Source of the DNA: an uncultured Eubacteriales bacterium
Lineage (GTDB): Bacteria; Bacillota; Clostridia; Christensenellales; Aristaeellaceae
Length of the DNA stretch: 64,000 nt
Reading direction: 5' to 3'
Assembly: GCA_902790175.1 (NCBI GenBank)
Contig: CADAQZ010000013.1
Span: 53,615-117,614, forward strand
The position numbers and the translations under genes were made by a program. The notes beneath the pieces were generated by a model. That model was given only the letters and a program-made list of their open reading frames with translations, searched no databases and had not been told where the DNA came from. Shown here in pieces: positions 1 through 64,000 of this stretch; the first letter of the stretch is position 1, and each line of letters begins with the position of its first letter.

Positions 1-750
1 GAGAAGTTCAACCTGCCGCGGGGCGGCAAGGAAAAGTACGCCGTGCAGGACAAGAAGGTGGCGAAGGTCTCGAAGAAGGGCGTCGTCACCGGCGTCGCCG
101 CCGGGCAGACGCAGCTGATGGTGAAGTACGGCAAGCAGAAGGTGGTGCTGACCGTGACGGTGGGGAACGTGGAAAACAATCTCAATCCGTTTGAGGGCGT
201 CGGCGACGCGACGCAGGTCGTGCTGGTGGAGCATTCCAGCGGCAGCAACGCCGTGCTCTCGCTGCACGAGAAGAAGGACGGCGCGTGGCAGAAGCTGTAC
301 GAGTGCGCCGCCTACGTGGGCAAGAACGGCGTCGGCAAGGAGAAGGAGGGCGACAAGAAGACCCCCCTGGGCGTGTACAACCTGACCACGCCGTTCGGCA
401 TCAAGGACGACCCCGGCGCGGCCATGCCCTACACGAAGGTGACCGAGTATCACTACTGGTGCGGCGACTCCTCCAGTCCGTATTACAACCAGCTGATGGA
501 CGAGCGCACCTGCGACCGCAAACACACCTCCGCCGACGAATACCTGATCGACTACGTGGGCGAGTACAACTACGCCATGTTCATTGACTACAACGCCGCC
601 GGGGTGCCCCACAAGGGCAGCTGCATCTTCCTGCACTGCACCGGCAAGAACAAGTACACCGCCGGATGCGTGGCCATCCCCGAGGCGGCCATGAAGCAGG
701 TGCTGCAGTGGGCCAAGGCCGGGGTGAAGATCGTGATCCGGGGGAAGTAG
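1..750 (+). CDS. L,D-transpeptidase with Big2 domain (5' partial)
   Basis: The reading frame is open from the first base, so the gene begins upstream; at least 249 residues are visible. The first ~50 residues look like the end of a bacterial Ig-like Big2 domain (VAKVSKKGVVTGVAAG, the usual 'VATVS-GVVTGVAAG' pattern). From about residue 70 to the end is a YkuD/ErfK-type L,D-transpeptidase domain, with the catalytic signature HCTGKNKYTAGCVAIP near the C-terminus, including the His and the nucleophilic Cys. Such enzymes make 3-3 crosslinks in peptidoglycan or attach proteins outside the membrane. The Big2 repeat suggests a surface or wall-associated enzyme; the signal peptide lies outside the window. 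A YkuD-fold carboxypeptidase or an inactive homologue cannot be ruled out. Confidence 0.85.
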   Translation, partial: EKFNLPRGGKEKYAVQDKKVAKVSKKGVVTGVAAGQTQLMVKYGKQKVVLTVTVGNVENNLNPFEGVGDATQVVLVEHSSGSNAVLSLHEKKDGAWQKLYECAAYVGKNGVGKEKEGDKKTPLGVYNLTTPFGIKDDPGAAMPYTKVTEYHYWCGDSSSPYYNQLMDERTCDRKHTSADEYLIDYVGEYNYAMFIDYNAAGVPHKGSCIFLHCTGKNKYTAGCVAIPEAAMKQVLQWAKAGVKIVIRGK

Positions 751-759
751 GAAACAAGG

Positions 760-856
760 AAGATCCTTCGACTTCGCGAACGCTCCGCTCAGGAGGACAG
801 GGCTTGTAAACCTGTCATTCTGAGCGGAGGCGCAGCCGAAGTCGAAGAATCTTTTT
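760..856. repeat. Long inverted repeat, GATCCTTCGACTTCG family, copy 1
   Basis: The left end reads AAGATCCTTCGACTTCG and the right end CGAAGTCGAAGAATCTT, with inner arms GCTCAGGA-GACAG and CTGTCATTCTGAGC. The transcript would fold into one long hairpin ending in a T-run, so it may also serve as terminator of the upstream L,D-transpeptidase. Related copies lie at 13952-14065, 15108-15198, 16153-16262 and 53620-53699. Confidence 0.8.
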
Positions 857-868
857 TGTTTGCGTGAA

Positions 869-916
869 AGTTAACCATAATTAACTTGACATGTAATAGT
901 TAGTTATGATAAACTA
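869..916 (+). promoter_or_regulatory. Putative feo promoter with two inverted-repeat operators
   Basis: A perfect inverted repeat AGTTAA-N6-TTAACT (869-886) runs into TTGACA (886-891), a good -35 box. A second inverted repeat TAGTT-N6-AACTA (901-916) covers the likely -10 area; no -10 hexamer with 17 bp spacing is perfect (TAAACT at 910-915 has an 18 bp spacer). Paired TTAACT/AACTA-like palindromes on an iron-uptake promoter resemble sites of DtxR/MntR-family metal repressors, but the regulator is inferred only. Confidence 0.5.
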
Positions 917-999
917 TACGCAGGATACAGGGGATTGAACCCGCACCGGCGCGCATATAGAACGCTGTGCGACGGGCGCAGGAATGGAGAGAGGCAACA

Positions 1000-3321
1000 A
1001 TGACGCTGAGGGACTTGAAGGTGGGCCAGTGCGCCCGCATCGACGCGGTGGGCGGCGAAGGCGCGCTGCGGCAGCATTTTCTGGACATGGGCGTGATCCC
1101 CGGCACCGAGGCGATGCTGGTGAAGCTGGCCCCGATGGGCGACCCCATGCAGCTGCGCGTGCGCGGCTACGAGCTGACGCTGCGGCTGGCGGACGCCGAG
1201 AAGATCGGGATCACCCCCATCGACCATCTGACCGAGATCGCCGACGAGGCGGACCGGGGCCGCGAGGCGCCCCACCTGGGCCTGGGCGAGGACGGCAAGT
1301 TCCACCCCAAGGGCAGCGGCGACCCGCTCGGCAAGGGCGAAAAGCTGACGTTTGCGCTGGTGGGCAACCAGAACAGCGGCAAGACCACGCTGTTCAACCA
1401 GCTGACCGGCGCGAACCAGCACGTGGGCAACTTCCCGGGCGTGACGGTGGACCGCAAGGACGGCGCGATCCGCGGCCACCTGCCGGGCATCTACTCGATG
1501 TCGCCCTACTCCAGCGAGGAGCTCGTGTCGCGCGACTTCGTGCTGAAGTCGAAGCCCAAGGCCATCATCAACATCGTGGACGCCACCAACATCGAGCGCA
1601 ACCTGTACCTGACGATGCAGATATTGGAGATGGGCATCCCCACGGTGGTGGCGCTGAACATGATGGACGAAGTGACGGGCAACGGCGGCGCGATCGACAT
1701 CAACGGCATGGAGGCGGCGCTGGGCGTGCCCGTAGTGCCGATCTCGGCGGCGAAGAACGAGGGCGTGGACGAGCTGGTGAAGCACGCGATGCACATCGCG
1801 TACTACCAGGAAAAACCTTTAAGATATGACTTTTGTGACAGCGACGACCACGGCGGCGCGGTGCATCGGTGCATCCACGCGGTGGTGCACCTGATCGAAG
1901 ACCACGCGAACGCCGCCGGGCTGCCCGTGCGCTTCGCCGCGGCGAAGATCATCGAGGGCGACCAGCTGATCCTGGACCAGCTGGCGCTGGACGAGAACGA
2001 GCGCGAGACGCTGGAGCACATCGTATTGCAGATGGAGAAGGAGCGCGGCCTGGACCGAAGCGCCGCCATCGCTGACATGCGCTTCGCGTTCATCCACCGC
2101 GTGTGCGTGCGCTGCGTGACCCGCCCGCGCGAGAGCCGCGAGCACCTGCGCAGTCAGCGCATCGACAGGATCCTCACCGGGCGCTACACGGCGCTGCCGG
2201 TGTTCATCGGCATCATGGCGCTGGTGTTCTACCTGACGTTCAACGTGGTGGGCGCGTTCTTGCAGGACCTGCTGGCCATGGGCGTGGAGGCGCTGAAGGG
2301 CGCGGTGGACGCGGCGCTGACCGCCGGGAACGTGAACCCCGCCATCCACGGGCTGATCATCGACGGCATCTTCGAGGGCGTGGGCAGCGTGCTGAGCTTT
2401 TTGCCCATCATCGTCACGCTGTTCTTCTTCCTGTCGCTATTGGAGGACAGCGGCTACATCGCCCGCGTGGCCTTCTTCATGGACAAGCTGCTGCGCAAGA
2501 TCGGCCTGTCCGGGCGCAGCATCGTACCGATGCTGATCGGCTTCGGCTGCACGGTTCCGGCGGTGATGGCCACGCGCACGCTGCCCAGCGAGCGCGACCG
2601 CAAGATGACGATACTGCTCACGCCGTTCATGAGCTGCACGGCGAAGCTGCCCATCTACGCCTTCTTCGTGCAAGCCTTCTTCCCCAAGCGGGGCGGCCTG
2701 GTGATGACGGAATTGTACCTGCTGGGCATCTGCATGGGCATCCTGGCGGCGCTGCTGTTCAAGGGCACGCTGTTCAAGGGCGAGGCCGTGCCGTTCGTGA
2801 TGGAGCTGCCGAACTACCGCCTGCCCAGCCCCCGCAGCGTGTTCCAGCTGCTGTGGGAGAAGGCGAAGGACTTTTTGCAGCGCGCGTTCTCGGTGATCCT
2901 GATCGCCACGATCGTGGTCTGGTTCCTCAAGAGCTTTGACCTGCGCTTCAACCTGCTGTCGGAGGAGGAGTCCGCGCGGAGCATCCTGGCGGCCATTTCC
3001 GGCGTGCTGGTGCCGATCCTGAGGCCCATTGGGCTGGGCGACTGGCGCGTGGCCACGGCGCTGATCTCCGGCTTCATGGCCAAGGAGAGCGTGGTGTCGG
3101 TGCTGGAGGTGCTGTTCGCGGACGGCGTCGCCGCCTCGATGACGGCGCTGACCGCTTCCTCGCTGCTGGCGTTCAGCCTGCTCTACACGCCCTGTGTGGC
3201 CGCCGTCGCCGCCATCCGGCGCGAGTTGGGCCGCAAGTGGGCGCTGGGCGTCGCGCTGTGGCAGTGCGCCGTGGCGTGGCTCGTCGCGCTCGTCGTGCGG
3301 CTTATTGGCAGTGTGATTTAG
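1000..3321 (+). CDS. feoB: Ferrous iron transporter, FeoA-FeoB fusion
   Basis: This 773-residue protein imports Fe2+ across the cytoplasmic membrane. Residues 1-75 form a FeoA (SH3-like) domain fused to FeoB. The FeoB G domain shows G1 GNQNSGKTT (122-130), G2 around GVTVD (147-151), G4 NMMDEV (220-225) and G5 PISAAKNEG. The membrane part (about 400-770) contains the conserved SGRSIVPMLIGFGCTVPA and SLLYTPC gate segments. The G3 motif is abnormal: where FeoB proteins have a beta strand ending DLPGIYS, this one reads GAIRGHLPGIYS, so the Asp and about seven residues before it are missing in frame at about nucleotide 1480. The start ATG at 1000 follows GAGAGG; an in-frame GTG at 967 has no Shine-Dalgarno. 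A Cys-rich FeoB partner gene follows. Confidence 0.93.
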   Translation: MTLRDLKVGQCARIDAVGGEGALRQHFLDMGVIPGTEAMLVKLAPMGDPMQLRVRGYELTLRLADAEKIGITPIDHLTEIADEADRGREAPHLGLGEDGKFHPKGSGDPLGKGEKLTFALVGNQNSGKTTLFNQLTGANQHVGNFPGVTVDRKDGAIRGHLPGIYSMSPYSSEELVSRDFVLKSKPKAIINIVDATNIERNLYLTMQILEMGIPTVVALNMMDEVTGNGGAIDINGMEAALGVPVVPISAAKNEGVDELVKHAMHIAYYQEKPLRYDFCDSDDHGGAVHRCIHAVVHLIEDHANAAGLPVRFAAAKIIEGDQLILDQLALDENERETLEHIVLQMEKERGLDRSAAIADMRFAFIHRVCVRCVTRPRESREHLRSQRIDRILTGRYTALPVFIGIMALVFYLTFNVVGAFLQDLLAMGVEALKGAVDAALTAGNVNPAIHGLIIDGIFEGVGSVLSFLPIIVTLFFFLSLLEDSGYIARVAFFMDKLLRKIGLSGRSIVPMLIGFGCTVPAVMATRTLPSERDRKMTILLTPFMSCTAKLPIYAFFVQAFFPKRGGLVMTELYLLGICMGILAALLFKGTLFKGEAVPFVMELPNYRLPSPRSVFQLLWEKAKDFLQRAFSVILIATIVVWFLKSFDLRFNLLSEEESARSILAAISGVLVPILRPIGLGDWRVATALISGFMAKESVVSVLEVLFADGVAASMTALTASSLLAFSLLYTPCVAAVAAIRRELGRKWALGVALWQCAVAWLVALVVRLIGSVI

Positions 3322-3638
3322 GAGAGTGAAGAGTGGAGAGTGGAGAGTTGAGAGTGAGGAGTTAGGAGTGAGGAGTTAGGAGTTGATGGCGGCTGCCGCG
3401 CGCCAAAAGCCTCCCCTGTGTAAGGGGAGGTGGCCCGTAGGGCCGGAGGGGTTGTAGGGGCGGCGTTGCGGCGGAAGGTCCGCCCCCGCGCCCGCCCAAA
3501 GCCTTCCCCTTTAGGGGGCCGAAGGCCTAGCGTCAGCGTCAGGTGGCGCGTAGCGCCGGATGAGGTCGTCTCCCTTTTCTGTCGGAGCGCCCTCCTCACT
3601 ATTCGCCCAAACCGATTCGATCATAAAGGAGATCAACC
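3322..3638. repeat. Intergenic repeat patch between feoB and its small partner
   Basis: No gene is visible. Bases 3322-3385 are GAGTGAAGAGTGGAGAG-type short units. Then come small GC hairpins: CCTCCCC/GGGGAGG (3410-3430), a GGGCGGCG-type palindrome near 3456-3473, and GCCTTCCCCTTTAGGGGG and GGCGCGTAGCGCC hairpins around 3499-3555. The same unit types recur elsewhere in the window. Confidence 0.7.
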
Positions 3639-3788
3639 ATGAACCCATTGGATGCTTTGATCCTCGCCCTCGTGGCCGTCGCCGTCGCGCTGGCGGTTTG
3701 GAAGCTCGTCCGCGACAAAAAGCGCGGCAAGGGCACGTGCGGCTGCGGTTGCGCGAACTGCACGATGAAATGCGATAAAAGGGAATAG
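3639..3788 (+). CDS. FeoB-associated Cys-rich membrane protein
   Basis: This 49-residue gene begins at ATG 3639 after AAAGGAGA (3625-3632). It encodes one N-terminal membrane helix (about residues 5-24), a basic stretch (RDKKRGKG) and a short Cys-rich tail, TCGCGCANCTMKC. Size, topology and position downstream of feoB match the FeoB-associated Cys-rich membrane protein family, thought to assist Fe2+ transport on the cytoplasmic side, perhaps as an iron-binding accessory like FeoC; its biochemical role is not established. It lies about 320 bp from feoB across a repeat patch, so it may be cotranscribed or have its own promoter. Confidence 0.85.
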   Translation: MNPLDALILALVAVAVALAVWKLVRDKKRGKGTCGCGCANCTMKCDKRE

Positions 3789-3811
3789 GCAATAGGGAGA
3801 CCGAGCACCCG

Positions 3812-3836
3812 AAAAACAGTCCGGTGGACTGTTTTT
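3812..3836. terminator. Hairpin with A/T flanks (bidirectional terminator)
   Basis: Arms AAAAACAGTCC and GGACTGTTTTT enclose a 3-nt loop. The T5 tract on either strand suits termination of the feo genes and of the minus-strand gene converging from the right. A GGGGCGGCG-type palindrome follows at 3880-3900. Confidence 0.6.
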
Positions 3837-3943
3837 AGCGAGGTCGGGCCGGCAGGCCCTCGGCAATAGGAATGGCGCAGGGGCGGCGTTGCGCCGCCCA
3901 CCTTGCACTGTGTCCAACATTCGCGGTCGCGATACTTGCGCCG

Positions 3944-4882
3944 CTACCCATTTCCCGCCAGCCAGTGCGCCAGGGCGGCGTAGTCGCCCCGGACGGGGGA
4001 GAGCCCCGGCAGGGCGGACGCGCCCGACGATGGGACGATCTCGCCGCCCGACTGTCCGAAGACCCGCGCAAGCGGGTCTTTCATATTGCCCCGGATGCGC
4101 GCCCAGGCGTCCGGGTCGTCCCGCGCCAGGAGCCCCGCGGCGTAGCGCAGCGCCCACAGCTGCGCCGAGTCGGCGAAAACCCCGCCCGCATCCGCGCACC
4201 GCTGCCACGCGGCGATGTTGGCCGCGCCCTCGTCGGCGATGCCGTTGAGGTGCATCAGCTCGTGCACGGCCGTGAAGGGGAGAAGCGCCGCGGGCGCGCT
4301 GGCGTCCACGACGGCCTCGCCGGTCGGCGGTGCAAACAGCCCCGACACGCCCCCGGCGCGCATCCACTCCGGGTAACGCGCGGCCTTCACCATGCAGTCC
4401 GGCAGGCCCGCGACCCCAGGCGCGAGGCGCAGGGCCTCGGCACTCTCCGGAAATTCGAGCGGCGCGGCGTTCAGCCGGTCGACGAGCGCGTCGCACAGCC
4501 ACGCGAGCTGATTGGCGTCGGGCTCGGGCGGGAGGTCCGCCGGCGCGAGCATTGCTGGGAGCCACGCGAGCGCCAGCAGCGTCGCAAGCGCCAGCGCCGC
4601 CGCGGCGACGCCGCGCAGCCAGCGCAGGAGGGGCTCCATGCGTCGGCGAAGGAGCGCGCGGAGAACCGCGGAAACCAGCGCCAGCAGCGCCGCGACGCCG
4701 ACGGCAAAGGTTAATGGCTCCGAGACGGGGAAGGGGACGCGCGCCGTCAGCCGGTGCAGCGCCATCGTCAGGGGATGGGAGAGGCGCTCGCGGAGAAAGG
4801 CGGGAAACGCCCGGCAGAGCAGGCAAAACAGGGCAAGGGACGATGCCCAGAGGATCCAGAGGCGCTTTCCCTTCCTCGCCAT
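3944..4882 (-). CDS. DUF3810 family membrane protein with HExxH motif
   Basis: The 312-residue product has three N-terminal hydrophobic helices (about residues 8-25, 55-80 and 95-115), followed by an extracytoplasmic domain. In that domain AVHELMHLNGIADEGAAN carries an HExxH zinc-binding motif plus a downstream Glu, as in the DUF3810 family of predicted membrane metallopeptidases. The start is ATG 4882, preceded by AGGAGGT; an in-frame GTG-type extension to 4918 lacks a ribosome binding site. Substrate and role are unknown; wall or membrane protein turnover is a reasonable guess from the family. Confidence 0.75.
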   Translation of the reverse strand: MARKGKRLWILWASSLALFCLLCRAFPAFLRERLSHPLTMALHRLTARVPFPVSEPLTFAVGVAALLALVSAVLRALLRRRMEPLLRWLRGVAAAALALATLLALAWLPAMLAPADLPPEPDANQLAWLCDALVDRLNAAPLEFPESAEALRLAPGVAGLPDCMVKAARYPEWMRAGGVSGLFAPPTGEAVVDASAPAALLPFTAVHELMHLNGIADEGAANIAAWQRCADAGGVFADSAQLWALRYAAGLLARDDPDAWARIRGNMKDPLARVFGQSGGEIVPSSGASALPGLSPVRGDYAALAHWLAGNG

Positions 4883-4973
4883 GGTGAAACCTCCTTGGTA
4901 AACCCATATGTATCGCACACATTATCCCATATATCGCTTTCCAAAATCAAAGGTAATATCTGCCAATCGGCGA

Positions 4974-5002
4974 TTGCAAGCGCCCGCGCAATCCGATATA
5001 AT
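4974..5002 (+). promoter_or_regulatory. Sigma-A-type promoter of the ABC exporter pair
   Basis: TTGCAA (4974-4979), a 17 bp spacer and TATAAT (4997-5002) lie 33 bp before the first exporter gene. Confidence 0.75.
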
Positions 5003-5034
5003 AAAGTCACACCAAAATCGCGAGGAACTCATAC

Positions 5035-6831
5035 ATGCTGAAATACCTGAAAAAGTACCGCGTCCAGTGCGTGTGCGCGCCGCTGTTCAAGATGTTTGAG
5101 GCGCTGCTGGACCTGTTTGTGCCGCTGGTGGTGGCCTCGATCATCGACAAGGGCATCGCCGCGGGAAGCGCGGGCCCCGTGTGGCGCATGAGCGGCCTGC
5201 TGGTGGCGCTGGGGCTGGCGGGGCTGGCGGCGGCGGTCACGGCGCAATACTTCGCGGCGAAGGCGGCCACCGGCTTGTTTGAAAAGCTGACGTCGCTGGC
5301 GTTTTCGGACGTGGACCGGCTGGGCACGTCCGCGATGATCACGCGCATGACCAGCGACGTGAACCAGGCCCAGACCGGCGTGAACATGGCGCTGCGGCTG
5401 CTATTGCGCTCGCCGTTCGTGGTGCTGGGGGCGATGATCATGGCTTTTACGATCGACGTGCGCTGCGCGCTGATCTTCGCGCTGGTGATCGCGGCGCTGT
5501 CGGCGGTGGTGGCCGCCATCATGGCGGCGAACATTCCGATGATGCAGGGCGTGCAGCGGCAGCTGGAGGCCGTGCTGGGCGCGACGCGCGAGAGCCTCGC
5601 CGGGGCGCGGGTGATCCGCGCGTTCCGCCGCGAGGATGCGGAGTACCAGGCCTTCCGCGCGAAGAACCGCGAGCTGGCCGCCCGCCAGCTGCGGGCCGGG
5701 CGCGTGTCGGCGCTCCTCAATCCCGTGACCTACGTGCTGATCAACCTGGCGGTGATCCTGCTGGTGCGCCAGGGCGCGATCCGCGTCGATTCCGGCGCGC
5801 TGAGCACCGGCCAGGTGGTGGCGCTGTACAACTACATGAGCCAGATTCTGGTGGAGCTTTTGAAGTTCGCCGCGCTGATCATCACGATCAACAAGGGCTG
5901 GGCCAGCTGGAAGCGCGTGGAGGACGTGCTGGCGCTGACGCCCTCGATGGCCGTGCCCGGCGAGATGGGCGGCGCGCCGTCCGAGAGCGCCCCGGCGGTG
6001 GCGTTCGAGCACGTGACGCTGACCTATCCCGGCGCGGGCAGCCCCGCGCTGGAGGACATCGACTTCGCCGTGTCGCGCGGGCAGACCGTGGGCATCATCG
6101 GCGGCACCGGCTCCGGCAAGAGCTCGCTGGCGCGGCTGATCCCGCGCTTTTACGACGTGACCTCCGGCGCGGTGCGCGTGAACGGCGTGGACGTGCGCGA
6201 CTGGTCGAAGGACGCGCTGCGCGCGAAGATCGGCGCAGTGCCCCAGAAGGCGTCGCTGTTCAAGGGCACGATCCGCGACAACCTGCGCTGGGGCGATCCC
6301 GACGCCACAGACGAAGATTTGATCGAGGCCGCGGCCATCGCGCAGGCCTCGGACGTGCTGGCGGCGAAGGGCGGGCTGGACGGCGAGATCGCCCAGAACG
6401 GCGGCAACCTGTCCGGCGGCCAGCGGCAGCGCCTGACCATCGCGCGGGCGCTGGCGCGGCGGCCCGAGATCCTGATCCTGGACGACAGCGCCTCCGCGCT
6501 GGACATGGCCACCGACGCGCGGCTGCGCGGGGCCATTGCGGGGCTGTCGTACCGGCCCACCGTGTTCATCATCTCCCAGCGGGCGGCCTCGATCATGCGC
6601 GCGGACCTGATCCTGGTGCTGGACGACGGCAGGATCGTCGGCAAGGGCACGCACGCCGAATTGCTCGAAACCTGTCCGATCTATAAGGAAATCTACGACT
6701 CTCAATTCGGCGGGGAGGCCCCGCTGCCGGATGCTGCCGCGACGGGAAGCCATCCGGTTCGCGCCATAGATTCAAGCGCGAACCGTCTGTGTGGCGATCC
6801 TGAAAAGGATAATGGGGAGGTGAGCGCGTGA
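5035..6831 (+). CDS. ABC exporter half-transporter, degenerate ATP site
   Basis: This 598-residue type IV ABC exporter has a six-helix membrane domain (about 1-310) and a nucleotide-binding domain. The Walker A is GGTGSGKSS and the signature LSGGQRQRL is canonical. The Walker B ends ILILDDSASALD, with Asp instead of the catalytic Glu, and the H-loop reads ISQR, with Gln instead of His. These are the hallmarks of the non-catalytic subunit in heterodimeric exporters of the TM287/288 and BmrCD type. Its stop codon overlaps the start of the second half-transporter, so the two are translationally coupled and very likely form one heterodimer. Exported substrate is unknown (drugs, lipids or peptides). 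Confidence 0.92.
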   Translation: MLKYLKKYRVQCVCAPLFKMFEALLDLFVPLVVASIIDKGIAAGSAGPVWRMSGLLVALGLAGLAAAVTAQYFAAKAATGLFEKLTSLAFSDVDRLGTSAMITRMTSDVNQAQTGVNMALRLLLRSPFVVLGAMIMAFTIDVRCALIFALVIAALSAVVAAIMAANIPMMQGVQRQLEAVLGATRESLAGARVIRAFRREDAEYQAFRAKNRELAARQLRAGRVSALLNPVTYVLINLAVILLVRQGAIRVDSGALSTGQVVALYNYMSQILVELLKFAALIITINKGWASWKRVEDVLALTPSMAVPGEMGGAPSESAPAVAFEHVTLTYPGAGSPALEDIDFAVSRGQTVGIIGGTGSGKSSLARLIPRFYDVTSGAVRVNGVDVRDWSKDALRAKIGAVPQKASLFKGTIRDNLRWGDPDATDEDLIEAAAIAQASDVLAAKGGLDGEIAQNGGNLSGGQRQRLTIARALARRPEILILDDSASALDMATDARLRGAIAGLSYRPTVFIISQRAASIMRADLILVLDDGRIVGKGTHAELLETCPIYKEIYDSQFGGEAPLPDAAATGSHPVRAIDSSANRLCGDPEKDNGEVSA

Positions 6832-8588
6832 TGCGAACCTCCACGGGCCAGATCGGGACGATCAAGAAGGTTTTAAGGCACATCGGCCGCTACAGGTGGC
6901 TGGTGCTGGCGTCGCTGATCCTGTCGGCGGCGACGGTGCTGCTGACGCTGGCGGTGCCGATCCTGGTAGGCCGCGCCATCGACGGCATCATCGGCGCGGG
7001 ACAGGTGCGCTTCGACATCGTGTGGCCGCTGCTGTGGCGCATCGGCGTCTGCGTGGCGCTGACGGCGCTGGGCACGTGGGTGATGAACGTCGTGAACAAC
7101 CGCGTGACGTTCGACGTGGTGCGCGATCTGCGCGAGGAGGCGCTCTCGCGCATCCACCGGCTGCCGCTTTCCTATATCGACGCGCATCCCCACGGCGAGA
7201 CCGTCAGCCGCGTGATCGCCGACGCGGACCAGTTCGCGGACGGCCTGCTGATGGGCTTTACGCAGCTGTTCTCCGGCGCGCTGACGATCGTGTTCACGCT
7301 GGCGTTCATGCTGACGCAGAGCGCGCTGATCACGCTGGTGGTCGTGTGCGTGACGCCGCTTTCGCTGTTCGTGGCGCGGTTCATCGCCACGCGCACCTAC
7401 GCCATGTTCCGCGCCCAGTCCGAGACCCGCGGCGAGCAAACGGCCTTCATCAACGAGATGATCGGCAATCTGAAGGTGGTGCAGGCCTACGGGCGCGAGG
7501 CCGCCGAGACCGCGCGCTTCGACGGCATCAACGAGCGCCTGCGGGACTGCTCGCTGCGCGCCACGTTCTTCTCCTCGCTGACGAACCCCTGCACGCGCTT
7601 CGTCAACGCCGTGGTGTACGCGCTGGTGGCCCTCGCCGGGGCGCTGGCGGCGCTGGCCCCCGGCAGCGCGATGACCGTGGGCATGCTGACGGCCTTTCTG
7701 AGCTACGCCAACCAGTACACCAAGCCCTTCAACGAGATCTCCGGCGTGGTGACGGAGCTGCAGAACGCCGTCGCCTGTGCTGCGCGGCTGTTCGAGCTGA
7801 TCGAGGCCCCGGTGGAGACGCCGGACGCGCCGGACGCCGCGCCGCTTTCGGACGTGCGGGGCGCGGTGGCGTTCGACCACGTCTATTTCTCCTATGTCAA
7901 GGACCGCAGGCTGATCGAGGACTTCAACCTGTCGGTGGAGCCGGGCTGCCGCGTGGCCATCGTGGGGCCCACGGGCTGCGGCAAGACGACGCTGATCAAT
8001 CTGCTGATGCGATTCTACGACGCCGACGCCGGGGCGATCTCGGTGGAGGGACGCGACGTGCGCGACATCCCGCGGCGCAGCCTGCGCGAGGCCTACGGCA
8101 TGGTGCTGCAGGAGACGTGGCTGAAGAACGCCACGATCCGCGAGAACATCGCCATGGGCCGCCCCGACGCCCCCGAGGACGAGATCGTCGCCGCGGCGAA
8201 GGCCTCGCACGCGCATGGGTTCATCCGCCGCCTGCCCAACGGCTACGACACCGTGGTGGGCGAGGACGGCGGGCAGCTCTCGCAGGGACAGAAGCAGCTG
8301 CTGTGCATCGCGCGTGTGATGCTGTGCCTGCCGCCGATACTGATCCTGGACGAGGCGACGAGCTCCATCGACACGCGCACGGAATTGAAGATCCAGTCCG
8401 CGTTCGCCAAGCTGATGGCGGGCCGCACGTCGTTCATCGTGGCGCACCGCCTCTCCACGATCCGCGAGGCCGACGTGATCCTCGTGATGCGCGAGGGCAA
8501 GATCGTCGAGCAGGGCGACCACGATTCGCTGCTCAAGAAGGGCGGGTTTTATGCGGAGTTGTACAACAGTCAGTGGAGCGTGGAGTGA
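6831..8588 (+). CDS. ABC exporter half-transporter, catalytic partner
   Basis: This 585-residue protein has the same membrane-plus-NBD layout as its upstream neighbour. Walker A is GPTGCGKTT, the Walker B ILILDEATSSID keeps the catalytic Glu, and the H-loop VAHRLSTI keeps His. Its signature is LSQGQKQLL, deviating from LSGGQ. The degenerate signature here and the degenerate Walker B and H-loop in the partner would fall in the same composite site, leaving one active and one inactive site, as known for heterodimeric exporters. The start is ATG 6831 in a TGATG overlap after GGGGAGG; GTG 6828 is also possible. Confidence 0.92.
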   Translation: MRTSTGQIGTIKKVLRHIGRYRWLVLASLILSAATVLLTLAVPILVGRAIDGIIGAGQVRFDIVWPLLWRIGVCVALTALGTWVMNVVNNRVTFDVVRDLREEALSRIHRLPLSYIDAHPHGETVSRVIADADQFADGLLMGFTQLFSGALTIVFTLAFMLTQSALITLVVVCVTPLSLFVARFIATRTYAMFRAQSETRGEQTAFINEMIGNLKVVQAYGREAAETARFDGINERLRDCSLRATFFSSLTNPCTRFVNAVVYALVALAGALAALAPGSAMTVGMLTAFLSYANQYTKPFNEISGVVTELQNAVACAARLFELIEAPVETPDAPDAAPLSDVRGAVAFDHVYFSYVKDRRLIEDFNLSVEPGCRVAIVGPTGCGKTTLINLLMRFYDADAGAISVEGRDVRDIPRRSLREAYGMVLQETWLKNATIRENIAMGRPDAPEDEIVAAAKASHAHGFIRRLPNGYDTVVGEDGGQLSQGQKQLLCIARVMLCLPPILILDEATSSIDTRTELKIQSAFAKLMAGRTSFIVAHRLSTIREADVILVMREGKIVEQGDHDSLLKKGGFYAELYNSQWSVE

Positions 8589-8664
8589 AGAGTGGAGAGT
8601 GGAGAGTGGAGAGTGAAGAATGAGGAATTAGGAATATGTAGGGGCGGCGCAACGCCGCCCCTAC
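8586..8664. repeat. GAGTGGAGAG-type repeat followed by GGGCGGCG palindrome
   Basis: Short purine-rich units GAGTGGAGAG and relatives run from 8586 to 8634. A perfect GC palindrome follows (GGGGCGGCGC then its complement, 8641-8661). The palindrome could terminate transcription from both sides; copies occur at 24457 and, in variant form, at 35471 and 3880. Confidence 0.65.
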
Positions 8665-8699
8665 TTGTTTGTCGCCATTATCTCAACTCTAAACTCTCA

Positions 8700-9947
8700 T
8701 CAAAGTCTCCACGCCCAGTTATGCCAGAAGCGTTTGATTCCGTTGCCTTTTGCCTCGACGGTTTCGGCGGCGGCGACGGGGATTTGGGCGACGGGGCGGC
8801 CGTCCACTTCGACCGTGACGTGTCCGACCGCGTCGCCTTCGCGCACCGGCGCGGTGAGGGACTCGGGCAGGTCGGGCGAGAGCGCCACGCGCTGCTCGTC
8901 GCCCTTGTTCACCAGCAGCGTCAAATCCCCGTCCAGCACCAGGCCGACGCCGTCGGCCTCGCCGCCGGTGACGGGCAGCCGCCCCTTCACCTTCGTGCCG
9001 CGCTTGGCCACGGGATAGCGCCGGTAGTTGGCGAAGCCGAAGTCGAACATCCGCTTGGCGATGTCGAAGCGCTCCTTGCCGGAGGCCGCGCCCAGCACCA
9101 CGGCGATCAGGCGCATGTCGCCGCGATTGGCGGTGGCGCTGACGCAGTAGCCCGCCTCCTTCGTGGAGCCGGTCTTGCCGCCGTCGCAGCCGTCGTAGAG
9201 CCTGAGCAGCTTGTTGGTGTTCACCAGCTGGGTCACGCGCCCGTCGCCGTGGTCGATGTCCTCCATCCAGACGGCGGAGTGGTCGAAGTAGTGCGGGTGG
9301 GCGAACATCTGGCGAGACATGACGGCCACGTCGCGGGCGGTGGTGTGCTGACCCTCGGCGGGCAGGCCGGTGCAGTTGACAAAGTGCGTGTCCGACATGC
9401 CCAGTTCTTCGGCGCGGCGGTTCATGGCCTCGGCGCAGAGTTCCTCGCTGCCATAGAGCGTCTCGGCCAGGGCCACGGCGGCGTCGTTGGCGCTGCCGAC
9501 GATCATGCACTTCAAGAGCGCGTCCACGTCCTGCGTCTCGCCCACGTCCAGCAGCACCTGCGAGCCGCCCATGCCCGCCGCGCTTTGCGAGATCGTGACC
9601 GGCTGATTCGGCGAGACGCGCCCGGCGTCCATCTGCTCCAGCGTGAGCAGGATCGTCATCACCTTCGTGACCGACGCCACCGGGCGGGGACTGTCGGCGT
9701 TCATCTCGAAGATGACCTGCCCGCTCTCCGCCTCCATCAGCAGCGCCGCGGCACAGTCCAGCCGCATCGGCGGGGCCTGGAGAAGCGGCGCCTCGGAGAT
9801 GGGCGGCAGGCGGAGCGAGCCGGCGTCCGGGGCGTCCGGCACGGCGGGCGACGGGGTGGGGGACAGGTCGATTTCTTCGCCCGTGCCCCACGGGAGCAGG
9901 CAGGCGAGCACCAGGCACACGAGCAGCGCGAGCATCCGTTTTCGCAT
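8700..9947 (-). CDS. dacF: D-alanyl-D-alanine carboxypeptidase (PBP5/DacF type)
   Basis: This 415-residue secreted penicillin-binding protein removes the terminal D-Ala of peptidoglycan stem peptides. A signal peptide (about 1-23) is followed by a Pro-rich linker. All three catalytic motifs are present: SVTK (S92-K95), SAN (152-154) and KTG (258-260). The C-terminal ~100 residues match the PBP5 C-terminal beta domain, and the tail GIKRFWHNWAWRL looks like the usual amphipathic membrane anchor. The start is ATG 9947 with GGAGGT upstream; the open frame continues to 10046 without a ribosome binding site. The family has several paralogues in Clostridia, so the dacF symbol means type, not proven orthology. 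Confidence 0.92.
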   Translation of the reverse strand: MRKRMLALLVCLVLACLLPWGTGEEIDLSPTPSPAVPDAPDAGSLRLPPISEAPLLQAPPMRLDCAAALLMEAESGQVIFEMNADSPRPVASVTKVMTILLTLEQMDAGRVSPNQPVTISQSAAGMGGSQVLLDVGETQDVDALLKCMIVGSANDAAVALAETLYGSEELCAEAMNRRAEELGMSDTHFVNCTGLPAEGQHTTARDVAVMSRQMFAHPHYFDHSAVWMEDIDHGDGRVTQLVNTNKLLRLYDGCDGGKTGSTKEAGYCVSATANRGDMRLIAVVLGAASGKERFDIAKRMFDFGFANYRRYPVAKRGTKVKGRLPVTGGEADGVGLVLDGDLTLLVNKGDEQRVALSPDLPESLTAPVREGDAVGHVTVEVDGRPVAQIPVAAAETVEAKGNGIKRFWHNWAWRL

Positions 9948-10028
9948 CAGAAAATACCTCCGGATCGAATGATTCCCGTTCATCATGTGCGCCCGGAGGC
10001 GGAAAAATGCCTGTGGGGATGAGGCCGG

Positions 10029-10044
10029 GCGAAATCGATTTCGC
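10029..10044. promoter_or_regulatory. Perfect 16-bp palindrome, candidate operator
   Basis: GCGAAATCGATTTCGC is a perfect palindrome with central CG in the region between dacF and the sugar ABC operon. Its shape resembles LacI/PurR-family operators. It lies 82 bp upstream of the dacF start and 114 bp before the -35 box of the sugar operon, so the target is unclear. The rest of 9948-10157 shows nothing else I recognise. Confidence 0.35.
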
Positions 10045-10157
10045 ACTTTCTGTTATCTTTTGCGCAAAAATTGGGGAAAGTTGCACAAAAACAGCCATAA
10101 TTAGTCAGTATTATCGAAAATTGTTGGATTAAATACTGCATTTTGTATAAATTGCCC

Positions 10158-10186
10158 TTGCAATCAGGACAAACTTGTGCTACAAT
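10158..10186 (+). promoter_or_regulatory. Sigma-A-type promoter of the sugar ABC operon
   Basis: TTGCAA (10158-10163), a 17 bp spacer and TACAAT (10181-10186) lie about 100 bp before the first permease. Confidence 0.7.
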
Positions 10187-10287
10187 TCATGTGGATTTTA
10201 TTTGAGGGGGTTATAGGGCGGCCTGCCGCCCCGTGCCGGACCCCTTCGCCAGGAATACACGGAGTACAGAAAGGTGGTCATCCCGGC

Positions 10288-11271
10288 ATGAGTTTCGGAA
10301 AGAAGAAGGGAACGGCTCAGAGGTCGCTGGCGGATTCCGGCAAGCGACAGGCGGCGTACCTGGCAATGGTGCTGCCCGGCACGCTGTTCCTGCTCGCGTT
10401 CGCGTACCTGCCGATGCCCGGCATCATCCTCGCGTTCAAGAAGTATCAGATGACTGTGCCCACGGCGTCCTCGTTCTTCAAGAACGTGTTCCTCAACAGC
10501 CTGTTCGCCTCCGAGTGGAACGGCCTGAACAACTTTACCTACCTGCTCAAGGACGCCCCGATGCTCATCCGCAACACCGTGGGCTACAACCTGCTGTTCA
10601 TGATCGTCGGCGTGGTGCTGCAGGTGGGCCTGGCGGTGCTGATCAACGAGCTGCGCAACCGCAAGACCGCCAAGGTGTACCACACCATCCTGTTCATGCC
10701 CTACTTCATCAGCTGGATCGTGGTCATGTACGCGCTGTACGCGATGATCGCCGCCAACGGCTTCTTCAACCAAGTCAACGCCGCGCTGGGGCATTCCGCC
10801 GTGAAGTTCTACTCCGTGAAGAAGTACTGGCCGTGGATCTTCCTGTGCGCCAACGTCTGGAAGTACACCGGCCAGGGCTCCATCATCTACCTGGCCACGC
10901 TGACCGGCTTTGACGAGCAGCTGTACGAGGCCGGCGCCATCGACGGCGCCAGCAAGTGGCAGCAGTTCAAGTACATCACGCTGCCGCAGCTGATGCCCGT
11001 CATCGTGATGCTGCAGATCCTGGCGGTCGGCCGCATCTTCAACGGCGACTTCGACATGTTCTATTCCCTGCCCAACGGCTCGGGCACGCTGCGCCAGGTG
11101 ACGAGTACGATCGACACCTACGTGTACGACATGCTGAAGAAGGGCAACCTGCGCAACTCGTTCGGCTACGCCGGCGCGGGCGCGTTCTTCCAGTCCGTGG
11201 TCGGCTTTGTGCTGATCCTGGTCACCAACGGCATCGTGCGCAGGAGCCATCCCGACATGGCGCTGTTCTAA
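10288..11271 (+). CDS. ABC sugar transporter permease (LplB/YteP type)
   Basis: This 327-residue membrane protein is a CUT1-family sugar permease of the LplB/YteP group. It has six predicted helices and the permease EAA-type loop near residues 215-235 (YEAGAIDGASKWQQFKYITL), which contacts the ATPase. ATG 10288 follows AAAGGTGG; the open frame extends upstream to 10177, inside the promoter, so that start is wrong. It forms an operon with the next permease and a binding protein. No ATPase gene is in the cluster, so a shared MsmX-type ATPase encoded elsewhere is likely. The substrate is probably an oligosaccharide, possibly from plant polysaccharides. Confidence 0.88.
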   Translation: MSFGKKKGTAQRSLADSGKRQAAYLAMVLPGTLFLLAFAYLPMPGIILAFKKYQMTVPTASSFFKNVFLNSLFASEWNGLNNFTYLLKDAPMLIRNTVGYNLLFMIVGVVLQVGLAVLINELRNRKTAKVYHTILFMPYFISWIVVMYALYAMIAANGFFNQVNAALGHSAVKFYSVKKYWPWIFLCANVWKYTGQGSIIYLATLTGFDEQLYEAGAIDGASKWQQFKYITLPQLMPVIVMLQILAVGRIFNGDFDMFYSLPNGSGTLRQVTSTIDTYVYDMLKKGNLRNSFGYAGAGAFFQSVVGFVLILVTNGIVRRSHPDMALF

Positions 11272-11289
11272 GGAAGGGAGGATGCGAAC

Positions 11290-12237
11290 ATGACTGCTGT
11301 CGACGTCAAAAAGCTCAAGAAGGCGGAGAAGGAAGCCGCTCGCCACAGCGCGGCGCGCAACCAGATCTCCCGGGGCGCGAACCTCGGCTTCAACATCCTG
11401 TTGGTTGTCGCCTGTATCCTCGTCATCTTCCCGCTGTGGATCATTATCATCTCTTCGATCACCAGTGAGTCGGCGCTGACCACCTACGGCTACCGCCTGT
11501 GGCCGCTGGAGTTCTCCACCACGGCTTACACCTACCTGTTCCGCGATGGTTCGGCGATCCTGACCGCCTACCGCAACACGATCATCGCCACCGTGTCCGG
11601 CACGATCATCTCCGTGATCACCGTCGGCCTGTACGCCTACGCGCTCAGCCGCCCGGACTTCAAGTACAAGAAGTTCTTCACGTTCTTCTCGTTCTTCACG
11701 ATGCTGTTCGGCGGCGGCATGGTGAGCTACTACAACATGACCCGTTCCGTTCTGGGCCTGAAGGACACGGTCTGGGCGCTGTTCCTGCCCATGTCGTTCT
11801 CGGCCTACTGGGTCATCATCATGCGCACGTTCTATCAATCGTCCGTGCCGGAGGCCATCATTGAGTCCGCCCGCATCGACGGCTGCGGCGAGTGGCGCAC
11901 GCTCTTGCAGATCGTGGCCCCGCTGGCGCTGCCGGGCTTTGCCACCGTCGCGTTGTTCAGCGCCATCGGCGTGTGGAACGACTTCAGGAACTGCCTGCTG
12001 ATCAACGACAACGCGCAGTACTACAACCTGCAGTACACGATCTACCAGACCATGAACAACCTGCGCTTCCTGAAGGAGAACGCCTCGAGAATGGGCGGCG
12101 CGAACGTGGCCAACCTGCCGGCGGAGACCTTCCGCATGGCCATGGCGGTGGTCACGGTGGGCCCGATCATCCTGGCCTACCCCTTCTTCCAGAAGTACTT
12201 TGTCAAGGGCCTGACGGTCGGCGCCGTGAAGGGCTAA
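11290..12237 (+). CDS. ABC sugar transporter permease (LplC/YtcP type)
   Basis: This 315-residue permease is the second membrane subunit of the importer, in the LplC/YtcP group of CUT1 carbohydrate transporters. It has about six membrane helices, and the EAA loop is recognisable at PEAIIESARIDGCGEWRTLL. The start ATG 11290 follows AAGGAAGGGAGG and is 18 bp after the first permease, consistent with one transcript. The C-terminal end (FVKGLTVGAVKG) is typical of the group, whose members usually finish with KGITVGAVKG. Confidence 0.9.
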   Translation: MTAVDVKKLKKAEKEAARHSAARNQISRGANLGFNILLVVACILVIFPLWIIIISSITSESALTTYGYRLWPLEFSTTAYTYLFRDGSAILTAYRNTIIATVSGTIISVITVGLYAYALSRPDFKYKKFFTFFSFFTMLFGGGMVSYYNMTRSVLGLKDTVWALFLPMSFSAYWVIIMRTFYQSSVPEAIIESARIDGCGEWRTLLQIVAPLALPGFATVALFSAIGVWNDFRNCLLINDNAQYYNLQYTIYQTMNNLRFLKENASRMGGANVANLPAETFRMAMAVVTVGPIILAYPFFQKYFVKGLTVGAVKG

Positions 12238-12239
12238 GA

Positions 12240-12308
12240 CGAGTGAGGAGCGAGGAGTAAGGAGTAGCGGCAAGCTTTCCCTAATCCCTAATCCCTAGTC
12301 CCTAATCC
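12240..12308. repeat. GAGTGAGGAG / CCTAATCCCTAATCC imperfect inverted repeat
   Basis: Units of GAGTGAGGAGCGAGGAG (12240-12266) are followed after a short spacer by the opposite orientation, CCCTAATCCCTAATCC (12279-12308). Together they can fold back. The element sits between the second permease and the binding-protein gene of the same operon. Confidence 0.6.
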
Positions 12309-12369
12309 AATCATGATTTCAAGGGCGTACGCGGCCCTCGAAATAACATCAACCAAGGAGGGAATTCAC

Positions 12370-13865
12370 ATGCGTAAACTGGTTACTCTGCTTCTGGCGG
12401 TGGCTATGGTTCTGGCTATGCTGACCGTGGCTGTGGCTGAGGAGCCCTACACCCTGGACATCTACTGGGTTGGCAACGGCGACAACGAAGCCGTGCGCGC
12501 GGGCGTTGAGGCGGCTGTCAATGAGTACATTGAGCCCCTGATCGGCGCGAAAGTCAGCTATCACATCATCGGCTGGGGCGACTGGAACGACAAGGCCATC
12601 AACGCCCTGCAGTCCGGCGAGAAGATGGACCTGATCTTCACCGCTGACTGGGAAGGCTACGGCGTGCCGGCGGCCTGCTGCTGCCCCTGGACGACCTGCT
12701 CGAGGAGTATGGCCAGGGCATCAAGGAGACCCTGCCCCAGACCTTCCTGGACGGCGTCAAGGTGAACGGCGTTCTGTACGGCATCCCCACCAACAAGGAG
12801 CTGTGCGTGCCGGAAGGCGTTATCATCAACAAGACCGCTGCCGAGGAGATCGGCTGGGATGTCACTGCTGACGATCCCTCCATCACCTGCCTGGCGGACC
12901 TCGAGCCCTGGCTTGAGAAGTACAAGGAAGCCCATCCCGACAAGTATCCCTACCTGATGGACGGCCAGGCCGGCCGTTGGCCCGACGAGCCCTGGTGCCC
13001 CGACTGGTGCGGCATGAACACGAACTCCATCGCGATGAAGATGGCGCCCGCTGAGGACGGCACCTTCGACGAGACCATCTACAGCATCTTCGAGACCCCC
13101 GAGCAGGAGGAGCACATCCGCCTGATGTATGACTGGGCTCAGAAGGGCTACATCGATCCCGACGCTTCCCTGACCTCCTTCGACTACAACGGCACCTTCG
13201 GCCGTGGCGACTTCCTGGCCTTCGCGCAGCCCCTGAAGGGCAACAACATCAAGGCCAGCGAGATGTATGCCGCCAACGCGACCGCCGAGTTCGAGTGCAT
13301 CGAGATCACCATGCAGCCCAAGTGCGTCGTGACCACCCACGCCGGCGGCTCCATGTTCGGCATCCCGGTGACCTCTCAGAATCCGGAAGCTGCCATGAAG
13401 TACCTGAACCTGATGCACAGCGATGCCACCCTGGTCAACCTGATGCTGTTCGGCGCCGAGGGCGTGAACTACACCAAGGTGAACGATCAGCAGGTTGAGC
13501 TGACCGACCAGAACTGGTACGGCGTGCACGGCGGCGCCTGGACCGTGGGCAACACCAAGCTCCAGTACGTCCTGACCACCGAGGATCCCGCCAAGAACGA
13601 GCTGCTGCAGTCCTATGCGGACGACGCCGTGGCGACCGCTTCCCTGGGCTTCCGCTTCGTGAAGGACAACGTGGCCGATCAGATCGCGGCGGTTGACGCT
13701 GTCGTGTCCGAGTACGCTCAGCCCCTGATGTGCGGCGCTGTGGATCCCGACGATCCCGACGCTGGCATCGAGGCCCTGAAGGCTGCCCTGGCGGATGCCG
13801 GCATGGCTGACATCATCGCTGAGGTGCAGGCTCAGTACGACGAGTGGAAGGCCGCTCAGGAATAA
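12370..13865 (+). CDS. Sugar ABC extracellular binding protein, frameshifted
   Basis: This is the binding protein of the adjacent LplB/LplC-type permeases. The frame starts at ATG 12370 after AAGGAGG, with signal peptide MRKLVTLLLAVAMVLAML and an AVA/EE type I cleavage site; no lipobox Cys is present. Residues run normally to FTADWEGYG near 12663, then the frame is lost. Homology resumes in another frame with GGLLLPLDDLLEEYGQG from about 12669 and continues to the stop at 13865. Compared with the usual spacing between these two motifs a few residues are missing, so about 13-19 bases plus the frame seem deleted. Codon use is strongly biased and unbroken on both sides, which argues for a recent lesion or a sequence error. 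Intact length would be about 500 residues. Confidence 0.85.
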
Positions 13866-13891
13866 TTGACTGAAAGGTTTTTCCACCCATA

Positions 13892-13931
13892 AAAACGGGG
13901 TCGTTCCGCAGTTGCGGAACGACCCCGTTTT
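13892..13931 (+). terminator. Intrinsic terminator of the sugar ABC operon
   Basis: Perfect 19-bp arms begin AAAACGGGGTCGTTCC and are separated by only 2 nt. The right arm ends CCCCGTTTT. It is positioned 26 bp after the binding-protein stop. Confidence 0.8.
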
Positions 13932-13951
13932 GACGTGTTTTGCGGACGAAT

Positions 13952-14065
13952 AAGATCCTTGACGCTCCACTAGGCCTGCGGCAACTGCTTCGCTCAGGAT
14001 GACACCGAAGCAATGTCTGTCATCCTGAGCGTAGCCGCGCAAGAGGCGAAGTCGAAGGATCTTTT
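13952..14065. repeat. Long inverted repeat, GATCCTTCGACTTCG family, copy 2
   Basis: The left end is AAGATCCTTGACGCTCC and the right end GAAGTCGAAGGATCTT. Inner arms CTTCGCTCAGGATGACA and TGTCATCCTGAGCG pair. It lies between the convergent sugar operon and sua5. Confidence 0.8.
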
Positions 14066-14070
14066 CAATA

Positions 14071-15050
14071 CTATTCCGCCTCCACGATGTGAAACGCCGC
14101 GGCGCGGCCCAGGCGGTTCATCACGGCCAGGCCCACGCCGTCGGCCTCCACGGCCTCGGAGAACAGCGCGTCCGCGCCCAGGTGGTCAGCCTCGCGCAGC
14201 TGCGCGAACAGCGCGTGCGCCATTCCGGCGGCGTCCGGGCCCAGCGACAGCTTCTGCCGTTCGCCGTAGTCGGGCAGGTGTCGCAGATCGTTTGCGCCAC
14301 GGCTACGTCCTCGCCCTTCACGACGGTCAGCGCTCCGACGGGGGCGTAGTGGCGGTACTTCATGCCCGGGCTGCGGGCGACCTCGTTCTCGCCCAGCGGG
14401 CGCATCACGGCGGGGTCCACGCCCGCGCTGCCGCAGGCGGCGACGATCATCTCGGGCGTCACGCCGCCGGGCCGCAGCACGCGGGGCGTCTCCCCGGACA
14501 GGTCGATCACGGTCGATTCGAGGCCCACCTCGCAGTCGCCGCCGTCCAGGATCAGCGGGACGCGCCCATCCATGTCCTCCAGCACGTGCCGCGCCGACGT
14601 GGGGCTGGGCCGGCCGGAGCGATTGGCGCTGGGCGCGGCGATGGGCACGCCCGCGGCGTCGATCAGCGCGCGGGCCGCCGGGTGCGCCGGGAAGCGCACG
14701 GCCACGGTGCCAAGGCCCGCCGTGACGGCCTCGGGCACGGCGTCGGACTTCGGGAAGATCAGCGTCATCGGCCCGGGCCAGTAGGCGTCCATCAGCGCCC
14801 GCGCGGCGGGGGAGGGCGCGCCCGCGATCAGCGCGGGCAGCTGGGAGAGGGCGCTGATGTGCACGATCAGCGGGTTGTCGCCCGGGCGGCCCTTCGCCTC
14901 GAAGATTCGCCGCACGGCGTCCGCATCCAGCGCGTTTGCCCCCAGGCCGTACACCGTCTCCGTGGGGAAGGCCACGAGGTGCCCTTCGCGGATCAATTCG
15001 CCTGCGCGTTCGAGCGTCTCGGGGGAGACGGGGAGAAGTTGGGTTTGCAT
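14071..15050 (-). CDS. sua5: Threonylcarbamoyl-AMP synthase (Sua5), frameshifted
   Basis: This enzyme makes threonylcarbamoyl-adenylate for the t6A37 modification of ANN-decoding tRNAs. The first ~210 residues form a complete YrdC domain, including FPTETVYGLGANA, KGRPGDNPLIVHI and PSANRSGRPSPT. The HYAP element of the linker (KYRHYAPVGALTVV) follows. The C-terminal Sua5 domain then breaks: in the first frame VAQTICDTCP is followed by nonsense, while the next frame continues YGERQKLSLGPDAAGMAH to the natural end at 14071. The junction lies at about 14266-14285, and roughly 18 residues expected there are absent. The YrdC part alone might still function. Start ATG 15050 has a modest GGAG upstream. 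Confidence 0.88.
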
Positions 15051-15107
15051 AAGGGGTACTCCTTGATGGTATTGCGATTGACGGAGTGTGGTTTGTGGAC
15101 GAAACGT

Positions 15108-15198
15108 ACAGATCCTTCACTTCGTTCAGGATGACAGGTCGGCGGAAACCGCAACGGTGTCATCCTGAGCGAAGCGCAAGCGAAGTCGAAGGATCTGT
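15108..15198. repeat. Long inverted repeat, GATCCTTCGACTTCG family, copy 3
   Basis: The left end is ACAGATCCTTCACTTCG and the right end CGAAGTCGAAGGATCTGT. Inner arms TTCAGGATGACA and TGTCATCCTGA pair. It lies between the GNAT genes and sua5 and could end the GNAT transcript. Confidence 0.8.
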
Positions 15199-15206
15199 AT
15201 GTCTTG

Positions 15207-15647
15207 CTAATCCTCCAGCCTCTGAATGAACGCCGTCTTGGCCTTGTCGTCGAAGCCCGCGCGGCGGTAGAAGTCCAGCGTGGCGGCGTCCTTCGCGCCC
15301 GTCATCAGCATGATCTTGTAGCAGCCCGCGACCTGGGCGATCTCCCGCGCGCGGTCCAGGCACAGGGTGGCGTGGCCTTGGCGGCGATAATCGCGGTGGG
15401 TGACCACGTTCTCGATCAGCGCATAGGGGTGCGCGCCGCGCGTCAGGTTGGGCACGACGACGCAGACGCAGGAGGCGACGATCCGCCCGCCCTGCTCGCA
15501 GACGAGGACGTGATGGTCCGGGTCGGCCATGATCTTCGTCCACGCGGCCCGCAGGCGCGCGCCGTCCCCGGGGAGGCCCGTCTCGTGCAGGTGCAGGTAC
15601 AGTTCAAGCAGCGCGTCGAGGTCAGACGCGACGGCTTCGCGGATCAC
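15207..15647 (-). CDS. GNAT family N-acetyltransferase
   Basis: This 146-residue single-domain GNAT protein shows the acetyl-CoA binding segment VVTHRDYRRQGHATLCL (motif A, R-x-x-G-H/G-x-A) and the C-terminal DFYRRAGF segment common to the fold. The start is a GTG at 15647 whose bases overlap the stop of the upstream GNAT gene (GTGA), so the pair is translationally coupled. The acceptor substrate cannot be predicted from sequence. The family mostly acetylates small amines, amino acids or protein N-termini. Confidence 0.85.
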   Translation of the reverse strand: MIREAVASDLDALLELYLHLHETGLPGDGARLRAAWTKIMADPDHHVLVCEQGGRIVASCVCVVVPNLTRGAHPYALIENVVTHRDYRRQGHATLCLDRAREIAQVAGCYKIMLMTGAKDAATLDFYRRAGFDDKAKTAFIQRLED

Positions 15648-16120
15648 AGTATCGTCTCCATTCCGACCTTGTAGGGCGTCATGCCCAGCTTTTCATAGAA
15701 CGCCATCGCGCCGGGGTTGCAGCTCCACACGTTCAGCGTGACGTTGTAGCAGCCGATCTCTCGGGCGTAATCGAGGATGTGCTCGTACAGCGCCCGGCCG
15801 ACGCCGCGGCCCCGGGCAGCCTCGTCCACGCAGATGTCGTCGATGTACAGCGTGGCGTTCTCCACCATCAGGCGGGTGTTCGCCTGCCGCTGGAGGACGC
15901 AGAAGCCGTGGCCCAGCACGTTGCCTTCCTCGTCGACGGCGACGAACACCGGCGCGGCGTCGTCGGAAAGCAGCGCGCGCAGCTCGCCCTCGTCGTACTT
16001 CGTGGTCGGCCCCTTGAACAGGTCCGGGCGGCCGTTGTGGTGCACCATGTTCACTTGCACGAGCAGCCGCATCAGCGCGGGGATGTCGCGCTCCGTGGCG
16101 CGGCGGACTTCGATAGGCAT
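15644..16120 (-). CDS. GNAT family N-acetyltransferase
   Basis: This 158-residue GNAT protein has motif A as VDEAARGRGVGRALYEHI and a C-terminal NPGAMAFYEKLGM, both typical. The start ATG 16120 is preceded by GGAGGT. It is followed directly by a second, distinct GNAT gene through a 4-bp overlap. The two share the general fold but not close sequence. The acceptor is unknown. Both flanks are copies of the long inverted repeat, so the pair forms a self-contained two-gene unit. Confidence 0.87.
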   Translation of the reverse strand: MPIEVRRATERDIPALMRLLVQVNMVHHNGRPDLFKGPTTKYDEGELRALLSDDAAPVFVAVDEEGNVLGHGFCVLQRQANTRLMVENATLYIDDICVDEAARGRGVGRALYEHILDYAREIGCYNVTLNVWSCNPGAMAFYEKLGMTPYKVGMETIL

Positions 16121-16152
16121 GGGATACCTCCGATGGTTTGTGTATATCAGTG

Positions 16153-16262
16153 AGAAGATTCTTCGACTTCGCTTCGCCTTTGGCTACGCTTCGCTCAGAA
16201 TGACAACCATTCGCCAAACCTGTCATCCTGAGCGGAGCGGCAGCGGAGTCGAAGGATCTGTA
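16153..16262. repeat. Long inverted repeat, GATCCTTCGACTTCG family, copy 4
   Basis: The left end is GAAGATTCTTCGACTTCG and the right end GAGTCGAAGGATCTG. Inner arms CGCTCAGAATGACA and TGTCATCCTGAGCG pair. It separates prfA from the GNAT pair. Confidence 0.8.
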
Positions 16263-16295
16263 TGATTTGCTGCCGTACTGTATTTCGAGGAGAAG

Positions 16296-17387
16296 TTACC
16301 GGCTTTCGTTCAACAGCGCCGTCTGCTCCGCCAGGGTCAGCGCGTCGATGATCTCATCGAGGTGTCCCTCCATGATCTCGTCGATCTTGTACAGCGTCAG
16401 GCCGATGCGGTGGTCGGTGACGCGGCCCTGCGGGAAGTTGTAGGTACGGATGCGCTCGCTGCGGTCGCCGGTGCCCACCTGCAGGCGGCGTCGGCTGGCG
16501 TACTCGCCCTCCTGCTGCTCGCGCTGCAACTCGTACAGCCGGGATTTCAGCACGCGCATGGCCTTCTCCCGGTTCTGGATCTGGCTGCGCTGGTCCTGGC
16601 TGGTGACGACCAGGCCGGTGGGGATGTGGGTGATGCGCACGGCGGAGTCGGTGCGGTTGACGTGCTGGCCGCCCGCACCGGACGCGCGATAGGTGTCGAT
16701 GCGCAGGTCGTTCGGGTTGATCTCCACCTCCACGTCCTCCGCCTCCGGCAGCACCGCCACCGTGGCGGTGGAGGTGTGGATGCGGCCCGAGCTCTCCGTG
16801 ACGGGCACGCGCTGCACGCGGTGCACGCCCGATTCAAATTTCAGCTTCTGGAACACGTTTTTGCCCTGGATCAGGATCACGCTCTCCTTCAGGCCGCCGA
16901 GCTCCGTGCTGCCGTCCTCCACCATCTCCACCTTCCAGCCCTGGCTGTCGGCATAGTGGGTGTACATGCGCAGCAGCTGCGCGCCGAAAAGGCCGGCCTC
17001 GTCGCCGCCCGCGCCCGCGCGCACTTCCAAAAGCGCGTTCTTGTAGTCGTCCGGGTCCTTCGGCAGAAGCGCGATGCGCGCCCTCTGCGTGGCCTCCTCC
17101 AGCTGCTTCTCCAGCTCCGGAAGCTCCTCGCGGGCGAGCTCGGCCATGTCGGGGTCGTCCAGCATCTCGCGCGCGCCCTCGATGTCGTCCAGCAGCTTCT
17201 TGTACGCCGTGGCGATGTCGTTCAGCTCGGCCAGCTCGCTGTGCTCGCGCATCAGCTTCGTAAACGTCGCCGTGTCGGCGATGACCTCCGGCAGCGTGAT
17301 GCGGATGGAGAGCTCCTCGTAGCGCCCCTGGATGGCCTCCAGCTGCGCCGCGATGCGCTCCTGCTCGTTAAATGAAACGGATTGCAT
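16296..17387 (-). CDS. prfA: Peptide chain release factor 1
   Basis: RF1 recognises UAA and UAG stop codons and triggers peptidyl-tRNA hydrolysis. The 363-residue length is normal. The catalytic GGQ motif is seen in [17 protein letters not shown], and the stop-codon reading segment reads [15 protein letters not shown], with PVT in the place of the RF1 PxT tripeptide; this, with HTS instead of an RF2-type motif, supports RF1. The start ATG 17387 follows AAGGAGC. prmC, whose product methylates the GGQ glutamine, lies 10 bp upstream in the same orientation, so both are likely expressed together with DUF1385 and perhaps rpmE. Confidence 0.97.
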
Positions 17388-17397
17388 AGTGTGCTCC

Positions 17398-18255
17398 TTA
17401 TATCTTTGCGAATACGACGCGCTCGATCCCGTTCAGGTCTTTTATCGTCCCCGCCTCGACGCAGGGGAGGTGGGCCTTGACGAGCTCCAGTATGTCGGGG
17501 GCCTGGCCCGCGCCGACCTCGAGGTAGAGCGCGCCACCGGGGTTCAGGTGGCTCCCCGCGCCCTCGGCGATGCGGCGGTAGAAATCCAGCCCGTCGGGGC
17601 CGCCGTCCAGCGCCAGCCGCGGCTCGTACTGCACCTCTTTTTGCAGCTGGGCCAGCTCGCCGCGGGGGATGTAGGGCGGGTTGGAGACGATCAGGTCAAA
17701 GCGCTCGCGGCCCACGGCGGCGAACAGGTCGCCGTGACGCAGGTCCGCCTTCACGCCCAGCGCGTGCATGTTCCGCTTCGCGATCTCCAGAGCGTCCCGG
17801 CTGGCGTCCGCCAGCGTCACCCGCGCGTGGGGGACCAGCGTCGCCAGGCTCAGCCCGATGCAGCCGCTACCGGCGCACAGGTCCAGTACGCTGGAATACG
17901 CGCTGGGGGCGGAATCGGGACCGGCGGATTGCAGCGCGATCAGCGCCGCCTCCACCAGCGTCTCGGTGTCCTGCCGGGGGATCAGCACGTCCGGGCCGAC
18001 CTCGAATTTGAGGCCCATGAAGTCCGCGCTGCCGAGGATGTACTGCACCGGCTCCCCGGCGCATCGGCGCTCCAGCATCGCCTCCAGGCGCTTGAGCTGC
18101 GCGTCGCCGATCGCGCGGTCGGCCTCGAACTTCAGGTCGGTGCGCGTCATGCCCAGCGTGTCCTCCGCCATCCAGCGGGCGTCGATCTCCGGGTCGGGAC
18201 AGCCGGAGGCCGCCAGCGCCGCCTTCGCGCGCGTGAGCCAGTCGGTGATGGTCAT
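17398..18255 (-). CDS. prmC: Release factor glutamine N5-methyltransferase
   Basis: This 285-residue SAM-dependent enzyme methylates the Gln of the GGQ motif in release factors. The N-terminal helical domain is followed by a Rossmann fold with SAM site [16 protein letters not shown] and the catalytic NPPY motif in [15 protein letters not shown]. The start ATG 18255 follows AAAGGA. Its target gene prfA is immediately downstream, a common pairing. Confidence 0.96.
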
Positions 18256-18266
18256 ATTTTATCCTT

Positions 18267-19178
18267 TCATTGGTTGTTTTCCCGCGCGGCGTTGTAGGCG
18301 CAGACGGCGACCTCCAGCATCTGGGGGTGGGGTTCGCGCACCAGCAGCCGCTCCAGGCCCAGCTGCAGGCTGAGCAGCGCCGCAGCGACCTTGTTCTTGC
18401 GATGATGCTCCAGCAGCCGGATGGGCTCGTTCACCACGGCGGCGATGATCAGCACGATCAGCGCGCGCACCAGCAGCTGCACCGGCAGCGTGAACGTGCG
18501 CACCAGCGCGAAGGCGATCACGGACAACAGCAGCACCGTGATCACGAACGCGGCGTCGCTTCTGCCGGTGAGCCGCGAGGCCTTCTCGGCGCGCTCGCGC
18601 TCGGCCGGCTCCTCGCCGCCCGTGGCGTTCAGCAGCTTGTTGATCGCGCCGCGGTACATGCAGAAGCGGTTGACGACGCGCAGCCGCGGGATCAGCGCCG
18701 CACAGATCAGCCCGCCCAGCACCCTCGCGGCGCAGGCCACGGCGTTCATCGCGGGGCGGGACAGCTCCCAGCGGGGCAGTACCCACTTCGCCAGCGCCCA
18801 CGGGCCCAGCAGCACCAGCCCCACCAGCAGCACGATGATGACGATCGCGCTGCCCGCGGCCACCATCCCGGTGGGGTCCACGCGAAACAGCTCCGCGAAG
18901 CGCTGCTCGAAGCGGCTGCCCTTCACGATGTGCTGGGGCCGAAGCTGGGCCGACTCCGCCACGCCGTCCATGAAGTCCACCGTGCCGGCAGCCAGGCGCA
19001 GGATGCCCCGCACGAAGGGGACGCGCTCCATGGCGTCGCGGGCGGTGTGGTACTCCCGGCGGATGCGCAGCGAGATGTCCTTGCTCTCGCGCCGCACGGC
19101 GAACGCCGTGGCGCTGCCGATCTGCACCCGCACGCCCTCCGCCACGGGAGAGGCGTGGATAATGGTTTGATGAGCCAT
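18267..19178 (-). CDS. DUF1385 family membrane protein (YqhQ-like, divergent)
   Basis: This 303-residue membrane protein has the position (between rpmE and prmC) and general plan of the DUF1385/YqhQ family. An N-terminal soluble part carries the family's VRRESKDISLRIR-like start and PFVRGIL, followed by about four to five membrane helices. The family's most conserved loop normally reads near YHGAEHKTI and later HPRCGT; here the matching segments read MYRGAINKLLN and LTGRSDAAF, so the EHK and HPRCG residues are lost. Start ATG 19178 follows AGGAG. Function of the family is unknown. I am fairly sure of the family from context and topology, less from residues. Confidence 0.7.
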   Translation of the reverse strand: MAHQTIIHASPVAEGVRVQIGSATAFAVRRESKDISLRIRREYHTARDAMERVPFVRGILRLAAGTVDFMDGVAESAQLRPQHIVKGSRFEQRFAELFRVDPTGMVAAGSAIVIIVLLVGLVLLGPWALAKWVLPRWELSRPAMNAVACAARVLGGLICAALIPRLRVVNRFCMYRGAINKLLNATGGEEPAERERAEKASRLTGRSDAAFVITVLLLSVIAFALVRTFTLPVQLLVRALIVLIIAAVVNEPIRLLEHHRKNKVAAALLSLQLGLERLLVREPHPQMLEVAVCAYNAARENNQ

Positions 19179-19194
19179 AATAAAACTCCTAACT

Positions 19195-19225
19195 AAAAAA
19201 CGCCGGCGCGCAGCGCCGGGTTTTT
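19195..19225. terminator. Bidirectional-looking terminator between rpmE and DUF1385
   Basis: The stem CCGGCGC/GCGCCGG has A6 on the left and T5 on the right, giving a T-run on both strands. On the minus strand it would end or attenuate the rpmE transcript. A second imperfect hairpin (CGGCAAAGGC/GCCTTGCCG) lies at 19258-19281, between it and rpmE. Confidence 0.65.
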
Positions 19226-19296
19226 CGTTGACTACGCGCATTTAAACGGCAAAAGCACCGGCAAAGGCGCTTGCCTTGCCGATGCTCTCGGTTTGC

Positions 19297-19494
19297 CTAC
19301 ATGCCGTAGCGCTTCTTGAAGCGATCCACGCGTCCGCCGGTGTCAACCAGCTTCTGCTTGCCGGTGTAGAAGGGATGGCACTTTGAACAGATATCAACGC
19401 GCATTTCCTTCTTCACGGAACCGGTCTCAAAGGTCTCGCCGCACACGCAGCGGACCACTGCCTTGCCGTAATTCGGATGGATGTTCTCCTTCAT
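19297..19494 (-). CDS. rpmE: 50S ribosomal protein L31, zinc-binding form
   Basis: The 65-residue product is L31 of the zinc-containing type: CVCG and CSKCH supply the four Cys ligands. The N-terminus MKENIHPNY and the C-terminus FKKRYGM are typical. The start at ATG 19494 is chosen because GAGGTG lies 8 bp upstream; an in-frame ATG at 19503 would overlap it. A strong promoter is visible upstream at 19567-19595. Confidence 0.96.
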
Positions 19495-19566
19495 GGTATT
19501 CACCTCACTCTAATCGGACTGTCGGCTCTCCGGCGGAACCGGCATCTGATTAATCACGCAACGGTT

Positions 19567-19595
19567 ATTATAGCACAAGCGGCGCGCCAGGGCAA
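19567..19595 (-). promoter_or_regulatory. Sigma-A-type promoter of rpmE
   Basis: On the minus strand TTGCCC, a 17 bp spacer and TATAAT are present, about 70 bp before the rpmE start. Confidence 0.7.
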
Positions 19596-19672
19596 TAGGT
19601 TGCGGAAAGTTTTACATATAAAATAAAAAGCCCCCTTCATGAAAAATTTACAACTTTTATTTTCAAAATCCA

Positions 19673-19701
19673 TTGACAAAAATGGGGGGAGGATGTATAT
19701 T
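19673..19701 (+). promoter_or_regulatory. Heat-shock operon promoter
   Basis: TTGACA (19673-19678), a 17 bp spacer and TATATT (19696-19701) lie just before the CIRCE element, which would overlap the transcription start region. Confidence 0.85.
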
Positions 19702-19712
19702 ATGTTCAGCCG

Positions 19713-19739
19713 TTAGCACTCGATGCTGTTGAGTGCTAA
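19713..19739. promoter_or_regulatory. CIRCE operator (HrcA binding site)
   Basis: The site is a perfect TTAGCACTC-N9-GAGTGCTAA, the consensus HrcA operator. It begins 11 bp after the -10 box, so HrcA would block transcription of hrcA-grpE-dnaK-dnaJ until heat stress. Confidence 0.97.
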
Positions 19740-19771
19740 CAGGCAACGAGGACGGAAAGGGAGGATGCCCG

Positions 19772-20800
19772 ATGCAGTTGGACGAGCGAAAGTACCTGAT
19801 CCTTCAGGCCATCATCGACGACTACATCCTCACGGCCATGCCGGTGGGCTCCCGCACGATCTCCCGCAAGTCCGGCGTCGGCTACTCGCCCGCCACCATC
19901 CGCAACGAGATGAGTGACCTTGAGGAGCTGGGCTACCTGGACCAGCCGCATACGTCGGCCGGCCGCGTGCCCTCCAACAAGGCCTATCGCCTCTACGTGG
20001 ATCACCTGATGAAGACCGTGAAGCTGACCAACGACGAGCGCGAGCGCATGCAGGACCACCTCGCCGCCAAGTCCAAGCAGGTGGAGGGCGTGATCCGCAG
20101 CGCCGCCGGGGTGCTGTCCGACGCGACGAAGTACACCTCGGTGATCGTCGCCCCGAAGCTGAGCACGCTGCGCATCAAGCACGTGCAGCTGGTGCCGGTG
20201 GCGGAGCGCATGGCGCTGATGGTGATCGTCACCAACGCCGGCATCGTCAAGGACGCGGTGATCAGCGTTCCCGAGGGCATGACCGCCGACGAGCTGTACG
20301 CCGTGTCGCGCACGCTGACCGAAAAGCTGGCGGACAAGCCGCTGGAGGCCGTGCGGCAGGCGTTCGCGGAGCTGCTTCGCAACGCCGAGTACAACCGGAA
20401 GCTGCTGGGCGAGACGCTGCAGGTGATCGAGAAGCGGCTGGAGGCCGGCGGCGACGCCTCGGACGTGATCGTGGGCGGACCGGCCAACATGCTGGAATAC
20501 CCGGAGTACAGCGACGTGAGCAAGGCCAGGAACTTCCTGGCGGTGCTGGAGTCGAAGGACACGCTGCGCAAGCTGCTCAGCCGGGACGGCAGCATGGAGA
20601 TCTCCATCCGCATCGGCCCGGAAAACCAGCTGCCCGCGCTGAACGACTGCTCCATCGTGACGGCCAGCTATCGCGTGGGCGACCACTCCAGCGGCACGCT
20701 GGGCATCATCGGCCCCACGCGCATGAACTACAACCGGGTGATCTCGGTGCTGGAGTTCATGGGCCGCGCGCTGAGCGACGTGCTGAGCGAATATCGTTAA
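19772..20800 (+). CDS. hrcA: Heat-inducible transcription repressor HrcA
   Basis: HrcA binds CIRCE and represses the chaperone operon; it needs GroEL for folding, so free GroEL sets its activity. The 342-residue protein starts with the winged-helix region (ERKYLILQAIIDDYILTAMP and VGSRTIS...YSPATIRNEM), followed by the GAF-like and dimerisation domains ending ISVLEFMGRALSDVL. ATG 19772 follows AAGGGAGG. It is the first gene of the hrcA-grpE-dnaK-dnaJ operon and is autoregulated through the CIRCE 33 bp upstream. Confidence 0.97.
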   Translation: MQLDERKYLILQAIIDDYILTAMPVGSRTISRKSGVGYSPATIRNEMSDLEELGYLDQPHTSAGRVPSNKAYRLYVDHLMKTVKLTNDERERMQDHLAAKSKQVEGVIRSAAGVLSDATKYTSVIVAPKLSTLRIKHVQLVPVAERMALMVIVTNAGIVKDAVISVPEGMTADELYAVSRTLTEKLADKPLEAVRQAFAELLRNAEYNRKLLGETLQVIEKRLEAGGDASDVIVGGPANMLEYPEYSDVSKARNFLAVLESKDTLRKLLSRDGSMEISIRIGPENQLPALNDCSIVTASYRVGDHSSGTLGIIGPTRMNYNRVISVLEFMGRALSDVLSEYR

Positions 20801-20812
20801 GGAGAATCAGAG

Positions 20813-21394
20813 ATGAAGAAGAAGGACAAGGCCACCAAGGCCGAGCAGGCCGTCGGGCAGGAGCTGAACGAGGCCGAGGCCCCGGCCGTCGAGGCCGATC
20901 AGCCGACGGAGGAACGGGAAGCCACCGCCGAGGAGTGGCAGGCCGCGCTGGAGCTGGCCGTGAAGCAGCGGGACGAGTTGAAGGATTCGCTGCTGCGGGC
21001 CCAGGCGGACTTCCAGAACTTCAAGCGCCGCAACCAGACCGCCCGCGCGGACGGCTATGAGGACGGCGTGCGCGAGGCCATTGCGGCCATGCTGCCCGCC
21101 ATCGACAACCTGGAGCGCGCCATCGACGCCGCCGAAAAGACCGACGACGAGGGCGCAAAGGCGCTGGCCGACGGCGTCAGCATGACGCTGAACACGCTGT
21201 TCGAGAGCCTCAAGCGCTTCGGCTTCGAGGAGGTGCCCGCCCTGGGCGAGGACTTCGACCCCGAGAAGCACAACGCCGTGATGCGCGAGACCGGCGACGA
21301 CCCCGGCAAGGTGCTGGAGGTGTTCCAGAAGGGCTACAAGGTCAAGGACAAGATCATCCGGTACGCGATGGTGAAAGTTTCCGTCGAAAAATAG
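20813..21394 (+). CDS. grpE: Nucleotide exchange factor GrpE
   Basis: GrpE releases ADP from DnaK and may act as a thermosensor. The 193-residue protein has an acidic disordered start (about 1-40), a long coiled coil (about 45-120, with LLRAQADFQNFKRRN) and the beta-wing head containing FDPEKHNAVM and the end KVKDKIIRYAMVKV. It starts 12 bp after hrcA with AGGAG upstream and lies just before dnaK. Confidence 0.96.
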   Translation: MKKKDKATKAEQAVGQELNEAEAPAVEADQPTEEREATAEEWQAALELAVKQRDELKDSLLRAQADFQNFKRRNQTARADGYEDGVREAIAAMLPAIDNLERAIDAAEKTDDEGAKALADGVSMTLNTLFESLKRFGFEEVPALGEDFDPEKHNAVMRETGDDPGKVLEVFQKGYKVKDKIIRYAMVKVSVEK

Positions 21395-21442
21395 CATGAA
21401 GTCAACAACGAACATTTTCGATTGTAAATAGGAGGTATTATT

Positions 21443-23231
<1,789 letters not shown>

Positions 23232-23252
23232 GGGATAGATCATCATTTCTCC

Positions 23253-23279
23253 GGGGGCAAGGGCTTCGCCCTTGCCCCC
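23253..23279 (+). terminator. Intercistronic hairpin between dnaK and dnaJ
   Basis: Arms GGGGGCAAGGGC and GCCCTTGCCCCC enclose a TTC loop; only two Ts follow, so it is a weak terminator at best. Partial termination or mRNA processing would lower DnaJ relative to DnaK. Confidence 0.5.
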
Positions 23280-23294
23280 TTGGGGGTTGAGTAA

Positions 23295-24437
23295 ATGGCG
23301 AATAAACGAGACTACTACGAGGTCCTGGGACTGCAGAAGGGCGCGGACGAGGCGGCCATCAAAAAGGCCTACCGCACGCTGGCGAAGAAGTATCACCCGG
23401 ACGTGAACCCGGGCGACAAGACCGCCGAGGAGAAGTTCAAGGAGGTCAACGAGGCCTACCAGGTGCTCTCCAATCCCCAGAAGCGCGCCCAGTACGACCA
23501 GTTCGGCCACGACGGCCCGCAGGCGGGCGGCTTCGGCGGGTTCGGCGACTTCAGCGGCTTCTCCGGCGGCGGCTTCGGCGGCTTTGAGGACATCTTCTCC
23601 TCGGTGTTCGGCGGTGGCTTCGGCGGCGGCGCGCGGCAAAACGGCCCGATCCCCGGCGACGACCTGCGCTACGACCTGACCATCTCCTTTGAGGAAGCGG
23701 CCCTGGGCTGCGAGAAGGAGATCAACCTGGTGCGCGACGAGGCGTGCCCCACCTGCAACGGCTCCGGCGCGAAGCCGGGCAGCAAGGTGGACACCTGTCC
23801 CACCTGCCAGGGCACCGGCCAGGAGCGCGTGGTGACGAATACGCCGTTCGGGCGCATCCAGAACGTGCGCACCTGCTCGCGCTGTCGCGGTGCGGGCAAG
23901 ATCATCACCGAGCCCTGCCCGAAGTGCCATGGGCGCGGCAAGGTGCGCGTCAGCAAGCGCCGCACCGTGAAGGTGCCCGCGGGCATCGACAACGGCCAGG
24001 TGCTGACCATCCGCGGCCAGGGCGGCCTGGGCGAGCGCGGCGGGCAGCCGGGCGATCTGCTGATCGTGGTGAACGTGAAGCCGCACAAGCTGTTCAAGCG
24101 GCGCGACGACGACCTGTACATCGAAATGCCGCTGACCTTCACCCAGGCGGCGCTGGGCGCGAAGCTGGACGTGCCGACGCTGGGCAAGCCCATCCAGTAC
24201 GACTTCCCGGAGGGCACGCAGCCCGGCCAGGTGTTCCGCGTGCGCGGCCAGGGCATCGCCCACCTGCGCAACCCGGACACCAAGGGCGATCTTTACGTCA
24301 CCGCCGTGGTGGAGATCCCCAAGAAGCTGACCAAGCAGCAGAAGGAGCTGCTCAAGCAGTTCGACGAGAGCGCCAACGGCAGCCAATACGAAAAGAAAAA
24401 GACGTTCATCGACATGGTGAAGGACGCGTTCCGGTAA
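23295..24437 (+). CDS. dnaJ: Co-chaperone DnaJ
   Basis: DnaJ (Hsp40) delivers substrates to DnaK and stimulates its ATPase. The 380-residue protein has a J domain with the HPD tripeptide ([11 protein letters not shown]), a G/F-rich linker with [11 protein letters not shown], four CxxCxGxG zinc repeats ([32 protein letters not shown]) and two C-terminal beta domains. This is a full type I DnaJ. The start ATG 23295 is preceded by GGGGGT. Confidence 0.97.
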
Positions 24438-24456
24438 GGAAGAAGGGCAACTTTAT

Positions 24457-24486
24457 GGGGGCGGCGCAACGCCGCCCCTACTTTTT
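24457..24486. repeat. GGGCGGCG palindrome, likely terminator after dnaJ
   Basis: The palindrome GGGGGCGGCGCAACGCCGCC plus flanking bases is followed by CCCCTACTTTTTG, so it can act as an intrinsic terminator of the heat-shock operon. The same unit occurs at 8641-8661. Confidence 0.65.
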
Positions 24487-24512
24487 GTATTTGGATCGTT
24501 AACCTCAAGACC

Positions 24513-24541
24513 TTGCCGCGCTCTGCAAATAATGCTATAAT
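24513..24541 (+). promoter_or_regulatory. Sigma-A-type promoter
   Basis: TTGCCG (24513-24518), a 17 bp spacer and TATAAT (24536-24541) lie 34 bp before the GT-C gene. Confidence 0.65.
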
Positions 24542-24574
24542 CATGGAAATATCGAATGCGATTGGGGTTTTGGC

Positions 24575-25846
24575 ATGAACCTGGACGCGGTGGGACTCTG
24601 GCTGGGCCGTCTGATCATGGCGGGCTTCGCGGCGCTGGTGGTCGCGGAGCTCATTCGCTATTTCCGGACGGCACTGGTCGAGCCCCTTGCCCCGCGCGCC
24701 CAGCCGCACGACCCGCTGCCGTGGAAGCGCGTGCTGGCCGAGGTGTTGGCGGCGTTTGCGGCTTCGCGACTGCTGGTCGTGCTGGCGTGCTTCGCCTGCC
24801 ACTGGATCGGGACCGGCAGCCCCGCGGACTTCTTCATGTACTTCGAGGGCAGGCTGCGCCCGTGGGACGCCGACCACTACCTCGGCATCATCGAGAGATG
24901 GTACGTCACGGAGGGCGACCCGCGGCTGCACATCGTGTTTCTGCCCCTCTACCCGGCGCTGGGCCGGGGCCTGCGCCTGCTGACGGGCCTGTCCCCGTTC
25001 GCGGCGGCGCTGATCGTGTCCAACGCGGCGCTCGTCGGCTGCGGCTTTGTGATGTTCCGGCTGGCGGAGGGGGAGGGCGGCGCGGCGCTGGGGCGTCGGG
25101 CGATGCTGCTGACGCTGTTCTGCCCGATGACCTACTTCTACTCGATCCCCTACACGGAATCGCTGTTTCTGCTGCTGACGCTGTTGGCGGCGCTCTGCGC
25201 GCGGCGGCGGCGCTTTGCGCTGGCGGTGCTGCTGGGCGCGCTGGCGGCAAACGCCCGCATCGTGGGCATGGCGGCGGCGATCCCAATCTACTGGGAGTGG
25301 CTGCGCGCGGATCGCGAGGCGCACCCCTCGCGCGGCGCGCTGGCCCGGGCGCTGATCGGCACGCTGGCGGTGCTGCCGGTATCGCTGGGGCTGCTGCTGT
25401 ATCTGTACGGCAACTGGCGGCTGTTTGGAAACCCGCTGCAGTTCATGGTGTTCCAGCGGGAGAACTGGTCGCAGAACCTGGGCACGCTGGCCAATACGTT
25501 CCGCTACTGCCTGAACAACGCGCTGGACTACGACGACCACCTGTACCAGCTGGGCGTCTGGCGGCCGCAGGCGCTGCTGATCGCGGCGGTGCCCGCGCTG
25601 CTGGCCTGGCGGCGCAAGCGGGAATCGCCCGCCGACGTGGCCTACCTGCTGGCGTTCTTCTACGTCAGCTTCGCGCCCACCTGGCTTCTGAGCGGCCCGC
25701 GCTACCTGTCCGCCGCCTACGCCCTCTACCCGCTGTTGGCCCGGATCCCCGCGCGAAAGCGGGGCTTCGCGGCGATGCTGGCGGCTGAGTGCGCGCTGCT
25801 GGCCTTCATGACGATCGTCGGGCTATGGCTGGGAAAGGTGTACTGA
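24575..25846 (+). CDS. GT-C mannosyltransferase-like membrane protein (PIG-V type)
   Basis: This 423-residue integral membrane protein has about nine to ten hydrophobic helices. An early luminal/extracytoplasmic loop contains RPWDADHYLGI (acidic residues typical of the GT-C catalytic site). FLPLYPALGRG and SIPYTESLF match the PIG-V/GPI-mannosyltransferase-2 family as found in bacteria. Such proteins use a polyprenyl-phosphate sugar donor on the outer membrane face. Donor and acceptor here are unknown; a wall glycopolymer or lipid are candidates. It has its own promoter and a poor ribosome binding site (GGGG). The neighbouring genes give no functional hint. Confidence 0.75.
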   Translation: MNLDAVGLWLGRLIMAGFAALVVAELIRYFRTALVEPLAPRAQPHDPLPWKRVLAEVLAAFAASRLLVVLACFACHWIGTGSPADFFMYFEGRLRPWDADHYLGIIERWYVTEGDPRLHIVFLPLYPALGRGLRLLTGLSPFAAALIVSNAALVGCGFVMFRLAEGEGGAALGRRAMLLTLFCPMTYFYSIPYTESLFLLLTLLAALCARRRRFALAVLLGALAANARIVGMAAAIPIYWEWLRADREAHPSRGALARALIGTLAVLPVSLGLLLYLYGNWRLFGNPLQFMVFQRENWSQNLGTLANTFRYCLNNALDYDDHLYQLGVWRPQALLIAAVPALLAWRRKRESPADVAYLLAFFYVSFAPTWLLSGPRYLSAAYALYPLLARIPARKRGFAAMLAAECALLAFMTIVGLWLGKVY

Positions 25847-25941
25847 ACGGGATTGCGCCGCGCGGCGGTCCTGTGGTATACTGTTGTCATGACATTTTGA
25901 AACGCGCCCGGCGCGCGAAAAAACACGAGGAGCAAACATCA

Positions 25942-26895
25942 ATGGACTGGATGGAATACACGATACTGACCACCACTGAGGGCAGCGACCTCGTCTCGCA
26001 GGTGCTGATGGACGCGGGCAGCACCGGCACGATGATCGAGGACAAGAACGACGTGGCCGCGAACCAGCGCCCCGAGGGCCAGTGGGACATCATCGACGAG
26101 GCCATCGCCAAGCGCATCGGCGACGACGTGAAGGTGACCGGCTACTTCGAGGCGGACGAGAAGCTCGCGGACCGCGTGGCGTTCATCGAATCGGAGCTGC
26201 GCCGCCTGCGCGGCATGGACCTGGGCATCGACCTGGGCAAGCTGGAAACGCTGCGCCACGACGTGGCCGAGCAGGACTGGACCGAGAGCTGGAAGGCTGC
26301 GTTCAAGCCGTTTCGGCTGGGCGAGCACATGATCGTGAAGCCCAGCTGGGAGGACGCGGACATCCGTCCCGGCGACCACGTGATCGAGATCGACCCCGGC
26401 ATGGCCTTCGGCACCGGCACCCACGAGACCACGGGCATGTGCGTCCAGCTGGTGGAGAAGTACGTGAAGCCGGGCGACCGCGCGATCGACATCGGCACCG
26501 GCACCGGCATCCTCGCCATCGCCGCGGCCTACATGGGCGCGAAGCCCGTGCTGGCCACCGACCTGGACCCCGTGGCCGCGCGCGTGGCCGCCGAGAACGT
26601 GCGCATCAACGGCTTCGGCGACGTGATCGAGGTGCGCTGCGGCGACCTCTTGGACGTGGTGCAGGAGACGGGCGACGTGGTGATAGCGAACATCATCGCG
26701 GACGTGATCATCCTGCTGGCGGGGCCCGTGCGCGCGCGCATCGCCGACGGCGGCATCTTCATCTGCTCCGGCATCTCCGTGGAGCGCCGCCAGGACGTGC
26801 GCGACGCGCTGATCGCCGCGAACTACGAGATCCTGGACGACCTGAACCAGGGCGAGTGGTGCGCGATGGCGGCGCGGAAAAAACCCGCCGTTTAA
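25942..26895 (+). CDS. prmA: Ribosomal protein L11 methyltransferase
   Basis: PrmA trimethylates lysines and the N-terminus of ribosomal protein L11. The 317-residue length is normal. Motifs are EQDWTESWKAAFKPFRLG, the substrate-entry segment PGMAFGTGTHETT, the SAM site DIGTGTGILAIAAA and the catalytic-site VIANIIADVI. ATG 25942 follows GAGGAG; the frame is open further upstream without a ribosome binding site. It is followed by rsmE, as in many Firmicutes where dnaJ-prmA-rsmE-mtaB is a conserved order. Confidence 0.96.
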   Translation: MDWMEYTILTTTEGSDLVSQVLMDAGSTGTMIEDKNDVAANQRPEGQWDIIDEAIAKRIGDDVKVTGYFEADEKLADRVAFIESELRRLRGMDLGIDLGKLETLRHDVAEQDWTESWKAAFKPFRLGEHMIVKPSWEDADIRPGDHVIEIDPGMAFGTGTHETTGMCVQLVEKYVKPGDRAIDIGTGTGILAIAAAYMGAKPVLATDLDPVAARVAAENVRINGFGDVIEVRCGDLLDVVQETGDVVIANIIADVIILLAGPVRARIADGGIFICSGISVERRQDVRDALIAANYEILDDLNQGEWCAMAARKKPAV

Positions 26896-26988
26896 CGCTG
26901 CCGCGCGGACTGACCGGCTGCTTTTCCGCTGATTCAGGAAAAAACAGCCGCGGCGACCTAAATACACATCGCTTGGGATGGTGAGCCC

Positions 26989-27711
26989 ATGCACAGCTTT
27001 TACATCGAATCCCCCGTGGAAAACATCGCGCTCTTGCCCGCCGACGAGGCGAAGCACGCGGCGAAGGTGCTGCGGCTGCGCGCCGGGGACGAGGTCTGCG
27101 CGATGGACGGCGCGGGGCGGCGCTGGCGCGGGGAACTCGTCGAGGCGGACGGCCTCGCGGTGCGCCTGCTGGAGGAGCTGCCCTCCAACGAGGCCCCGGC
27201 GCGGATCACCGTGTACGAGGGGCTTCCGAAGGCCGACAAGCTGGACTTCATCGCCCAGAAGCTGACGGAGCTGGGCGCGGCGCGGCTTATGCCGGTGAAG
27301 ATGGAGCGCTGCGTGGTGAAGCTGGACGCGAAGGACGGCGTGAAGCGCCGCGAGCGGCTTCTGAAGATCGCGCGCGAGGCCGCCAAGCAGTGCGGCCGGG
27401 GCCTGCCCATGGACGTGACCGAGCCGCTGGACTGGCGCGAGGCGCTTTCGCAGATGGCCCGACACGACGCGCTGCTGATCCCCTGGGAGGACGCCCGGGG
27501 CGCGCGGATGCGGGACGTGCATGCGCAGCTGCCGGACGCGCGGGACATCGGCGTCGTGATCGGTCCCGAGGGCGGCATGTCGCCTTCGGAGGTGGACGCG
27601 ATGCGCGCCGTCGGCGGGCGGACCGTCACGCTCGGGCCGCGCATCCTGCGCACCGAGACCGCCGCCGTGGTCGCCGCCGCGCTGGCGATGCAGCTGTGGG
27701 GAGATATTTAG
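26989..27711 (+). CDS. rsmE: 16S rRNA (uracil1498-N3)-methyltransferase
   Basis: RsmE methylates U1498 of 16S rRNA. The 240-residue SPOUT-class protein has an N-terminal PUA-like domain (HAAKVLRLRAGDEV) and a knotted C-terminal domain with VVIGPEGGMSPSEV and LGPRILRTETAAV, which bind SAM. It lies between prmA and mtaB; its stop precedes the mtaB start by only 4 bp. Confidence 0.95.
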   Translation: MHSFYIESPVENIALLPADEAKHAAKVLRLRAGDEVCAMDGAGRRWRGELVEADGLAVRLLEELPSNEAPARITVYEGLPKADKLDFIAQKLTELGAARLMPVKMERCVVKLDAKDGVKRRERLLKIAREAAKQCGRGLPMDVTEPLDWREALSQMARHDALLIPWEDARGARMRDVHAQLPDARDIGVVIGPEGGMSPSEVDAMRAVGGRTVTLGPRILRTETAAVVAAALAMQLWGDI

Positions 27712-27715
27712 TTCT

Positions 27716-29005
27716 ATGAAAACGATCGCATCGTATACGCTCGGCTGCAAGGTGAACCAGTACGACACCGAGGCCATGCTGGAGGCGTTCGAGCGCGCGG
27801 GCTACGCCGTCGTGCCGTTCCCGGGCGAGGCGGACGTGGTCCTGATCAACACCTGCACCGTCACCGGCACCGGCGACCAGAAGTCGATGAAGGCCATCCG
27901 CCGCGCCGCCCGGGAGCATCCGAACTGCGCCATCGTGGTGTGCGGCTGCCTGGCCCAGCGCGAGGCCGAAAGGCTCTCGGAAATGGACAACGTGCGGCTG
28001 GTGCTGGGCGTGCAGCGCCGGGCCGAGGTGGTCGAACTGCTGGAGCGGGCGCTTGACGAGGACACGACCATCAACGCCGTCGCGCCCTTGAAGGACGCCG
28101 GGTTTGAGAGCCTGTTCGTCTCGCGCCACGAGGGCAAGACCCGCGCCGCCATGAAGATCCAGGAGGGCTGCGACCGCTGGTGCAGCTACTGCATCATCCC
28201 AAGCGTCCGCGGGCCGGTGCGCTCGATGCCGCTTTCGGAGGTGGCCCGAGAGGCTGCGCGACTGGGCTCGGCGGGCTACCGGGAGATCGTGGTGACGGGC
28301 ATCCACCTGGCCAGCTACGGCCGGGGCGCGGATGAGACGCTGATGGACGCCGTGCGCGCCGTGCACGATGCGCCGGGGGTGCGCCGGGTGCGGCTGGGCT
28401 CGCTGGAGCCCGTGACCGTCACGGAGGACTTCGCCCGCGCTTGCGCGGACCTGCCGGGGCTGATGCGCCAGTTCCACCTGTCGCTGCAGTCGGGCAGCGC
28501 GTCGGTTTTGAAGCGGATGCGCCGCCGCTATACGCCCAAGGAGTATTTGCAAGCGGCGGAGCTCTTGCGAAAGCACATGCCGGACTGTGCCGTGACCACC
28601 GACATCATCGTCGGCTTTCCCGGCGAGACGGATCAGGAGTTTGACGAGACGCTGGCCTTCGCCGAGGAAGTGCGTCTCGCGCGGATCCACGTGTTCCCGT
28701 ACTCCCGCAGGAGCGGCACGCTGGCCGACAGGATGGAGGGCCAGGTGGACGAGGCCGTGAAGAAGGCGCGCGCGCGGCGGCTGATCGAGCTGGGGAACCG
28801 GCTGGAGCGGCGCTTCGTGTCGGGCCTCATCGGCACGGCGCAGGAGGTGCTCTTCGAGACGCCGGCGGGCGCGGGTCTCGCCGAGGGCTACACGGGCCAG
28901 TACGTGCGCGTGCGCGCGGCGGCCGAGCCGGGGACGATCGCCCGCGTGCGGCTGGACAGCGCCGACGACACGCTGGCGCTGGGAACGATCATCGAAAATC
29001 AATAA
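27716..29005 (+). CDS. mtaB: tRNA t6A37 methylthiotransferase MtaB
   Basis: MtaB converts t6A37 to ms2t6A in tRNA, acting on the modification that Sua5 helps to make. The 429-residue protein has the UPF0004 domain with Cys ligands in TLGCKVNQYDT, INTCTVT and VVCGCLAQ. The radical SAM core has CDRWCSYCIIPSVRG, and a C-terminal TRAM domain ends the protein. The spacing and the VNQYDTEAM start distinguish MtaB from MiaB and RimO. It is tightly linked to rsmE and followed by a HIT protein 15 bp downstream. Confidence 0.95.
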   Translation: MKTIASYTLGCKVNQYDTEAMLEAFERAGYAVVPFPGEADVVLINTCTVTGTGDQKSMKAIRRAAREHPNCAIVVCGCLAQREAERLSEMDNVRLVLGVQRRAEVVELLERALDEDTTINAVAPLKDAGFESLFVSRHEGKTRAAMKIQEGCDRWCSYCIIPSVRGPVRSMPLSEVAREAARLGSAGYREIVVTGIHLASYGRGADETLMDAVRAVHDAPGVRRVRLGSLEPVTVTEDFARACADLPGLMRQFHLSLQSGSASVLKRMRRRYTPKEYLQAAELLRKHMPDCAVTTDIIVGFPGETDQEFDETLAFAEEVRLARIHVFPYSRRSGTLADRMEGQVDEAVKKARARRLIELGNRLERRFVSGLIGTAQEVLFETPAGAGLAEGYTGQYVRVRAAAEPGTIARVRLDSADDTLALGTIIENQ

Positions 29006-29020
29006 TCGGAGGGATTATTC

Positions 29021-29356
29021 ATGAACGATTGCCTGTTTTGCAAGATCATCGCCGGGGAGATCCCCTGCAACAAGGTGTATGAGGACGACGCGGTGTTCGC
29101 GTTCCGCGACATCAACCCCCAGGCGCCGGTGCACGTGCTGATCGTGCCGAAGAAGCACATGGCCAACATGCTCGAGTGCGACGCCGAAACCGCCGCGGCC
29201 CTGGCCAGCGCCGTGGGCGCGATCGCCCGCCAGGAGGGCGTGGATGCAAGCGGCTTCCGCATCATCAGCAACTGCGGCCATGACGCCTGCCAGTCCGTGA
29301 ACCACCTGCACGTGCATTTGCTGGGCGGCGCGCAGATGGCGGAGAAGATGGCCTGA
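29021..29356 (+). CDS. Histidine triad (HIT) nucleotide-binding protein
   Basis: This 111-residue HINT-type protein hydrolyses purine nucleoside phosphoramidates or related adenylates. FCKIIAGEIP opens the fold and HLHVHLLGG is the histidine triad with the nucleophilic middle His. The C-terminus ends AQMAEKMA instead of the common WPPG. ATG 29021 follows GGAGGG. It is typically found beside mtaB and rpsU in Clostridia. Confidence 0.95.
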   Translation: MNDCLFCKIIAGEIPCNKVYEDDAVFAFRDINPQAPVHVLIVPKKHMANMLECDAETAAALASAVGAIARQEGVDASGFRIISNCGHDACQSVNHLHVHLLGGAQMAEKMA

Positions 29357-29655
29357 CAGTGCGGCGATAAGGGCTGCCATGGGTGTCAACCGCGCCCGCG
29401 CAATCGGTCATTTACGGTTTATGTAAACTCCCTCTTGCGCGGGCTTGTTTCCTTGCCTGGCAACCCTTCTCACCACGCTGGCGTGAATCGATAAGTTTGT
29501 CAAATTGGCGGCGTATCTTCAAAGTTTTGTGAAAATCTGGTTTTTAACGCCTCCAAGGCTTGACGAGTACATAAGGTTTGAGGTATAATAAGCGTTGTGG
29601 CGAACCCCATGCTACATTGGCATTTGCCATTCAAACGCGAGGGGAGGGAAAGCAC
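29357..29655. other. Non-coding region before rpsU
   Basis: No gene is visible. GCCCGCGCAA at about 29394 and TTGCGCGGGC at about 29434 form a perfect 10-bp stem over a ~30-nt loop, possibly the end of the mtaB-HIT transcript. The rest is AT-richer sequence leading to the rpsU promoter. Confidence 0.5.
29560..29589 (+). promoter_or_regulatory. Sigma-A-type promoter of rpsU
   Basis: TTGACG (29560-29565), an 18 bp spacer and TATAAT (29584-29589) lie 66 bp before the rpsU start. Confidence 0.75.
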
Positions 29656-29829
29656 ATGTCCGAGGTACGCATTCGGGAAAATGAATCATTGGAAAGCGCG
29701 CTGCGCCGGTTCAAGCGCAAGACGGCTCGCGATGGCATTCTCGCTGAAGCCAGGAAAAGGGAACACTACGAAAAGCCCAGCGTAAAGCGTAAGAAGAAGG
29801 CCGAAGCCGCTCGCAAGCGCAAGTATTAA
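29656..29829 (+). CDS. rpsU: 30S ribosomal protein S21
   Basis: The 57-residue protein starts [20 protein letters not shown] and has the basic C-terminus AARKRKY typical of S21. ATG 29656 is preceded by GGGAGGGAAAG. It has its own promoter and terminator, so it is monocistronic here. Confidence 0.96.
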
Positions 29830-29839
29830 GCCCAATGAA

Positions 29840-29870
29840 AGCCCCTCTGGTCACCCGGAGGGGCTGTTTT
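29840..29870 (+). terminator. Intrinsic terminator of rpsU
   Basis: Arms AGCCCCTC and GAGGGGCT enclose a 10-nt loop, followed by GTTTT. Confidence 0.85.
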
Positions 29871-30050
29871 CAGATAACAAACCGTCTGTTTTTACCCATC
29901 TGTTCAGGATATTTCCCCGGCGCGATGCGCGCCGATCGGGTGAGCTGCGCCGGTCGCGGCATGTATGTTTCGCCTGATTGCAACATAAGTATATAGCAAC
30001 GAACGCGCGCCCCCGTGCGCTCTATCGTCCGTTTTTGGAGAAAACCACAT

Positions 30051-31082
30051 ATGCGAACCATTATGCTGCTGTGGCCCCACGCCAACGCCCGCTACCAGGC
30101 CGAGACCGTGAACCTGGCCGAGGCCGAGCTGGGGCTGATGCTGGAACGCCTCGCGCCCGGGGCGCGGATCGCCCGCGAGACGGGGCTGGAGTTGCCCGCG
30201 CTGGCCATCGACTGCGACGCCCCGCTGGGCGAGGACGCGATCGAGGCGCTGCGCGCGCACTCGCTGCTCTACGCGCTCTTTGAAGTGCGGGAGGGGCTGC
30301 TTTCGCCCATCGCCGGAAGGGCTGTGCCCCGCGTGGGCGGCGATCTGCCCGCCATCCTCAAGTACAAGGGCAAGACCAACGAGCTGTTTTTGCAGCTGCT
30401 GATCAACGCGGCGCTCTACGGCGGGGATTTCTGGCCCCGGGCGAAGGAGCCGCTTAGGCTGCTGGATCCGATGTGCGGCCGCGCTACGAGTCTGTTCGTG
30501 GCGGCCAACTACGGCTGGGACGCCGACGGCGCGGACGTGGACGGCGGCGACCTGAAGGAGGCCGAGCGCTTCTTCAAGCGCTATCTGGAGTACCACCGCT
30601 TCAAGCACACCCTGACGCGGGAATCCCGGACGCTGAAGAAGGGGCAGGCAACCGTGAGCCGCTTCGAATACGCTCCCGACGCCGCCGATTTCAAGGCCGG
30701 GCGCGCAAGCAAACTGTCGCTGGCGCACGCGGACGCCTCCCAGGCCGAGGCGGTCTTCGGGAAGAACGCCTTTCACATCGTCGCCTGCGACCTGCCCTAC
30801 GGCGTGCGCCACGACGCGCAGCTGGCCCGCGGCGCGGATCGCGGCGGCAACTGGCTGGAGACGCTGCTTCGGCGCACGCTGCCCGTCTGGCGGGCGGCAT
30901 TGAAGCCGGGCGGCACCGTGGCCGTGTCGTTCAACGCCCAGAACATGCGCCTCGATCGCGTGCGCGGTCTGATGGAGGACGCCGGGTTCGAGGTGCTCCG
31001 CGGCGGCCGTTGGGACGGCTTCGAGCACTGGGTGGAGCAGGCCATCACCCGCGACATCGCCGTTTGCAAAAAGACACAGTGA
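30051..31082 (+). CDS. TRM11/RlmKL-like SAM-dependent RNA methyltransferase
   Basis: The 343-residue protein has an N-terminal region without clear homology to me and a class I methyltransferase domain. That domain contains [16 protein letters not shown] (SAM site, as DPMCGSGT in tRNA guanine-N2 methyltransferases) and the catalytic DLPYGV (D/N-P-P-Y type). This fits the TRM11/RlmKL group acting on guanine N2 in RNA, though no THUMP domain is evident. ATG 30051 is preceded by TTGGAG; the open frame starts earlier without a site. Target RNA is unknown. Confidence 0.75.
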
Positions 31083-31134
31083 CGCATCCCATATATTGCA
31101 CTTCTTCCCATCCCAACCCCCATCGGAGGTCAAT

Positions 31135-32970
31135 ATGGACTATCAATCGCTGCACATGAAGACCGTCGTGGAGCTGCGCAGGCTGGCGAAGGACGCCGGC
31201 GTGAAGGTTCCCGCGGGCACGAACAAGACGACGCTGATCCAGCTGCTGCTGGAGTCGGAGAAGCCCGCCGCGCCGAAATCCACGAAGCCCGCCGCCAAGC
31301 CGGAGAAAGCCGCTGAAAAGGCCGACGCGCCCAAGCCGGAGAAGCCCGCGGAGGCGGCCAAGGATAAGGAACAGAAGGCGAAGCGCAGCCCCGGCAGGCC
31401 CCGTAGCCGCCGCGAAGCGCCGGAGGCGAAGCCCGCCGCAAAGCCGGAGGCGAAGTCTGCGCCGAAACAGGAGACGAAACCCGCCGCCAAGCCGGAGGCG
31501 AAGTCTGCGCCGAAGCAGGAGGCGAAGCCCGAGCCGAAACAGGAGACGAAACCCGCCGCTAAGCAAGAGGCCAAGCCCGCGGAAAAGCCGGAGGCGAAGC
31601 CCGTCGCGGAGGCGCCAAAGCCCGCGCAGCCGCGCGCCGCGTCGCCCGTCCACGGCAGCTTCCGCCCCGCGAACGCCGCGGGGGAGGGCAATGCGCGCCC
31701 GGCCCAGCGGACCTTCCCCAATCGCACCCCGGCGCGACCCGCACCGGTCCGCGCGGAGCAGTCCTACGCCGGGGAGTACCGGACATCCAACCCCGCCGCC
31801 GGGGAGCTGCTGGCCTCGGGCGATTGCGGCGAGGGCGCGGGCGTGCTGGAGATCCAGCCGGACGGCTACGGCTTTTTGCGGGCGGAGAACTGCCTGCCCG
31901 GGCCGAACGACGTGTACATCTCCATCGCGCAGATCCGCCGCTTCAACCTGCGCAACGGCGACCTGGTGGCGGGCAAGACGCGCCCGCAGCGCGAGGGCGA
32001 TCGCTACAGCGCGATCCTCTACATCACGCAGATCAACGGCGAGAGCCCCGAGAAGGCGCTGGAGCGCCCGCGCTTCGAGGACCTTGTGCCCATCTACCCG
32101 GACCAGCGCCTGCGCCTGGAGCCCGCCGAGGGCAAGGGCGACCTGTCGCTTCGGCTGGTGGACATGCTCGCGCCGATCGGCAAGGGCCAGCGCGGCATGA
32201 TCGTGTCCCAGCCGAAGGCAGGCAAGACCACGCTTCTCAAAAAGCTGGCCAACGCCATCACAAGCCAGTACCCGGACGTGCACCTGATCGTGCTGCTGAT
32301 CGACGAGCGGCCGGAGGAGGTCACGGACATGCAGCGCTCCATCCAGGGCGAGGTGATCTACTCCACGTTCGACGAGGAGCCGGAGCACCACACCCGCGTG
32401 TCGGAGATGGTGCTGGCCCGGGCGCAGCGGCTGGTGGAGATGGGCAAGGACGTAGTGGTGCTGCTGGACTCCATCACCCGCCTGGCCCGCGCCTACAACC
32501 TGACCATCACGCCCACCGGGCGCTCGCTGTCCGGCGGCCTCGATCCGGGGGCGCTGTTCAGGCCCAAGCGATTCTTCGGCGCGGCCCGCAACATCGAAAA
32601 CGGCGGCAGCCTCACCATCATCGCCACCGCGCTGGTGGACACGGGCAGCCGCATGGACGACATCATCTTCGAGGAGTTCAAGGGCACCGGCAACATGGAG
32701 TTGCACCTGGACCGCAAGCTGTCCGACCGGCGCGTGTTCCCGGCTATCGACCTTTTGAAGTCCGGCACCCGCCGCGAGGAGCTCCTGCTCAGCGAGGAGG
32801 AGATGAACGGCGAATACCAGGTGCGCAAGATGCTCGCCGGACGCCAGCAGGAGATGTACGAGCAGCTGATCGAGCTGATGACCAAGACCAGCGACAACGC
32901 CGACTTCTTCAACCGCCTCAAGGGCTGGCTGGCGGTGTACGAGAAGGAAGGGTATTCGCTGGGAAGATGA
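31135..32970 (+). CDS. rho: Transcription termination factor Rho with long low-complexity arm
   Basis: The 611-residue protein is about 190 residues longer than E. coli Rho. Residues 1-45 form the Rho N-terminal helical domain ([16 protein letters not shown]). Residues ~46-205 are low complexity, rich in K, P, A, E and Q, with loose repeats of the type [16 protein letters not shown] and one AT-hook-like [10 protein letters not shown]. Then come the RNA-binding cold-shock domain ([14 protein letters not shown]), Walker [10 protein letters not shown], Walker [17 protein letters not shown], and the ring-lining Q and R loops in [20 protein letters not shown]. The ATPase core is intact, so an active RNA translocase is expected. 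ATG 31135 follows CGGAGGT. Confidence 0.97.
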
Positions 32971-32971
32971 G

Positions 32972-32999
32972 AAAAACCCGCGCGTTTGCGCGGGTTTTT
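32972..32999. terminator. Bidirectional terminator between rho and queA
   Basis: Perfect arms AAAAACCCGCGC and GCGCGGGTTTTT enclose a GTTT loop. It serves the converging rho and queA transcripts. Confidence 0.88.
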
Positions 33000-33008
33000 C
33001 TCATCGGA

Positions 33009-34031
<1,023 letters not shown>

Positions 34032-34038
34032 TTCAATC

Positions 34039-34347
34039 TCACAGCATTTTGATGTTGCCGATGATGGGCAGAGGTTCGTCAGAGCCCTTGGCGGCGCGGT
34101 AGACGCCCATGAGGATCAGGATCAGCAGCGCCACGTCGGCGACCTCGCCCACCACGGCGAAGATGCCGCCCAGCTTGATCATCAGCGAGGCGATGCACTC
34201 CAAGGTGGACAGCACGATCGCCTGGTTCAGGTGATGGCGGGACAGCGCGTCGTCCTTGTCGCGCAGTATGAAGGCCACGATGACGCCGATCCACACGAAC
34301 AGATAGCTGATGATCGCGGCAGCCTTGGATTTCTTGCTGGTGTACAT
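34039..34347 (-). CDS. Small Tic20/DUF4870-like membrane protein
   Basis: The 102-residue protein has three hydrophobic helices (about residues 8-25, 40-60 and 65-88) and the segment [15 protein letters not shown]. That segment is like the conserved H-x-x-Q-A/S element of the DUF4870 and Tic20-like families. The start is ATG 34347 because GGAGGT lies 7 bp upstream of it; an ATG at 34353 would be too close. Function is unknown. It sits between ruvB and queA and is probably cotranscribed. Confidence 0.65.
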
Positions 34348-34387
34348 GGACATGACCTCCAATTTGTCACAGTTCAGGCTCTATTGC

Positions 34388-35434
34388 TCACAGCTCCATG
34401 CGGGTCTGGCCGTCGCCTGCGGGCGACGCGGGGCGGGGCATCTTCATGCCCATATGGTCGTAGGCCGCCTGGGTGCAGACGCGGCCGCGGGGCGTGCGCA
34501 TGATGAAGCCCAGCTGCAGCAGGTACGGCTCGTACACGTCCTCGATGGTGGTGGTGTCCTCGCCAGTGCTTGCCGCCAGCGTGTCCAAGCCCACGGGCCC
34601 GCCGCCGAACTTCTCCATCATCGTGGTCAGCATCGTGCGGTCCACGTGGTCCAGGCCCAGCTCGTCCACCTCCAGCATGTTCAGCGCCTCGCGGGCGATG
34701 TCCACGGTGATCTGCCCGTCGCCCTTCACCTGCGCAAAGTCGCGCACGCGGCGGATCAGCCGGTTGGCGACGCGGGGCGTGCCGCGGCTGCGGCTGGCGA
34801 TCTCCAGCGCGCCGTCGTGGTCGCAATCGATCTTGAGGATCTGCGCCGAGCGCCGCACGATCACGGCCAGCTGCTCCGGCTGGTAGAGCTCCAGGCGGAA
34901 CGTGATGCCGAAGCGGTCGCGCAGGGGGCTGGTGAGCATGCCGGCGCGGGTGGTCGCGCCGATCAGCGTGAACTTCGGCAGATCGAGGCGGATCGACCGC
35001 GCGGCGGGGCCCTTGCCGATCATGATGTCCAGCGCGTAGTCCTCCATCGCGGGGTAGAGCACCTCCTCCACCTGGTGGCTGAGGCGGTGGATCTCGTCGA
35101 TGAACAGCACGTCGCCCGCGTTCAGGTTCGTCAGGATCGACGCCAGGTCGCCCGCGCGCTCGATGGCCGGACCGCTGGTGACGCGGATATTGTGGCCCAT
35201 CTCCGCGGCGATGATGCCCGCCAGCGTGGTCTTGCCCAGCCCGGGCGGGCCGTAGAGCAGGATGTGGTCCAGCGGCTCGTGGCGCGCGAGGGCGGCCTGC
35301 ATGTATACGGTCAGGCTCTGCTTCAGCTTGTCCTGCCCGTAGTACTCGGCCAGCGAATGGGGGCGCAGCGAGAGCTCCGCCTCGTCCTCCTCCTCGCGGT
35401 AGCCGGTGGTGATGATGCGTTCCTCGTCGTACAT
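34388..35434 (-). CDS. ruvB: Holliday junction branch migration helicase RuvB
   Basis: RuvB is the hexameric ATPase motor of RuvABC. The 348-residue protein has [15 protein letters not shown], Walker [14 protein letters not shown], Walker [10 protein letters not shown], sensor 1 [18 protein letters not shown] and the C-terminal winged helix ([10 protein letters not shown]). ATG 35434 follows GGAGG. The reading frame stays open far upstream through murJ on the same strand, but that extension is not coding. No ruvA is in the window. Confidence 0.97.
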
Positions 35435-35470
35435 GGGGAACCTCCTTGGGATGAGATCGGGGGTTTGGTC

Positions 35471-35493
35471 GGGCGCCGCAACGGCGCCCCTAC
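35471..35493. repeat. GGGCGCCGCAACGGCGCCC palindrome between ruvB and murJ
   Basis: This is a variant of the GC-rich palindrome seen at 8641 and 24457. Here it sits inside a likely operon, so it may be an mRNA processing or partial termination site. Confidence 0.5.
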
Positions 35494-35511
35494 GGGTATT
35501 TGTTCGTAGCG

Positions 35512-37047
35512 CTATCTCCGGCGCAGCATTTCCATGACGAATGCGTGCATGGCCCTGGCGCGCAGCAGGACGCAGCTGAACAGGTAGGCGATCAGCCCGA
35601 CACCCGTGCACGCGACCAGCCGCAGAAACACACGGCCCGTGCCAAGCGCTTCGGGCAGCGCGCGGTTCATCAGCGCGCAGGCCGCGCCGCACACCAGCGC
35701 GGCGACGGCGATCTTCAGAAGCTCCGGCAGCACGGCCCCGAAGCCCAGCGTGCCGAAGCGCTTTTTGAGCAGCAATAGGAGCGTCACCATGCCGGTGGTC
35801 CCGGCGATGGAGGTCGCCAGCGCGAGGCCGTTCGCGCCGAGGAAGATGCGCAATATCAGGTTCAGCACGATGTTCAGCGCCACCACCAGGCAGGAGACGC
35901 GAAACGGCGTCTTGGTGTCCTGCAGGGCGTGGAACACGCGGCTCAAAAAGTCGCGCAGTCCGAACGCCGGGACGCCCACGACGTAGCAGATCAGGATGCC
36001 CGCCGTGACGCGCACGGAGTCCATGCCGAACTTGCCGCGCATGTAGGCGAACTTGATCACGTCGGTCGACATCACCACGGCCACGGCCACGATCGGCAGC
36101 GCCACCAGCGCGATCACGAGGATGCTGCGGCGCAGCGCGTCCAGCATGCCCTTTTGGTCCTTCTCGGCGGCCAGGCGGCTCATCTTCGAGAACATCACCG
36201 TCGTCAGCGGCACCATCAGCACGCCCAGCAGGAACGTGATCAGCCGGTAGGCGTAGCTCATGGCGGAGATGTCGCCGGGGTTCAGGCCCGAGGCCAGCGC
36301 GTGGTCGATCATGTGGTTCAGCTCGCTGATGCCCATTGAGAGCATCGCGGGCCCGGCCAGCCGCAGCAGCTTGTGGAAGCGCTTGTCGGTGAAGTCGATC
36401 ACCGGCGTGTAGGAAAACCAGCCGCGCAGGAACGGCACCAGGATCAGAAATTGCAGGATGTTCGCGGTGAACACGCCCCAACCCACGGCCATGATGCCGT
36501 ACTTTGCGGAGAATACGATCGACGCCACCATCACGCACAGGCTCAGCGGGAAGCCGGTCAGCTGCGCGGCGACGTACTTCTCCGTCGCGTTCAGAAGGCT
36601 CGCGAGGCTGATCGAGGTGATGTTGAACACCAGCGACAGCAGCATCACGCGCACCAGCCGCACCGTCAAATCGGCCTTCTCCGGGTCAAAGCCCACGTAG
36701 ATCAGGCCCACCAGCGGCCGCGCCAGCACGTAGAACAGCGCCGAGATCGCCAGCGCCGCCAGCGCAAACAGGTTCATCGTGTTGCTGGCGAAGTGGTTGG
36801 AGCGCCGCAGGCTGTGCTTCTCCCGCTGTTCCACGTACAGCGGGATCAGCGTCGCGGAGATGCAGGAGTTGAACAGCAGCACCGGCAGGTAAAACAGGCT
36901 GTAGGCCGACACATAGGCGTCGTTGGCGATGCCCGTGCCGAAGTAGTTGGCCAGGATCATGTCCCGCACAAAGCCGAAAACCTTGCTGAGGATGATGACC
37001 GCCGTGACCAGCATCGTGGTCTTCAATACGCGCTGCGTGCGTGCCAA
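35512..37047 (-). CDS. murJ: Lipid II flippase MurJ
   Basis: MurJ (MviN) flips lipid II for peptidoglycan synthesis. The 511-residue protein has 14 predicted helices of the MOP superfamily. Conserved parts are [21 protein letters not shown] near the start (quoted in part) and the central [19 protein letters not shown] segment. The start codon is TTG at 37047, eight bases after AGGAGGT; no ATG or GTG is suitably placed. It is the first gene of the murJ-ruvB-DUF4870-queA group. Confidence 0.93.
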
Positions 37048-37317
37048 GTTAAAGGACCTCCTGTTTGAGTGAGGAGTGAGGAGTTAGGAGTGAGGAGTTG
37101 GAAAAGCCCAAACTTCCCGCAATTATATGTAGTATAGCACAGCCGGGTTAAGAACAGTGGGTGATACGCTCAATCCGTCTCTCGCGCACACATGTTTTTT
37201 CTCAATAGACACATTTAACGCGCTTTACCCCATTTCCAAACATTGATGCACTATAATAAAGCACAAGCCATTCCCGGCGGGCGCCGGGCCGACAACGATC
37301 CGAGAGGATGAATACGC
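37048..37317. other. Divergent intergenic region murJ/serC
   Basis: A run of GAGTGAGGAGTTAGGAGTG units fills 37066-37100, just upstream of murJ. On the minus strand TATACT and TATAAT occur near 37115-37135 as possible murJ -10 boxes. On the plus strand TATAAT (37252-37257) is the likely -10 for serC, with no good -35 (a sign of activator control or a weak promoter). A small hairpin CCCGGCG/CGCCGGG lies at 37274-37289. Confidence 0.45.
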
Positions 37318-38400
37318 ATGAGTCGAGTTTACAACTTTGCCCCCGGTCCCTCCACGATGCCCCAGGAGGTGCTGGAGACCGCCGCGCGGGAGATGCTGGA
37401 CTACCAGGGCACGGGCATGTGCGTGGCTGAAATGAGCCACCGCTCCAAGCAGTACCAGGCCATCTTTGACGAGACCGAGGCCACGCTGCGCGACCTGATG
37501 CACATTCCCGACACCTACGCGGTGCTGTTCCTGCAGGGCGGCGCCACGGGCCAGTTCGCCGCCATCCCGATGAACCTGATGACCAAGAGCGGCAGCGCGG
37601 ACTATGTGGACAGCGGCAACTTTGCCCACGGCGCGCTGGTGGAGGCGAAGAAATACGGCAATGTGCACGTGGTCGGCTCGTCCCGGGACGACAACTACGC
37701 CTATATCCCCAAGCTGAACAAGGCGGATTTCGACCCCAACGCCGATTATTTCTACATCACCACCAACAACACCATCTACGGCACCCGCTACTATGAGCTG
37801 CCCGACACCGGCAGCGTTCCGCTGGTGGCCGACATGTCCTCCAATATCCTGAGCGAGGTCTATGACATCAACAAGTTCGGCGTGGCCTACGCCGGCGCGC
37901 AGAAGAACGTGGGCCCCGCGGGCCTGACCATCGTCATCGCCCGGCGCGACCTGCTCGGCAACGCGATGCCCACCACGCCCAAGATCATGGACTGGAAGAT
38001 CATGGACGAGAAGGGCAGCATGCTGAACACCCCGCCCACCTACGCCATCTATATGGCGGGCCTGTGCATGAAGTGGCTGAAGGCGCAGGGCGGCGTGGAG
38101 GCCATTGAAAAGGTGAACATCGAAAAGGCGAACCTGCTGTACGGCCTGCTGGACGACTCTGACTTCTACCGCCCGACCGCGAGCGTGGAGAGCCGCAGCC
38201 GCATGAACGTGACCTTCACCACGCCCAGCCCCGAGCAGGACGCCTCGTTCGTGAAGGCCGCCGCCGAGAACGGCCTGGTCAACCTGAAGGGCCACCGCCT
38301 GGTGGGCGGCATCCGCGCCAGCATCTACAACGCCATGCCGATGGCGGGTGTTGAAAAGCTCGTCGAATTTATGAAAAAGTTTGAGATGGAGAATAAGTAA
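37318..38400 (+). CDS. serC: Phosphoserine aminotransferase
   Basis: SerC converts 3-phosphohydroxypyruvate and glutamate to phosphoserine and 2-oxoglutarate, with PLP. The 360-residue protein starts RVYNFAPGPSTMPQEVLE. The PLP lysine is in VAYAGAQKNVGPAGLT, and FLQGGATGQFAAIPMNL is the phosphate-binding region. ATG 37318 follows CGAGAGGA. serA follows with no gap (TAAATG), giving a two-gene serine operon lacking serB here. Confidence 0.96.
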   Translation: MSRVYNFAPGPSTMPQEVLETAAREMLDYQGTGMCVAEMSHRSKQYQAIFDETEATLRDLMHIPDTYAVLFLQGGATGQFAAIPMNLMTKSGSADYVDSGNFAHGALVEAKKYGNVHVVGSSRDDNYAYIPKLNKADFDPNADYFYITTNNTIYGTRYYELPDTGSVPLVADMSSNILSEVYDINKFGVAYAGAQKNVGPAGLTIVIARRDLLGNAMPTTPKIMDWKIMDEKGSMLNTPPTYAIYMAGLCMKWLKAQGGVEAIEKVNIEKANLLYGLLDDSDFYRPTASVESRSRMNVTFTTPSPEQDASFVKAAAENGLVNLKGHRLVGGIRASIYNAMPMAGVEKLVEFMKKFEMENK

Positions 38401-39570
38401 ATGTATAACATCAAGAAGCTGAATTCGATCTCGCCGGTGTACCACGGCATCCTCTCCGACGCCGATTTCGCGGTGAGCTCCGAAGTGGAGAATCCGGACG
38501 GCATTATCGTTCGAAGCGCGAACATGCACGACATGCCCGTCAACGACAACCTGCTCTGCATTGGCCGCGCCGGTGCGGGCGTGAACAACATCCCCCTGGA
38601 CGAGATGGCCGAGCACGGCGTGGTGGTATTCAACACCCCCGGCGCCAACGCCAACGCCGTCAAGGAGCTGGTGCTGGCCGGCCTGCTGCTGGCCTCGCGC
38701 CGCATCTCCGAGGGCATCGAGTGGTGCAAGGGACTCAAGGACGGCGAGACGACCGTCGAAAAGCAGGTGGAGGCCGGCAAAAAGCAGTTCATCGGCCCCG
38801 AGCTGGCCGGGAAGACGCTGGGCGTCATCGGCCTGGGCGCGATCGGCCTGCAGGTGGCGAACGCGGGCGTGGCCCTGGGCATGGACGTGCTGGGCTATGA
38901 CCCCTACATCTCCGTGGACAACGCCTGGCGGCTGTCCCGCGCCGTGCGCCACGCGATGAGCCTGGACGAGGTGATCGAGAAGAGCGACTACATCACGCTG
39001 CACGTGCCGCTGACCGACAGCAACCGCGGCATGATCGACGCCGGGGCCATCTCCCACATGAAGAAGTCCGCGGCGCTGCTGAACTTCTCGCGCGGCGGCC
39101 TGGTGAACGTGGCGGACGTGAAGGAGGCCCTGGAGGAGGGGCATCTGCGCGTCTACGTCACCGACTTCCCCGAGGAGGCGCTGGTGGGCGCGAAGGGCGT
39201 TCTGCTGACACCGCACCTGGGCGCTTCCACCCCCGAGAGCGAGGACAACTGCGTGCGCATGGTGGCCAAGCAGATGAACGACTACATCAAGTACGGCTCC
39301 ATCGTCAACAGCGTGAACTATCCCAACTGCCCGCTAGGCAAGCCCGCGATGCCGCGTATCTCAATCCTGCACAAGAATGTGCCGAAGGTCATCGGCGCGA
39401 TCACGCAGATCATCTCCGGCGAGGGCCTGAACATCGAGAACATGGTGAACCAGTCCCGCGGGGCCTATGCCTACACCGTGCTGGACGTGGACGCCAAGCC
39501 CAGCGCGCTGCTGCGCAAAAAGCTGCTGGAGCTGGACACCGTCTATCGCGCCAGGCTGCTTATGCCGTAA
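38401..39570 (+). CDS. serA: D-3-phosphoglycerate dehydrogenase
   Basis: SerA oxidises 3-phosphoglycerate with NAD+, the first step of serine synthesis. The 389-residue protein has the NAD-binding GVIGLGAIGLQVANAG, the catalytic Arg region IGRAGAGVNNIPLD and the Glu/His pair around TPHLGAS. A C-terminal ACT domain (about 322-389, from RISILHKNVPKVIGAI) probably gives serine feedback. It is the short clostridial form without the intervening domain. Its ATG directly follows the serC stop. Confidence 0.95.
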   Translation: MYNIKKLNSISPVYHGILSDADFAVSSEVENPDGIIVRSANMHDMPVNDNLLCIGRAGAGVNNIPLDEMAEHGVVVFNTPGANANAVKELVLAGLLLASRRISEGIEWCKGLKDGETTVEKQVEAGKKQFIGPELAGKTLGVIGLGAIGLQVANAGVALGMDVLGYDPYISVDNAWRLSRAVRHAMSLDEVIEKSDYITLHVPLTDSNRGMIDAGAISHMKKSAALLNFSRGGLVNVADVKEALEEGHLRVYVTDFPEEALVGAKGVLLTPHLGASTPESEDNCVRMVAKQMNDYIKYGSIVNSVNYPNCPLGKPAMPRISILHKNVPKVIGAITQIISGEGLNIENMVNQSRGAYAYTVLDVDAKPSALLRKKLLELDTVYRARLLMP

Positions 39571-39585
39571 GGCGGCGATCGTTGC

Positions 39586-39620
39586 CATCAAGCCTTCCCC
39601 TAAAGGGGGAAGGCTTGATG
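39586..39620. repeat. 15-bp-arm hairpin between serA and DUF1015
   Basis: CATCAAGCCTTCCCC and its exact complement are separated by 5 nt. There is no T-run, so it is probably an mRNA-stabilising or processing element. The GCCTTCCCC unit is related to hairpins at 3499-3530. Confidence 0.6.
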
Positions 39621-39634
39621 TTGGAGGATTGATT

Positions 39635-40744
39635 ATGTACAACGCACTGAAAACCACCGATATCCTGCTCCCCCGCGAAGGCGTCGACCTCGAAAAGTGG
39701 GCCGTCGTGGCGTGCGACCAGTTCACGGCGCAGCCGGAGTATTGGGAGAAGGCCCGGGCGCTGGTGGGTGACGCGCCGTCGGCGCTGAACCTGGTGCTGC
39801 CGGAGGCGTGGCTGGGGGAAAGCGACGCGCGCATCCCCGCGATCCATGCCGCGATGGACCGCTGCCTCGCGGACGGCACGCTCGCAAGCGCGGTGAAGGA
39901 CGGCTTCGTGCTGGTGGAGCGCGCGACGAGTGCGGGCACGCGGCCCGGCCTGGTCGTGGCGCTGGACTTGGACGCCTACGACTACAGGCCCGGCTCGCAG
40001 AGCCTGATCCGCGCGACGGAGGGCACGGTGCTGGAGCGCGTGCCGCCGCGCGCGAAGGTGCGCCGGAACGCCCCGCTGGAGCTGCCGCACGTGATGATGC
40101 TGATCGACGATCCCGCCGACTCTGTGATCGGGCCGCTGGCGGCGAAGAAGGACGCCCTGCGCCCGCTGTACGACTTCGAGCTGATGCTCGGCGGCGGGCG
40201 GCTGCGCGGCTGGGCCGTCGAGGGCGCGGACACCCAAGGGGTGTTTGACGCGATCGACGCGCTGCTGGCGGGCGCGGACGGGCTGCTCTATGCCGTGGGC
40301 GACGGGAACCACTCGCTGGCGGCGGCGAAGCAGTGCTGGGAGGAGGTCGCCAGGACGCTGACGCCCGAGCAGCGCGAGAGCCACCCCGCGCGCCTGAAGG
40401 AAAACGGCGCGGAAGCGGGCGCGGGGGACGACCTCGTCGCGTTCGACGGCGCGGGGAATGAGTGGCGCTTCAAGTTCGCGGAGCACCCGCTGCGGCTATT
40501 GCAGGCGTTCCTGGACGACTATATGTCGCGCCACCCCGAGGCCGCCATCGACTACATCCATGGCGAGGACGCGCTGCGCGGGCTGATCGCGCGCCCGGAC
40601 GCGCTGGGCTTCATGCCGCGCGCCTTCGACAAGGCCGAGCTTTTCGGGTACATCCGCCGCTTCGGCGTGCTGCCCCGCAAGACCTTCTCGATGGGCGAGG
40701 CCACCGACAAGCGGTACTACGTGGAGGCCAGGAAGATCGTGTGA
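39635..40744 (+). CDS. DUF1015 family protein with internal deletion
   Basis: The 369-residue protein belongs to DUF1015, a family often found beside serA-serC in Clostridia; its function is unknown. Recognisable parts are LEKWAVVACDQFTAQPEYW near the start, YAVGDGNHSLAAAKQCWEE in the middle and the C-terminal KTFSMGEATDKRYYVEARKI. After SHPAR at about nucleotide 40393 the family's next block (A-L-V-E-x-x-N-x-H-D-x-x-L-x-F-E-P-I-H-R) is missing, and the sequence jumps in frame to LKENGAEAG. About 30-40 residues seem lost, matching the length deficit. Start ATG 39635 follows TTGGAGG. Confidence 0.82.
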   Translation: MYNALKTTDILLPREGVDLEKWAVVACDQFTAQPEYWEKARALVGDAPSALNLVLPEAWLGESDARIPAIHAAMDRCLADGTLASAVKDGFVLVERATSAGTRPGLVVALDLDAYDYRPGSQSLIRATEGTVLERVPPRAKVRRNAPLELPHVMMLIDDPADSVIGPLAAKKDALRPLYDFELMLGGGRLRGWAVEGADTQGVFDAIDALLAGADGLLYAVGDGNHSLAAAKQCWEEVARTLTPEQRESHPARLKENGAEAGAGDDLVAFDGAGNEWRFKFAEHPLRLLQAFLDDYMSRHPEAAIDYIHGEDALRGLIARPDALGFMPRAFDKAELFGYIRRFGVLPRKTFSMGEATDKRYYVEARKIV

Positions 40745-40745
40745 T

Positions 40746-40781
40746 AAAAACGGGGGCTGTCGCCATCAGCGACAGCCCCCG
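40746..40781 (-). terminator. Intrinsic terminator of the GH9 gene
   Basis: Arms CGGGGGCTGTCGC and GCGACAGCCCCCG (13 bp) enclose a 5-nt loop. The T5 tract is on the minus strand, so it suits the cellulase gene; on the plus strand it lacks a T-run. Confidence 0.75.
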
Positions 40782-40793
40782 TCGTATGTTCGT

Positions 40794-42518
40794 TTACTTC
40801 CTGATCCCCGCCAGCAGCAGGATCAGCGGACTGTTCCAGTAGACGCAGATCTCGTTGGTAGAGTAGCTCTGGTTGTTGTCGATGTAGCACTTGGCCGGGG
40901 CCTTGCCCTTCAGCACGCTCATGGCGGTGGGGTCGTGCAGGCCGTTGTCCGGCCCGCCGACCAGCATGCCGGGCATGGCGTGGTGCTTGGCCGCGGACGG
41001 GCGGTGGTGCGGGTGCTCCGGGCACTTCGTGCCGAAGCCGGTGACGAAGCAGTAGCCCGTGGCGTTGCGGCCCAGCAGGTAGTCCAGCGAATTCTGGGCG
41101 CGGGCGCGCAGGCTCTCGTCGCCGAGGATGTCTGCCGCCAGCGCCAGCAGCGCGCCGGTGTTCGCGATGCCCATGTTGGAGCCCCACTCGTAGTCCATCG
41201 CGCGGTCCGCGCCGTAGGGGTTGGCCTCGATCAGCGCCAGCGCGTCGCGCAGCGTCGCTTCGAGCTCGCCCTTGGCCGACTGGCGCAGCGCATCGCCCTC
41301 GTCGAGGCTCGCGTCAGTCAGCACGGCGAGGATGCCGTAGGTGCCCACGTCCTGCCAGCCCATGCCGCGGCGCGTGCCGCCCGTGGGCATGAACTCGGCG
41401 GCAGCTTCGCGGTACTCGGCCTTGCCGGTGGCCTTGGCGAGCTCCGCCGCGGCCCAGAAGTACTCGTCCGCGTCGCAGTCGTCCCCGTACTCGCCGGTCG
41501 AGACGCCGAACGGGTTTTTGAAGCCGGGATCGCCGCGGTGCGCGTCGAGGTAGCCCCAGGCGCGCTCGGCGGCCTCCAGGTAGCGCGCGGCGTCCTCGGG
41601 CCACTGTTCGACGTACAGGCGCGAGGCCATCGCCATCACGGCGGCGAAGTCGCCGGTAGCGGTGTTGGACACGGGGCTGACGATCCACTCGCCGCGCTCC
41701 TTTTCGGGCATCAGGAAGCCCGGGAAGCCGGCGCCGGTGACCTTGTGGTACACGCCGCCGTCCGCGGCCTGCATCTTCAGCATCCAGTCCAGCTCGAACT
41801 TCGTCTCCTGCAACAGGTCGTCCACGCCGTCGCCGCTCTCGGGGATGCCGATGTCGTCGGCGCGCATGCCGCACCGTTCGTAGGCCAGCAGCAGGTCGGC
41901 CACGGTCTTGGCCCCGGACACCACGTAGCGGCCGTAGTCGCCGGCGTCGTGCCAGCCGCCCGAGACGTCGATCTTCTCGTCGGTGCCGTAGATGGTGGCC
42001 AGGTCCGCGTGGCACTCGGGGTGCGCGTAGCGCCCGGCGTGTTCCTCGTCCAGCACCACGCCGCAGCGCTGCAAATACAGCATCTTCACCGACGCGCGGA
42101 ACAGCTCGCCGTACACGTCCTCGCCCACGGCGAAATCCGGCGAGGTGAGGCCCTCCGCCTCCACGCGATAGCGGCCGGGGGCGTCGAGGGCGGTGAAGTC
42201 CGCCACGCGGTTCACCTCGCCCGCACCGGGGTTGTCGACGGGCGCGGACAGCGCGCCCTCGAAGGCGGTCTCGCCGGTCTCGGCGTTCACGACGCAAAAG
42301 GTCTCGGCGGCGTCGGCGTCGGGGAACACGGCGGTCTTGATCGCCCCGGGCAGAAAGCCGATCTGGTTGACGCGGATGTCGATGGCGCGGTTCTCCTCGT
42401 TCACGGAAATCATCTCCTCTTGTTCGGCGAAGGCCCCTGCCGGCATGGCGACGGCCAGCGCCAGCGCGAGAATGAGGCCGGTCAGGGTGCGGAAAAGGGC
42501 GGGCTTTTGGGCTTTCAT
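40794..42518 (-). CDS. Secreted glycoside hydrolase family 9 (endoglucanase-like)
   Basis: This 574-residue secreted enzyme probably cleaves beta-1,4-glucan by inversion. A signal peptide (about 1-31, ending AGAFA) is followed by an Ig-like CelD-N domain (about 45-135) and the GH9 catalytic domain. The catalytic base Asp lies in GGWHDAGDYGRYVV and the acid Glu in YSTNEICVYWNSPL. CPEHPHHRPS is the conserved His-rich substrate loop. No dockerin, cellulose-binding module or sortase motif is present, so it is likely free. ATG 42518 follows AAAGGAGC. It is a lone gene; plant or algal glucan use fits the nearby sugar importer only loosely. Confidence 0.9.
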   Translation of the reverse strand: MKAQKPALFRTLTGLILALALAVAMPAGAFAEQEEMISVNEENRAIDIRVNQIGFLPGAIKTAVFPDADAAETFCVVNAETGETAFEGALSAPVDNPGAGEVNRVADFTALDAPGRYRVEAEGLTSPDFAVGEDVYGELFRASVKMLYLQRCGVVLDEEHAGRYAHPECHADLATIYGTDEKIDVSGGWHDAGDYGRYVVSGAKTVADLLLAYERCGMRADDIGIPESGDGVDDLLQETKFELDWMLKMQAADGGVYHKVTGAGFPGFLMPEKERGEWIVSPVSNTATGDFAAVMAMASRLYVEQWPEDAARYLEAAERAWGYLDAHRGDPGFKNPFGVSTGEYGDDCDADEYFWAAAELAKATGKAEYREAAAEFMPTGGTRRGMGWQDVGTYGILAVLTDASLDEGDALRQSAKGELEATLRDALALIEANPYGADRAMDYEWGSNMGIANTGALLALAADILGDESLRARAQNSLDYLLGRNATGYCFVTGFGTKCPEHPHHRPSAAKHHAMPGMLVGGPDNGLHDPTAMSVLKGKAPAKCYIDNNQSYSTNEICVYWNSPLILLLAGIRK

Positions 42519-42615
42519 GGCGAACAGCTCCTTTCATGGAAAGTATATCACATCGCCCGCCGCGTGTCTACGGATGCGAGACGCAGTTTTTTCATTATTA
42601 TGTTTCCATAAACTC

Positions 42616-42644
42616 TTTTCAAAGTGGAAAATATATGGTATAAT
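42616..42644 (+). promoter_or_regulatory. Promoter of the EAL gene
   Basis: TTTTCA (42616-42621), a 17 bp spacer and TATAAT (42639-42644) lie 92 bp before the EAL gene start. The -35 is weak. Confidence 0.55.
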
Positions 42645-42735
42645 TACATTGTATGGTGAGATAGTATCGGAATCTGTGGCAATCCGGCGGTTACGTGTCA
42701 TTTTCAGACGTTTACAGCATAAGGTGGTATTCCAA

Positions 42736-44646
42736 ATGGGCCGTTTCGTGTATGCTTCCAACTATTCCCCGACGGGGGATCTGGTGGTCGTGGCGGTGTG
42801 CGTCGTCATGCTCATACTGATGCTGTTTTCGTATGTGAGGCGCACGCGCAGCTTCAAGATCTTCCTGGGCATCATCAGCCTGGTGATCCTCGCGGCCAAC
42901 ACCGACGTGGCCTTCAACATGTTGGCCGCCCGGGGCAGGACGGAGCTGCTGCCCACGGTGCAGGTGTTGCGCTGTGTCTACCACGCGCTCCTGTTCTGCA
43001 TATTCGTCCTGTTTACGATCTACATCGCCGAAGTCACGCGCCTGTCGAAGGAGAAGAAGCGGCTGGCGGCGCTCGTCGCGACCGGCATCTGCCTGATCGT
43101 GATCGCGGTGGACGTCAGGGACACGGCGCTCGGCGTCAACATGACGCTGACGGACGAGGGCCTGGTGTTCCGGGGCCGCGGCGTGTTCTTCTACGGCTAC
43201 CTGGCCTTTGTCGCGATGCTGATCTCGCTGCTGGCGATGGTGGGCAAGCGGCTGTACCGGCGCGTGATGCTGGGCTTCTACGGCACGATCGCCATGTCTT
43301 TTGTAATCCTGCTGGTGCAGCGGCTGTTCGGCCAGTCCTCGTTCACGGTGGCCACGTTCCTGTTCCCGGTCATCGGCATGTTCTACATCATGCACGCCAC
43401 GCCCTTTGACGCCACGCTGGGCGCGCTGGACGCCCGGGCGATGGAGGACCTGGTGCACTTCAACTACGAGCACGGGCGGGAATTCCGCTTCCTGAGCCTC
43501 TACCTGCGCGCCTTCGACGAGGAGGGCAAGAAGATCCCCGAGGCGCTGCGGGCCACCATCCGCCGCTTCACCACCGAGTTCTTCAAGGGCGCGCTGCTGT
43601 TCCAGGTGGGCAAGGGCCACATGATCCTGATCAGCGAAGAGCGCCGCAACCCGGGCTATGACAACCGGCTCAAGCAGTTCCTCTCCGCCTTCAACGACGC
43701 CTACCGGCGCTACCAGCTGGACTACAAGATGGTCATCGGGCGCTCCATCGAAGAGGTGAGCCGCAAGAACGAGTACGCCTCCTTCATCCGGGGCATCCAC
43801 CGCAACATGGAGGACAACACGATCCACTGGATCGCCACGCAGGACGTCAAGGACTTCAACGTCAGCGAGTACATCCTGCGCGAGCTGGAGGACATCTACC
43901 ACAAAGGCAACCTGAACGACGAGCGCGTGCTGGCCTACTGCCAGCCGGTGTTCAACCTGCAGACCGGCAAGTACGACACGGCCGAGGCCCTGATGCGCCT
44001 GCAGCTGGACCAGACGGGCATGGTGTACCCGGACCAGTTCATTCCGCTGGCGGAGGAGAACGGCTACATCCACGTGCTGACGGAGATCATCCTGAACAAG
44101 ACCTGCCGGGAGATCCGCAGGCTGCTGCAGGAGGGCTTCCAGGTGACCCGCGTGTCGGTGAACGTGTCGGCCAGCGAATTGAAGGACGGCGGCTTCTGCG
44201 ACGATGTGACGCGCATCATCGAGAACAACGACGTCGCCGGCGAGAAGATCGCCATCGAGCTGACCGAGTCGATGACCGACAGCGATTTCTTGCTGATGAA
44301 GGACAAGATCAGCCAGCTGCGCGGCAAGGGCATCAAGTTCTACCTGGACGACTTCGGCACCGGCTATTCCAACCTGGAGCGCATCATGGCGCTGCCGTTC
44401 GACATCATCAAGTTCGACCGGTCGATAGTGCTGGCCTGCGGCGAAAACGAGCGCTCGCACCGCATCGTGCACTCGCTGGCGAACATGCTCTCGGAGCTGG
44501 ACTACTCCGTGCTGTTCGAGGGCGTGGAGGACGAGAACGACGAGACGATGTGCCAGCGCATGTTCGCCTCCTATTTGCAGGGCTACAAGTATTCCAGGCC
44601 CGTGCCCATCGAGCGCCTGAGCGCGTACTTTGAAAAAGCGGCCTGA
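42736..44646 (+). CDS. Membrane EAL-domain c-di-GMP phosphodiesterase
   Basis: This 636-residue protein has about seven N-terminal membrane helices (residues ~10-225), a linker region (~230-380) without a recognisable GGDEF motif, and an EAL domain (~385-630). The EAL domain keeps AEALMRL (the EAL Glu), NVSASELKD, the loop-6 DDFGTGYSNLE and KFDRSIV with metal- and substrate-binding acidic residues. It should therefore hydrolyse c-di-GMP. The end reads QGYKYSRPVP, the usual QGY-x-x-S-x-P element. ATG 42736 follows AAGGTGG; the frame is open upstream across the promoter, which is not coding. Two GGDEF genes follow. Confidence 0.88.
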   Translation: MGRFVYASNYSPTGDLVVVAVCVVMLILMLFSYVRRTRSFKIFLGIISLVILAANTDVAFNMLAARGRTELLPTVQVLRCVYHALLFCIFVLFTIYIAEVTRLSKEKKRLAALVATGICLIVIAVDVRDTALGVNMTLTDEGLVFRGRGVFFYGYLAFVAMLISLLAMVGKRLYRRVMLGFYGTIAMSFVILLVQRLFGQSSFTVATFLFPVIGMFYIMHATPFDATLGALDARAMEDLVHFNYEHGREFRFLSLYLRAFDEEGKKIPEALRATIRRFTTEFFKGALLFQVGKGHMILISEERRNPGYDNRLKQFLSAFNDAYRRYQLDYKMVIGRSIEEVSRKNEYASFIRGIHRNMEDNTIHWIATQDVKDFNVSEYILRELEDIYHKGNLNDERVLAYCQPVFNLQTGKYDTAEALMRLQLDQTGMVYPDQFIPLAEENGYIHVLTEIILNKTCREIRRLLQEGFQVTRVSVNVSASELKDGGFCDDVTRIIENNDVAGEKIAIELTESMTDSDFLLMKDKISQLRGKGIKFYLDDFGTGYSNLERIMALPFDIIKFDRSIVLACGENERSHRIVHSLANMLSELDYSVLFEGVEDENDETMCQRMFASYLQGYKYSRPVPIERLSAYFEKAA

Positions 44647-44676
44647 TTCTTTGCACGAACTCAATCATACGCCCAG

Positions 44677-44705
44677 TGGACAAAATTTCCGCGCGGGGTT
44701 ATACT
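44677..44705 (+). promoter_or_regulatory. Promoter of the first GGDEF gene
   Basis: TGGACA (44677-44682), a 17 bp spacer and TATACT (44700-44705). It lies inside the upstream open frame, which fixes the true start downstream. Confidence 0.6.
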
Positions 44706-44789
44706 ATCAAACGACTGTTGGGGGAGGCGGCGCCCTTTGGGCCCGCAAAGATGGCGTTCATGGGGGGACGCCGAAAGGGGAGTATACCT

Positions 44790-46151
44790 GTGACTTTAAA
44801 CAAAGCGCATTTTCACAAGAAGAGTGTATCGGTGCGCAGGCTCAACTACCTGATGGAGATCATCACGCTGGTGATCTCGGTGCTTTTGCTCTTTGCGACC
44901 GTGCGGGCGCACAGCGGCTACAACGCGATGCGCCGGCACACCGACGAGTACATCAACTGGCAGCGCGAAGCCTTCGAGCTGCAGCGCGCCTCGGACTACC
45001 TGACCGAGCAGGTGCGCTGCTTCGCGCAGACCGGCAAGCGGGAATACCTGGACAACTACTTCGAGGAGGCCAAGGTGTCCCGCCATCGCGACAAGGCGCT
45101 GGAGAGCGTGCGCCAGTTCATGGGCGAGACCGAGGCCTACACCGCCCTGGTGGCGGCGATGAACGAGTCGGTGGCGCTGATGGACCGCGAGTACTACTCC
45201 ATGCGGCTGACCATCGCCGCCAAGGGGTATGACATCTCCGAGTTCCCGGAGGAGGTCCAGCAGACCGAGCTCACCGAGGAGGACGCGCTGCTTTCACCCG
45301 AGATGCAGGCGGAACGGGCGCGGGAGATGGTTTTCGACGACATGTACCACATGAAGAAGGAGGCCATCACCGAGAACTCCAGCGAGTGCCTGCTGGAGCT
45401 GGCGTCCGAGATCGACGCGCGCCAGGAGCAGACGGAGGATGAGCTGAACAACATCCTCAACCGCCAGCGCTTCCTGATCATGGTGGCGATCCTGGTGTCG
45501 GGCCTGACGATGATACTGACGCTATTGCTGGTGATCAGCCCGCTGCTGCGCGCGGTGGTGTACATCCGCGACGACGAGCCCATCCCCGTGAAGGGCTCCT
45601 ACGAATTCCAGTTCCTGGCCAGGACCTACAACCTGATGTACGAGGCCAACCGGGAGCAGAAGGAGCAGCTGGCCTTCGACGCCACGCACGACAGCCTCAC
45701 CGGCATCTACAACCGCTCGGGCTACGATTTCTTCCTGAAGAACGCCGACTGGACGACCTCCGCGCTGGTGCTGTTCGACGTGGACAAGTTCAAGCAGGTG
45801 AACGACAACTTCGGCCACGAGACGGGCGACAAGGTGCTGGCCCGCGTGGCGGAGATCCTGAAGGGGAGCTTCCGTTCGCAGGACTACGTGTGCCGCATCG
45901 GCGGCGACGAGTTCGCCGTGATCATGGTGCACGCGACCAACGCGCCGCGCGAGCTGCTGCACAGCAAGGTGGAGCGCATCAACCAGCTGCTCAAAAACCC
46001 GGGCGGCGACATGCCCGCCGTGCACGTCAGCTGCGGCGCGGCCTACGGCACGGGCGACGACGACGTGGAGGAGACCTTCCGCCAGGCGGACGCCGCGCTC
46101 TACCGCATCAAGAGCGCCGGCGGCTGCGGCTGCGAGGTCTGCCCCGAGTAG
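44790..46151 (+). CDS. Membrane diguanylate cyclase with I-site
   Basis: The 453-residue protein has two membrane helices (about 18-38 and 230-252) around an extracytoplasmic helical sensor domain. A short HAMP-like linker and a GGDEF domain (~295-450) follow. The active site reads RIGGDEF, and the inhibitory RxxD site lies five residues before it (RSQD), so product inhibition is expected. VDKFKQVNDNFGHETGD is the usual substrate and metal site. The start is GTG 44790, seven bases after AAGGGGAG; earlier in-frame starts overlap the promoter. It probably makes c-di-GMP in response to an external signal. Confidence 0.87.
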   Translation: MTLNKAHFHKKSVSVRRLNYLMEIITLVISVLLLFATVRAHSGYNAMRRHTDEYINWQREAFELQRASDYLTEQVRCFAQTGKREYLDNYFEEAKVSRHRDKALESVRQFMGETEAYTALVAAMNESVALMDREYYSMRLTIAAKGYDISEFPEEVQQTELTEEDALLSPEMQAERAREMVFDDMYHMKKEAITENSSECLLELASEIDARQEQTEDELNNILNRQRFLIMVAILVSGLTMILTLLLVISPLLRAVVYIRDDEPIPVKGSYEFQFLARTYNLMYEANREQKEQLAFDATHDSLTGIYNRSGYDFFLKNADWTTSALVLFDVDKFKQVNDNFGHETGDKVLARVAEILKGSFRSQDYVCRIGGDEFAVIMVHATNAPRELLHSKVERINQLLKNPGGDMPAVHVSCGAAYGTGDDDVEETFRQADAALYRIKSAGGCGCEVCPE

Positions 46152-46197
46152 AAAACGGGAATAACGCGGGATAATCTACGATAAGGTGGAGAAAACG

Positions 46198-47565
46198 ATG
46201 AAGAAGGATGCCGAGCGCCGCAAGGTCGGAGGCGTGTCCGCGAACGCGCTGGTCATGCCCATCGTCGTGACGCTTGCCGTACTGCACATCGTCATCATCA
46301 GCGTGATCATGATGATCAGTCAGTCCAGCGCAAGCCTCTCGGGCATCATGCGGGACGCGGGGACCCAGACTCAGGAGGCTACCAGCCTGCTGGCGGGCTC
46401 CAGCCTGCTGTCGGAGACCTCCAGCAACTACGTGCTGATGCCCACCACCGAGCAGGGCGAGGTGAACGTGAACCCGCTGATGTCCTACGCGCAGGAGCTG
46501 AGCGTGGACCGCAGGCCCGGCGACGTGCTGGCGCGCTTCGAGACCTACGACATCCCGGAGGAGGCCCTGGCGCTCATCCGCGAGGCCGCGGCCAGCGCCG
46601 AGGCCATGATGGACGCGCAGCTGCACGCCATTGAGCTGATGCGCTCGGTGTATCCACTGCCGGAGGCGGGCCCGCTCTCGGCCATTCCGCGCGTGGAGCT
46701 GACGGAGGCCGAGAAGGCCATGACCGACGCGGAGAAGACGGCGGCGGCGCGCGTGCTGGTGCTGGGCTCGGTGTACGGCATGAACAAGCAGTCGGTCTCG
46801 CAGAACGTGAACGCCTGCGTGGAGCAGCTGCAGGCGAACTCCGGGCGGCTGTCGGCGATGGCGTCCCGGCGCGTGGGCATGCTGCGCCAGATACTGTGGA
46901 TCGTCACGCTGACCATCGTGGCCATACTGATCGCCACCTTCGCCACGCTCTACTCACAAATATTGCGCCCGCTGGAGCGCTTCGTGCGCCTGATCCCCGA
47001 GGACAGCCCCCTGAACGAAAAGCGCGGCTTCCACGAGGTGCGCATGGTGGCCTCGGCCTACAACGACGTGCTCAATCGCCGCAACGCGCTGGACGACATC
47101 CTGCGCTCGGCGGCGGAGACGGACGCGCTGACGAACCTGCCCAACCGCTATCGCTTCGAGCAGTACATGCTGGAGTGGGAGGAGAAGGACTGCACGGCGG
47201 CGGTGCTGCTGTTTGACGTGAACTACCTGAAGCGGACCAACGACACCGAGGGCCACCTCGCGGGCGACCGGCTGATCCGCGCGGCGGCGGAGTGCATCCG
47301 CGACTGCTTCGGCGACGGGGAGGAGGGCAACTGCTTCCGCTTCGGCGGCGACGAGTTCGCCGCGGTGGTGAAGCACTGCACGCCCGAGAGCCTGCGCTTC
47401 AAGACGCGGCGCTTCGAGGAGATGCAAAAGGAGCGCGACCTGAGCATCGCCATGGGCTACGCCTACACCGAGGACCTCGGCAAGACCAGCCTTCGCGCGC
47501 TGCTGGACGAGGCGGACCGGTACATGTACGCCCAGAAGGCGGCCATCCACGAGCAGGCCCAGTAA
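46198..47565 (+). CDS. Membrane diguanylate cyclase without I-site
   Basis: The 455-residue protein has a membrane helix at about 22-42, an extracytoplasmic helical domain, a second helix at about 225-250 and a GGDEF domain (~300-450). The signature RFGGDEF and FDVNYLKRTNDTEGHLAGD are intact, so activity is expected. In contrast to its neighbour, the position of the RxxD inhibitory site holds EEGN, so it should not be product-inhibited in the usual way. ATG 46198 follows AAGGTGGAG. It is 46 bp after the previous GGDEF gene and probably in the same transcript. Confidence 0.87.
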   Translation: MKKDAERRKVGGVSANALVMPIVVTLAVLHIVIISVIMMISQSSASLSGIMRDAGTQTQEATSLLAGSSLLSETSSNYVLMPTTEQGEVNVNPLMSYAQELSVDRRPGDVLARFETYDIPEEALALIREAAASAEAMMDAQLHAIELMRSVYPLPEAGPLSAIPRVELTEAEKAMTDAEKTAAARVLVLGSVYGMNKQSVSQNVNACVEQLQANSGRLSAMASRRVGMLRQILWIVTLTIVAILIATFATLYSQILRPLERFVRLIPEDSPLNEKRGFHEVRMVASAYNDVLNRRNALDDILRSAAETDALTNLPNRYRFEQYMLEWEEKDCTAAVLLFDVNYLKRTNDTEGHLAGDRLIRAAAECIRDCFGDGEEGNCFRFGGDEFAAVVKHCTPESLRFKTRRFEEMQKERDLSIAMGYAYTEDLGKTSLRALLDEADRYMYAQKAAIHEQAQ

Positions 47566-47582
47566 AGGCCAAAAAAGAAGAT

Positions 47583-47630
47583 CCTTTGACTGCGCCTTGC
47601 GTCAGCAAGGCGCAGTCAGAGGATAATTTT
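47583..47630 (+). terminator. Intrinsic terminator of the c-di-GMP cluster
   Basis: Arms of 18 bp with one mismatch (CTGCGCCTTGC and GCAAGGCGCAG at the core) enclose GTCA and are followed by ATAATTTTTTT. The left edge AAGATCC resembles the ends of the long inverted repeat family, so this may be a reduced member. Confidence 0.75.
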
Positions 47631-47631
47631 T

Positions 47632-48426
47632 TTACCCCAACAATATCCGGTCGTTGGCGAAGGCTTCGCCGCTGGCCTTGGCGAAGGCGTCCATCAGCAT
47701 CTCCACCGTGAGGCGCTTCTTCTCCTCGCCCGCGATGTCGAGGATCACGCGGCCCTCGTTCATCATAATGAGGCGGTTGCCGTACTGGATGGCGTCGCGC
47801 ATGTTGTGGGTCACCATCAGCGTCATCAGGTGGTTTTCCTCCACGATCTGCTTCGACAGCTCCAGCACCTTCGCGGCGGTGCGGGGATCCAGCGCTGCGG
47901 TGTGCTCGTCCAGCAAGAGCAGCTTCGGCTTCCTCAGCGTTGCCATCAAGAGCGTCAGCGCCTGCCGCTGGCCGCCGGAGAGCAGCCCGACCTTCGCGGT
48001 CATGCGGTCCTCCAGGCCCAGCCCCAGCGCCGCCAGCTTGTCGCGGTACGCAGCGCGCTCCTGCCGGGTGATGCCGATCTTCAGCGTGCGCCGCTGCCCA
48101 CGCCGCGCCGCCAGCGCCAGGTTCTCCTCGATCTGCATCGTGGCGGCGGTGCCGTTCATCGGGTCCTGGAACACGCGGCCCAGCAGGTAGGCCCGGCGGT
48201 GCTCCGACAGGCGGGTGATGTCCGCGCCGTCGATGCGGATGCTGCCGCTGTCGATGGGCCAGACGCCCGCGATGGCGTTGAGCATCGTGCTCTTGCCCGC
48301 GCCGTTGCCGCCGATCACGGTCACGAAGTCGCCGTCCTCCAGGCGCAGGTTCACGCCGTCCAGCGCGATCTTTTCATTGACCGTCCGGGGGTTGAAGGTC
48401 TTGCGCACGTCGATCAGTTCAAGCAT
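47632..48426 (-). CDS. ABC transporter ATPase, TrpXYZ-like importer
   Basis: The 264-residue ATPase powers the importer formed with the next two genes. Walker A is GGNGAGKST, the signature LLSGGQRQALTLLMA and Walker B LLLLDEHTAALDP; the His switch is VTHNMRD. DEHTAALDP and the FQDPMNGTA segment are typical of the COG1101 group, which partners COG4120 permeases and COG2984 binding proteins. Those systems include the tryptophan transporter TrpXYZ. ATG 48426 follows GGGAGG and overlaps the permease stop by 8 bp. It is the last gene of a three-gene minus-strand operon. Confidence 0.88.
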   Translation of the reverse strand: MLELIDVRKTFNPRTVNEKIALDGVNLRLEDGDFVTVIGGNGAGKSTMLNAIAGVWPIDSGSIRIDGADITRLSEHRRAYLLGRVFQDPMNGTAATMQIEENLALAARRGQRRTLKIGITRQERAAYRDKLAALGLGLEDRMTAKVGLLSGGQRQALTLLMATLRKPKLLLLDEHTAALDPRTAAKVLELSKQIVEENHLMTLMVTHNMRDAIQYGNRLIMMNEGRVILDIAGEEKKRLTVEMLMDAFAKASGEAFANDRILLG

Positions 48427-49345
48427 GGCTCGCGCCTCCCTTCCCGCCGTGCCGCGCCGCCATCGCGCCCTTCCAGTGGGGGATGGCGAGGAATACGGCC
48501 ACGATCAGCGCGCTCAGCAGCTTCAACAGGTTCGTATTCAGCCCCAGCCAGAGCACGATTTGCAGCACGATGTAGTAGATCACTGCGCCGATGGCCACGC
48601 CCGCCAGCTTCAGCGCGAAGTTGCGGAACAGCCTTCCGAACATCACCTGGCTGATGATCACGGCGGCCAGGCCGATCACGATCGCGCCGCGGCCCATGTT
48701 CACGTCCACGAAGCCCTGGTAGTGCGCCAGCATCGCCGACGAAAGCGCCACAATGCCGTTGGAGATCATCAGGCCCAGGATCTTGGCGACGTTCGTGTTG
48801 ATGCCCTGCGCGCGGCTCATGGCCTCGTTCGCGCCGGTGGCGCGCAGGCTGCTGCCCAGCTCGGTGCCGAAGAACCAGTACAGGCAGGCGATCACCAGCG
48901 CCAGGATCAGAAGCGTGGCGAAGATGGGGTTCTCCAGCCCCAGCGCGCGCACGTTGCGCTGGCTGACGATCAGCGGGTACTTGGTCACGTTGATGCCCTG
49001 GTTGGCCTTGAAATCCATGATGGCGAGGTTGATCGAGTACAGCGAAAGCTGCGTCAGGATGCCGGAGAGGATCGGCGGGATGCCCATGACGGTATGGAAC
49101 ACGCCGGTCACCAGGCCCGCCAGCATGCCGGCGACGATCGCGCACAGCAGCGCCAGCCACACGTTGCAGCCGCCCAGCATCAGCATCACGCACACAGCGC
49201 CGCCGGTGGCCATGCTGCCGTCCACGGTCAGGTCCGCCAGGTCCAGCACCTTGTAGGTGATGTACACCCCGATGGCCATGACGCCCCAGATCAGCCCCTG
49301 GGCCACCGCCCCGGGAAGGGCGTTCAGAAGAGAGGTTATGTTCAA
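48419..49345 (-). CDS. ABC transporter permease, TrpXYZ-like importer
   Basis: This 308-residue membrane protein with about eight to nine helices belongs to the COG4120 permeases, related to the branched-chain amino acid type. The segment ADLTVDGSMATGGAV and GANEAMSRAQGINT are characteristic. The start is a TTG at 49345: the codon follows AGGAGG by 8 bases and the protein then reads LNITSLLNALPG. The open frame runs upstream into a repeat and is not coding there. It is coupled to the ATPase gene by overlap. Confidence 0.87.
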   Translation of the reverse strand: MNITSLLNALPGAVAQGLIWGVMAIGVYITYKVLDLADLTVDGSMATGGAVCVMLMLGGCNVWLALLCAIVAGMLAGLVTGVFHTVMGIPPILSGILTQLSLYSINLAIMDFKANQGINVTKYPLIVSQRNVRALGLENPIFATLLILALVIACLYWFFGTELGSSLRATGANEAMSRAQGINTNVAKILGLMISNGIVALSSAMLAHYQGFVDVNMGRGAIVIGLAAVIISQVMFGRLFRNFALKLAGVAIGAVIYYIVLQIVLWLGLNTNLLKLLSALIVAVFLAIPHWKGAMAARHGGKGGASHA

Positions 49346-49362
49346 GACGGGTTCCTCCTGTC

Positions 49363-49517
49363 GAGAAGAGTGAAGAGTTGAGAGTGGAGAGTGGAGATGG
49401 GGTAAGCGTGGCGTCTGGAATGAACGGCGGCAGTATTCATTGGAAATACCAGGATGAAAACAAATCCCGGAGGGATTTGCTCCAAAACTCCACTCTTCAC
49501 TCTTCACTCTCCACTCT
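49363..49517. repeat. Inverted pair of GAGTGGAGAG-type repeats
   Basis: GAGAAGAGTGAAGAGTTGAG and following units (49363-49398) face their complement CACTCTTCACTCTCCACTCTC (49493-49517) across about 95 bp. The transcript could form a long stem between the binding-protein and permease genes of the operon, which may lower expression of the downstream genes. Confidence 0.65.
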
Positions 49518-49526
49518 CATACACGG

Positions 49527-50471
49527 TCAGTCCGCGATCGCCACGTAGTCCTCGGGGATCGTCACGCCCATGAGCTCGGCGAGCTCGGCGTTGTACTCCT
49601 TGGTGACGTTCGGGGCGAACTGAATGTCCATCGTCGCCACGTCCGCGCCGTTGGCCAGCACTTCGTAGGCCATCTCGCCGGTGGCGTAGCCGAGGTCGTA
49701 GTAGCTGATGGACAGCGTCGCCACGCCGCAGCCCTTGCAGAGGCCCTCCTCGCCGGCGATCACGGGCTTCAGCGCGGGCTCGACGACGTTGCGGATGGCC
49801 TCGGTGCAGCTGGCGGCGGTGTTGTCGGTGGGGATGTAGATGACGTCGCTGCCGTCGCAGGCGCTCTGGGCCACGGAGGCCACGTCGTTGGAGTCGGCGA
49901 AGGTGTACTCCGCGCACTCATAGCCCATCTCGGTCAGATACCCGGTGATCACGTCCACCTGGTACTTGCTGTTCGGCTCGGCGGAGCAGTACAGCAGGCC
50001 CACGGTCTTGGCGTCGGGGAACAGCTCGTTCAGCATTGCGGCTTGCTGATCCAGCGGGGCCAGGTCGCTGGTGCCGGAGACGTTGACGCCCGTCGCGCCC
50101 GTCCAGTCGTCGATGTCCAGCGCGGTGGCGTAGTCGGTGACGGACGTGCCCAGGATCGGGATGTCGCCGGTGGCGGCCACGGCGGCCTGCAGCGCAGGCG
50201 TGGCGTTGGCCATGATCAGGTCCACGCCGTTGGACACGAACGTGTTGGCGATCGTGGAGCAGGTGTTGGAGTCGCCGGAGGCGTTCTGCACGTCGAAGGT
50301 GACGGCGTCGCCCAGCTTCTCGGTCAGGGCGTCCTGGAAGCCCTGGGTGGCGGCATCCAGCGCCACGTGCTGCACCAGCTGGCAAACGCCCACGGTGTAG
50401 CTCTCCTCGGCGACGGCGGCCATGCCCATGCACAGCATGGCGGCGATCAAAACGGCAAGTATTTTCTTCAT
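49527..50471 (-). CDS. ABC substrate-binding protein, TrpX-like (COG2984)
   Basis: This 314-residue secreted protein captures the substrate of the importer. Its signal peptide is MKKILAVLIAAMLCMGMAA with a VA-EE type I site; the Cys at 13 is inside the hydrophobic core and not in a lipobox. The mature part starts YTVGVCQLVQHVALD and contains YIPTDNTAAS and the C-terminal YDLGYATGEMA, all typical of the COG2984 family to which TrpX belongs. The lobe order is normal. ATG 50471 follows GGAGGAAT. Upstream lies a leader peptide and attenuator. Confidence 0.9.
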   Translation of the reverse strand: MKKILAVLIAAMLCMGMAAVAEESYTVGVCQLVQHVALDAATQGFQDALTEKLGDAVTFDVQNASGDSNTCSTIANTFVSNGVDLIMANATPALQAAVAATGDIPILGTSVTDYATALDIDDWTGATGVNVSGTSDLAPLDQQAAMLNELFPDAKTVGLLYCSAEPNSKYQVDVITGYLTEMGYECAEYTFADSNDVASVAQSACDGSDVIYIPTDNTAASCTEAIRNVVEPALKPVIAGEEGLCKGCGVATLSISYYDLGYATGEMAYEVLANGADVATMDIQFAPNVTKEYNAELAELMGVTIPEDYVAIAD

Positions 50472-50501
50472 AGCGGGATTCCTCCTAAGACAGTATGTAT
50501 C

Positions 50502-50533
50502 ATAAAAGCGGCCCTCCCATCCGGGAGAGCCGC
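50502..50533 (-). terminator. Attenuator terminator before the TrpX-like gene
   Basis: On the minus strand GCGGCTCTCCC-GGAT-GGGAGGGCCGC is followed by TTTTAT, an intrinsic terminator (one G-U pair) ending about 30 bases before the TrpX-like start. Its 5' arm GCGGCTCTC can pair instead (8 of 9) with GAGAGGCGC near the end of the leader ORF. Confidence 0.75.
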
Positions 50534-50551
50534 CTCGATGAACTCCTTTGT

Positions 50552-50716
50552 TCAAACGGCGCGCCTCTCGCGGACGCTACTTCGCGCAAACCAGTAGCCA
50601 AAAAAGACAGAGCGCAGGGCGAAGGTAAATCGCGCTGCGCGGGCGTTGGAAAGGGACATGGCCGGGGCCATGGCGGCGTGAGAGGCGGACAGGCTGCGAC
50701 AAACTTCGCGCTTCAT
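50552..50716 (-). CDS. Putative 54-codon leader peptide
   Basis: ATG 50716 is preceded by AAAGGTGG at normal spacing, 27 bases after the predicted transcription start. The peptide starts MKREVCRSLSASH and contains the aromatic run VFFGYWFARSS (Phe-Phe-Gly-Tyr-Trp-Phe) at residues 37-47. The stop is about 20 bases before the attenuator hairpin. The last codons carry the GAGAGGCGC segment that can pair with the terminator 5' arm. This is the layout of ribosome-mediated attenuation: stalling at the aromatic codons would leave the antiterminator segment free, while reading to the stop would cover it. No T-box motif is present. I infer control by aromatic amino acid supply; the peptide itself need not have another function. 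Confidence 0.65.
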   Translation of the reverse strand: MKREVCRSLSASHAAMAPAMSLSNARAARFTFALRSVFFGYWFARSSVRERRAV

Positions 50717-50749
50717 GTCGTTTCCCACCTTTCCCGTGTATTTGAAACG

Positions 50750-50777
50750 ATTATAGCACCGATTCGGGATTTGTCAA
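50750..50777 (-). promoter_or_regulatory. Strong promoter of the TrpXYZ-like operon
   Basis: On the minus strand a perfect TTGACA, a 16 bp spacer and a perfect TATAAT precede the leader peptide. Confidence 0.85.
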
Positions 50778-50819
50778 TCTGCGTTGCCCTGCTAAAGCGT
50801 TAAATGGGGATTAAGATTC

Positions 50820-51812
50820 TTATTGCGCCTGCACGGCGGTGGCCGCGATCGTATTCACGATGTCGCGCACCGAGCAGCCGCGCGACAGGTCGTTGCAGGG
50901 CTTCGCCAGCCCTTGCAGCACCGCGAAGGCCTCCGCCCCGGCCACGCGCTGGGTGATCTTGTAGCAGATGTTGCCGGCCTGCAGGTCCGGGAACACGAGC
51001 ACGTTCGCCCGGCCCGCCACGGGGCTGCCCGGGGCCTTCGACGCGCCGACCTCCGGCACCAGCGCGGCGTCGGGCTGCATCTCGCCGTCCAGCACGAGGT
51101 CGGGCGCGATTGCGTGCGCGAGGGCCACGGCCTTCTGCACCTTTTCCACCAGCTCGTGCTTCGCGCTGCCCTTCGTGGAGAAAGACAAGAGCGCCACGCG
51201 CGGCTCGTCGAAGCCGCACAGCCTGCGGGCGGTGTCGGCGGCGGAGACGGCGATCTGGGCCAGTTCCTCGGCGGTGGGGCAGGGGACGACCACGCAGTCG
51301 GCGTACACCAGCAGCCCGTCCTCGCCGAGCGATTGGTTCTGGCACTGGATCAGGAAGCTGGACGACACCACGCGCACGCCCGGGGCCGTCTTGATGATCT
51401 GCAGCGCGGGGCGCAGCATGTCGCCGGTGGTGTGCGTCGCGCCGGACACCAGCCCGTCGGCGTCGCCCTCGCGCACCATCAGCACGCCGTGGTACATCGC
51501 GTCCGCGGCCAGCCGCGCGGCTTCCTCGCGCGTCAGCCCCTTCGCCTTGCGCAGCGCGTAGAGCGCGTCGGCGTAGGCGGGGGTGCGGGGGTCAAAGACC
51601 GGGTCGACGATCTCCACGCCCGAGAGGTCCGCGCCCACCTCCCGCGCGACGGCGGCGATCCTTTCGGCCTCGCCCAGCAGCACCGGCCGCGCGAGGCCCT
51701 CGCGCGCCACCTGAGCCGCGGCCTGCACGGTGCGGGGCTCGTCGCCCTCCGGCAGCACGATCGTCCTGACGTTCGCGCGCGCCTTGGCGTAGATCTTCTC
51801 CATCATGCCCAT
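50820..51812 (-). CDS. pta: Phosphate acetyltransferase
   Basis: Pta interconverts acetyl-CoA and acetyl phosphate. The 330-residue protein matches the catalytic domain of Pta: [50 protein letters not shown] and the C-terminal [21 protein letters not shown] (quoted in part). These are Pta rather than phosphate butyryltransferase features. The upstream gene, 13 bp away, is a butyrate kinase, not ackA, which is an unusual pairing. ATG 51812 follows GAGGAG. Confidence 0.9.
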
Positions 51813-51825
51813 GCTCTTGCCCTCC

Positions 51826-52947
51826 TCACAGTCCGATGTCGCCGAAGCCTTCCCACACCGGCTTTCCGGTGTACGTCAGCGCTTCGACCTCGCCGCGCAC
51901 GGCCTTCAGCGCGCCGCGGGCCAGCGCCTCCTGCTCCATCTCGCCGGGATAGACGGCGATCGGGGCGATCCACCCGCAGCGCTCGCGGATGCCGTCGGCG
52001 ACGTCGTCAAAGCGCATCAGCCCGCCGGTCAGCAGGATCGCGTCCACCTTGCCGCACAGCACGGCGCTCATCTCGCCGATCATCTTTGAGACCTGGTAGA
52101 TCATCGTGTTCCACACCAGCGACGCCTTCCTGTCGCCCGCGTCCACCTGCGCGTGGATGGCGTCGGAGTCGGACGTGCCGAACAGGCTGACGAACCCGCC
52201 CGCGCGCGAGCAGAGCAGCCGCGCTTCGGCCAGAGTATGGCTTTCGAGCCAGTCCAGCAGCGCCAGCACCGGCACGGTGCCGATGCGGGTGGGCGTGAAC
52301 GCGCCCTCGCCGTCCGCGCCCATGTTGCCGTCCACCATGCGCCCGCGGTCGTGGGCGGACACGGTGATGCCGCCGTCGATGTGGGCCACGATGAACCGGC
52401 AGTCCTCGTAGCGCCGGCCCAGCTTTTCGGCGTGCGCCTCGGCCACGGCCTTCTGGTTCAGCACGTGGCTGTGGCTGACGCGGTAGACGCCCCTGATGCC
52501 GGTCAGGCGGGCGTAGTCGCCGTACTCGTCCACGTTGGTGGGGTTGAGGGTGTAAGCTTCCTTGCCGTACTCGCAGGCGAACTGCCAGGCCAGCATCACG
52601 CCCAGCTTGGCCGGGTGCTCGCTGCCGCCCACGGCGGCCACGGTGTCGTCGAACAGCTTTTGGTCGATCCGCGTCACGCCGCCGGGCTGGGTGCAGGCGC
52701 TGCCGCCGCGGCCCACGAACACGTCGATCTCGCGCGGGTCCACGCCCTCCTCATGCAGCATGTCCAAAATCACGCGGTAGCGGAACGGCATCTGGTCGTT
52801 CACGTGGGGATACTTCAAAAGCTCCGGCGCGTCGTGGAACAGGCTGCGCTCAAACAGGGCAGTCTCGTCCTCGAACAGGCTGACCTTCGTGGAGGTCGAG
52901 CCGGGGTTGATGACCAGCAGCTTGTACTTTCGGCAGTTGTCGCTCAT
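51826..52947 (-). CDS. buk: Butyrate kinase-type acyl kinase
   Basis: This 373-residue ASKHA-fold kinase converts butyryl phosphate and ADP to butyrate and ATP in family members. Motifs are [14 protein letters not shown] at the N-terminus, VGRGG (phosphate 1 region), [29 protein letters not shown] and AILLTGGLM. The closest named family is Buk, with branched-chain acid and propionate kinases as alternatives. Here it heads a two-gene operon with pta instead of ptb, so the acyl-phosphate it uses is uncertain. ATG 52947 starts [16 protein letters not shown]. Confidence 0.88.
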
Positions 52948-53072
52948 GGGAACGCCTCGCTTCTCGGTGATGTGAACAAGTATAGCACAAGCGGGGGCGT
53001 CGGGATGTAAAGAGTAGGATAAAAGAAAGGCCCGTTGCCCATTTTATGTCGAATTGAAACCGCGTTTTTATC

Positions 53073-53101
53073 ATGGCAATCGCTGCCATCCGTGCTATAA
53101 T
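53073..53101 (+). promoter_or_regulatory. TATAAT with adjoining palindrome before the NlpC gene
   Basis: TATAAT (53096-53101) is a clear -10 box. The perfect inverted repeat ATGGCA-ATCGC-TGCCAT (53073-53089) covers where the -35 and spacer would be, and no -35 consensus is seen. A regulator site is possible. Confidence 0.4.
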
Positions 53102-53155
53102 GAGGTTGGAGCGATGGCTGTGCCCGTCGCCCCGCAAGCCGAAGGAGCGATGGAT

Positions 53156-53602
53156 ATGAAACTCAGAAGAGCGATCGCGCTGGCCCTGCTGCTGGCGCTG
53201 GCCCTCGCGACGCCCGCCATGGCCTCGCACGAGCAGGTCAAGAAGGTGCTCAGCGTGGCGAAGGGCGAGTTGGGCGCGCCCTACGCGCTCCGTTCGGACG
53301 CTCCCAACAGCTTCAACTGCCTGTCCTTCGTCGCGTATTGCTTCAACCAGGTCGAGTCCGGGACGATCTCCTCGGAGGGCGTCGCCACCGACTACCAGAA
53401 GATCTCGTCGCTGCGCAAGGTGAAGGCCGGGGACGTCGTCTGCTTCACCACCGTCAGCCGCCAGAAGGGCATGCCGCCCTATCACTTCGGCATCTGCATC
53501 GGCAGCGGCTGCTTCGTGCACGCGCTGAGCGGCCACGGCGTCACCGTCAGCCGCCTGAAGGACTACAAAAAGCGCTTCATCGGTGCGATGCGGATATTCT
53601 GA
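53156..53602 (+). CDS. Secreted NlpC/P60 family protein
   Basis: This 148-residue protein has a signal peptide (about 1-22, ending PAMA) and one NlpC/P60 domain, the fold of wall peptidases cutting D-Glu-mDAP bonds. The nucleophile Cys is in SFNCLSFVAYCF, where the family usually reads DCSGFV. The His is in PYHFGICIGSGCFVHAL. The replacement of the Asp-Cys-Ser-Gly by Asn-Cys-Leu-Ser is uncommon but keeps the Cys. There is no wall-binding module. Start ATG 53156 (MKLRR) is preferred over ATG 53150 because of spacing from AAGGAG. Confidence 0.78.
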   Translation: MKLRRAIALALLLALALATPAMASHEQVKKVLSVAKGELGAPYALRSDAPNSFNCLSFVAYCFNQVESGTISSEGVATDYQKISSLRKVKAGDVVCFTTVSRQKGMPPYHFGICIGSGCFVHALSGHGVTVSRLKDYKKRFIGAMRIF

Positions 53603-53619
53603 TTTGTATATGGAGTTTT

Positions 53620-53699
53620 GAAGATCCTTTGCTTCGCTACGGATGACAACTGGAAGCTGATCGTCGGCCGGTCGTCCTGAGCGAAGCAAGGGATCTTTT
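53620..53699. repeat. Long inverted repeat, GATCCTTCGACTTCG family, copy 5
   Basis: The left end is AAGATCCTTTGCTTCGCT and the right end AGCGAAGCAAGGGATCTT. Inner sequence GGATGAC and GTCGTCC pair. It lies between the NlpC gene and the amino-acid ABC genes and could end the NlpC transcript. Confidence 0.75.
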
Positions 53700-53755
53700 C
53701 AGGTATTGTGCGAGGGTCCGGCGCGTCGGTTGCGCCAAGGAGGGAACGAGCAATC

Positions 53756-56035
53756 ATGAAACGAGTCGCACTGGCGCTGCTGGCGCTGCTGATGGCGCTG
53801 GCGGCCTCCGCGGCGGCGGAGGGGGAGATCACCTCCAAGGCCCAGCTGGATCGGCCGGGCGTGCGCATCGGCGTCGGCACGGGAAGCGCCGCCATGCTGA
53901 TGGTGGAGCAGGAGCTGCCGAACGCCGAGCTTGTGTACCTGGAGGCCGGCGAGGGCTTCGAGGCGGTGGCGCTGGGCAAGATTGACGCCTACGTCTACGA
54001 CCGCCGCCAGATGGAGCTGGCGATCGAGAGCGGGCGCAGGGGCGTGCACCTGCTGGACGAGGACATGGAGGGCGTCGTGCCCATCGCCGCGGGCATCTCC
54101 CCGGCATCCAAGATACCGGACCTGGAGCAGAGCGTCAACGCCTTTATCGCCCAGATCAAAGCGGACGGCACGCTGGACGACATGTACCGCCGCTGGGTGA
54201 CGGACGGCGACTTGACGATGCCCGACATCGACATGCCCTCCGATCCCCGGCTGCACCTGGTCGTGGGCACCACCGGCATCGTTCCGCCGTTCAGCTACTA
54301 CGTCGGCGACGCGCTGAGCGGCTACGACATCGAAATGGCCTATCGCTTCGCCGCGTATATAAACGCGGACGTGACGTTCAAGGTGTACGACTACGGCTCC
54401 ATCATCATCGCCGCGGCCACCGGGGACGTGGACCTGATCCTGGCGAACCTGAACGTCACGCCGGAGCGCGCCGAGGTGCTGACCTTCTCGGATCCGTTCT
54501 ACGAGCTGCCGGTGGCCATCATGGTCAAGGGCGATCCCAAGCCCGACGCGGCGTCGGACGGCGGCAAGTCGCTGGATCGGCTGAACGGGGCGCGCATCGG
54601 CATCCAGACGGGCACCAGCTATACCGACACCGTGCTGGAGCGGCTCCCGGACGCGCAGATCAGCTACTTCAACACCTATACCGACATGGTCGCGGCGCTG
54701 GAGACCTATAAGATCGACGCGTTCCCGGGCGACGAGCCGGTGATGAAGATGATGGTCGCCGAGGACGACCGGCTGGAGCTGCTGGAAGAACCCCTGGAGA
54801 GCGTCGACATGGGCTTCGTCCTGCCCAAGAGCGAGACAGGCGAGAAGCTGCAGGGCGAGCTGAACGAATGGATCGCCGCCATGAAGGCGGACGGCAGGAT
54901 GGACGCGCTGTTTGAAAAGTGGGTGGACGGCCCGGAGAGCGGAAAGACCATGCCGGATTACGAGGCGCTGCCCGCGCCGAACGGCACGCTGCGGTTTGCC
55001 ACCGAGGCGGCCTACGCGCCGATGAACTACCTGCGCGACGGAAAGATCGTGGGCCTGGAGGTGGAGATGGCGGCGCTGTTCTGCGAGGCCTACGGCTACG
55101 GCATGACCGTTCAGGCCATGAACTTCGACGGCCTGCTGCCCGCGGTCAAGTCCGGCAAGGCGGATTTTGTGGCGGCGTCCATCGCCATCACCGAGGAGCG
55201 CGCCGAGAGCGTGAACTTCTCCGACCCGTATTTTAACGCCGGCACGGTGTTGGCGGTGCTGAAGGGCGGGGAGGGCGCCGCGGCGACCGAGAAGGCGGCG
55301 GATGAGACGGGCGCCCTGGGCGGCGTCGCGGACAGCTTCCAAAAGACCTTCGTGCGCGAGGGCCGCTGGCAGCTGTTCGCCAGGGGCGTGGTCACCACGC
55401 TGGTCATCACGCTGCTGTCGATCCTGTTCGGCACGCTGCTGGGCTTTGCGGTGTTCATGCTGTGCCGCAACGGCAATCCCATCGCCAACGGCGTCACGCG
55501 CTTTTCGATGTGGCTGGTGCAGGGCATGCCGATGGTGGTGCTTTTGATGATCCTCTACTATATCATCTTCGGCAGCGTGGCAATCAGCGGCATCGCCGTA
55601 GCGGTGGTGGGCTTCACGCTCACGTTCGGCGCGGCGGTGTTCGGGCTTTTGAAGATGGGCGTGGGCGCGGTGGACGGCGGCCAGTACGAGGCCGCGTATG
55701 CGCTGGGCTACTCCAATCGCCGCACGTTCTTCCGCATCATACTGCCCCAGGCGCTGCCGCACGTGTTGTCCGCCTACCGGGGCGAGGTCGTGGGGCTGAT
55801 CAAGGCGACGGCCATCGTGGGCTACATCGCCGTGCAGGACCTGACCAAGATGGGGGATATCGTCAGAAGTCGTACTTATGAAGCGTTTTTCCCTTTGATT
55901 GCAGTAACAGTGATCTACTTCCTTCTGGAGGGTCTCATTGGATTCATGGTCAGCAGGTTCACGATCAACATCAATCCCAGACGCAGGAAGCCTGAGGACA
56001 TCCTGAAGGGGGTGAAGACCGATGATCAGGATTGA
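53756..56035 (+). CDS. Amino-acid ABC binding protein/permease fusion with permuted lobes
   Basis: The 759-residue protein fuses a signal peptide (1-22), four half-domains of SBP_bac_3 type and a polar amino acid permease (~535-740). Residues 26-160 match the second half of such a binding protein (lobe II: LDRPGVRIGVGTGS to DDMYRRWV). Residues 164-258 match the first half (lobe I: LHLVVGTTGIVPPFSYYVG to FSDPFYELPVAIMV). Residues 271-402 are lobe II again (LDRLNGARIGIQTGTS to MDALFEKWV), and 409-503 lobe I again (LRFATEAAYAPMNYLRDG to FSDPYFNAGTVLAVL). The order is II-I-II-I, a circular permutation of a tandem pair. The permease part carries the EAA loop YEAAYALGYSNRRTFFRIIL. It is a GlnP-like importer with its ATPase encoded next. 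Confidence 0.85.
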   Translation: MKRVALALLALLMALAASAAAEGEITSKAQLDRPGVRIGVGTGSAAMLMVEQELPNAELVYLEAGEGFEAVALGKIDAYVYDRRQMELAIESGRRGVHLLDEDMEGVVPIAAGISPASKIPDLEQSVNAFIAQIKADGTLDDMYRRWVTDGDLTMPDIDMPSDPRLHLVVGTTGIVPPFSYYVGDALSGYDIEMAYRFAAYINADVTFKVYDYGSIIIAAATGDVDLILANLNVTPERAEVLTFSDPFYELPVAIMVKGDPKPDAASDGGKSLDRLNGARIGIQTGTSYTDTVLERLPDAQISYFNTYTDMVAALETYKIDAFPGDEPVMKMMVAEDDRLELLEEPLESVDMGFVLPKSETGEKLQGELNEWIAAMKADGRMDALFEKWVDGPESGKTMPDYEALPAPNGTLRFATEAAYAPMNYLRDGKIVGLEVEMAALFCEAYGYGMTVQAMNFDGLLPAVKSGKADFVAASIAITEERAESVNFSDPYFNAGTVLAVLKGGEGAAATEKAADETGALGGVADSFQKTFVREGRWQLFARGVVTTLVITLLSILFGTLLGFAVFMLCRNGNPIANGVTRFSMWLVQGMPMVVLLMILYYIIFGSVAISGIAVAVVGFTLTFGAAVFGLLKMGVGAVDGGQYEAAYALGYSNRRTFFRIILPQALPHVLSAYRGEVVGLIKATAIVGYIAVQDLTKMGDIVRSRTYEAFFPLIAVTVIYFLLEGLIGFMVSRFTININPRRRKPEDILKGVKTDDQD

Positions 56036-57113
56036 ACATCTGAGGAAGGAATACCCCAACGTCACCCCGCTGAAGGACGTGAATGTCGAGATCCGCGACG
56101 GCGACGTGATCTCCGTGATCGGCCCGTCCGGCACCGGCAAGAGCACGCTGCTGCGCTGCATCAACCTGCTGGAAAGGCCCACGTCGGGCAAGATCTGGGT
56201 GGACGATCTGGAGATCACCGATCCGAAGTGCGACATCAACAAAGTCCGGCAGAAGATGGGCATGGTATTCCAGTCGTTCAACCTGTTCGGGCACAGGACG
56301 GTGATCGAGAACATCATGCTCGCGCCGATGGACCTGCTCAGAAAGTCGAAGCAGGAAGCCTATGACACCGGCATGCGGCTTCTCAGGACGGTGGGCCTGG
56401 CGGAAAAGGCGCTGAACTACCCGGACGAGCTGTCGGGCGGACAGAAGCAGCGCATCGCCATTGCGCGCACGCTGGCGATGGACCCGGACGTGATCCTGTT
56501 CGACGAGCCCACCAGCGCGCTGGACCCGACGATGGTCGGCGAGGTGCAGGCGGTCATCCGGGACCTGTCAAAGACCGGCAAGACCATGCTCATCGTCACG
56601 CACGAGATGGCGTTTGCCCGCGCGATCTCAAACCGCGTGTTCTACATGGACGAGGGCGGCGTCTACGAGGACGGCGCGCCTGAGCAGGTGTTCGACCACC
56701 CGCTGCGGGAGAACACGCGCCGGTTTGTGCGGCGGCTGAAGGTGCTGGAGCTGAACATCGAAAGCCGCGACTACGACTTCCTCGGCATGGCGGGGGAGAT
56801 CGACCAGTACTGCAACAAAAACCAAATCGCGCCGAAGCTGGCCAGCCGCATCCATCTCGCGTTCGAGGAGCTGGTGCAGCAGATGCTGGTCCCCGCGCTG
56901 GAATCGCCGCGCATCCAGGCGGTGATCGAGTATTCGGAGGCGGACGAGCGCGCGACGATGACCGTGCGCTACAACGGCGAGCCCCGCGACATCACCGCCG
57001 AGGGCGACGAGCTGTCGCTGACGCTGCTCAGGGGCGTCGCGGCCGACATGCGGTATTCGGCGCTCGACGACGCGGCGTATCCGAACCAGCTCGACCTGAC
57101 GTTCTCCGGCTGA
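56022..57113 (+). CDS. Amino-acid ABC ATPase with GHKL-like C-terminal domain
   Basis: Residues 1-241 form a standard GlnQ/HisP ATPase: Walker A GPSGTGKST, FQSFNLFGHRTV, signature LSGGQKQRIAIART, Walker B VILFDEPTSALDP and VTHEMAFA. A 122-residue extension follows (242-363). It looks like a small GHKL/HATPase fold of RsbW type: an IHLAFEELVQQML helix in place of the N-box, a strand pair with MTVRYNGEPRDIT in place of the G1 box, and a C-terminal DLTF strand. The N-box Asn and the G1 Asp are not conserved, so ATP binding by the extension is doubtful. It may be a regulatory module. The gene overlaps the permease fusion by 14 bp. Confidence 0.88.
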   Translation: MIRIEHLRKEYPNVTPLKDVNVEIRDGDVISVIGPSGTGKSTLLRCINLLERPTSGKIWVDDLEITDPKCDINKVRQKMGMVFQSFNLFGHRTVIENIMLAPMDLLRKSKQEAYDTGMRLLRTVGLAEKALNYPDELSGGQKQRIAIARTLAMDPDVILFDEPTSALDPTMVGEVQAVIRDLSKTGKTMLIVTHEMAFARAISNRVFYMDEGGVYEDGAPEQVFDHPLRENTRRFVRRLKVLELNIESRDYDFLGMAGEIDQYCNKNQIAPKLASRIHLAFEELVQQMLVPALESPRIQAVIEYSEADERATMTVRYNGEPRDITAEGDELSLTLLRGVAADMRYSALDDAAYPNQLDLTFSG

Positions 57114-57126
57114 GACAAAGATGATT

Positions 57127-57155
57127 GTCGGCGGGTTCCACAGGAGCCCGCCGAC
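57127..57155 (+). terminator. Hairpin after the amino-acid ABC operon
   Basis: Arms of 13 bp (GTCGGCGGGTTCC with one G-U pair) enclose ACA, 13 bp after the stop codon. There is no T-run, so it may be a weak terminator or an mRNA 3' end stabiliser. Confidence 0.5.
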
Positions 57156-57186
57156 CCGGAAAACGTTCCGCTTTCCCATTCATGAA

Positions 57187-57224
57187 CAAAAAAGAACGCG
57201 CGTCAGTTTTCGCTGACGCGCGTT
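57187..57224 (-). terminator. Terminator of the tRNA pair
   Basis: On the minus strand AACGCGCGTCAG and its complement enclose a 6-nt loop, followed by a TTCTTTTTTT tract. It directly follows tRNA-Glu. Confidence 0.8.
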
Positions 57225-57226
57225 TC

Positions 57227-57301
57227 TGGTACCGCCACGGGGACTCGAACCCCGGTTTTCGCCGTGAGAGGGCGACGTCTTAACCGCTTGACCATGGCGG
57301 C
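57227..57301 (-). tRNA. tRNA-Glu (anticodon CTC)
   Basis: The 75-nt sequence includes an encoded CCA. The acceptor pair is GCCGCCA/TGGCGGT, the anticodon loop CTCTCAC and the T loop GGTTCGAGTCC. The D arm GGTCAAGCGGTTAAGAC is typical of tRNA-Glu. It is downstream of tRNA-Gln in one transcript. Confidence 0.95.
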
Positions 57302-57306
57302 AAACC

Positions 57307-57380
57307 TGGCTGCCGAACCTGGATTCGAACCAGGACTAAATGAGTCAGAGTCATTCGTGCTACCGTTACACAATTCGGCA
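57307..57380 (-). tRNA. tRNA-Gln (anticodon CTG)
   Basis: The 74-nt sequence includes an encoded CCA. The acceptor pair is TGCCGAA/TTCGGCA, the anticodon loop CTCTGAC, and the T loop GGTTCGAATCC. It is the first of two tRNA genes, 5 bp before tRNA-Glu. Confidence 0.95.
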
Positions 57381-57419
57381 AGGTCGTCCGAACACAATCG
57401 TGCCCGACCGACAAGAGAT

Positions 57420-57448
57420 ATTATACTAAGCCGAGGACAAAAAGTCAA
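57420..57448 (-). promoter_or_regulatory. Promoter of the tRNA pair
   Basis: On the minus strand TTGACT, a 17 bp spacer and TATAAT precede tRNA-Gln by about 40 bp. The following stretch to 57618 has TATAAT at 57549-57554 on the plus strand as a likely -10 for the HPr-like gene, with no clear -35. Confidence 0.75.
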
Positions 57449-57618
57449 GGCGTTTTTCCAATTTCATCTGCTTTTTACGTTGAAAAGCGATCCAAACCGG
57501 CACAAGGAATTAAATGTTGGTTAAGGGGCGGTTTTTGCTTGAAAGTTTTATAATGAGGCGCTATGCTAACATCAGTGCGGGTTTTTGACCCGGATTACAG
57601 CAAGTGAGGAGTCTAGCA

Positions 57619-57849
57619 ATGAAAGCCGTTAACATCAAGCTCAGCCTGGCGGAGAACGTCAAGACGTTCGTCAACATCGCCAACCGCTATCCCTACGATA
57701 TCGACCTGCGCGTGGGCCGTCACGTGGTGGACGGCAAGTCCATCCTGGGCATCTTCAGCCTGGACCTGTCCAAGCCGATCACGCTGGAGGTCTATGCCGA
57801 CCATTGCGACGACCTGATGGAGGAGCTCAAGCCGTTCATCATCGGTTGA
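57619..57849 (+). CDS. HPr-like protein lacking the catalytic histidine
   Basis: The 76-residue protein has the HPr fold pattern. Its regulatory-serine loop VDGKSILGIFSLDL is intact (Ser41, equivalent to HPr Ser46). The region that carries the phosphorylated His15 in HPr (G-x-H-A-R-P) reads AENVKTFVNI, with no His. It therefore cannot act in PTS phosphotransfer but could be a target of HPr kinase, like Crh of Bacillus. Similar His-less paralogues with the same N-terminus are known in Clostridia. ATG 57619 follows AGTGAGGA. It is a single-gene transcript. Confidence 0.85.
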   Translation: MKAVNIKLSLAENVKTFVNIANRYPYDIDLRVGRHVVDGKSILGIFSLDLSKPITLEVYADHCDDLMEELKPFIIG

Positions 57850-57860
57850 TAACGCAGATA

Positions 57861-57898
57861 CGCGAAAGCGCCGTCACGACTGTGACGGCGCTTTCGCG
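57861..57898. terminator. Terminator between the HPr-like gene and ydcF
   Basis: Perfect 17-bp arms (CGCGAAAGCGCCGTCAC) enclose a 4-nt loop, followed by TTTCC. It can serve both converging genes. Confidence 0.7.
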
Positions 57899-57902
57899 TT
57901 TC

Positions 57903-58640
57903 CTACAGCCTCCCATGCAGCCCGTGCAGCGTGATGGAGATTGCCTCGCGCACCATGAAGTGCAAAAGCGTGGGCCCGGTGTAGGTCGCGGCGATGCCGT
58001 GGGCGTTCTTGAACCCCGCCTTCTTCGCCATCCGCAGCGCGCGCCAGATGTGGTAGTTGTTGGTGACGATGCCGACGGCCGCGTCGTCGTCGCCGATGAT
58101 GGCCTTGCAGTTGGCGATGTTCTCGCGCGTGTCGGTGGACCGATCCTCCATGAGGATGCGCGCCGGGTCCACGCCGCGCTTCACCAGCTCGTCGCGGATG
58201 CACTGGGCCTCGCTGATCGGCTCGTTCGCGCCCTGGCCGCCGGAGGCGATGATCTTGGCGTCCGGATGGTCGTCCAGCACGGCCATCACCGCGTTCAGCC
58301 GCCGGGTCAGCGCGGGGCTGGGCCCGTCCTGGTACACGCTGGCCCCCAGCACGATCAGGTAGTCCATGCCCGCGGGCGCGGTGGCGTGCATGCCGCTCAC
58401 GACGAGGCACTCCAGCGCGATCAGCAGCGCCAGCGCCGCCGCCAGCAGCCCCCGCCACGCCCAGCGCAGCCAGTGCGGCAGGCCCGCGCGGGTCAGCAGG
58501 CCCGCCGCGATCAGTGCCGCGCCCACCGCGGGCCAGATCCAGCTGATGCTCAGCCCGAAGCGGGAGTACACGCCGATGAGAATGTAGTAGAGGACGCAGG
58601 CGATGCCCGCCGCGATGTACGCGATGCCGAGCGCGCTCAT
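57903..58640 (-). CDS. YdcF family (DUF218) membrane protein
   Basis: The 245-residue protein has three N-terminal membrane helices (about 5-22, 33-50 and 63-85) and a C-terminal DUF218 domain. That domain starts DYLIVLGASVYQDGPSPAL and includes IIASGGQGANEPISEA and EDRSTDTRENIANCK, typical of YdcF/SanA-like proteins. Members bind SAM or take part in envelope processes, but no reaction is agreed. The late segment VTNNYHIWRALRMAKKAG is the conserved end of the domain. Confidence 0.85.
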   Translation of the reverse strand: MSALGIAYIAAGIACVLYYILIGVYSRFGLSISWIWPAVGAALIAAGLLTRAGLPHWLRWAWRGLLAAALALLIALECLVVSGMHATAPAGMDYLIVLGASVYQDGPSPALTRRLNAVMAVLDDHPDAKIIASGGQGANEPISEAQCIRDELVKRGVDPARILMEDRSTDTRENIANCKAIIGDDDAAVGIVTNNYHIWRALRMAKKAGFKNAHGIAATYTGPTLLHFMVREAISITLHGLHGRL

Positions 58641-58698
58641 GGGATCATTCCTTTCGGATGGGAATGGGGGTATTATACACGGGGAAGGTTAAGAACGC

Positions 58699-58747
58699 AA
58701 AAAGCGGATTGCCGCGCCGGTCCCATCAGGACCGGCGCGGCAATCCG
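58699..58747 (-). terminator. Terminator of the Rrf2 gene
   Basis: Perfect 19-bp arms (CGGATTGCCGCGCCGGTCC) enclose a 5-nt loop. The minus strand continues CTTTTTGC, so it ends the Rrf2 transcript. Confidence 0.82.
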
Positions 58748-58774
58748 TCTGTCGCCTGCGCGAACCGTGCGCGC

Positions 58775-59200
58775 CTACTTCTGCGCTACGGGGATGCGGC
58801 CATCGACCAGGTCCTGCAGCGTGATGCCGTTCAGGTAGTCGCGGATCATACTCTCCAGCGCCGTCCACATCGGCAGCGTCTTGCACTCGTTGCAGCGCTC
58901 GCACGCATTCGGCTTCTGCTCCAGGCAGGCGACGGGGTACATCGAGCCCTCCACCACCTGCAGAACCGCGTGCACCGTGTATTCGCTCGCCGGCTTGGAG
59001 AGCATGTAGCCGCCCTGATAGCCGCGCACGGCGCGCAGCATGCCCGCCTGGCTCAGGTGCAGCGCGATCTGCTCCAGGTACTTCTTGGAGATGTTCTGCC
59101 GCAGCGCGACGTCCTTCAGCGTCACATAGCCCTTCTCCTGGTTCTCCGCGATGTCGATCATCATGCGAAGCGCGTAGCGCCCCTTCGTCGAAATTTTCAC
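58775..59200 (-). CDS. Rrf2 family transcriptional regulator
   Basis: The 141-residue protein has the Rrf2 winged helix (MKISTKGRYALRMMIDIA, KDVALRQNISKKYLEQI and the wing RGYQGGYML). The loop CLEQKPNACERCNEC is long enough and Cys-rich enough for an iron-sulfur cluster or a redox-sensitive site, as in IscR and RsrR; CymR-type members lack these Cys. The start is GTG 59200, seven bases after AGGAGG; no ATG fits. It is divergent from metQ-metN-metI, which suggests control of sulfur amino acid uptake. That link is an inference from position only. Confidence 0.88.
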   Translation of the reverse strand: MKISTKGRYALRMMIDIAENQEKGYVTLKDVALRQNISKKYLEQIALHLSQAGMLRAVRGYQGGYMLSKPASEYTVHAVLQVVEGSMYPVACLEQKPNACERCNECKTLPMWTALESMIRDYLNGITLQDLVDGRIPVAQK

Positions 59201-59257
59201 ACCAATGCCTCCTGTATGGATGGGCAGCGTCCCTCTCGCTGCCATCCTCTTCTTCAA

Positions 59258-59294
59258 CATGTATAATACTAACATGCTTCCTTCATTTATGCAA
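59258..59294 (-). promoter_or_regulatory. Rrf2 promoter with overlapping inverted repeat
   Basis: On the minus strand TTGCAT (59289-59294), a 17 bp spacer and TAGTAT (59266-59271) form the promoter. The inverted repeat CATGT-N9-ACATG (59258-59276) covers the -10 box, the place for autorepression. Confidence 0.55.
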
Positions 59295-59428
59295 GTCACT
59301 TTACATTAAAACGGGAGATGTGAAGGCAAAAGCGTCATAAATGGCGATCTTTGTCTCTATTTTGAGGGCGGGATGTCCGGCGGCCGATTCATTTTTCCGG
59401 GCGCGCATCCATATTAATGGGCACATAT

Positions 59429-59449
59429 GTTATAGGTATTTTCTATAAC
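59429..59449. promoter_or_regulatory. Inverted repeat upstream of metQ
   Basis: GTTATAG-N7-CTATAAC is perfect and ends 20 bp before the metQ -35 box. It could be the Rrf2 operator or another regulator site. No SAM riboswitch core is seen between it and metQ. Confidence 0.45.
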
Positions 59450-59469
59450 AAGGTATCGCATTCGCGTAT

Positions 59470-59498
59470 TGGACAAACCGACGGCGGCGTGGTAGAAT
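59470..59498 (+). promoter_or_regulatory. Promoter of metQ
   Basis: TGGACA (59470-59475), a 17 bp spacer and TAGAAT (59493-59498) lie 32 bp before the metQ start. Confidence 0.6.
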
Positions 59499-59530
59499 GG
59501 CTGCAGTCTCAAAAACAGGAGGTAATTTCC

Positions 59531-60352
59531 ATGACCATTCGCAAGCTCTTCGCCGCCCTGCTGGCGGCCCTGCTGATCCTCTCCTCTGTCGCCGCGCTGG
59601 CCGACGTGACCATCGGCGTGCCGGACGACACCACCAACGAGGCCCGCGCGCTGCAGCTGCTGGCCGACAACGGCATCATCGAGCTGGCGGCCGACGTCGT
59701 CGCCGACGGCATCGAGATCATCGAGATCCAGGCCGACCAGATCGTCAACCAGCTGGCCGACCTCGACTACGCCGTGATCAACGGCAACTACGTGATGGAC
59801 GCCCTGGCCGCGGGCTTCGAGATCAACACCCCGCTGGCGCTGGAGTCCGAGGACGCCTACCTGCCCCGCGCGAACGTCATCGCCGTGAAGGGCGAGAACG
59901 TGGACGCCGACCTGACCCGCGCGCTGGTGGCCGCCGTGCGCAGCCAGAAGGTGGCCGATTACATCACCGAGACCTACGGCGGCGGCGCGATCTCCGTGGT
60001 GGACGAGCCCACCGACGGCTACGACCCCGACGTGGACTACGACGCGCTGGCGGGCCAGACCATCGTCATCGCCGCCACGCCCACGCCCCACGCGCAGATC
60101 CTGGAGGTCGTGAAGGAGATCCTGGCCGAGAAGGACATCACGCTGGACATCGAGGTGTTCACCGGCTACACCGAGGAGAACCCCGCCGTGGACGCGGGCG
60201 ACGCCTACGCCAACTACTTCCAGCATCAGCCCTACCTGGATTCCTACGTGGAGGAGACCGGCGGCGACGTGGTGAGCGTGACCACCGTGCACACCGAGCC
60301 CATGGGCCTCTACGGCGGCAAGCAGGCGGACCTGAGCGCGCTGGGAAAGTAA
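59531..60352 (+). CDS. metQ: Methionine-binding protein MetQ with swapped lobes
   Basis: This 273-residue secreted protein binds methionine for the MetNI importer. After a signal peptide (1-24, VAALA site, no lipobox) it begins VTIGVPDDTTNEARALQLL, which in ordinary MetQ is mid-protein (the VAVPNDPTNxGRxLLLL segment). It continues through LDYAVINGNYVMDA and PRANVIAVKGENV to the region that is normally the C-terminus. After a linker (YDPDVDYDALAG) comes the normal N-terminal half: IVIAATPTPHAQILEVVKE, DAYANYFQHQPYLDSYV and VHTEPMGLYGGKQADL. Both halves look complete, so this is a circular permutation with the breakpoint at the lobe crossover. ATG 59531 follows AGGAGGT. metN and metI follow. 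Confidence 0.9.
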   Translation: MTIRKLFAALLAALLILSSVAALADVTIGVPDDTTNEARALQLLADNGIIELAADVVADGIEIIEIQADQIVNQLADLDYAVINGNYVMDALAAGFEINTPLALESEDAYLPRANVIAVKGENVDADLTRALVAAVRSQKVADYITETYGGGAISVVDEPTDGYDPDVDYDALAGQTIVIAATPTPHAQILEVVKEILAEKDITLDIEVFTGYTEENPAVDAGDAYANYFQHQPYLDSYVEETGGDVVSVTTVHTEPMGLYGGKQADLSALGK

Positions 60353-60355
60353 GCC

Positions 60356-60431
60356 TTGCAAGAAAGGCCGGATACAAGTATAATAGAATCCGAACGGAAA
60401 CGCGGACACGCCGGTACTTCCGGTGTGTCCG
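60356..60431 (+). promoter_or_regulatory. Internal promoter and leader hairpin before metN
   Basis: TTGCAA (60356-60361), a 17 bp spacer and TATAAT (60379-60384) give metN-metI their own promoter just after metQ. A hairpin CGGACACGCCGG / CCGGTGTGTCCG (60403-60431) follows at the 5' end of that transcript, and may also reduce read-through from metQ. Confidence 0.6.
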
Positions 60432-60459
60432 TTATCATACGACGGAGGCGGACGGGCCC

Positions 60460-61490
<1,031 letters not shown>

Positions 61491-61494
<4 letters not shown>

Positions 61495-62201
61495 GCCAGT
61501 TCGCGAAGGCGTTTGAGCCGGACAAGCTGCAGGAGGCGTGGCACGTCTTTTTGACGGAGTTCCCGCAGGGCCTGTGGGAGACCGTGTACGTGACGCTCCT
61601 GGCGACGCTGTTCGCCATCCTCCTCGGCCTGCCGCTGGGCATATTGCTGGTGACCGGCGACGAGAAGGGCATCCGCCCGCTGCCGAAGCCGCTGATGAAG
61701 GTGGTGAACGTGATCATCAACTTCCTGCGCTCGGTGCCGTTTTTGATCCTGATGGTCATGGTCATCCCGCTGACGCGCGCCATCGTGGGCACGTCCATCG
61801 GCTCGGTGGCCTCCATCGTGCCGCTGGTGGTGGCCGCGTTCCCGTTCGTGGCGCGACTGGTGGAGTCGTCGCTGAGGGAGCTGGACCCGAACATCATCGA
61901 GATGGCGCAGAGCATGGGCTCCTCCACCGCGCAGATCATCTTCCGCGTGATGCTGCCGGAGAGCGTGCCCTCGCTGGTGACGAACTTCACGCTGGCGATC
62001 ACCACGATCCTGGGCTACACCGCCATGTCCGGCGCGATGGGCGGCGGCGGCCTGGGCAAGATCGCCATCAACTACGGCTACTCCCGCTACAAGTACGCCG
62101 TGCTCTACCTCGCCGTGATCGTGCTGGTGCTGCTGGTGCAGGTGTTCCAGAGCGTCGGCACGCGCCTGGCCGCGCGCCTGGACAAGAGGATCAAGAAATA
62201 G
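61491..62201 (+). CDS. metI: Methionine ABC transporter permease MetI
   Basis: The 236-residue permease has five predicted helices. The EAA loop lies in LRELDPNIIEMAQSMGSSTA, and GYTAMSGAMGGGGLGKIAINY is the conserved late segment of MetI. It starts with an ATGA overlap with metN, so the two are translationally coupled. It completes a metQ-metN-metI methionine importer. Confidence 0.95.
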
Positions 62202-62292
62202 AGTTGAGAGTGCCATTTTGAACCAAACGCCCTCTTCTTCCGTCCAACCTGTAGCGTGGCAAACGCCACAATATTGCGGGAGGTACACAGAC

Positions 62293-62880
62293 ATGAAGCG
62301 GATCATCGCGATCGCGCTGGCGCTGCTGTTGCTCGGCTGCGCGGCGCTGGGAGAGGACGTGCAGCCCTTCGCGCTGGAGAACGGCATCGCCTGGGGCATG
62401 AGCCCGAGCGAGGTGATGGCCATCGAGGGAGACGACATCGCGGGCTACCAGTCCATCGGCAAGGGCATGCTGCTGGCCGTGGACGACACGGCGTTCAGGG
62501 GTCGCGAGGCCGGCGCGGGCTACGTGTTCGTGAACGACGCGCTGGCGATGGCGCTCTACGCGCTGGACGCCGAGGACGCAAACCCCGAGGCGCTGATCGC
62601 GGAGATGGACGCCGCCTACGGCGAGCACCGGGACGACCGCGGCAGCGCGTACTTCAACGCCACGAGCCACCTGACCGGGATCCTGTACACCGTGATGCCC
62701 GAGATCAAGGGCGTCGGCGCGCTGTGGGTGCTGCCGGACGGCACGGAGGCGATGGTGCTGACGGACGTGGGCTACGGCTACGAGGCGGACGACGTGCTGG
62801 TGGCGTTCATCGACCACGCGGGCCTCTACGCCAGGACGGACGCCTCCCTCGGCGAGCCCGCCCCGGCGCTGGAGCCGTAA
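62293..62880 (+). CDS. Small predicted lipoprotein of unknown function
   Basis: The 195-residue product starts MKRIIAIALALLLLGCAALG. The LLGC at 13-16 is a proper lipobox, the only one among the secreted proteins of the window, so it should be lipid-anchored. The rest is acidic and shows patterns such as GIAWGMSPSEVMAIEGD and YVFVNDALAMALYALD, which resemble small secreted Clostridia proteins with a repeated beta-alpha unit. I do not recognise a named family. ATG 62293 follows GGGAGG. It is about 90 bp after metI; a link to methionine uptake is possible but unproven. Confidence 0.65.
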   Translation: MKRIIAIALALLLLGCAALGEDVQPFALENGIAWGMSPSEVMAIEGDDIAGYQSIGKGMLLAVDDTAFRGREAGAGYVFVNDALAMALYALDAEDANPEALIAEMDAAYGEHRDDRGSAYFNATSHLTGILYTVMPEIKGVGALWVLPDGTEAMVLTDVGYGYEADDVLVAFIDHAGLYARTDASLGEPAPALEP

Positions 62881-62891
62881 AACGAAGGGGA

Positions 62892-62928
62892 GAAGGGCCG
62901 CGGATTGCGCTGCAATCCGCGGCCCTTC
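62892..62928. terminator. Terminator between the lipoprotein and phosphomutase-like genes
   Basis: Perfect 17-bp arms (GAAGGGCCGCGGATTGC) enclose GCT, at the meeting point of two converging genes. Only short T-runs flank it. Confidence 0.65.
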
Positions 62929-64000
62929 TATTTCTCTCCAGCCAGCCTTTTCAGTTCCCGCTCGCAGAAGTCGCACAGCTCGCGGGCGGTTTCGTCGTTG
63001 GCGGCCTCGGCCACCACGAGGAAGCCCGCGCGGCGCTCGTCGGGGCAGATCCAGGCCCAGCCGCCCGGGCGGCGCAGGCGCATGCCGCCGCCCAACTCCA
63101 CGTCGCGCTCCCGCTGCGCGAGCGTGCGGATCACCCGCCCGGCCTGCGACAGCGGCACCGACACGCTGCGGCTGCGGCGGGACACGGCGGGCATGCCGCG
63201 CCGCCAGTCGGCCAGCGTCAGCTTCTTCGACGCGAGCGCGCCGAGCGCCGCCAGCGCCGCGGCGATGCCGTCGCACTGCAGCGCGAATTGCAGCGGATGG
63301 TGCTCGGCCAGCGTGCTCAGCCACAGCGCGCGCTCGCCGCCGGCGAACTCCACCCGCGCGCCGCGCTCCTGCGCCAGCGCCTGCACGGCCCGCGTGGCCT
63401 CCGCCGGCAGAAGCAGCGCGTCCTCGCCCTTCTCCAGCGCCGTCCACGCCCGCAGCAGCTGCCCCTCGCCCTCGGTCAGCGCGCCCTGCTCGTCGCAGAG
63501 GGAACAGCCCTCGCCGCCGTCGTCCAGCGCGACGCCGATCTCCCCGGGCGCGAGCGCGGGGTCGTTCGCGGCGGCCGTCCGAACGCGCAGCCCCGCGCGC
63601 TCGAACGCGCGCTCCGCCAGCCGGGACAGCAGGCCGTCCGCGGCCCACAGCGCCACCGGCGGCGCGTCCGCGGGGTCGGCGTCGAACAGCGCGGCGGCCC
63701 ACGCCGCGTAGGCGGCGTCCACGGGCCCGGCGGGGGAGAGCGACGGCGTCTGCCCGGAGAACGGCGCGGCGAAGTCCTGCCGGGCGTAGCGGGCGGTCAC
63801 GGCGCGCTGCTGGCGGCTCGTCAGGCGCGCTCCACCGGGGCTCAGCGGGATCAGCCCGTCGCCGGTCACCAGCGCCGCCCAGGGGTTTCCCAGCGCCCTC
63901 TGGGCGCAGCGCAGCGCGGGCAGCGCGCACTCGCCCGCGTCCAGCACCGGCACGCCCTGTGCCAGCGCGCCCGCCGCCGCGGCGTGCCACAGCGCGTGGG
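62928..64000 (-). CDS. Phosphohexomutase-like domain protein, degenerate (5' partial)
   Basis: The frame is open to the window edge, so the N-terminal part is missing; at least 357 residues are present. The order of segments follows the alpha-D-phosphohexomutase fold: ALWHAAAAGALAQGVPVLDAG near the edge resembles the start of domain I, and ALVTGDGLIPLSPGG the active-site loop region. Catalytic motifs are lost: the usual TASHNP is replaced around TGDG, and the metal-binding DGDGDR is replaced by LDDGGEGCSLCDEQG. The C-terminal domain keeps PGGWAWICPDERRAGF in place of the sugar-phosphate loop. It may be the C-terminal half of a sugar nucleotidyltransferase/phosphomutase fusion, acting as a non-catalytic module. 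The assignment rests on pattern reading only. Confidence 0.55.
   Translation of the reverse strand, partial: HALWHAAAAGALAQGVPVLDAGECALPALRCAQRALGNPWAALVTGDGLIPLSPGGARLTSRQQRAVTARYARQDFAAPFSGQTPSLSPAGPVDAAYAAWAAALFDADPADAPPVALWAADGLLSRLAERAFERAGLRVRTAAANDPALAPGEIGVALDDGGEGCSLCDEQGALTEGEGQLLRAWTALEKGEDALLLPAEATRAVQALAQERGARVEFAGGERALWLSTLAEHHPLQFALQCDGIAAALAALGALASKKLTLADWRRGMPAVSRRSRSVSVPLSQAGRVIRTLAQRERDVELGGGMRLRRPGGWAWICPDERRAGFLVVAEAANDETARELCDFCERELKRLAGEK

Follow-up and report, generated by a model that had tools for sequence, protein, structure and literature searches.

A naturally circularly permuted relative of the binding protein MetQ in an uncultured Clostridia bacterium and other bacteria

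Binding proteins are thought to be hinged two-lobed traps whose lobes are joined by two or three chain crossovers, and in the type II topology the ordinary fold has two covalent crossovers between the lobes. A change of topology between binding-protein types, a 'domain dislocation' amounting to an ancient change of fold type, was reportedly described by Fukami-Kobayashi in 1999. The natural permutation of a binding protein has a precedent in TpMglB-2, for which tethering is suggested as the cause of the permutation (PMC4990184). Another study (PMC9815098) is concerned with constructed permuted halves. As for MetQ, no paper on a permuted form was found among the results listed from the open literature searched, most subscription papers lying outside it; this agrees with the preliminary description of the present locus, which knew of no account of a natural permuted MetQ.

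In this study, we analyzed a 64,000-nucleotide stretch of DNA (hereafter the window) that carries a metQ-type gene with its two halves in reversed order. Judging from the sequence, this gene very probably encodes a functional circular permutant of MetQ that serves the adjacent MetNI, with its ligand binding and fold being predicted. We also found that the permuted protein belongs to a large family in which the permutation has likely arisen at least twice.

Anatomy of the permuted metQ and its neighbors

The metQ reading frame is single and open, starting from an ATG at 59531 within a longer frame that opens at 59417 and closing with a stop codon that ends at 60352 (Table 1). The Pfam family PF03180 matches the product twice and in swapped order: profile positions 97–234 come first (69.2 bits, E 3.1e-19) and positions 1–96 second (93.6 bits, E 1.2e-26), both above the cut-off. 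Over its full length, the protein reaches 160.9 bits (cut-off 27), which places it in the family, while the ordinary collinear order (PF03180 1–236) was not obtained. Because positions 97–234 lie ahead of 1–96, the window protein is a permuted relative and not an ordinary member of MetQ/NlpA. Searches of the PDB with phmmer aligned residues 175–269 to residues 10–104 of the 4ib2 chain (i-Evalue 7.4e-21) and residues 28–154 to residues 112–249 of the same chain (i-Evalue 7.7e-17). No solved permuted MetQ is among the 22 PDB chains listed, in each of which the best stretch lies at its ordinary-order place. A misreading of the ordinary order is thus ruled out by the swapped Pfam pieces together with the swapped PDB alignments. 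The cut separates ..SLDEL, with which the N-terminal half of ordinary MetQ ends, from the strand IAVPND, taken here to be the first lobe crossover.

The preliminary description had proposed swapped halves, a short linker between the old termini, and one frame with a normal start and metN–metI downstream. The first proposal is borne out by the order of the Pfam pieces and by the PDB-chain alignments, the second by profile, pairwise and tree evidence, and the third by the ATG, the AGGAGG and the two downstream genes; aligning the halves separately to PF03180, as it had suggested, excluded the normal lobe order and gave the swapped one. Its statement that each half is complete needs a small correction, as an in-frame gap of 27 nt has left the window copy without nine residues that are kept by the four close relatives aligned. 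In an alignment of 60 permuted proteins (A1, comprising the window protein and 59 from the 78 same-order loci described below), three columns absent from the window protein (G, A and T) are nearly invariant in the other rows. The best NCBIfam score of the window MetQ is 70 bits; the five other permuted proteins scanned, none of which comes from the genus of the window, reach 138 to 164. The window copy is a slightly shortened allele of a conserved permuted MetQ, and the nine-residue gap and the weak NCBIfam score suggest that this allele or its group may be weaker.

Table 1. Coordinates of features in the window and, where a locus is named, in related loci
Feature	Position	Strand	Basis or remark
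Permuted metQ, 273 aa + stop	59531..60352	+	Pfam and PDB-chain alignments
AGGAGG, likely ribosome binding site	59517..59522	+	8 bases 5' of the ATG, read directly
Signal peptide, residues 1–24, without lipobox cysteine	59531..59602	+	Cleavage between ..SSVAALA and D, by eye
Former C-terminal half, residues 26–153	59606..59989	+	Half-profile boundaries
22-residue linker between the former C and N termini, residues 154–175, ISVVDEPTDGYDPDVDYDALAG	59990..60055	+	Half-profile boundaries
Former N-terminal half, residues 176–271	60056..60343	+	Half-profile boundaries
Junction of the 27-nt in-frame gap relative to L032, L033, L034 and L037	59688..59689	+	Alignment
metN, ABC ATPase with C-terminal NIL domain	60460..61494	+	ABC_tran 3.1e-39, NIL 1.5e-15
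metI, permease	61491..62201	+	BPD_transp_1 5.1e-20
Rrf2-family regulator gene, divergent from metQ	58775..59299	-	Rrf2 7.3e-37
Permuted metQ of another MetQ subfamily, longer linker	L132:2253-3398	-	Tree
Twice-permuted metQ	L108:321-1190 and L110:4890-5759		Cut inside the first half, main-clade linker
T-box leaders	L100, L078, L081, L084, L104, L089, about 4440-4830		Rfam search

The window locus has the gene set of a MetQ-type operon, namely metN with a NIL domain and metI; the best NCBIfam matches of the two products are ABC_MetN (4.4e-105) and PRK10782 MetI (3.6e-57), both under the cut-off. The divergent Rrf2-family gene is a possible local regulator; at same-genus loci, L033 and L037 among them, homologues are found on the opposite strand, 5' of the permuted metQ. 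The product of the window's Rrf2-family gene has a cysteine cluster, and homologues occur near the permuted metQ in many same-genus loci. Elsewhere in the window, positions 53708–56035 (+) hold a 775-aa ORF that joins three SBP_bac_3 stretches to a permease domain, followed by an ORF at 56022–57113 that reads by eye as an ABC ATPase.

Distribution and number of origins

Permuted metQ was found, from the coordinates of the two profile pieces, in 21 of 27 same-genus genomes, one of which (G024) also has an ordinary metQ; four genomes have ordinary metQ only, and two have none. Elsewhere in the family, three genomes (G029, G033 and G035) carry two permuted copies each. A related-locus search reported 536 stretches, and the counts given here cover the 80 that were examined; the order seen in the window occurred in 78 of the 80, and the other two have a different permutation. 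The records with permuted metQ include Faecalibacterium prausnitzii and other isolates, and the permuted order is present in NZ_CP094467.1 (L096), which is titled a complete Faecalibacterium chromosome. An ordinary metQ that was cut and wrongly rejoined in assembly or binning might be suspected in a genome that consists of 72 contigs and is 87.8% complete. However, the presence of the order in most same-genus genomes, in nearly all examined loci and in isolates including NZ_CP094467.1, along with the conservation of the linker, leaves this reading a negligible probability, and we regard it as refuted by recurrence across unrelated assemblies, which the search of relatives called for in the preliminary description brought out.

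A survey of the class covered 391 evenly drawn genomes with up to six candidates scored per genome, and its counts are among the matches listed. On this basis, 164 genomes match A1 at E <= 1e-30. Eighteen of the 391, including that of the window and spanning 10 family codes, have a single full-length match (E <= 7.5e-118), and in each of them the permuted protein is the only A1 match at E <= 1e-30. A nineteenth full-length match (G336) is weaker (5.6e-51), and the remaining matches listed cover only part of the alignment, which is what ordinary proteins should give. At E <= 1e-60, matches were obtained in 3 of 149 genomes from the class of a Slackia genome (G447, itself one of the three) and in 3 of 398 genomes from the phylum, where G000 and G060 were already among those of the class survey. 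The permuted MetQ is therefore a large family that includes Faecalibacterium, and not an accident: the preliminary description was correct that the permutation is real, but the window protein is not its only bearer. A MAG titled Neisseriaceae (L111) contains a Slackia-type permuted metQ with metN–metI upstream, which may be read as a transfer or as a binning error.

The cut lies at the same place in all same-order permuted groups, while their linkers differ. The linker of the main clade is mostly 21–22 residues long (SVVDNPTDGYDxxVDYDALxGT), with 25 to 31 in a few rows; that of the Slackia group has 17–19 residues (..IPQATGDDT), that of Gemmiger 17, and that of L132 41, about 11 of which are the unmatched start of the second half. 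In a tree of the re-ordered halves, the main Clostridia clade has a support of 100/100, and its SH-aLRT value in a 168-row tree is 98. The Slackia group stands apart together with the Neisseriaceae-labelled MAG, with the ordinary L134 beside it or in an unresolved fork in the two trees. The Gemmiger proteins join the ordinary L004/L006 (98/84 and 99/95 in the two trees), and L132 is nearest to the ordinary L178/L179/L011. Gene order varies as well. The main clade has metQ followed by metN–metI, and metN is downstream of permuted metQ in 71 of 84 loci (66 by an automated rule and five with an overlapping open frame). In nine loci, which come from Slackia, two further genomes of the Slackia class, Gemmiger and L111, metN–metI lies upstream; metN was not found at one locus (L061), and three have no room for it. 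Of 68 rows of ordinary loci, 50 have metI or metN upstream, eight have them downstream only, one has them on both sides, and nine are undetermined.

A single permutation could lie behind all permuted MetQs if the separate positions in the trees were errors or reflected later replacement of the linker. The common cut site would fit this, as would an AU test that did not reject one clade of the main, Slackia and Gemmiger proteins (p 0.365). We nevertheless consider a single origin rather unlikely, given that the linkers differ in sequence and length (mostly 21–22, 17–19, 17 and about 30–41 residues), the operon orders differ, Gemmiger groups with ordinary proteins and an ordinary protein falls in or beside the Slackia group. 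The AU test likewise gave p 0.021 for one clade including L132 and p 0.0435 for Slackia and Gemmiger alone, although these groups were named after inspection of the trees and involve long branches. Two origins of the permutation are likely, and three or four are plausible; the one to three further permutations at the main-clade cut (the Slackia group, Gemmiger and L132) are probably independent.

The two loci with a different permutation, L108 and L110, come from two Clostridia MAGs named after different runs, and their proteins are 99% identical. Behind a signal peptide and lipobox, the chain has the latter part of the N-terminal half, then the complete C-terminal half, the main-clade linker and, at the end, the opening part of the N-terminal half. 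The trees place these proteins within the main clade or at its base. In L108, metN and metI follow metQ, and the contig of L110 ends 22 bases past the last sense codon. Given the type II topology, a cut within the first half would make both crossovers covalent again. Whether several independent permutations occurred at one crossover, with selection for a one-strand hinge, and were followed in L108/L110 by a re-permutation that restored the crossovers is, in our estimate, evenly balanced. Upstream of metQ in L108 (17–127) and in the matching stretch of L110, a small Met/Cys-rich ORF MRNLRCAFFGMDMAEMCMCNMCMVSHTNFSDVLSAR is seen by eye, and after it a hairpin and T run that resemble a terminator; methionine or cysteine may act there through leader-peptide attenuation.

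The permutant would have arisen from a tandem duplication of metQ, an in-frame fusion and the loss of the outer halves, and duplication, fusion and trimming seem the most economical route. The junctions of L108/L110, with both the ordinary N-to-C and the permuted C-linker-N connections, fit different cuts of a tandem fusion. In addition, the Slackia and L132 linkers start like an ordinary C-terminus (VVPVF, YFPAF) and continue like an ordinary mature N-terminus by eye, the pattern that an in-frame tandem fusion would leave. None of the 196 MetQ-type ORFs classified (duplicates included), however, is an intact N-C-N-C fusion, and thus we infer this route from the junctions and linkers. The same proposal in the preliminary description is accordingly favored by the junctions and lacks its fused duplicate among these ORFs. 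One genome (G180:C1:1318347-1320497) has three adjacent metQ matches on one strand, and the one that was fully read (L172) has the ordinary order; a permutant could arise from this kind of array. Long ordinary-order MetQ ORFs of 553–580 aa were also seen (L133, L193 and L194), and by eye the N-terminal part of L133 resembles an additional binding protein of the amino-acid type fused ahead of MetQ.

Predicted fold, ligand binding and regulation

In the permutant, the chain begins at the putative first crossover between the lobes of ordinary MetQ, continues through the former C-terminal half and the linker of about 22 residues that connects the former termini, and ends with the former N-terminal half. 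It would still fold into the usual two-lobed shape, hold methionine between the lobes, close them and dock on MetNI. According to the type II topology, one of the two covalent crossovers would be opened; the hinge would be left with a single covalent strand, and the new termini, including the export or anchor end, would lie at the hinge.

An AlphaFold2 model of the window MetQ built from 60 sequences has a pLDDT of 89.1 and a pTM of 0.81, with the signal peptide predicted as a helix at residues 3–22 (pLDDT <50 at 18–22). Foldseek returned no MetQ among the best 50 of 518 chains at E <= 0.001 for this model; these best 50 were HisG and other two-lobed proteins, with a query TM of at most 0.46 and a target TM of at most 0.53. 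This result is expected of a sequential aligner given a permutant, yet it is no positive structural proof. For L110, whose chain keeps about 190 residues in the ordinary MetQ order, the model has a pLDDT of 83.9 and a pTM of 0.78 (residues 1–27 and 280–284 below 50), and Foldseek placed MetQ-type chains at ranks 1–31 (E 5.9e-26 to 5.3e-15). The contrast between the two models, which is not a superposition, fits permutation.

In N. meningitidis MetQ, methionine is contacted by R156, N213 and N238 from one domain and by Y81, F98, H100 and Y103 from the other, according to PMC6739813. The candidate methionine contacts R39, N84, N86, N115, Y213, F230, H232 and Y235 of the window protein are invariant in all 60 proteins of A1. 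Y213, F230, H232 and Y235 were matched to Y81, F98, H100 and Y103 by identical spacing, and N115 corresponds by alignments to E. coli N229, which PMC6739813 equates with N. meningitidis N238. R39 would correspond to R156, and N84 or N86 to N213.

A search of window positions 53000–64000 detected neither a riboswitch such as the S-box nor a T-box at the gathering score. The lack of a detected methionine regulatory RNA in the window might suggest that the permuted clade is only MetQ-like and binds a different ligand, such as another amino acid or a sulfur compound. In Faecalibacterium, however, all six loci searched, out of 18 that carry this name, have a T-box 5' of the permuted metQ, its end lying 83 to 125 bases from the assigned metQ start; one is above the gathering score, and five are below it (E 1.3e-18 to 3.2e-13). 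The specifier, at the position that we take to be the usual one in T-boxes, is AUG in both alignments shown (two of the six loci). At the gathering score, a T-box adjoins metQ in one of 16 loci other than the window (L100). Given the Met-type T-box in the Faecalibacterium alignments read, the invariant candidate ligand positions and the adjoining MetN with a NIL domain, a different ligand is improbable.

Selection on the permuted metQ is purifying: in comparisons of the window gene with five relatives, dN/dS ranges from 0.11 to 0.54, the highest value being that against L035, for which the former C-terminal half gives 0.74. In the linker region, residues 157–176 are identical in three of the pairs and have one difference in two, with dS there being 0.16 to 0.50. 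The lipobox cysteine is absent from the window MetQ; a simple lipobox pattern was not found in 27 of 30 window-group proteins and was found in 47 of 51 others, the four misses including L069 (a truncated row) and L098 (a probable lipobox that the pattern missed). The genome of the window has Lgt and LspA. Since the ordinary metQ of the same genus (L005 and L007–L009) is likewise without a lipobox, its absence looks like a lineage trait. Tethering as a general cause of the permutation is unsupported, as the window group is without a lipobox in both its permuted and its ordinary metQ.

The 27-nt gap and the lipobox missing from most of the window group, despite Lgt and LspA in the genome of the window, might also indicate a decaying or non-transporting relic retained by chance. 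We judge this to be very improbable, slightly more so than a change of ligand, because selection is purifying, the candidate ligand positions are invariant, the operon is intact and the lipobox is also missing from the ordinary metQ of the genus. Moreover, no second PF03180 gene was found in the examined part of the source genome. A functional MetQ permutant is thus our preferred reading.

Comparison with known binding proteins

A natural, conserved MetQ in which one crossover is apparently opened would offer a direct test of the number of covalent hinge strands that import needs and a natural test of whether the place of the anchor matters. The protein occurs in gut bacteria such as Faecalibacterium, and a set for comparison is at hand in its ordinary, permuted and twice-permuted relatives and their operons. 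Such proteins may be under-recognized, since profiles split the permuted MetQ into halves and the sequential structure search used here had no MetQ among its best 50 chains.

The window protein resembles MetQ/NlpA proteins (E. coli and N. meningitidis MetQ, Tp32 and 4ib2) in the sequences of both halves, the candidate ligand positions and the operon with metN–metI, whereas it differs from the ordinary members in its reversed halves, its new linker, its cut at the first crossover and its lack of a lipobox. The 'domain dislocation' is also a change of topology in binding proteins, but the permuted MetQ keeps a plain sequence relation to its unpermuted family. TpMglB-2 (Tp0684, 'Type Ic') of Treponema pallidum is likewise a naturally permuted binding protein of an ABC importer; according to PMC4990184, it is a glucose-binding Type I protein whose final 70–100 residues could not be aligned collinearly and to which a fourth crossover is added, and its relatives occur in treponemes and in Gram-positive species, of which many live as commensals in the mammalian gut. 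By contrast, the permuted MetQ belongs to PF03180, is halved at a crossover and apparently has more than one origin. At E <= 0.1, Pfam matched the window MetQ to PF03180 above the cut-off and otherwise only to DUF1833, under the cut-off; as no MglB-type match is present, the permuted MetQ is an analogue and not a member of 'Type Ic'. Natural permutation is thus known for another binding protein, and the permuted MetQ itself is a new variant.
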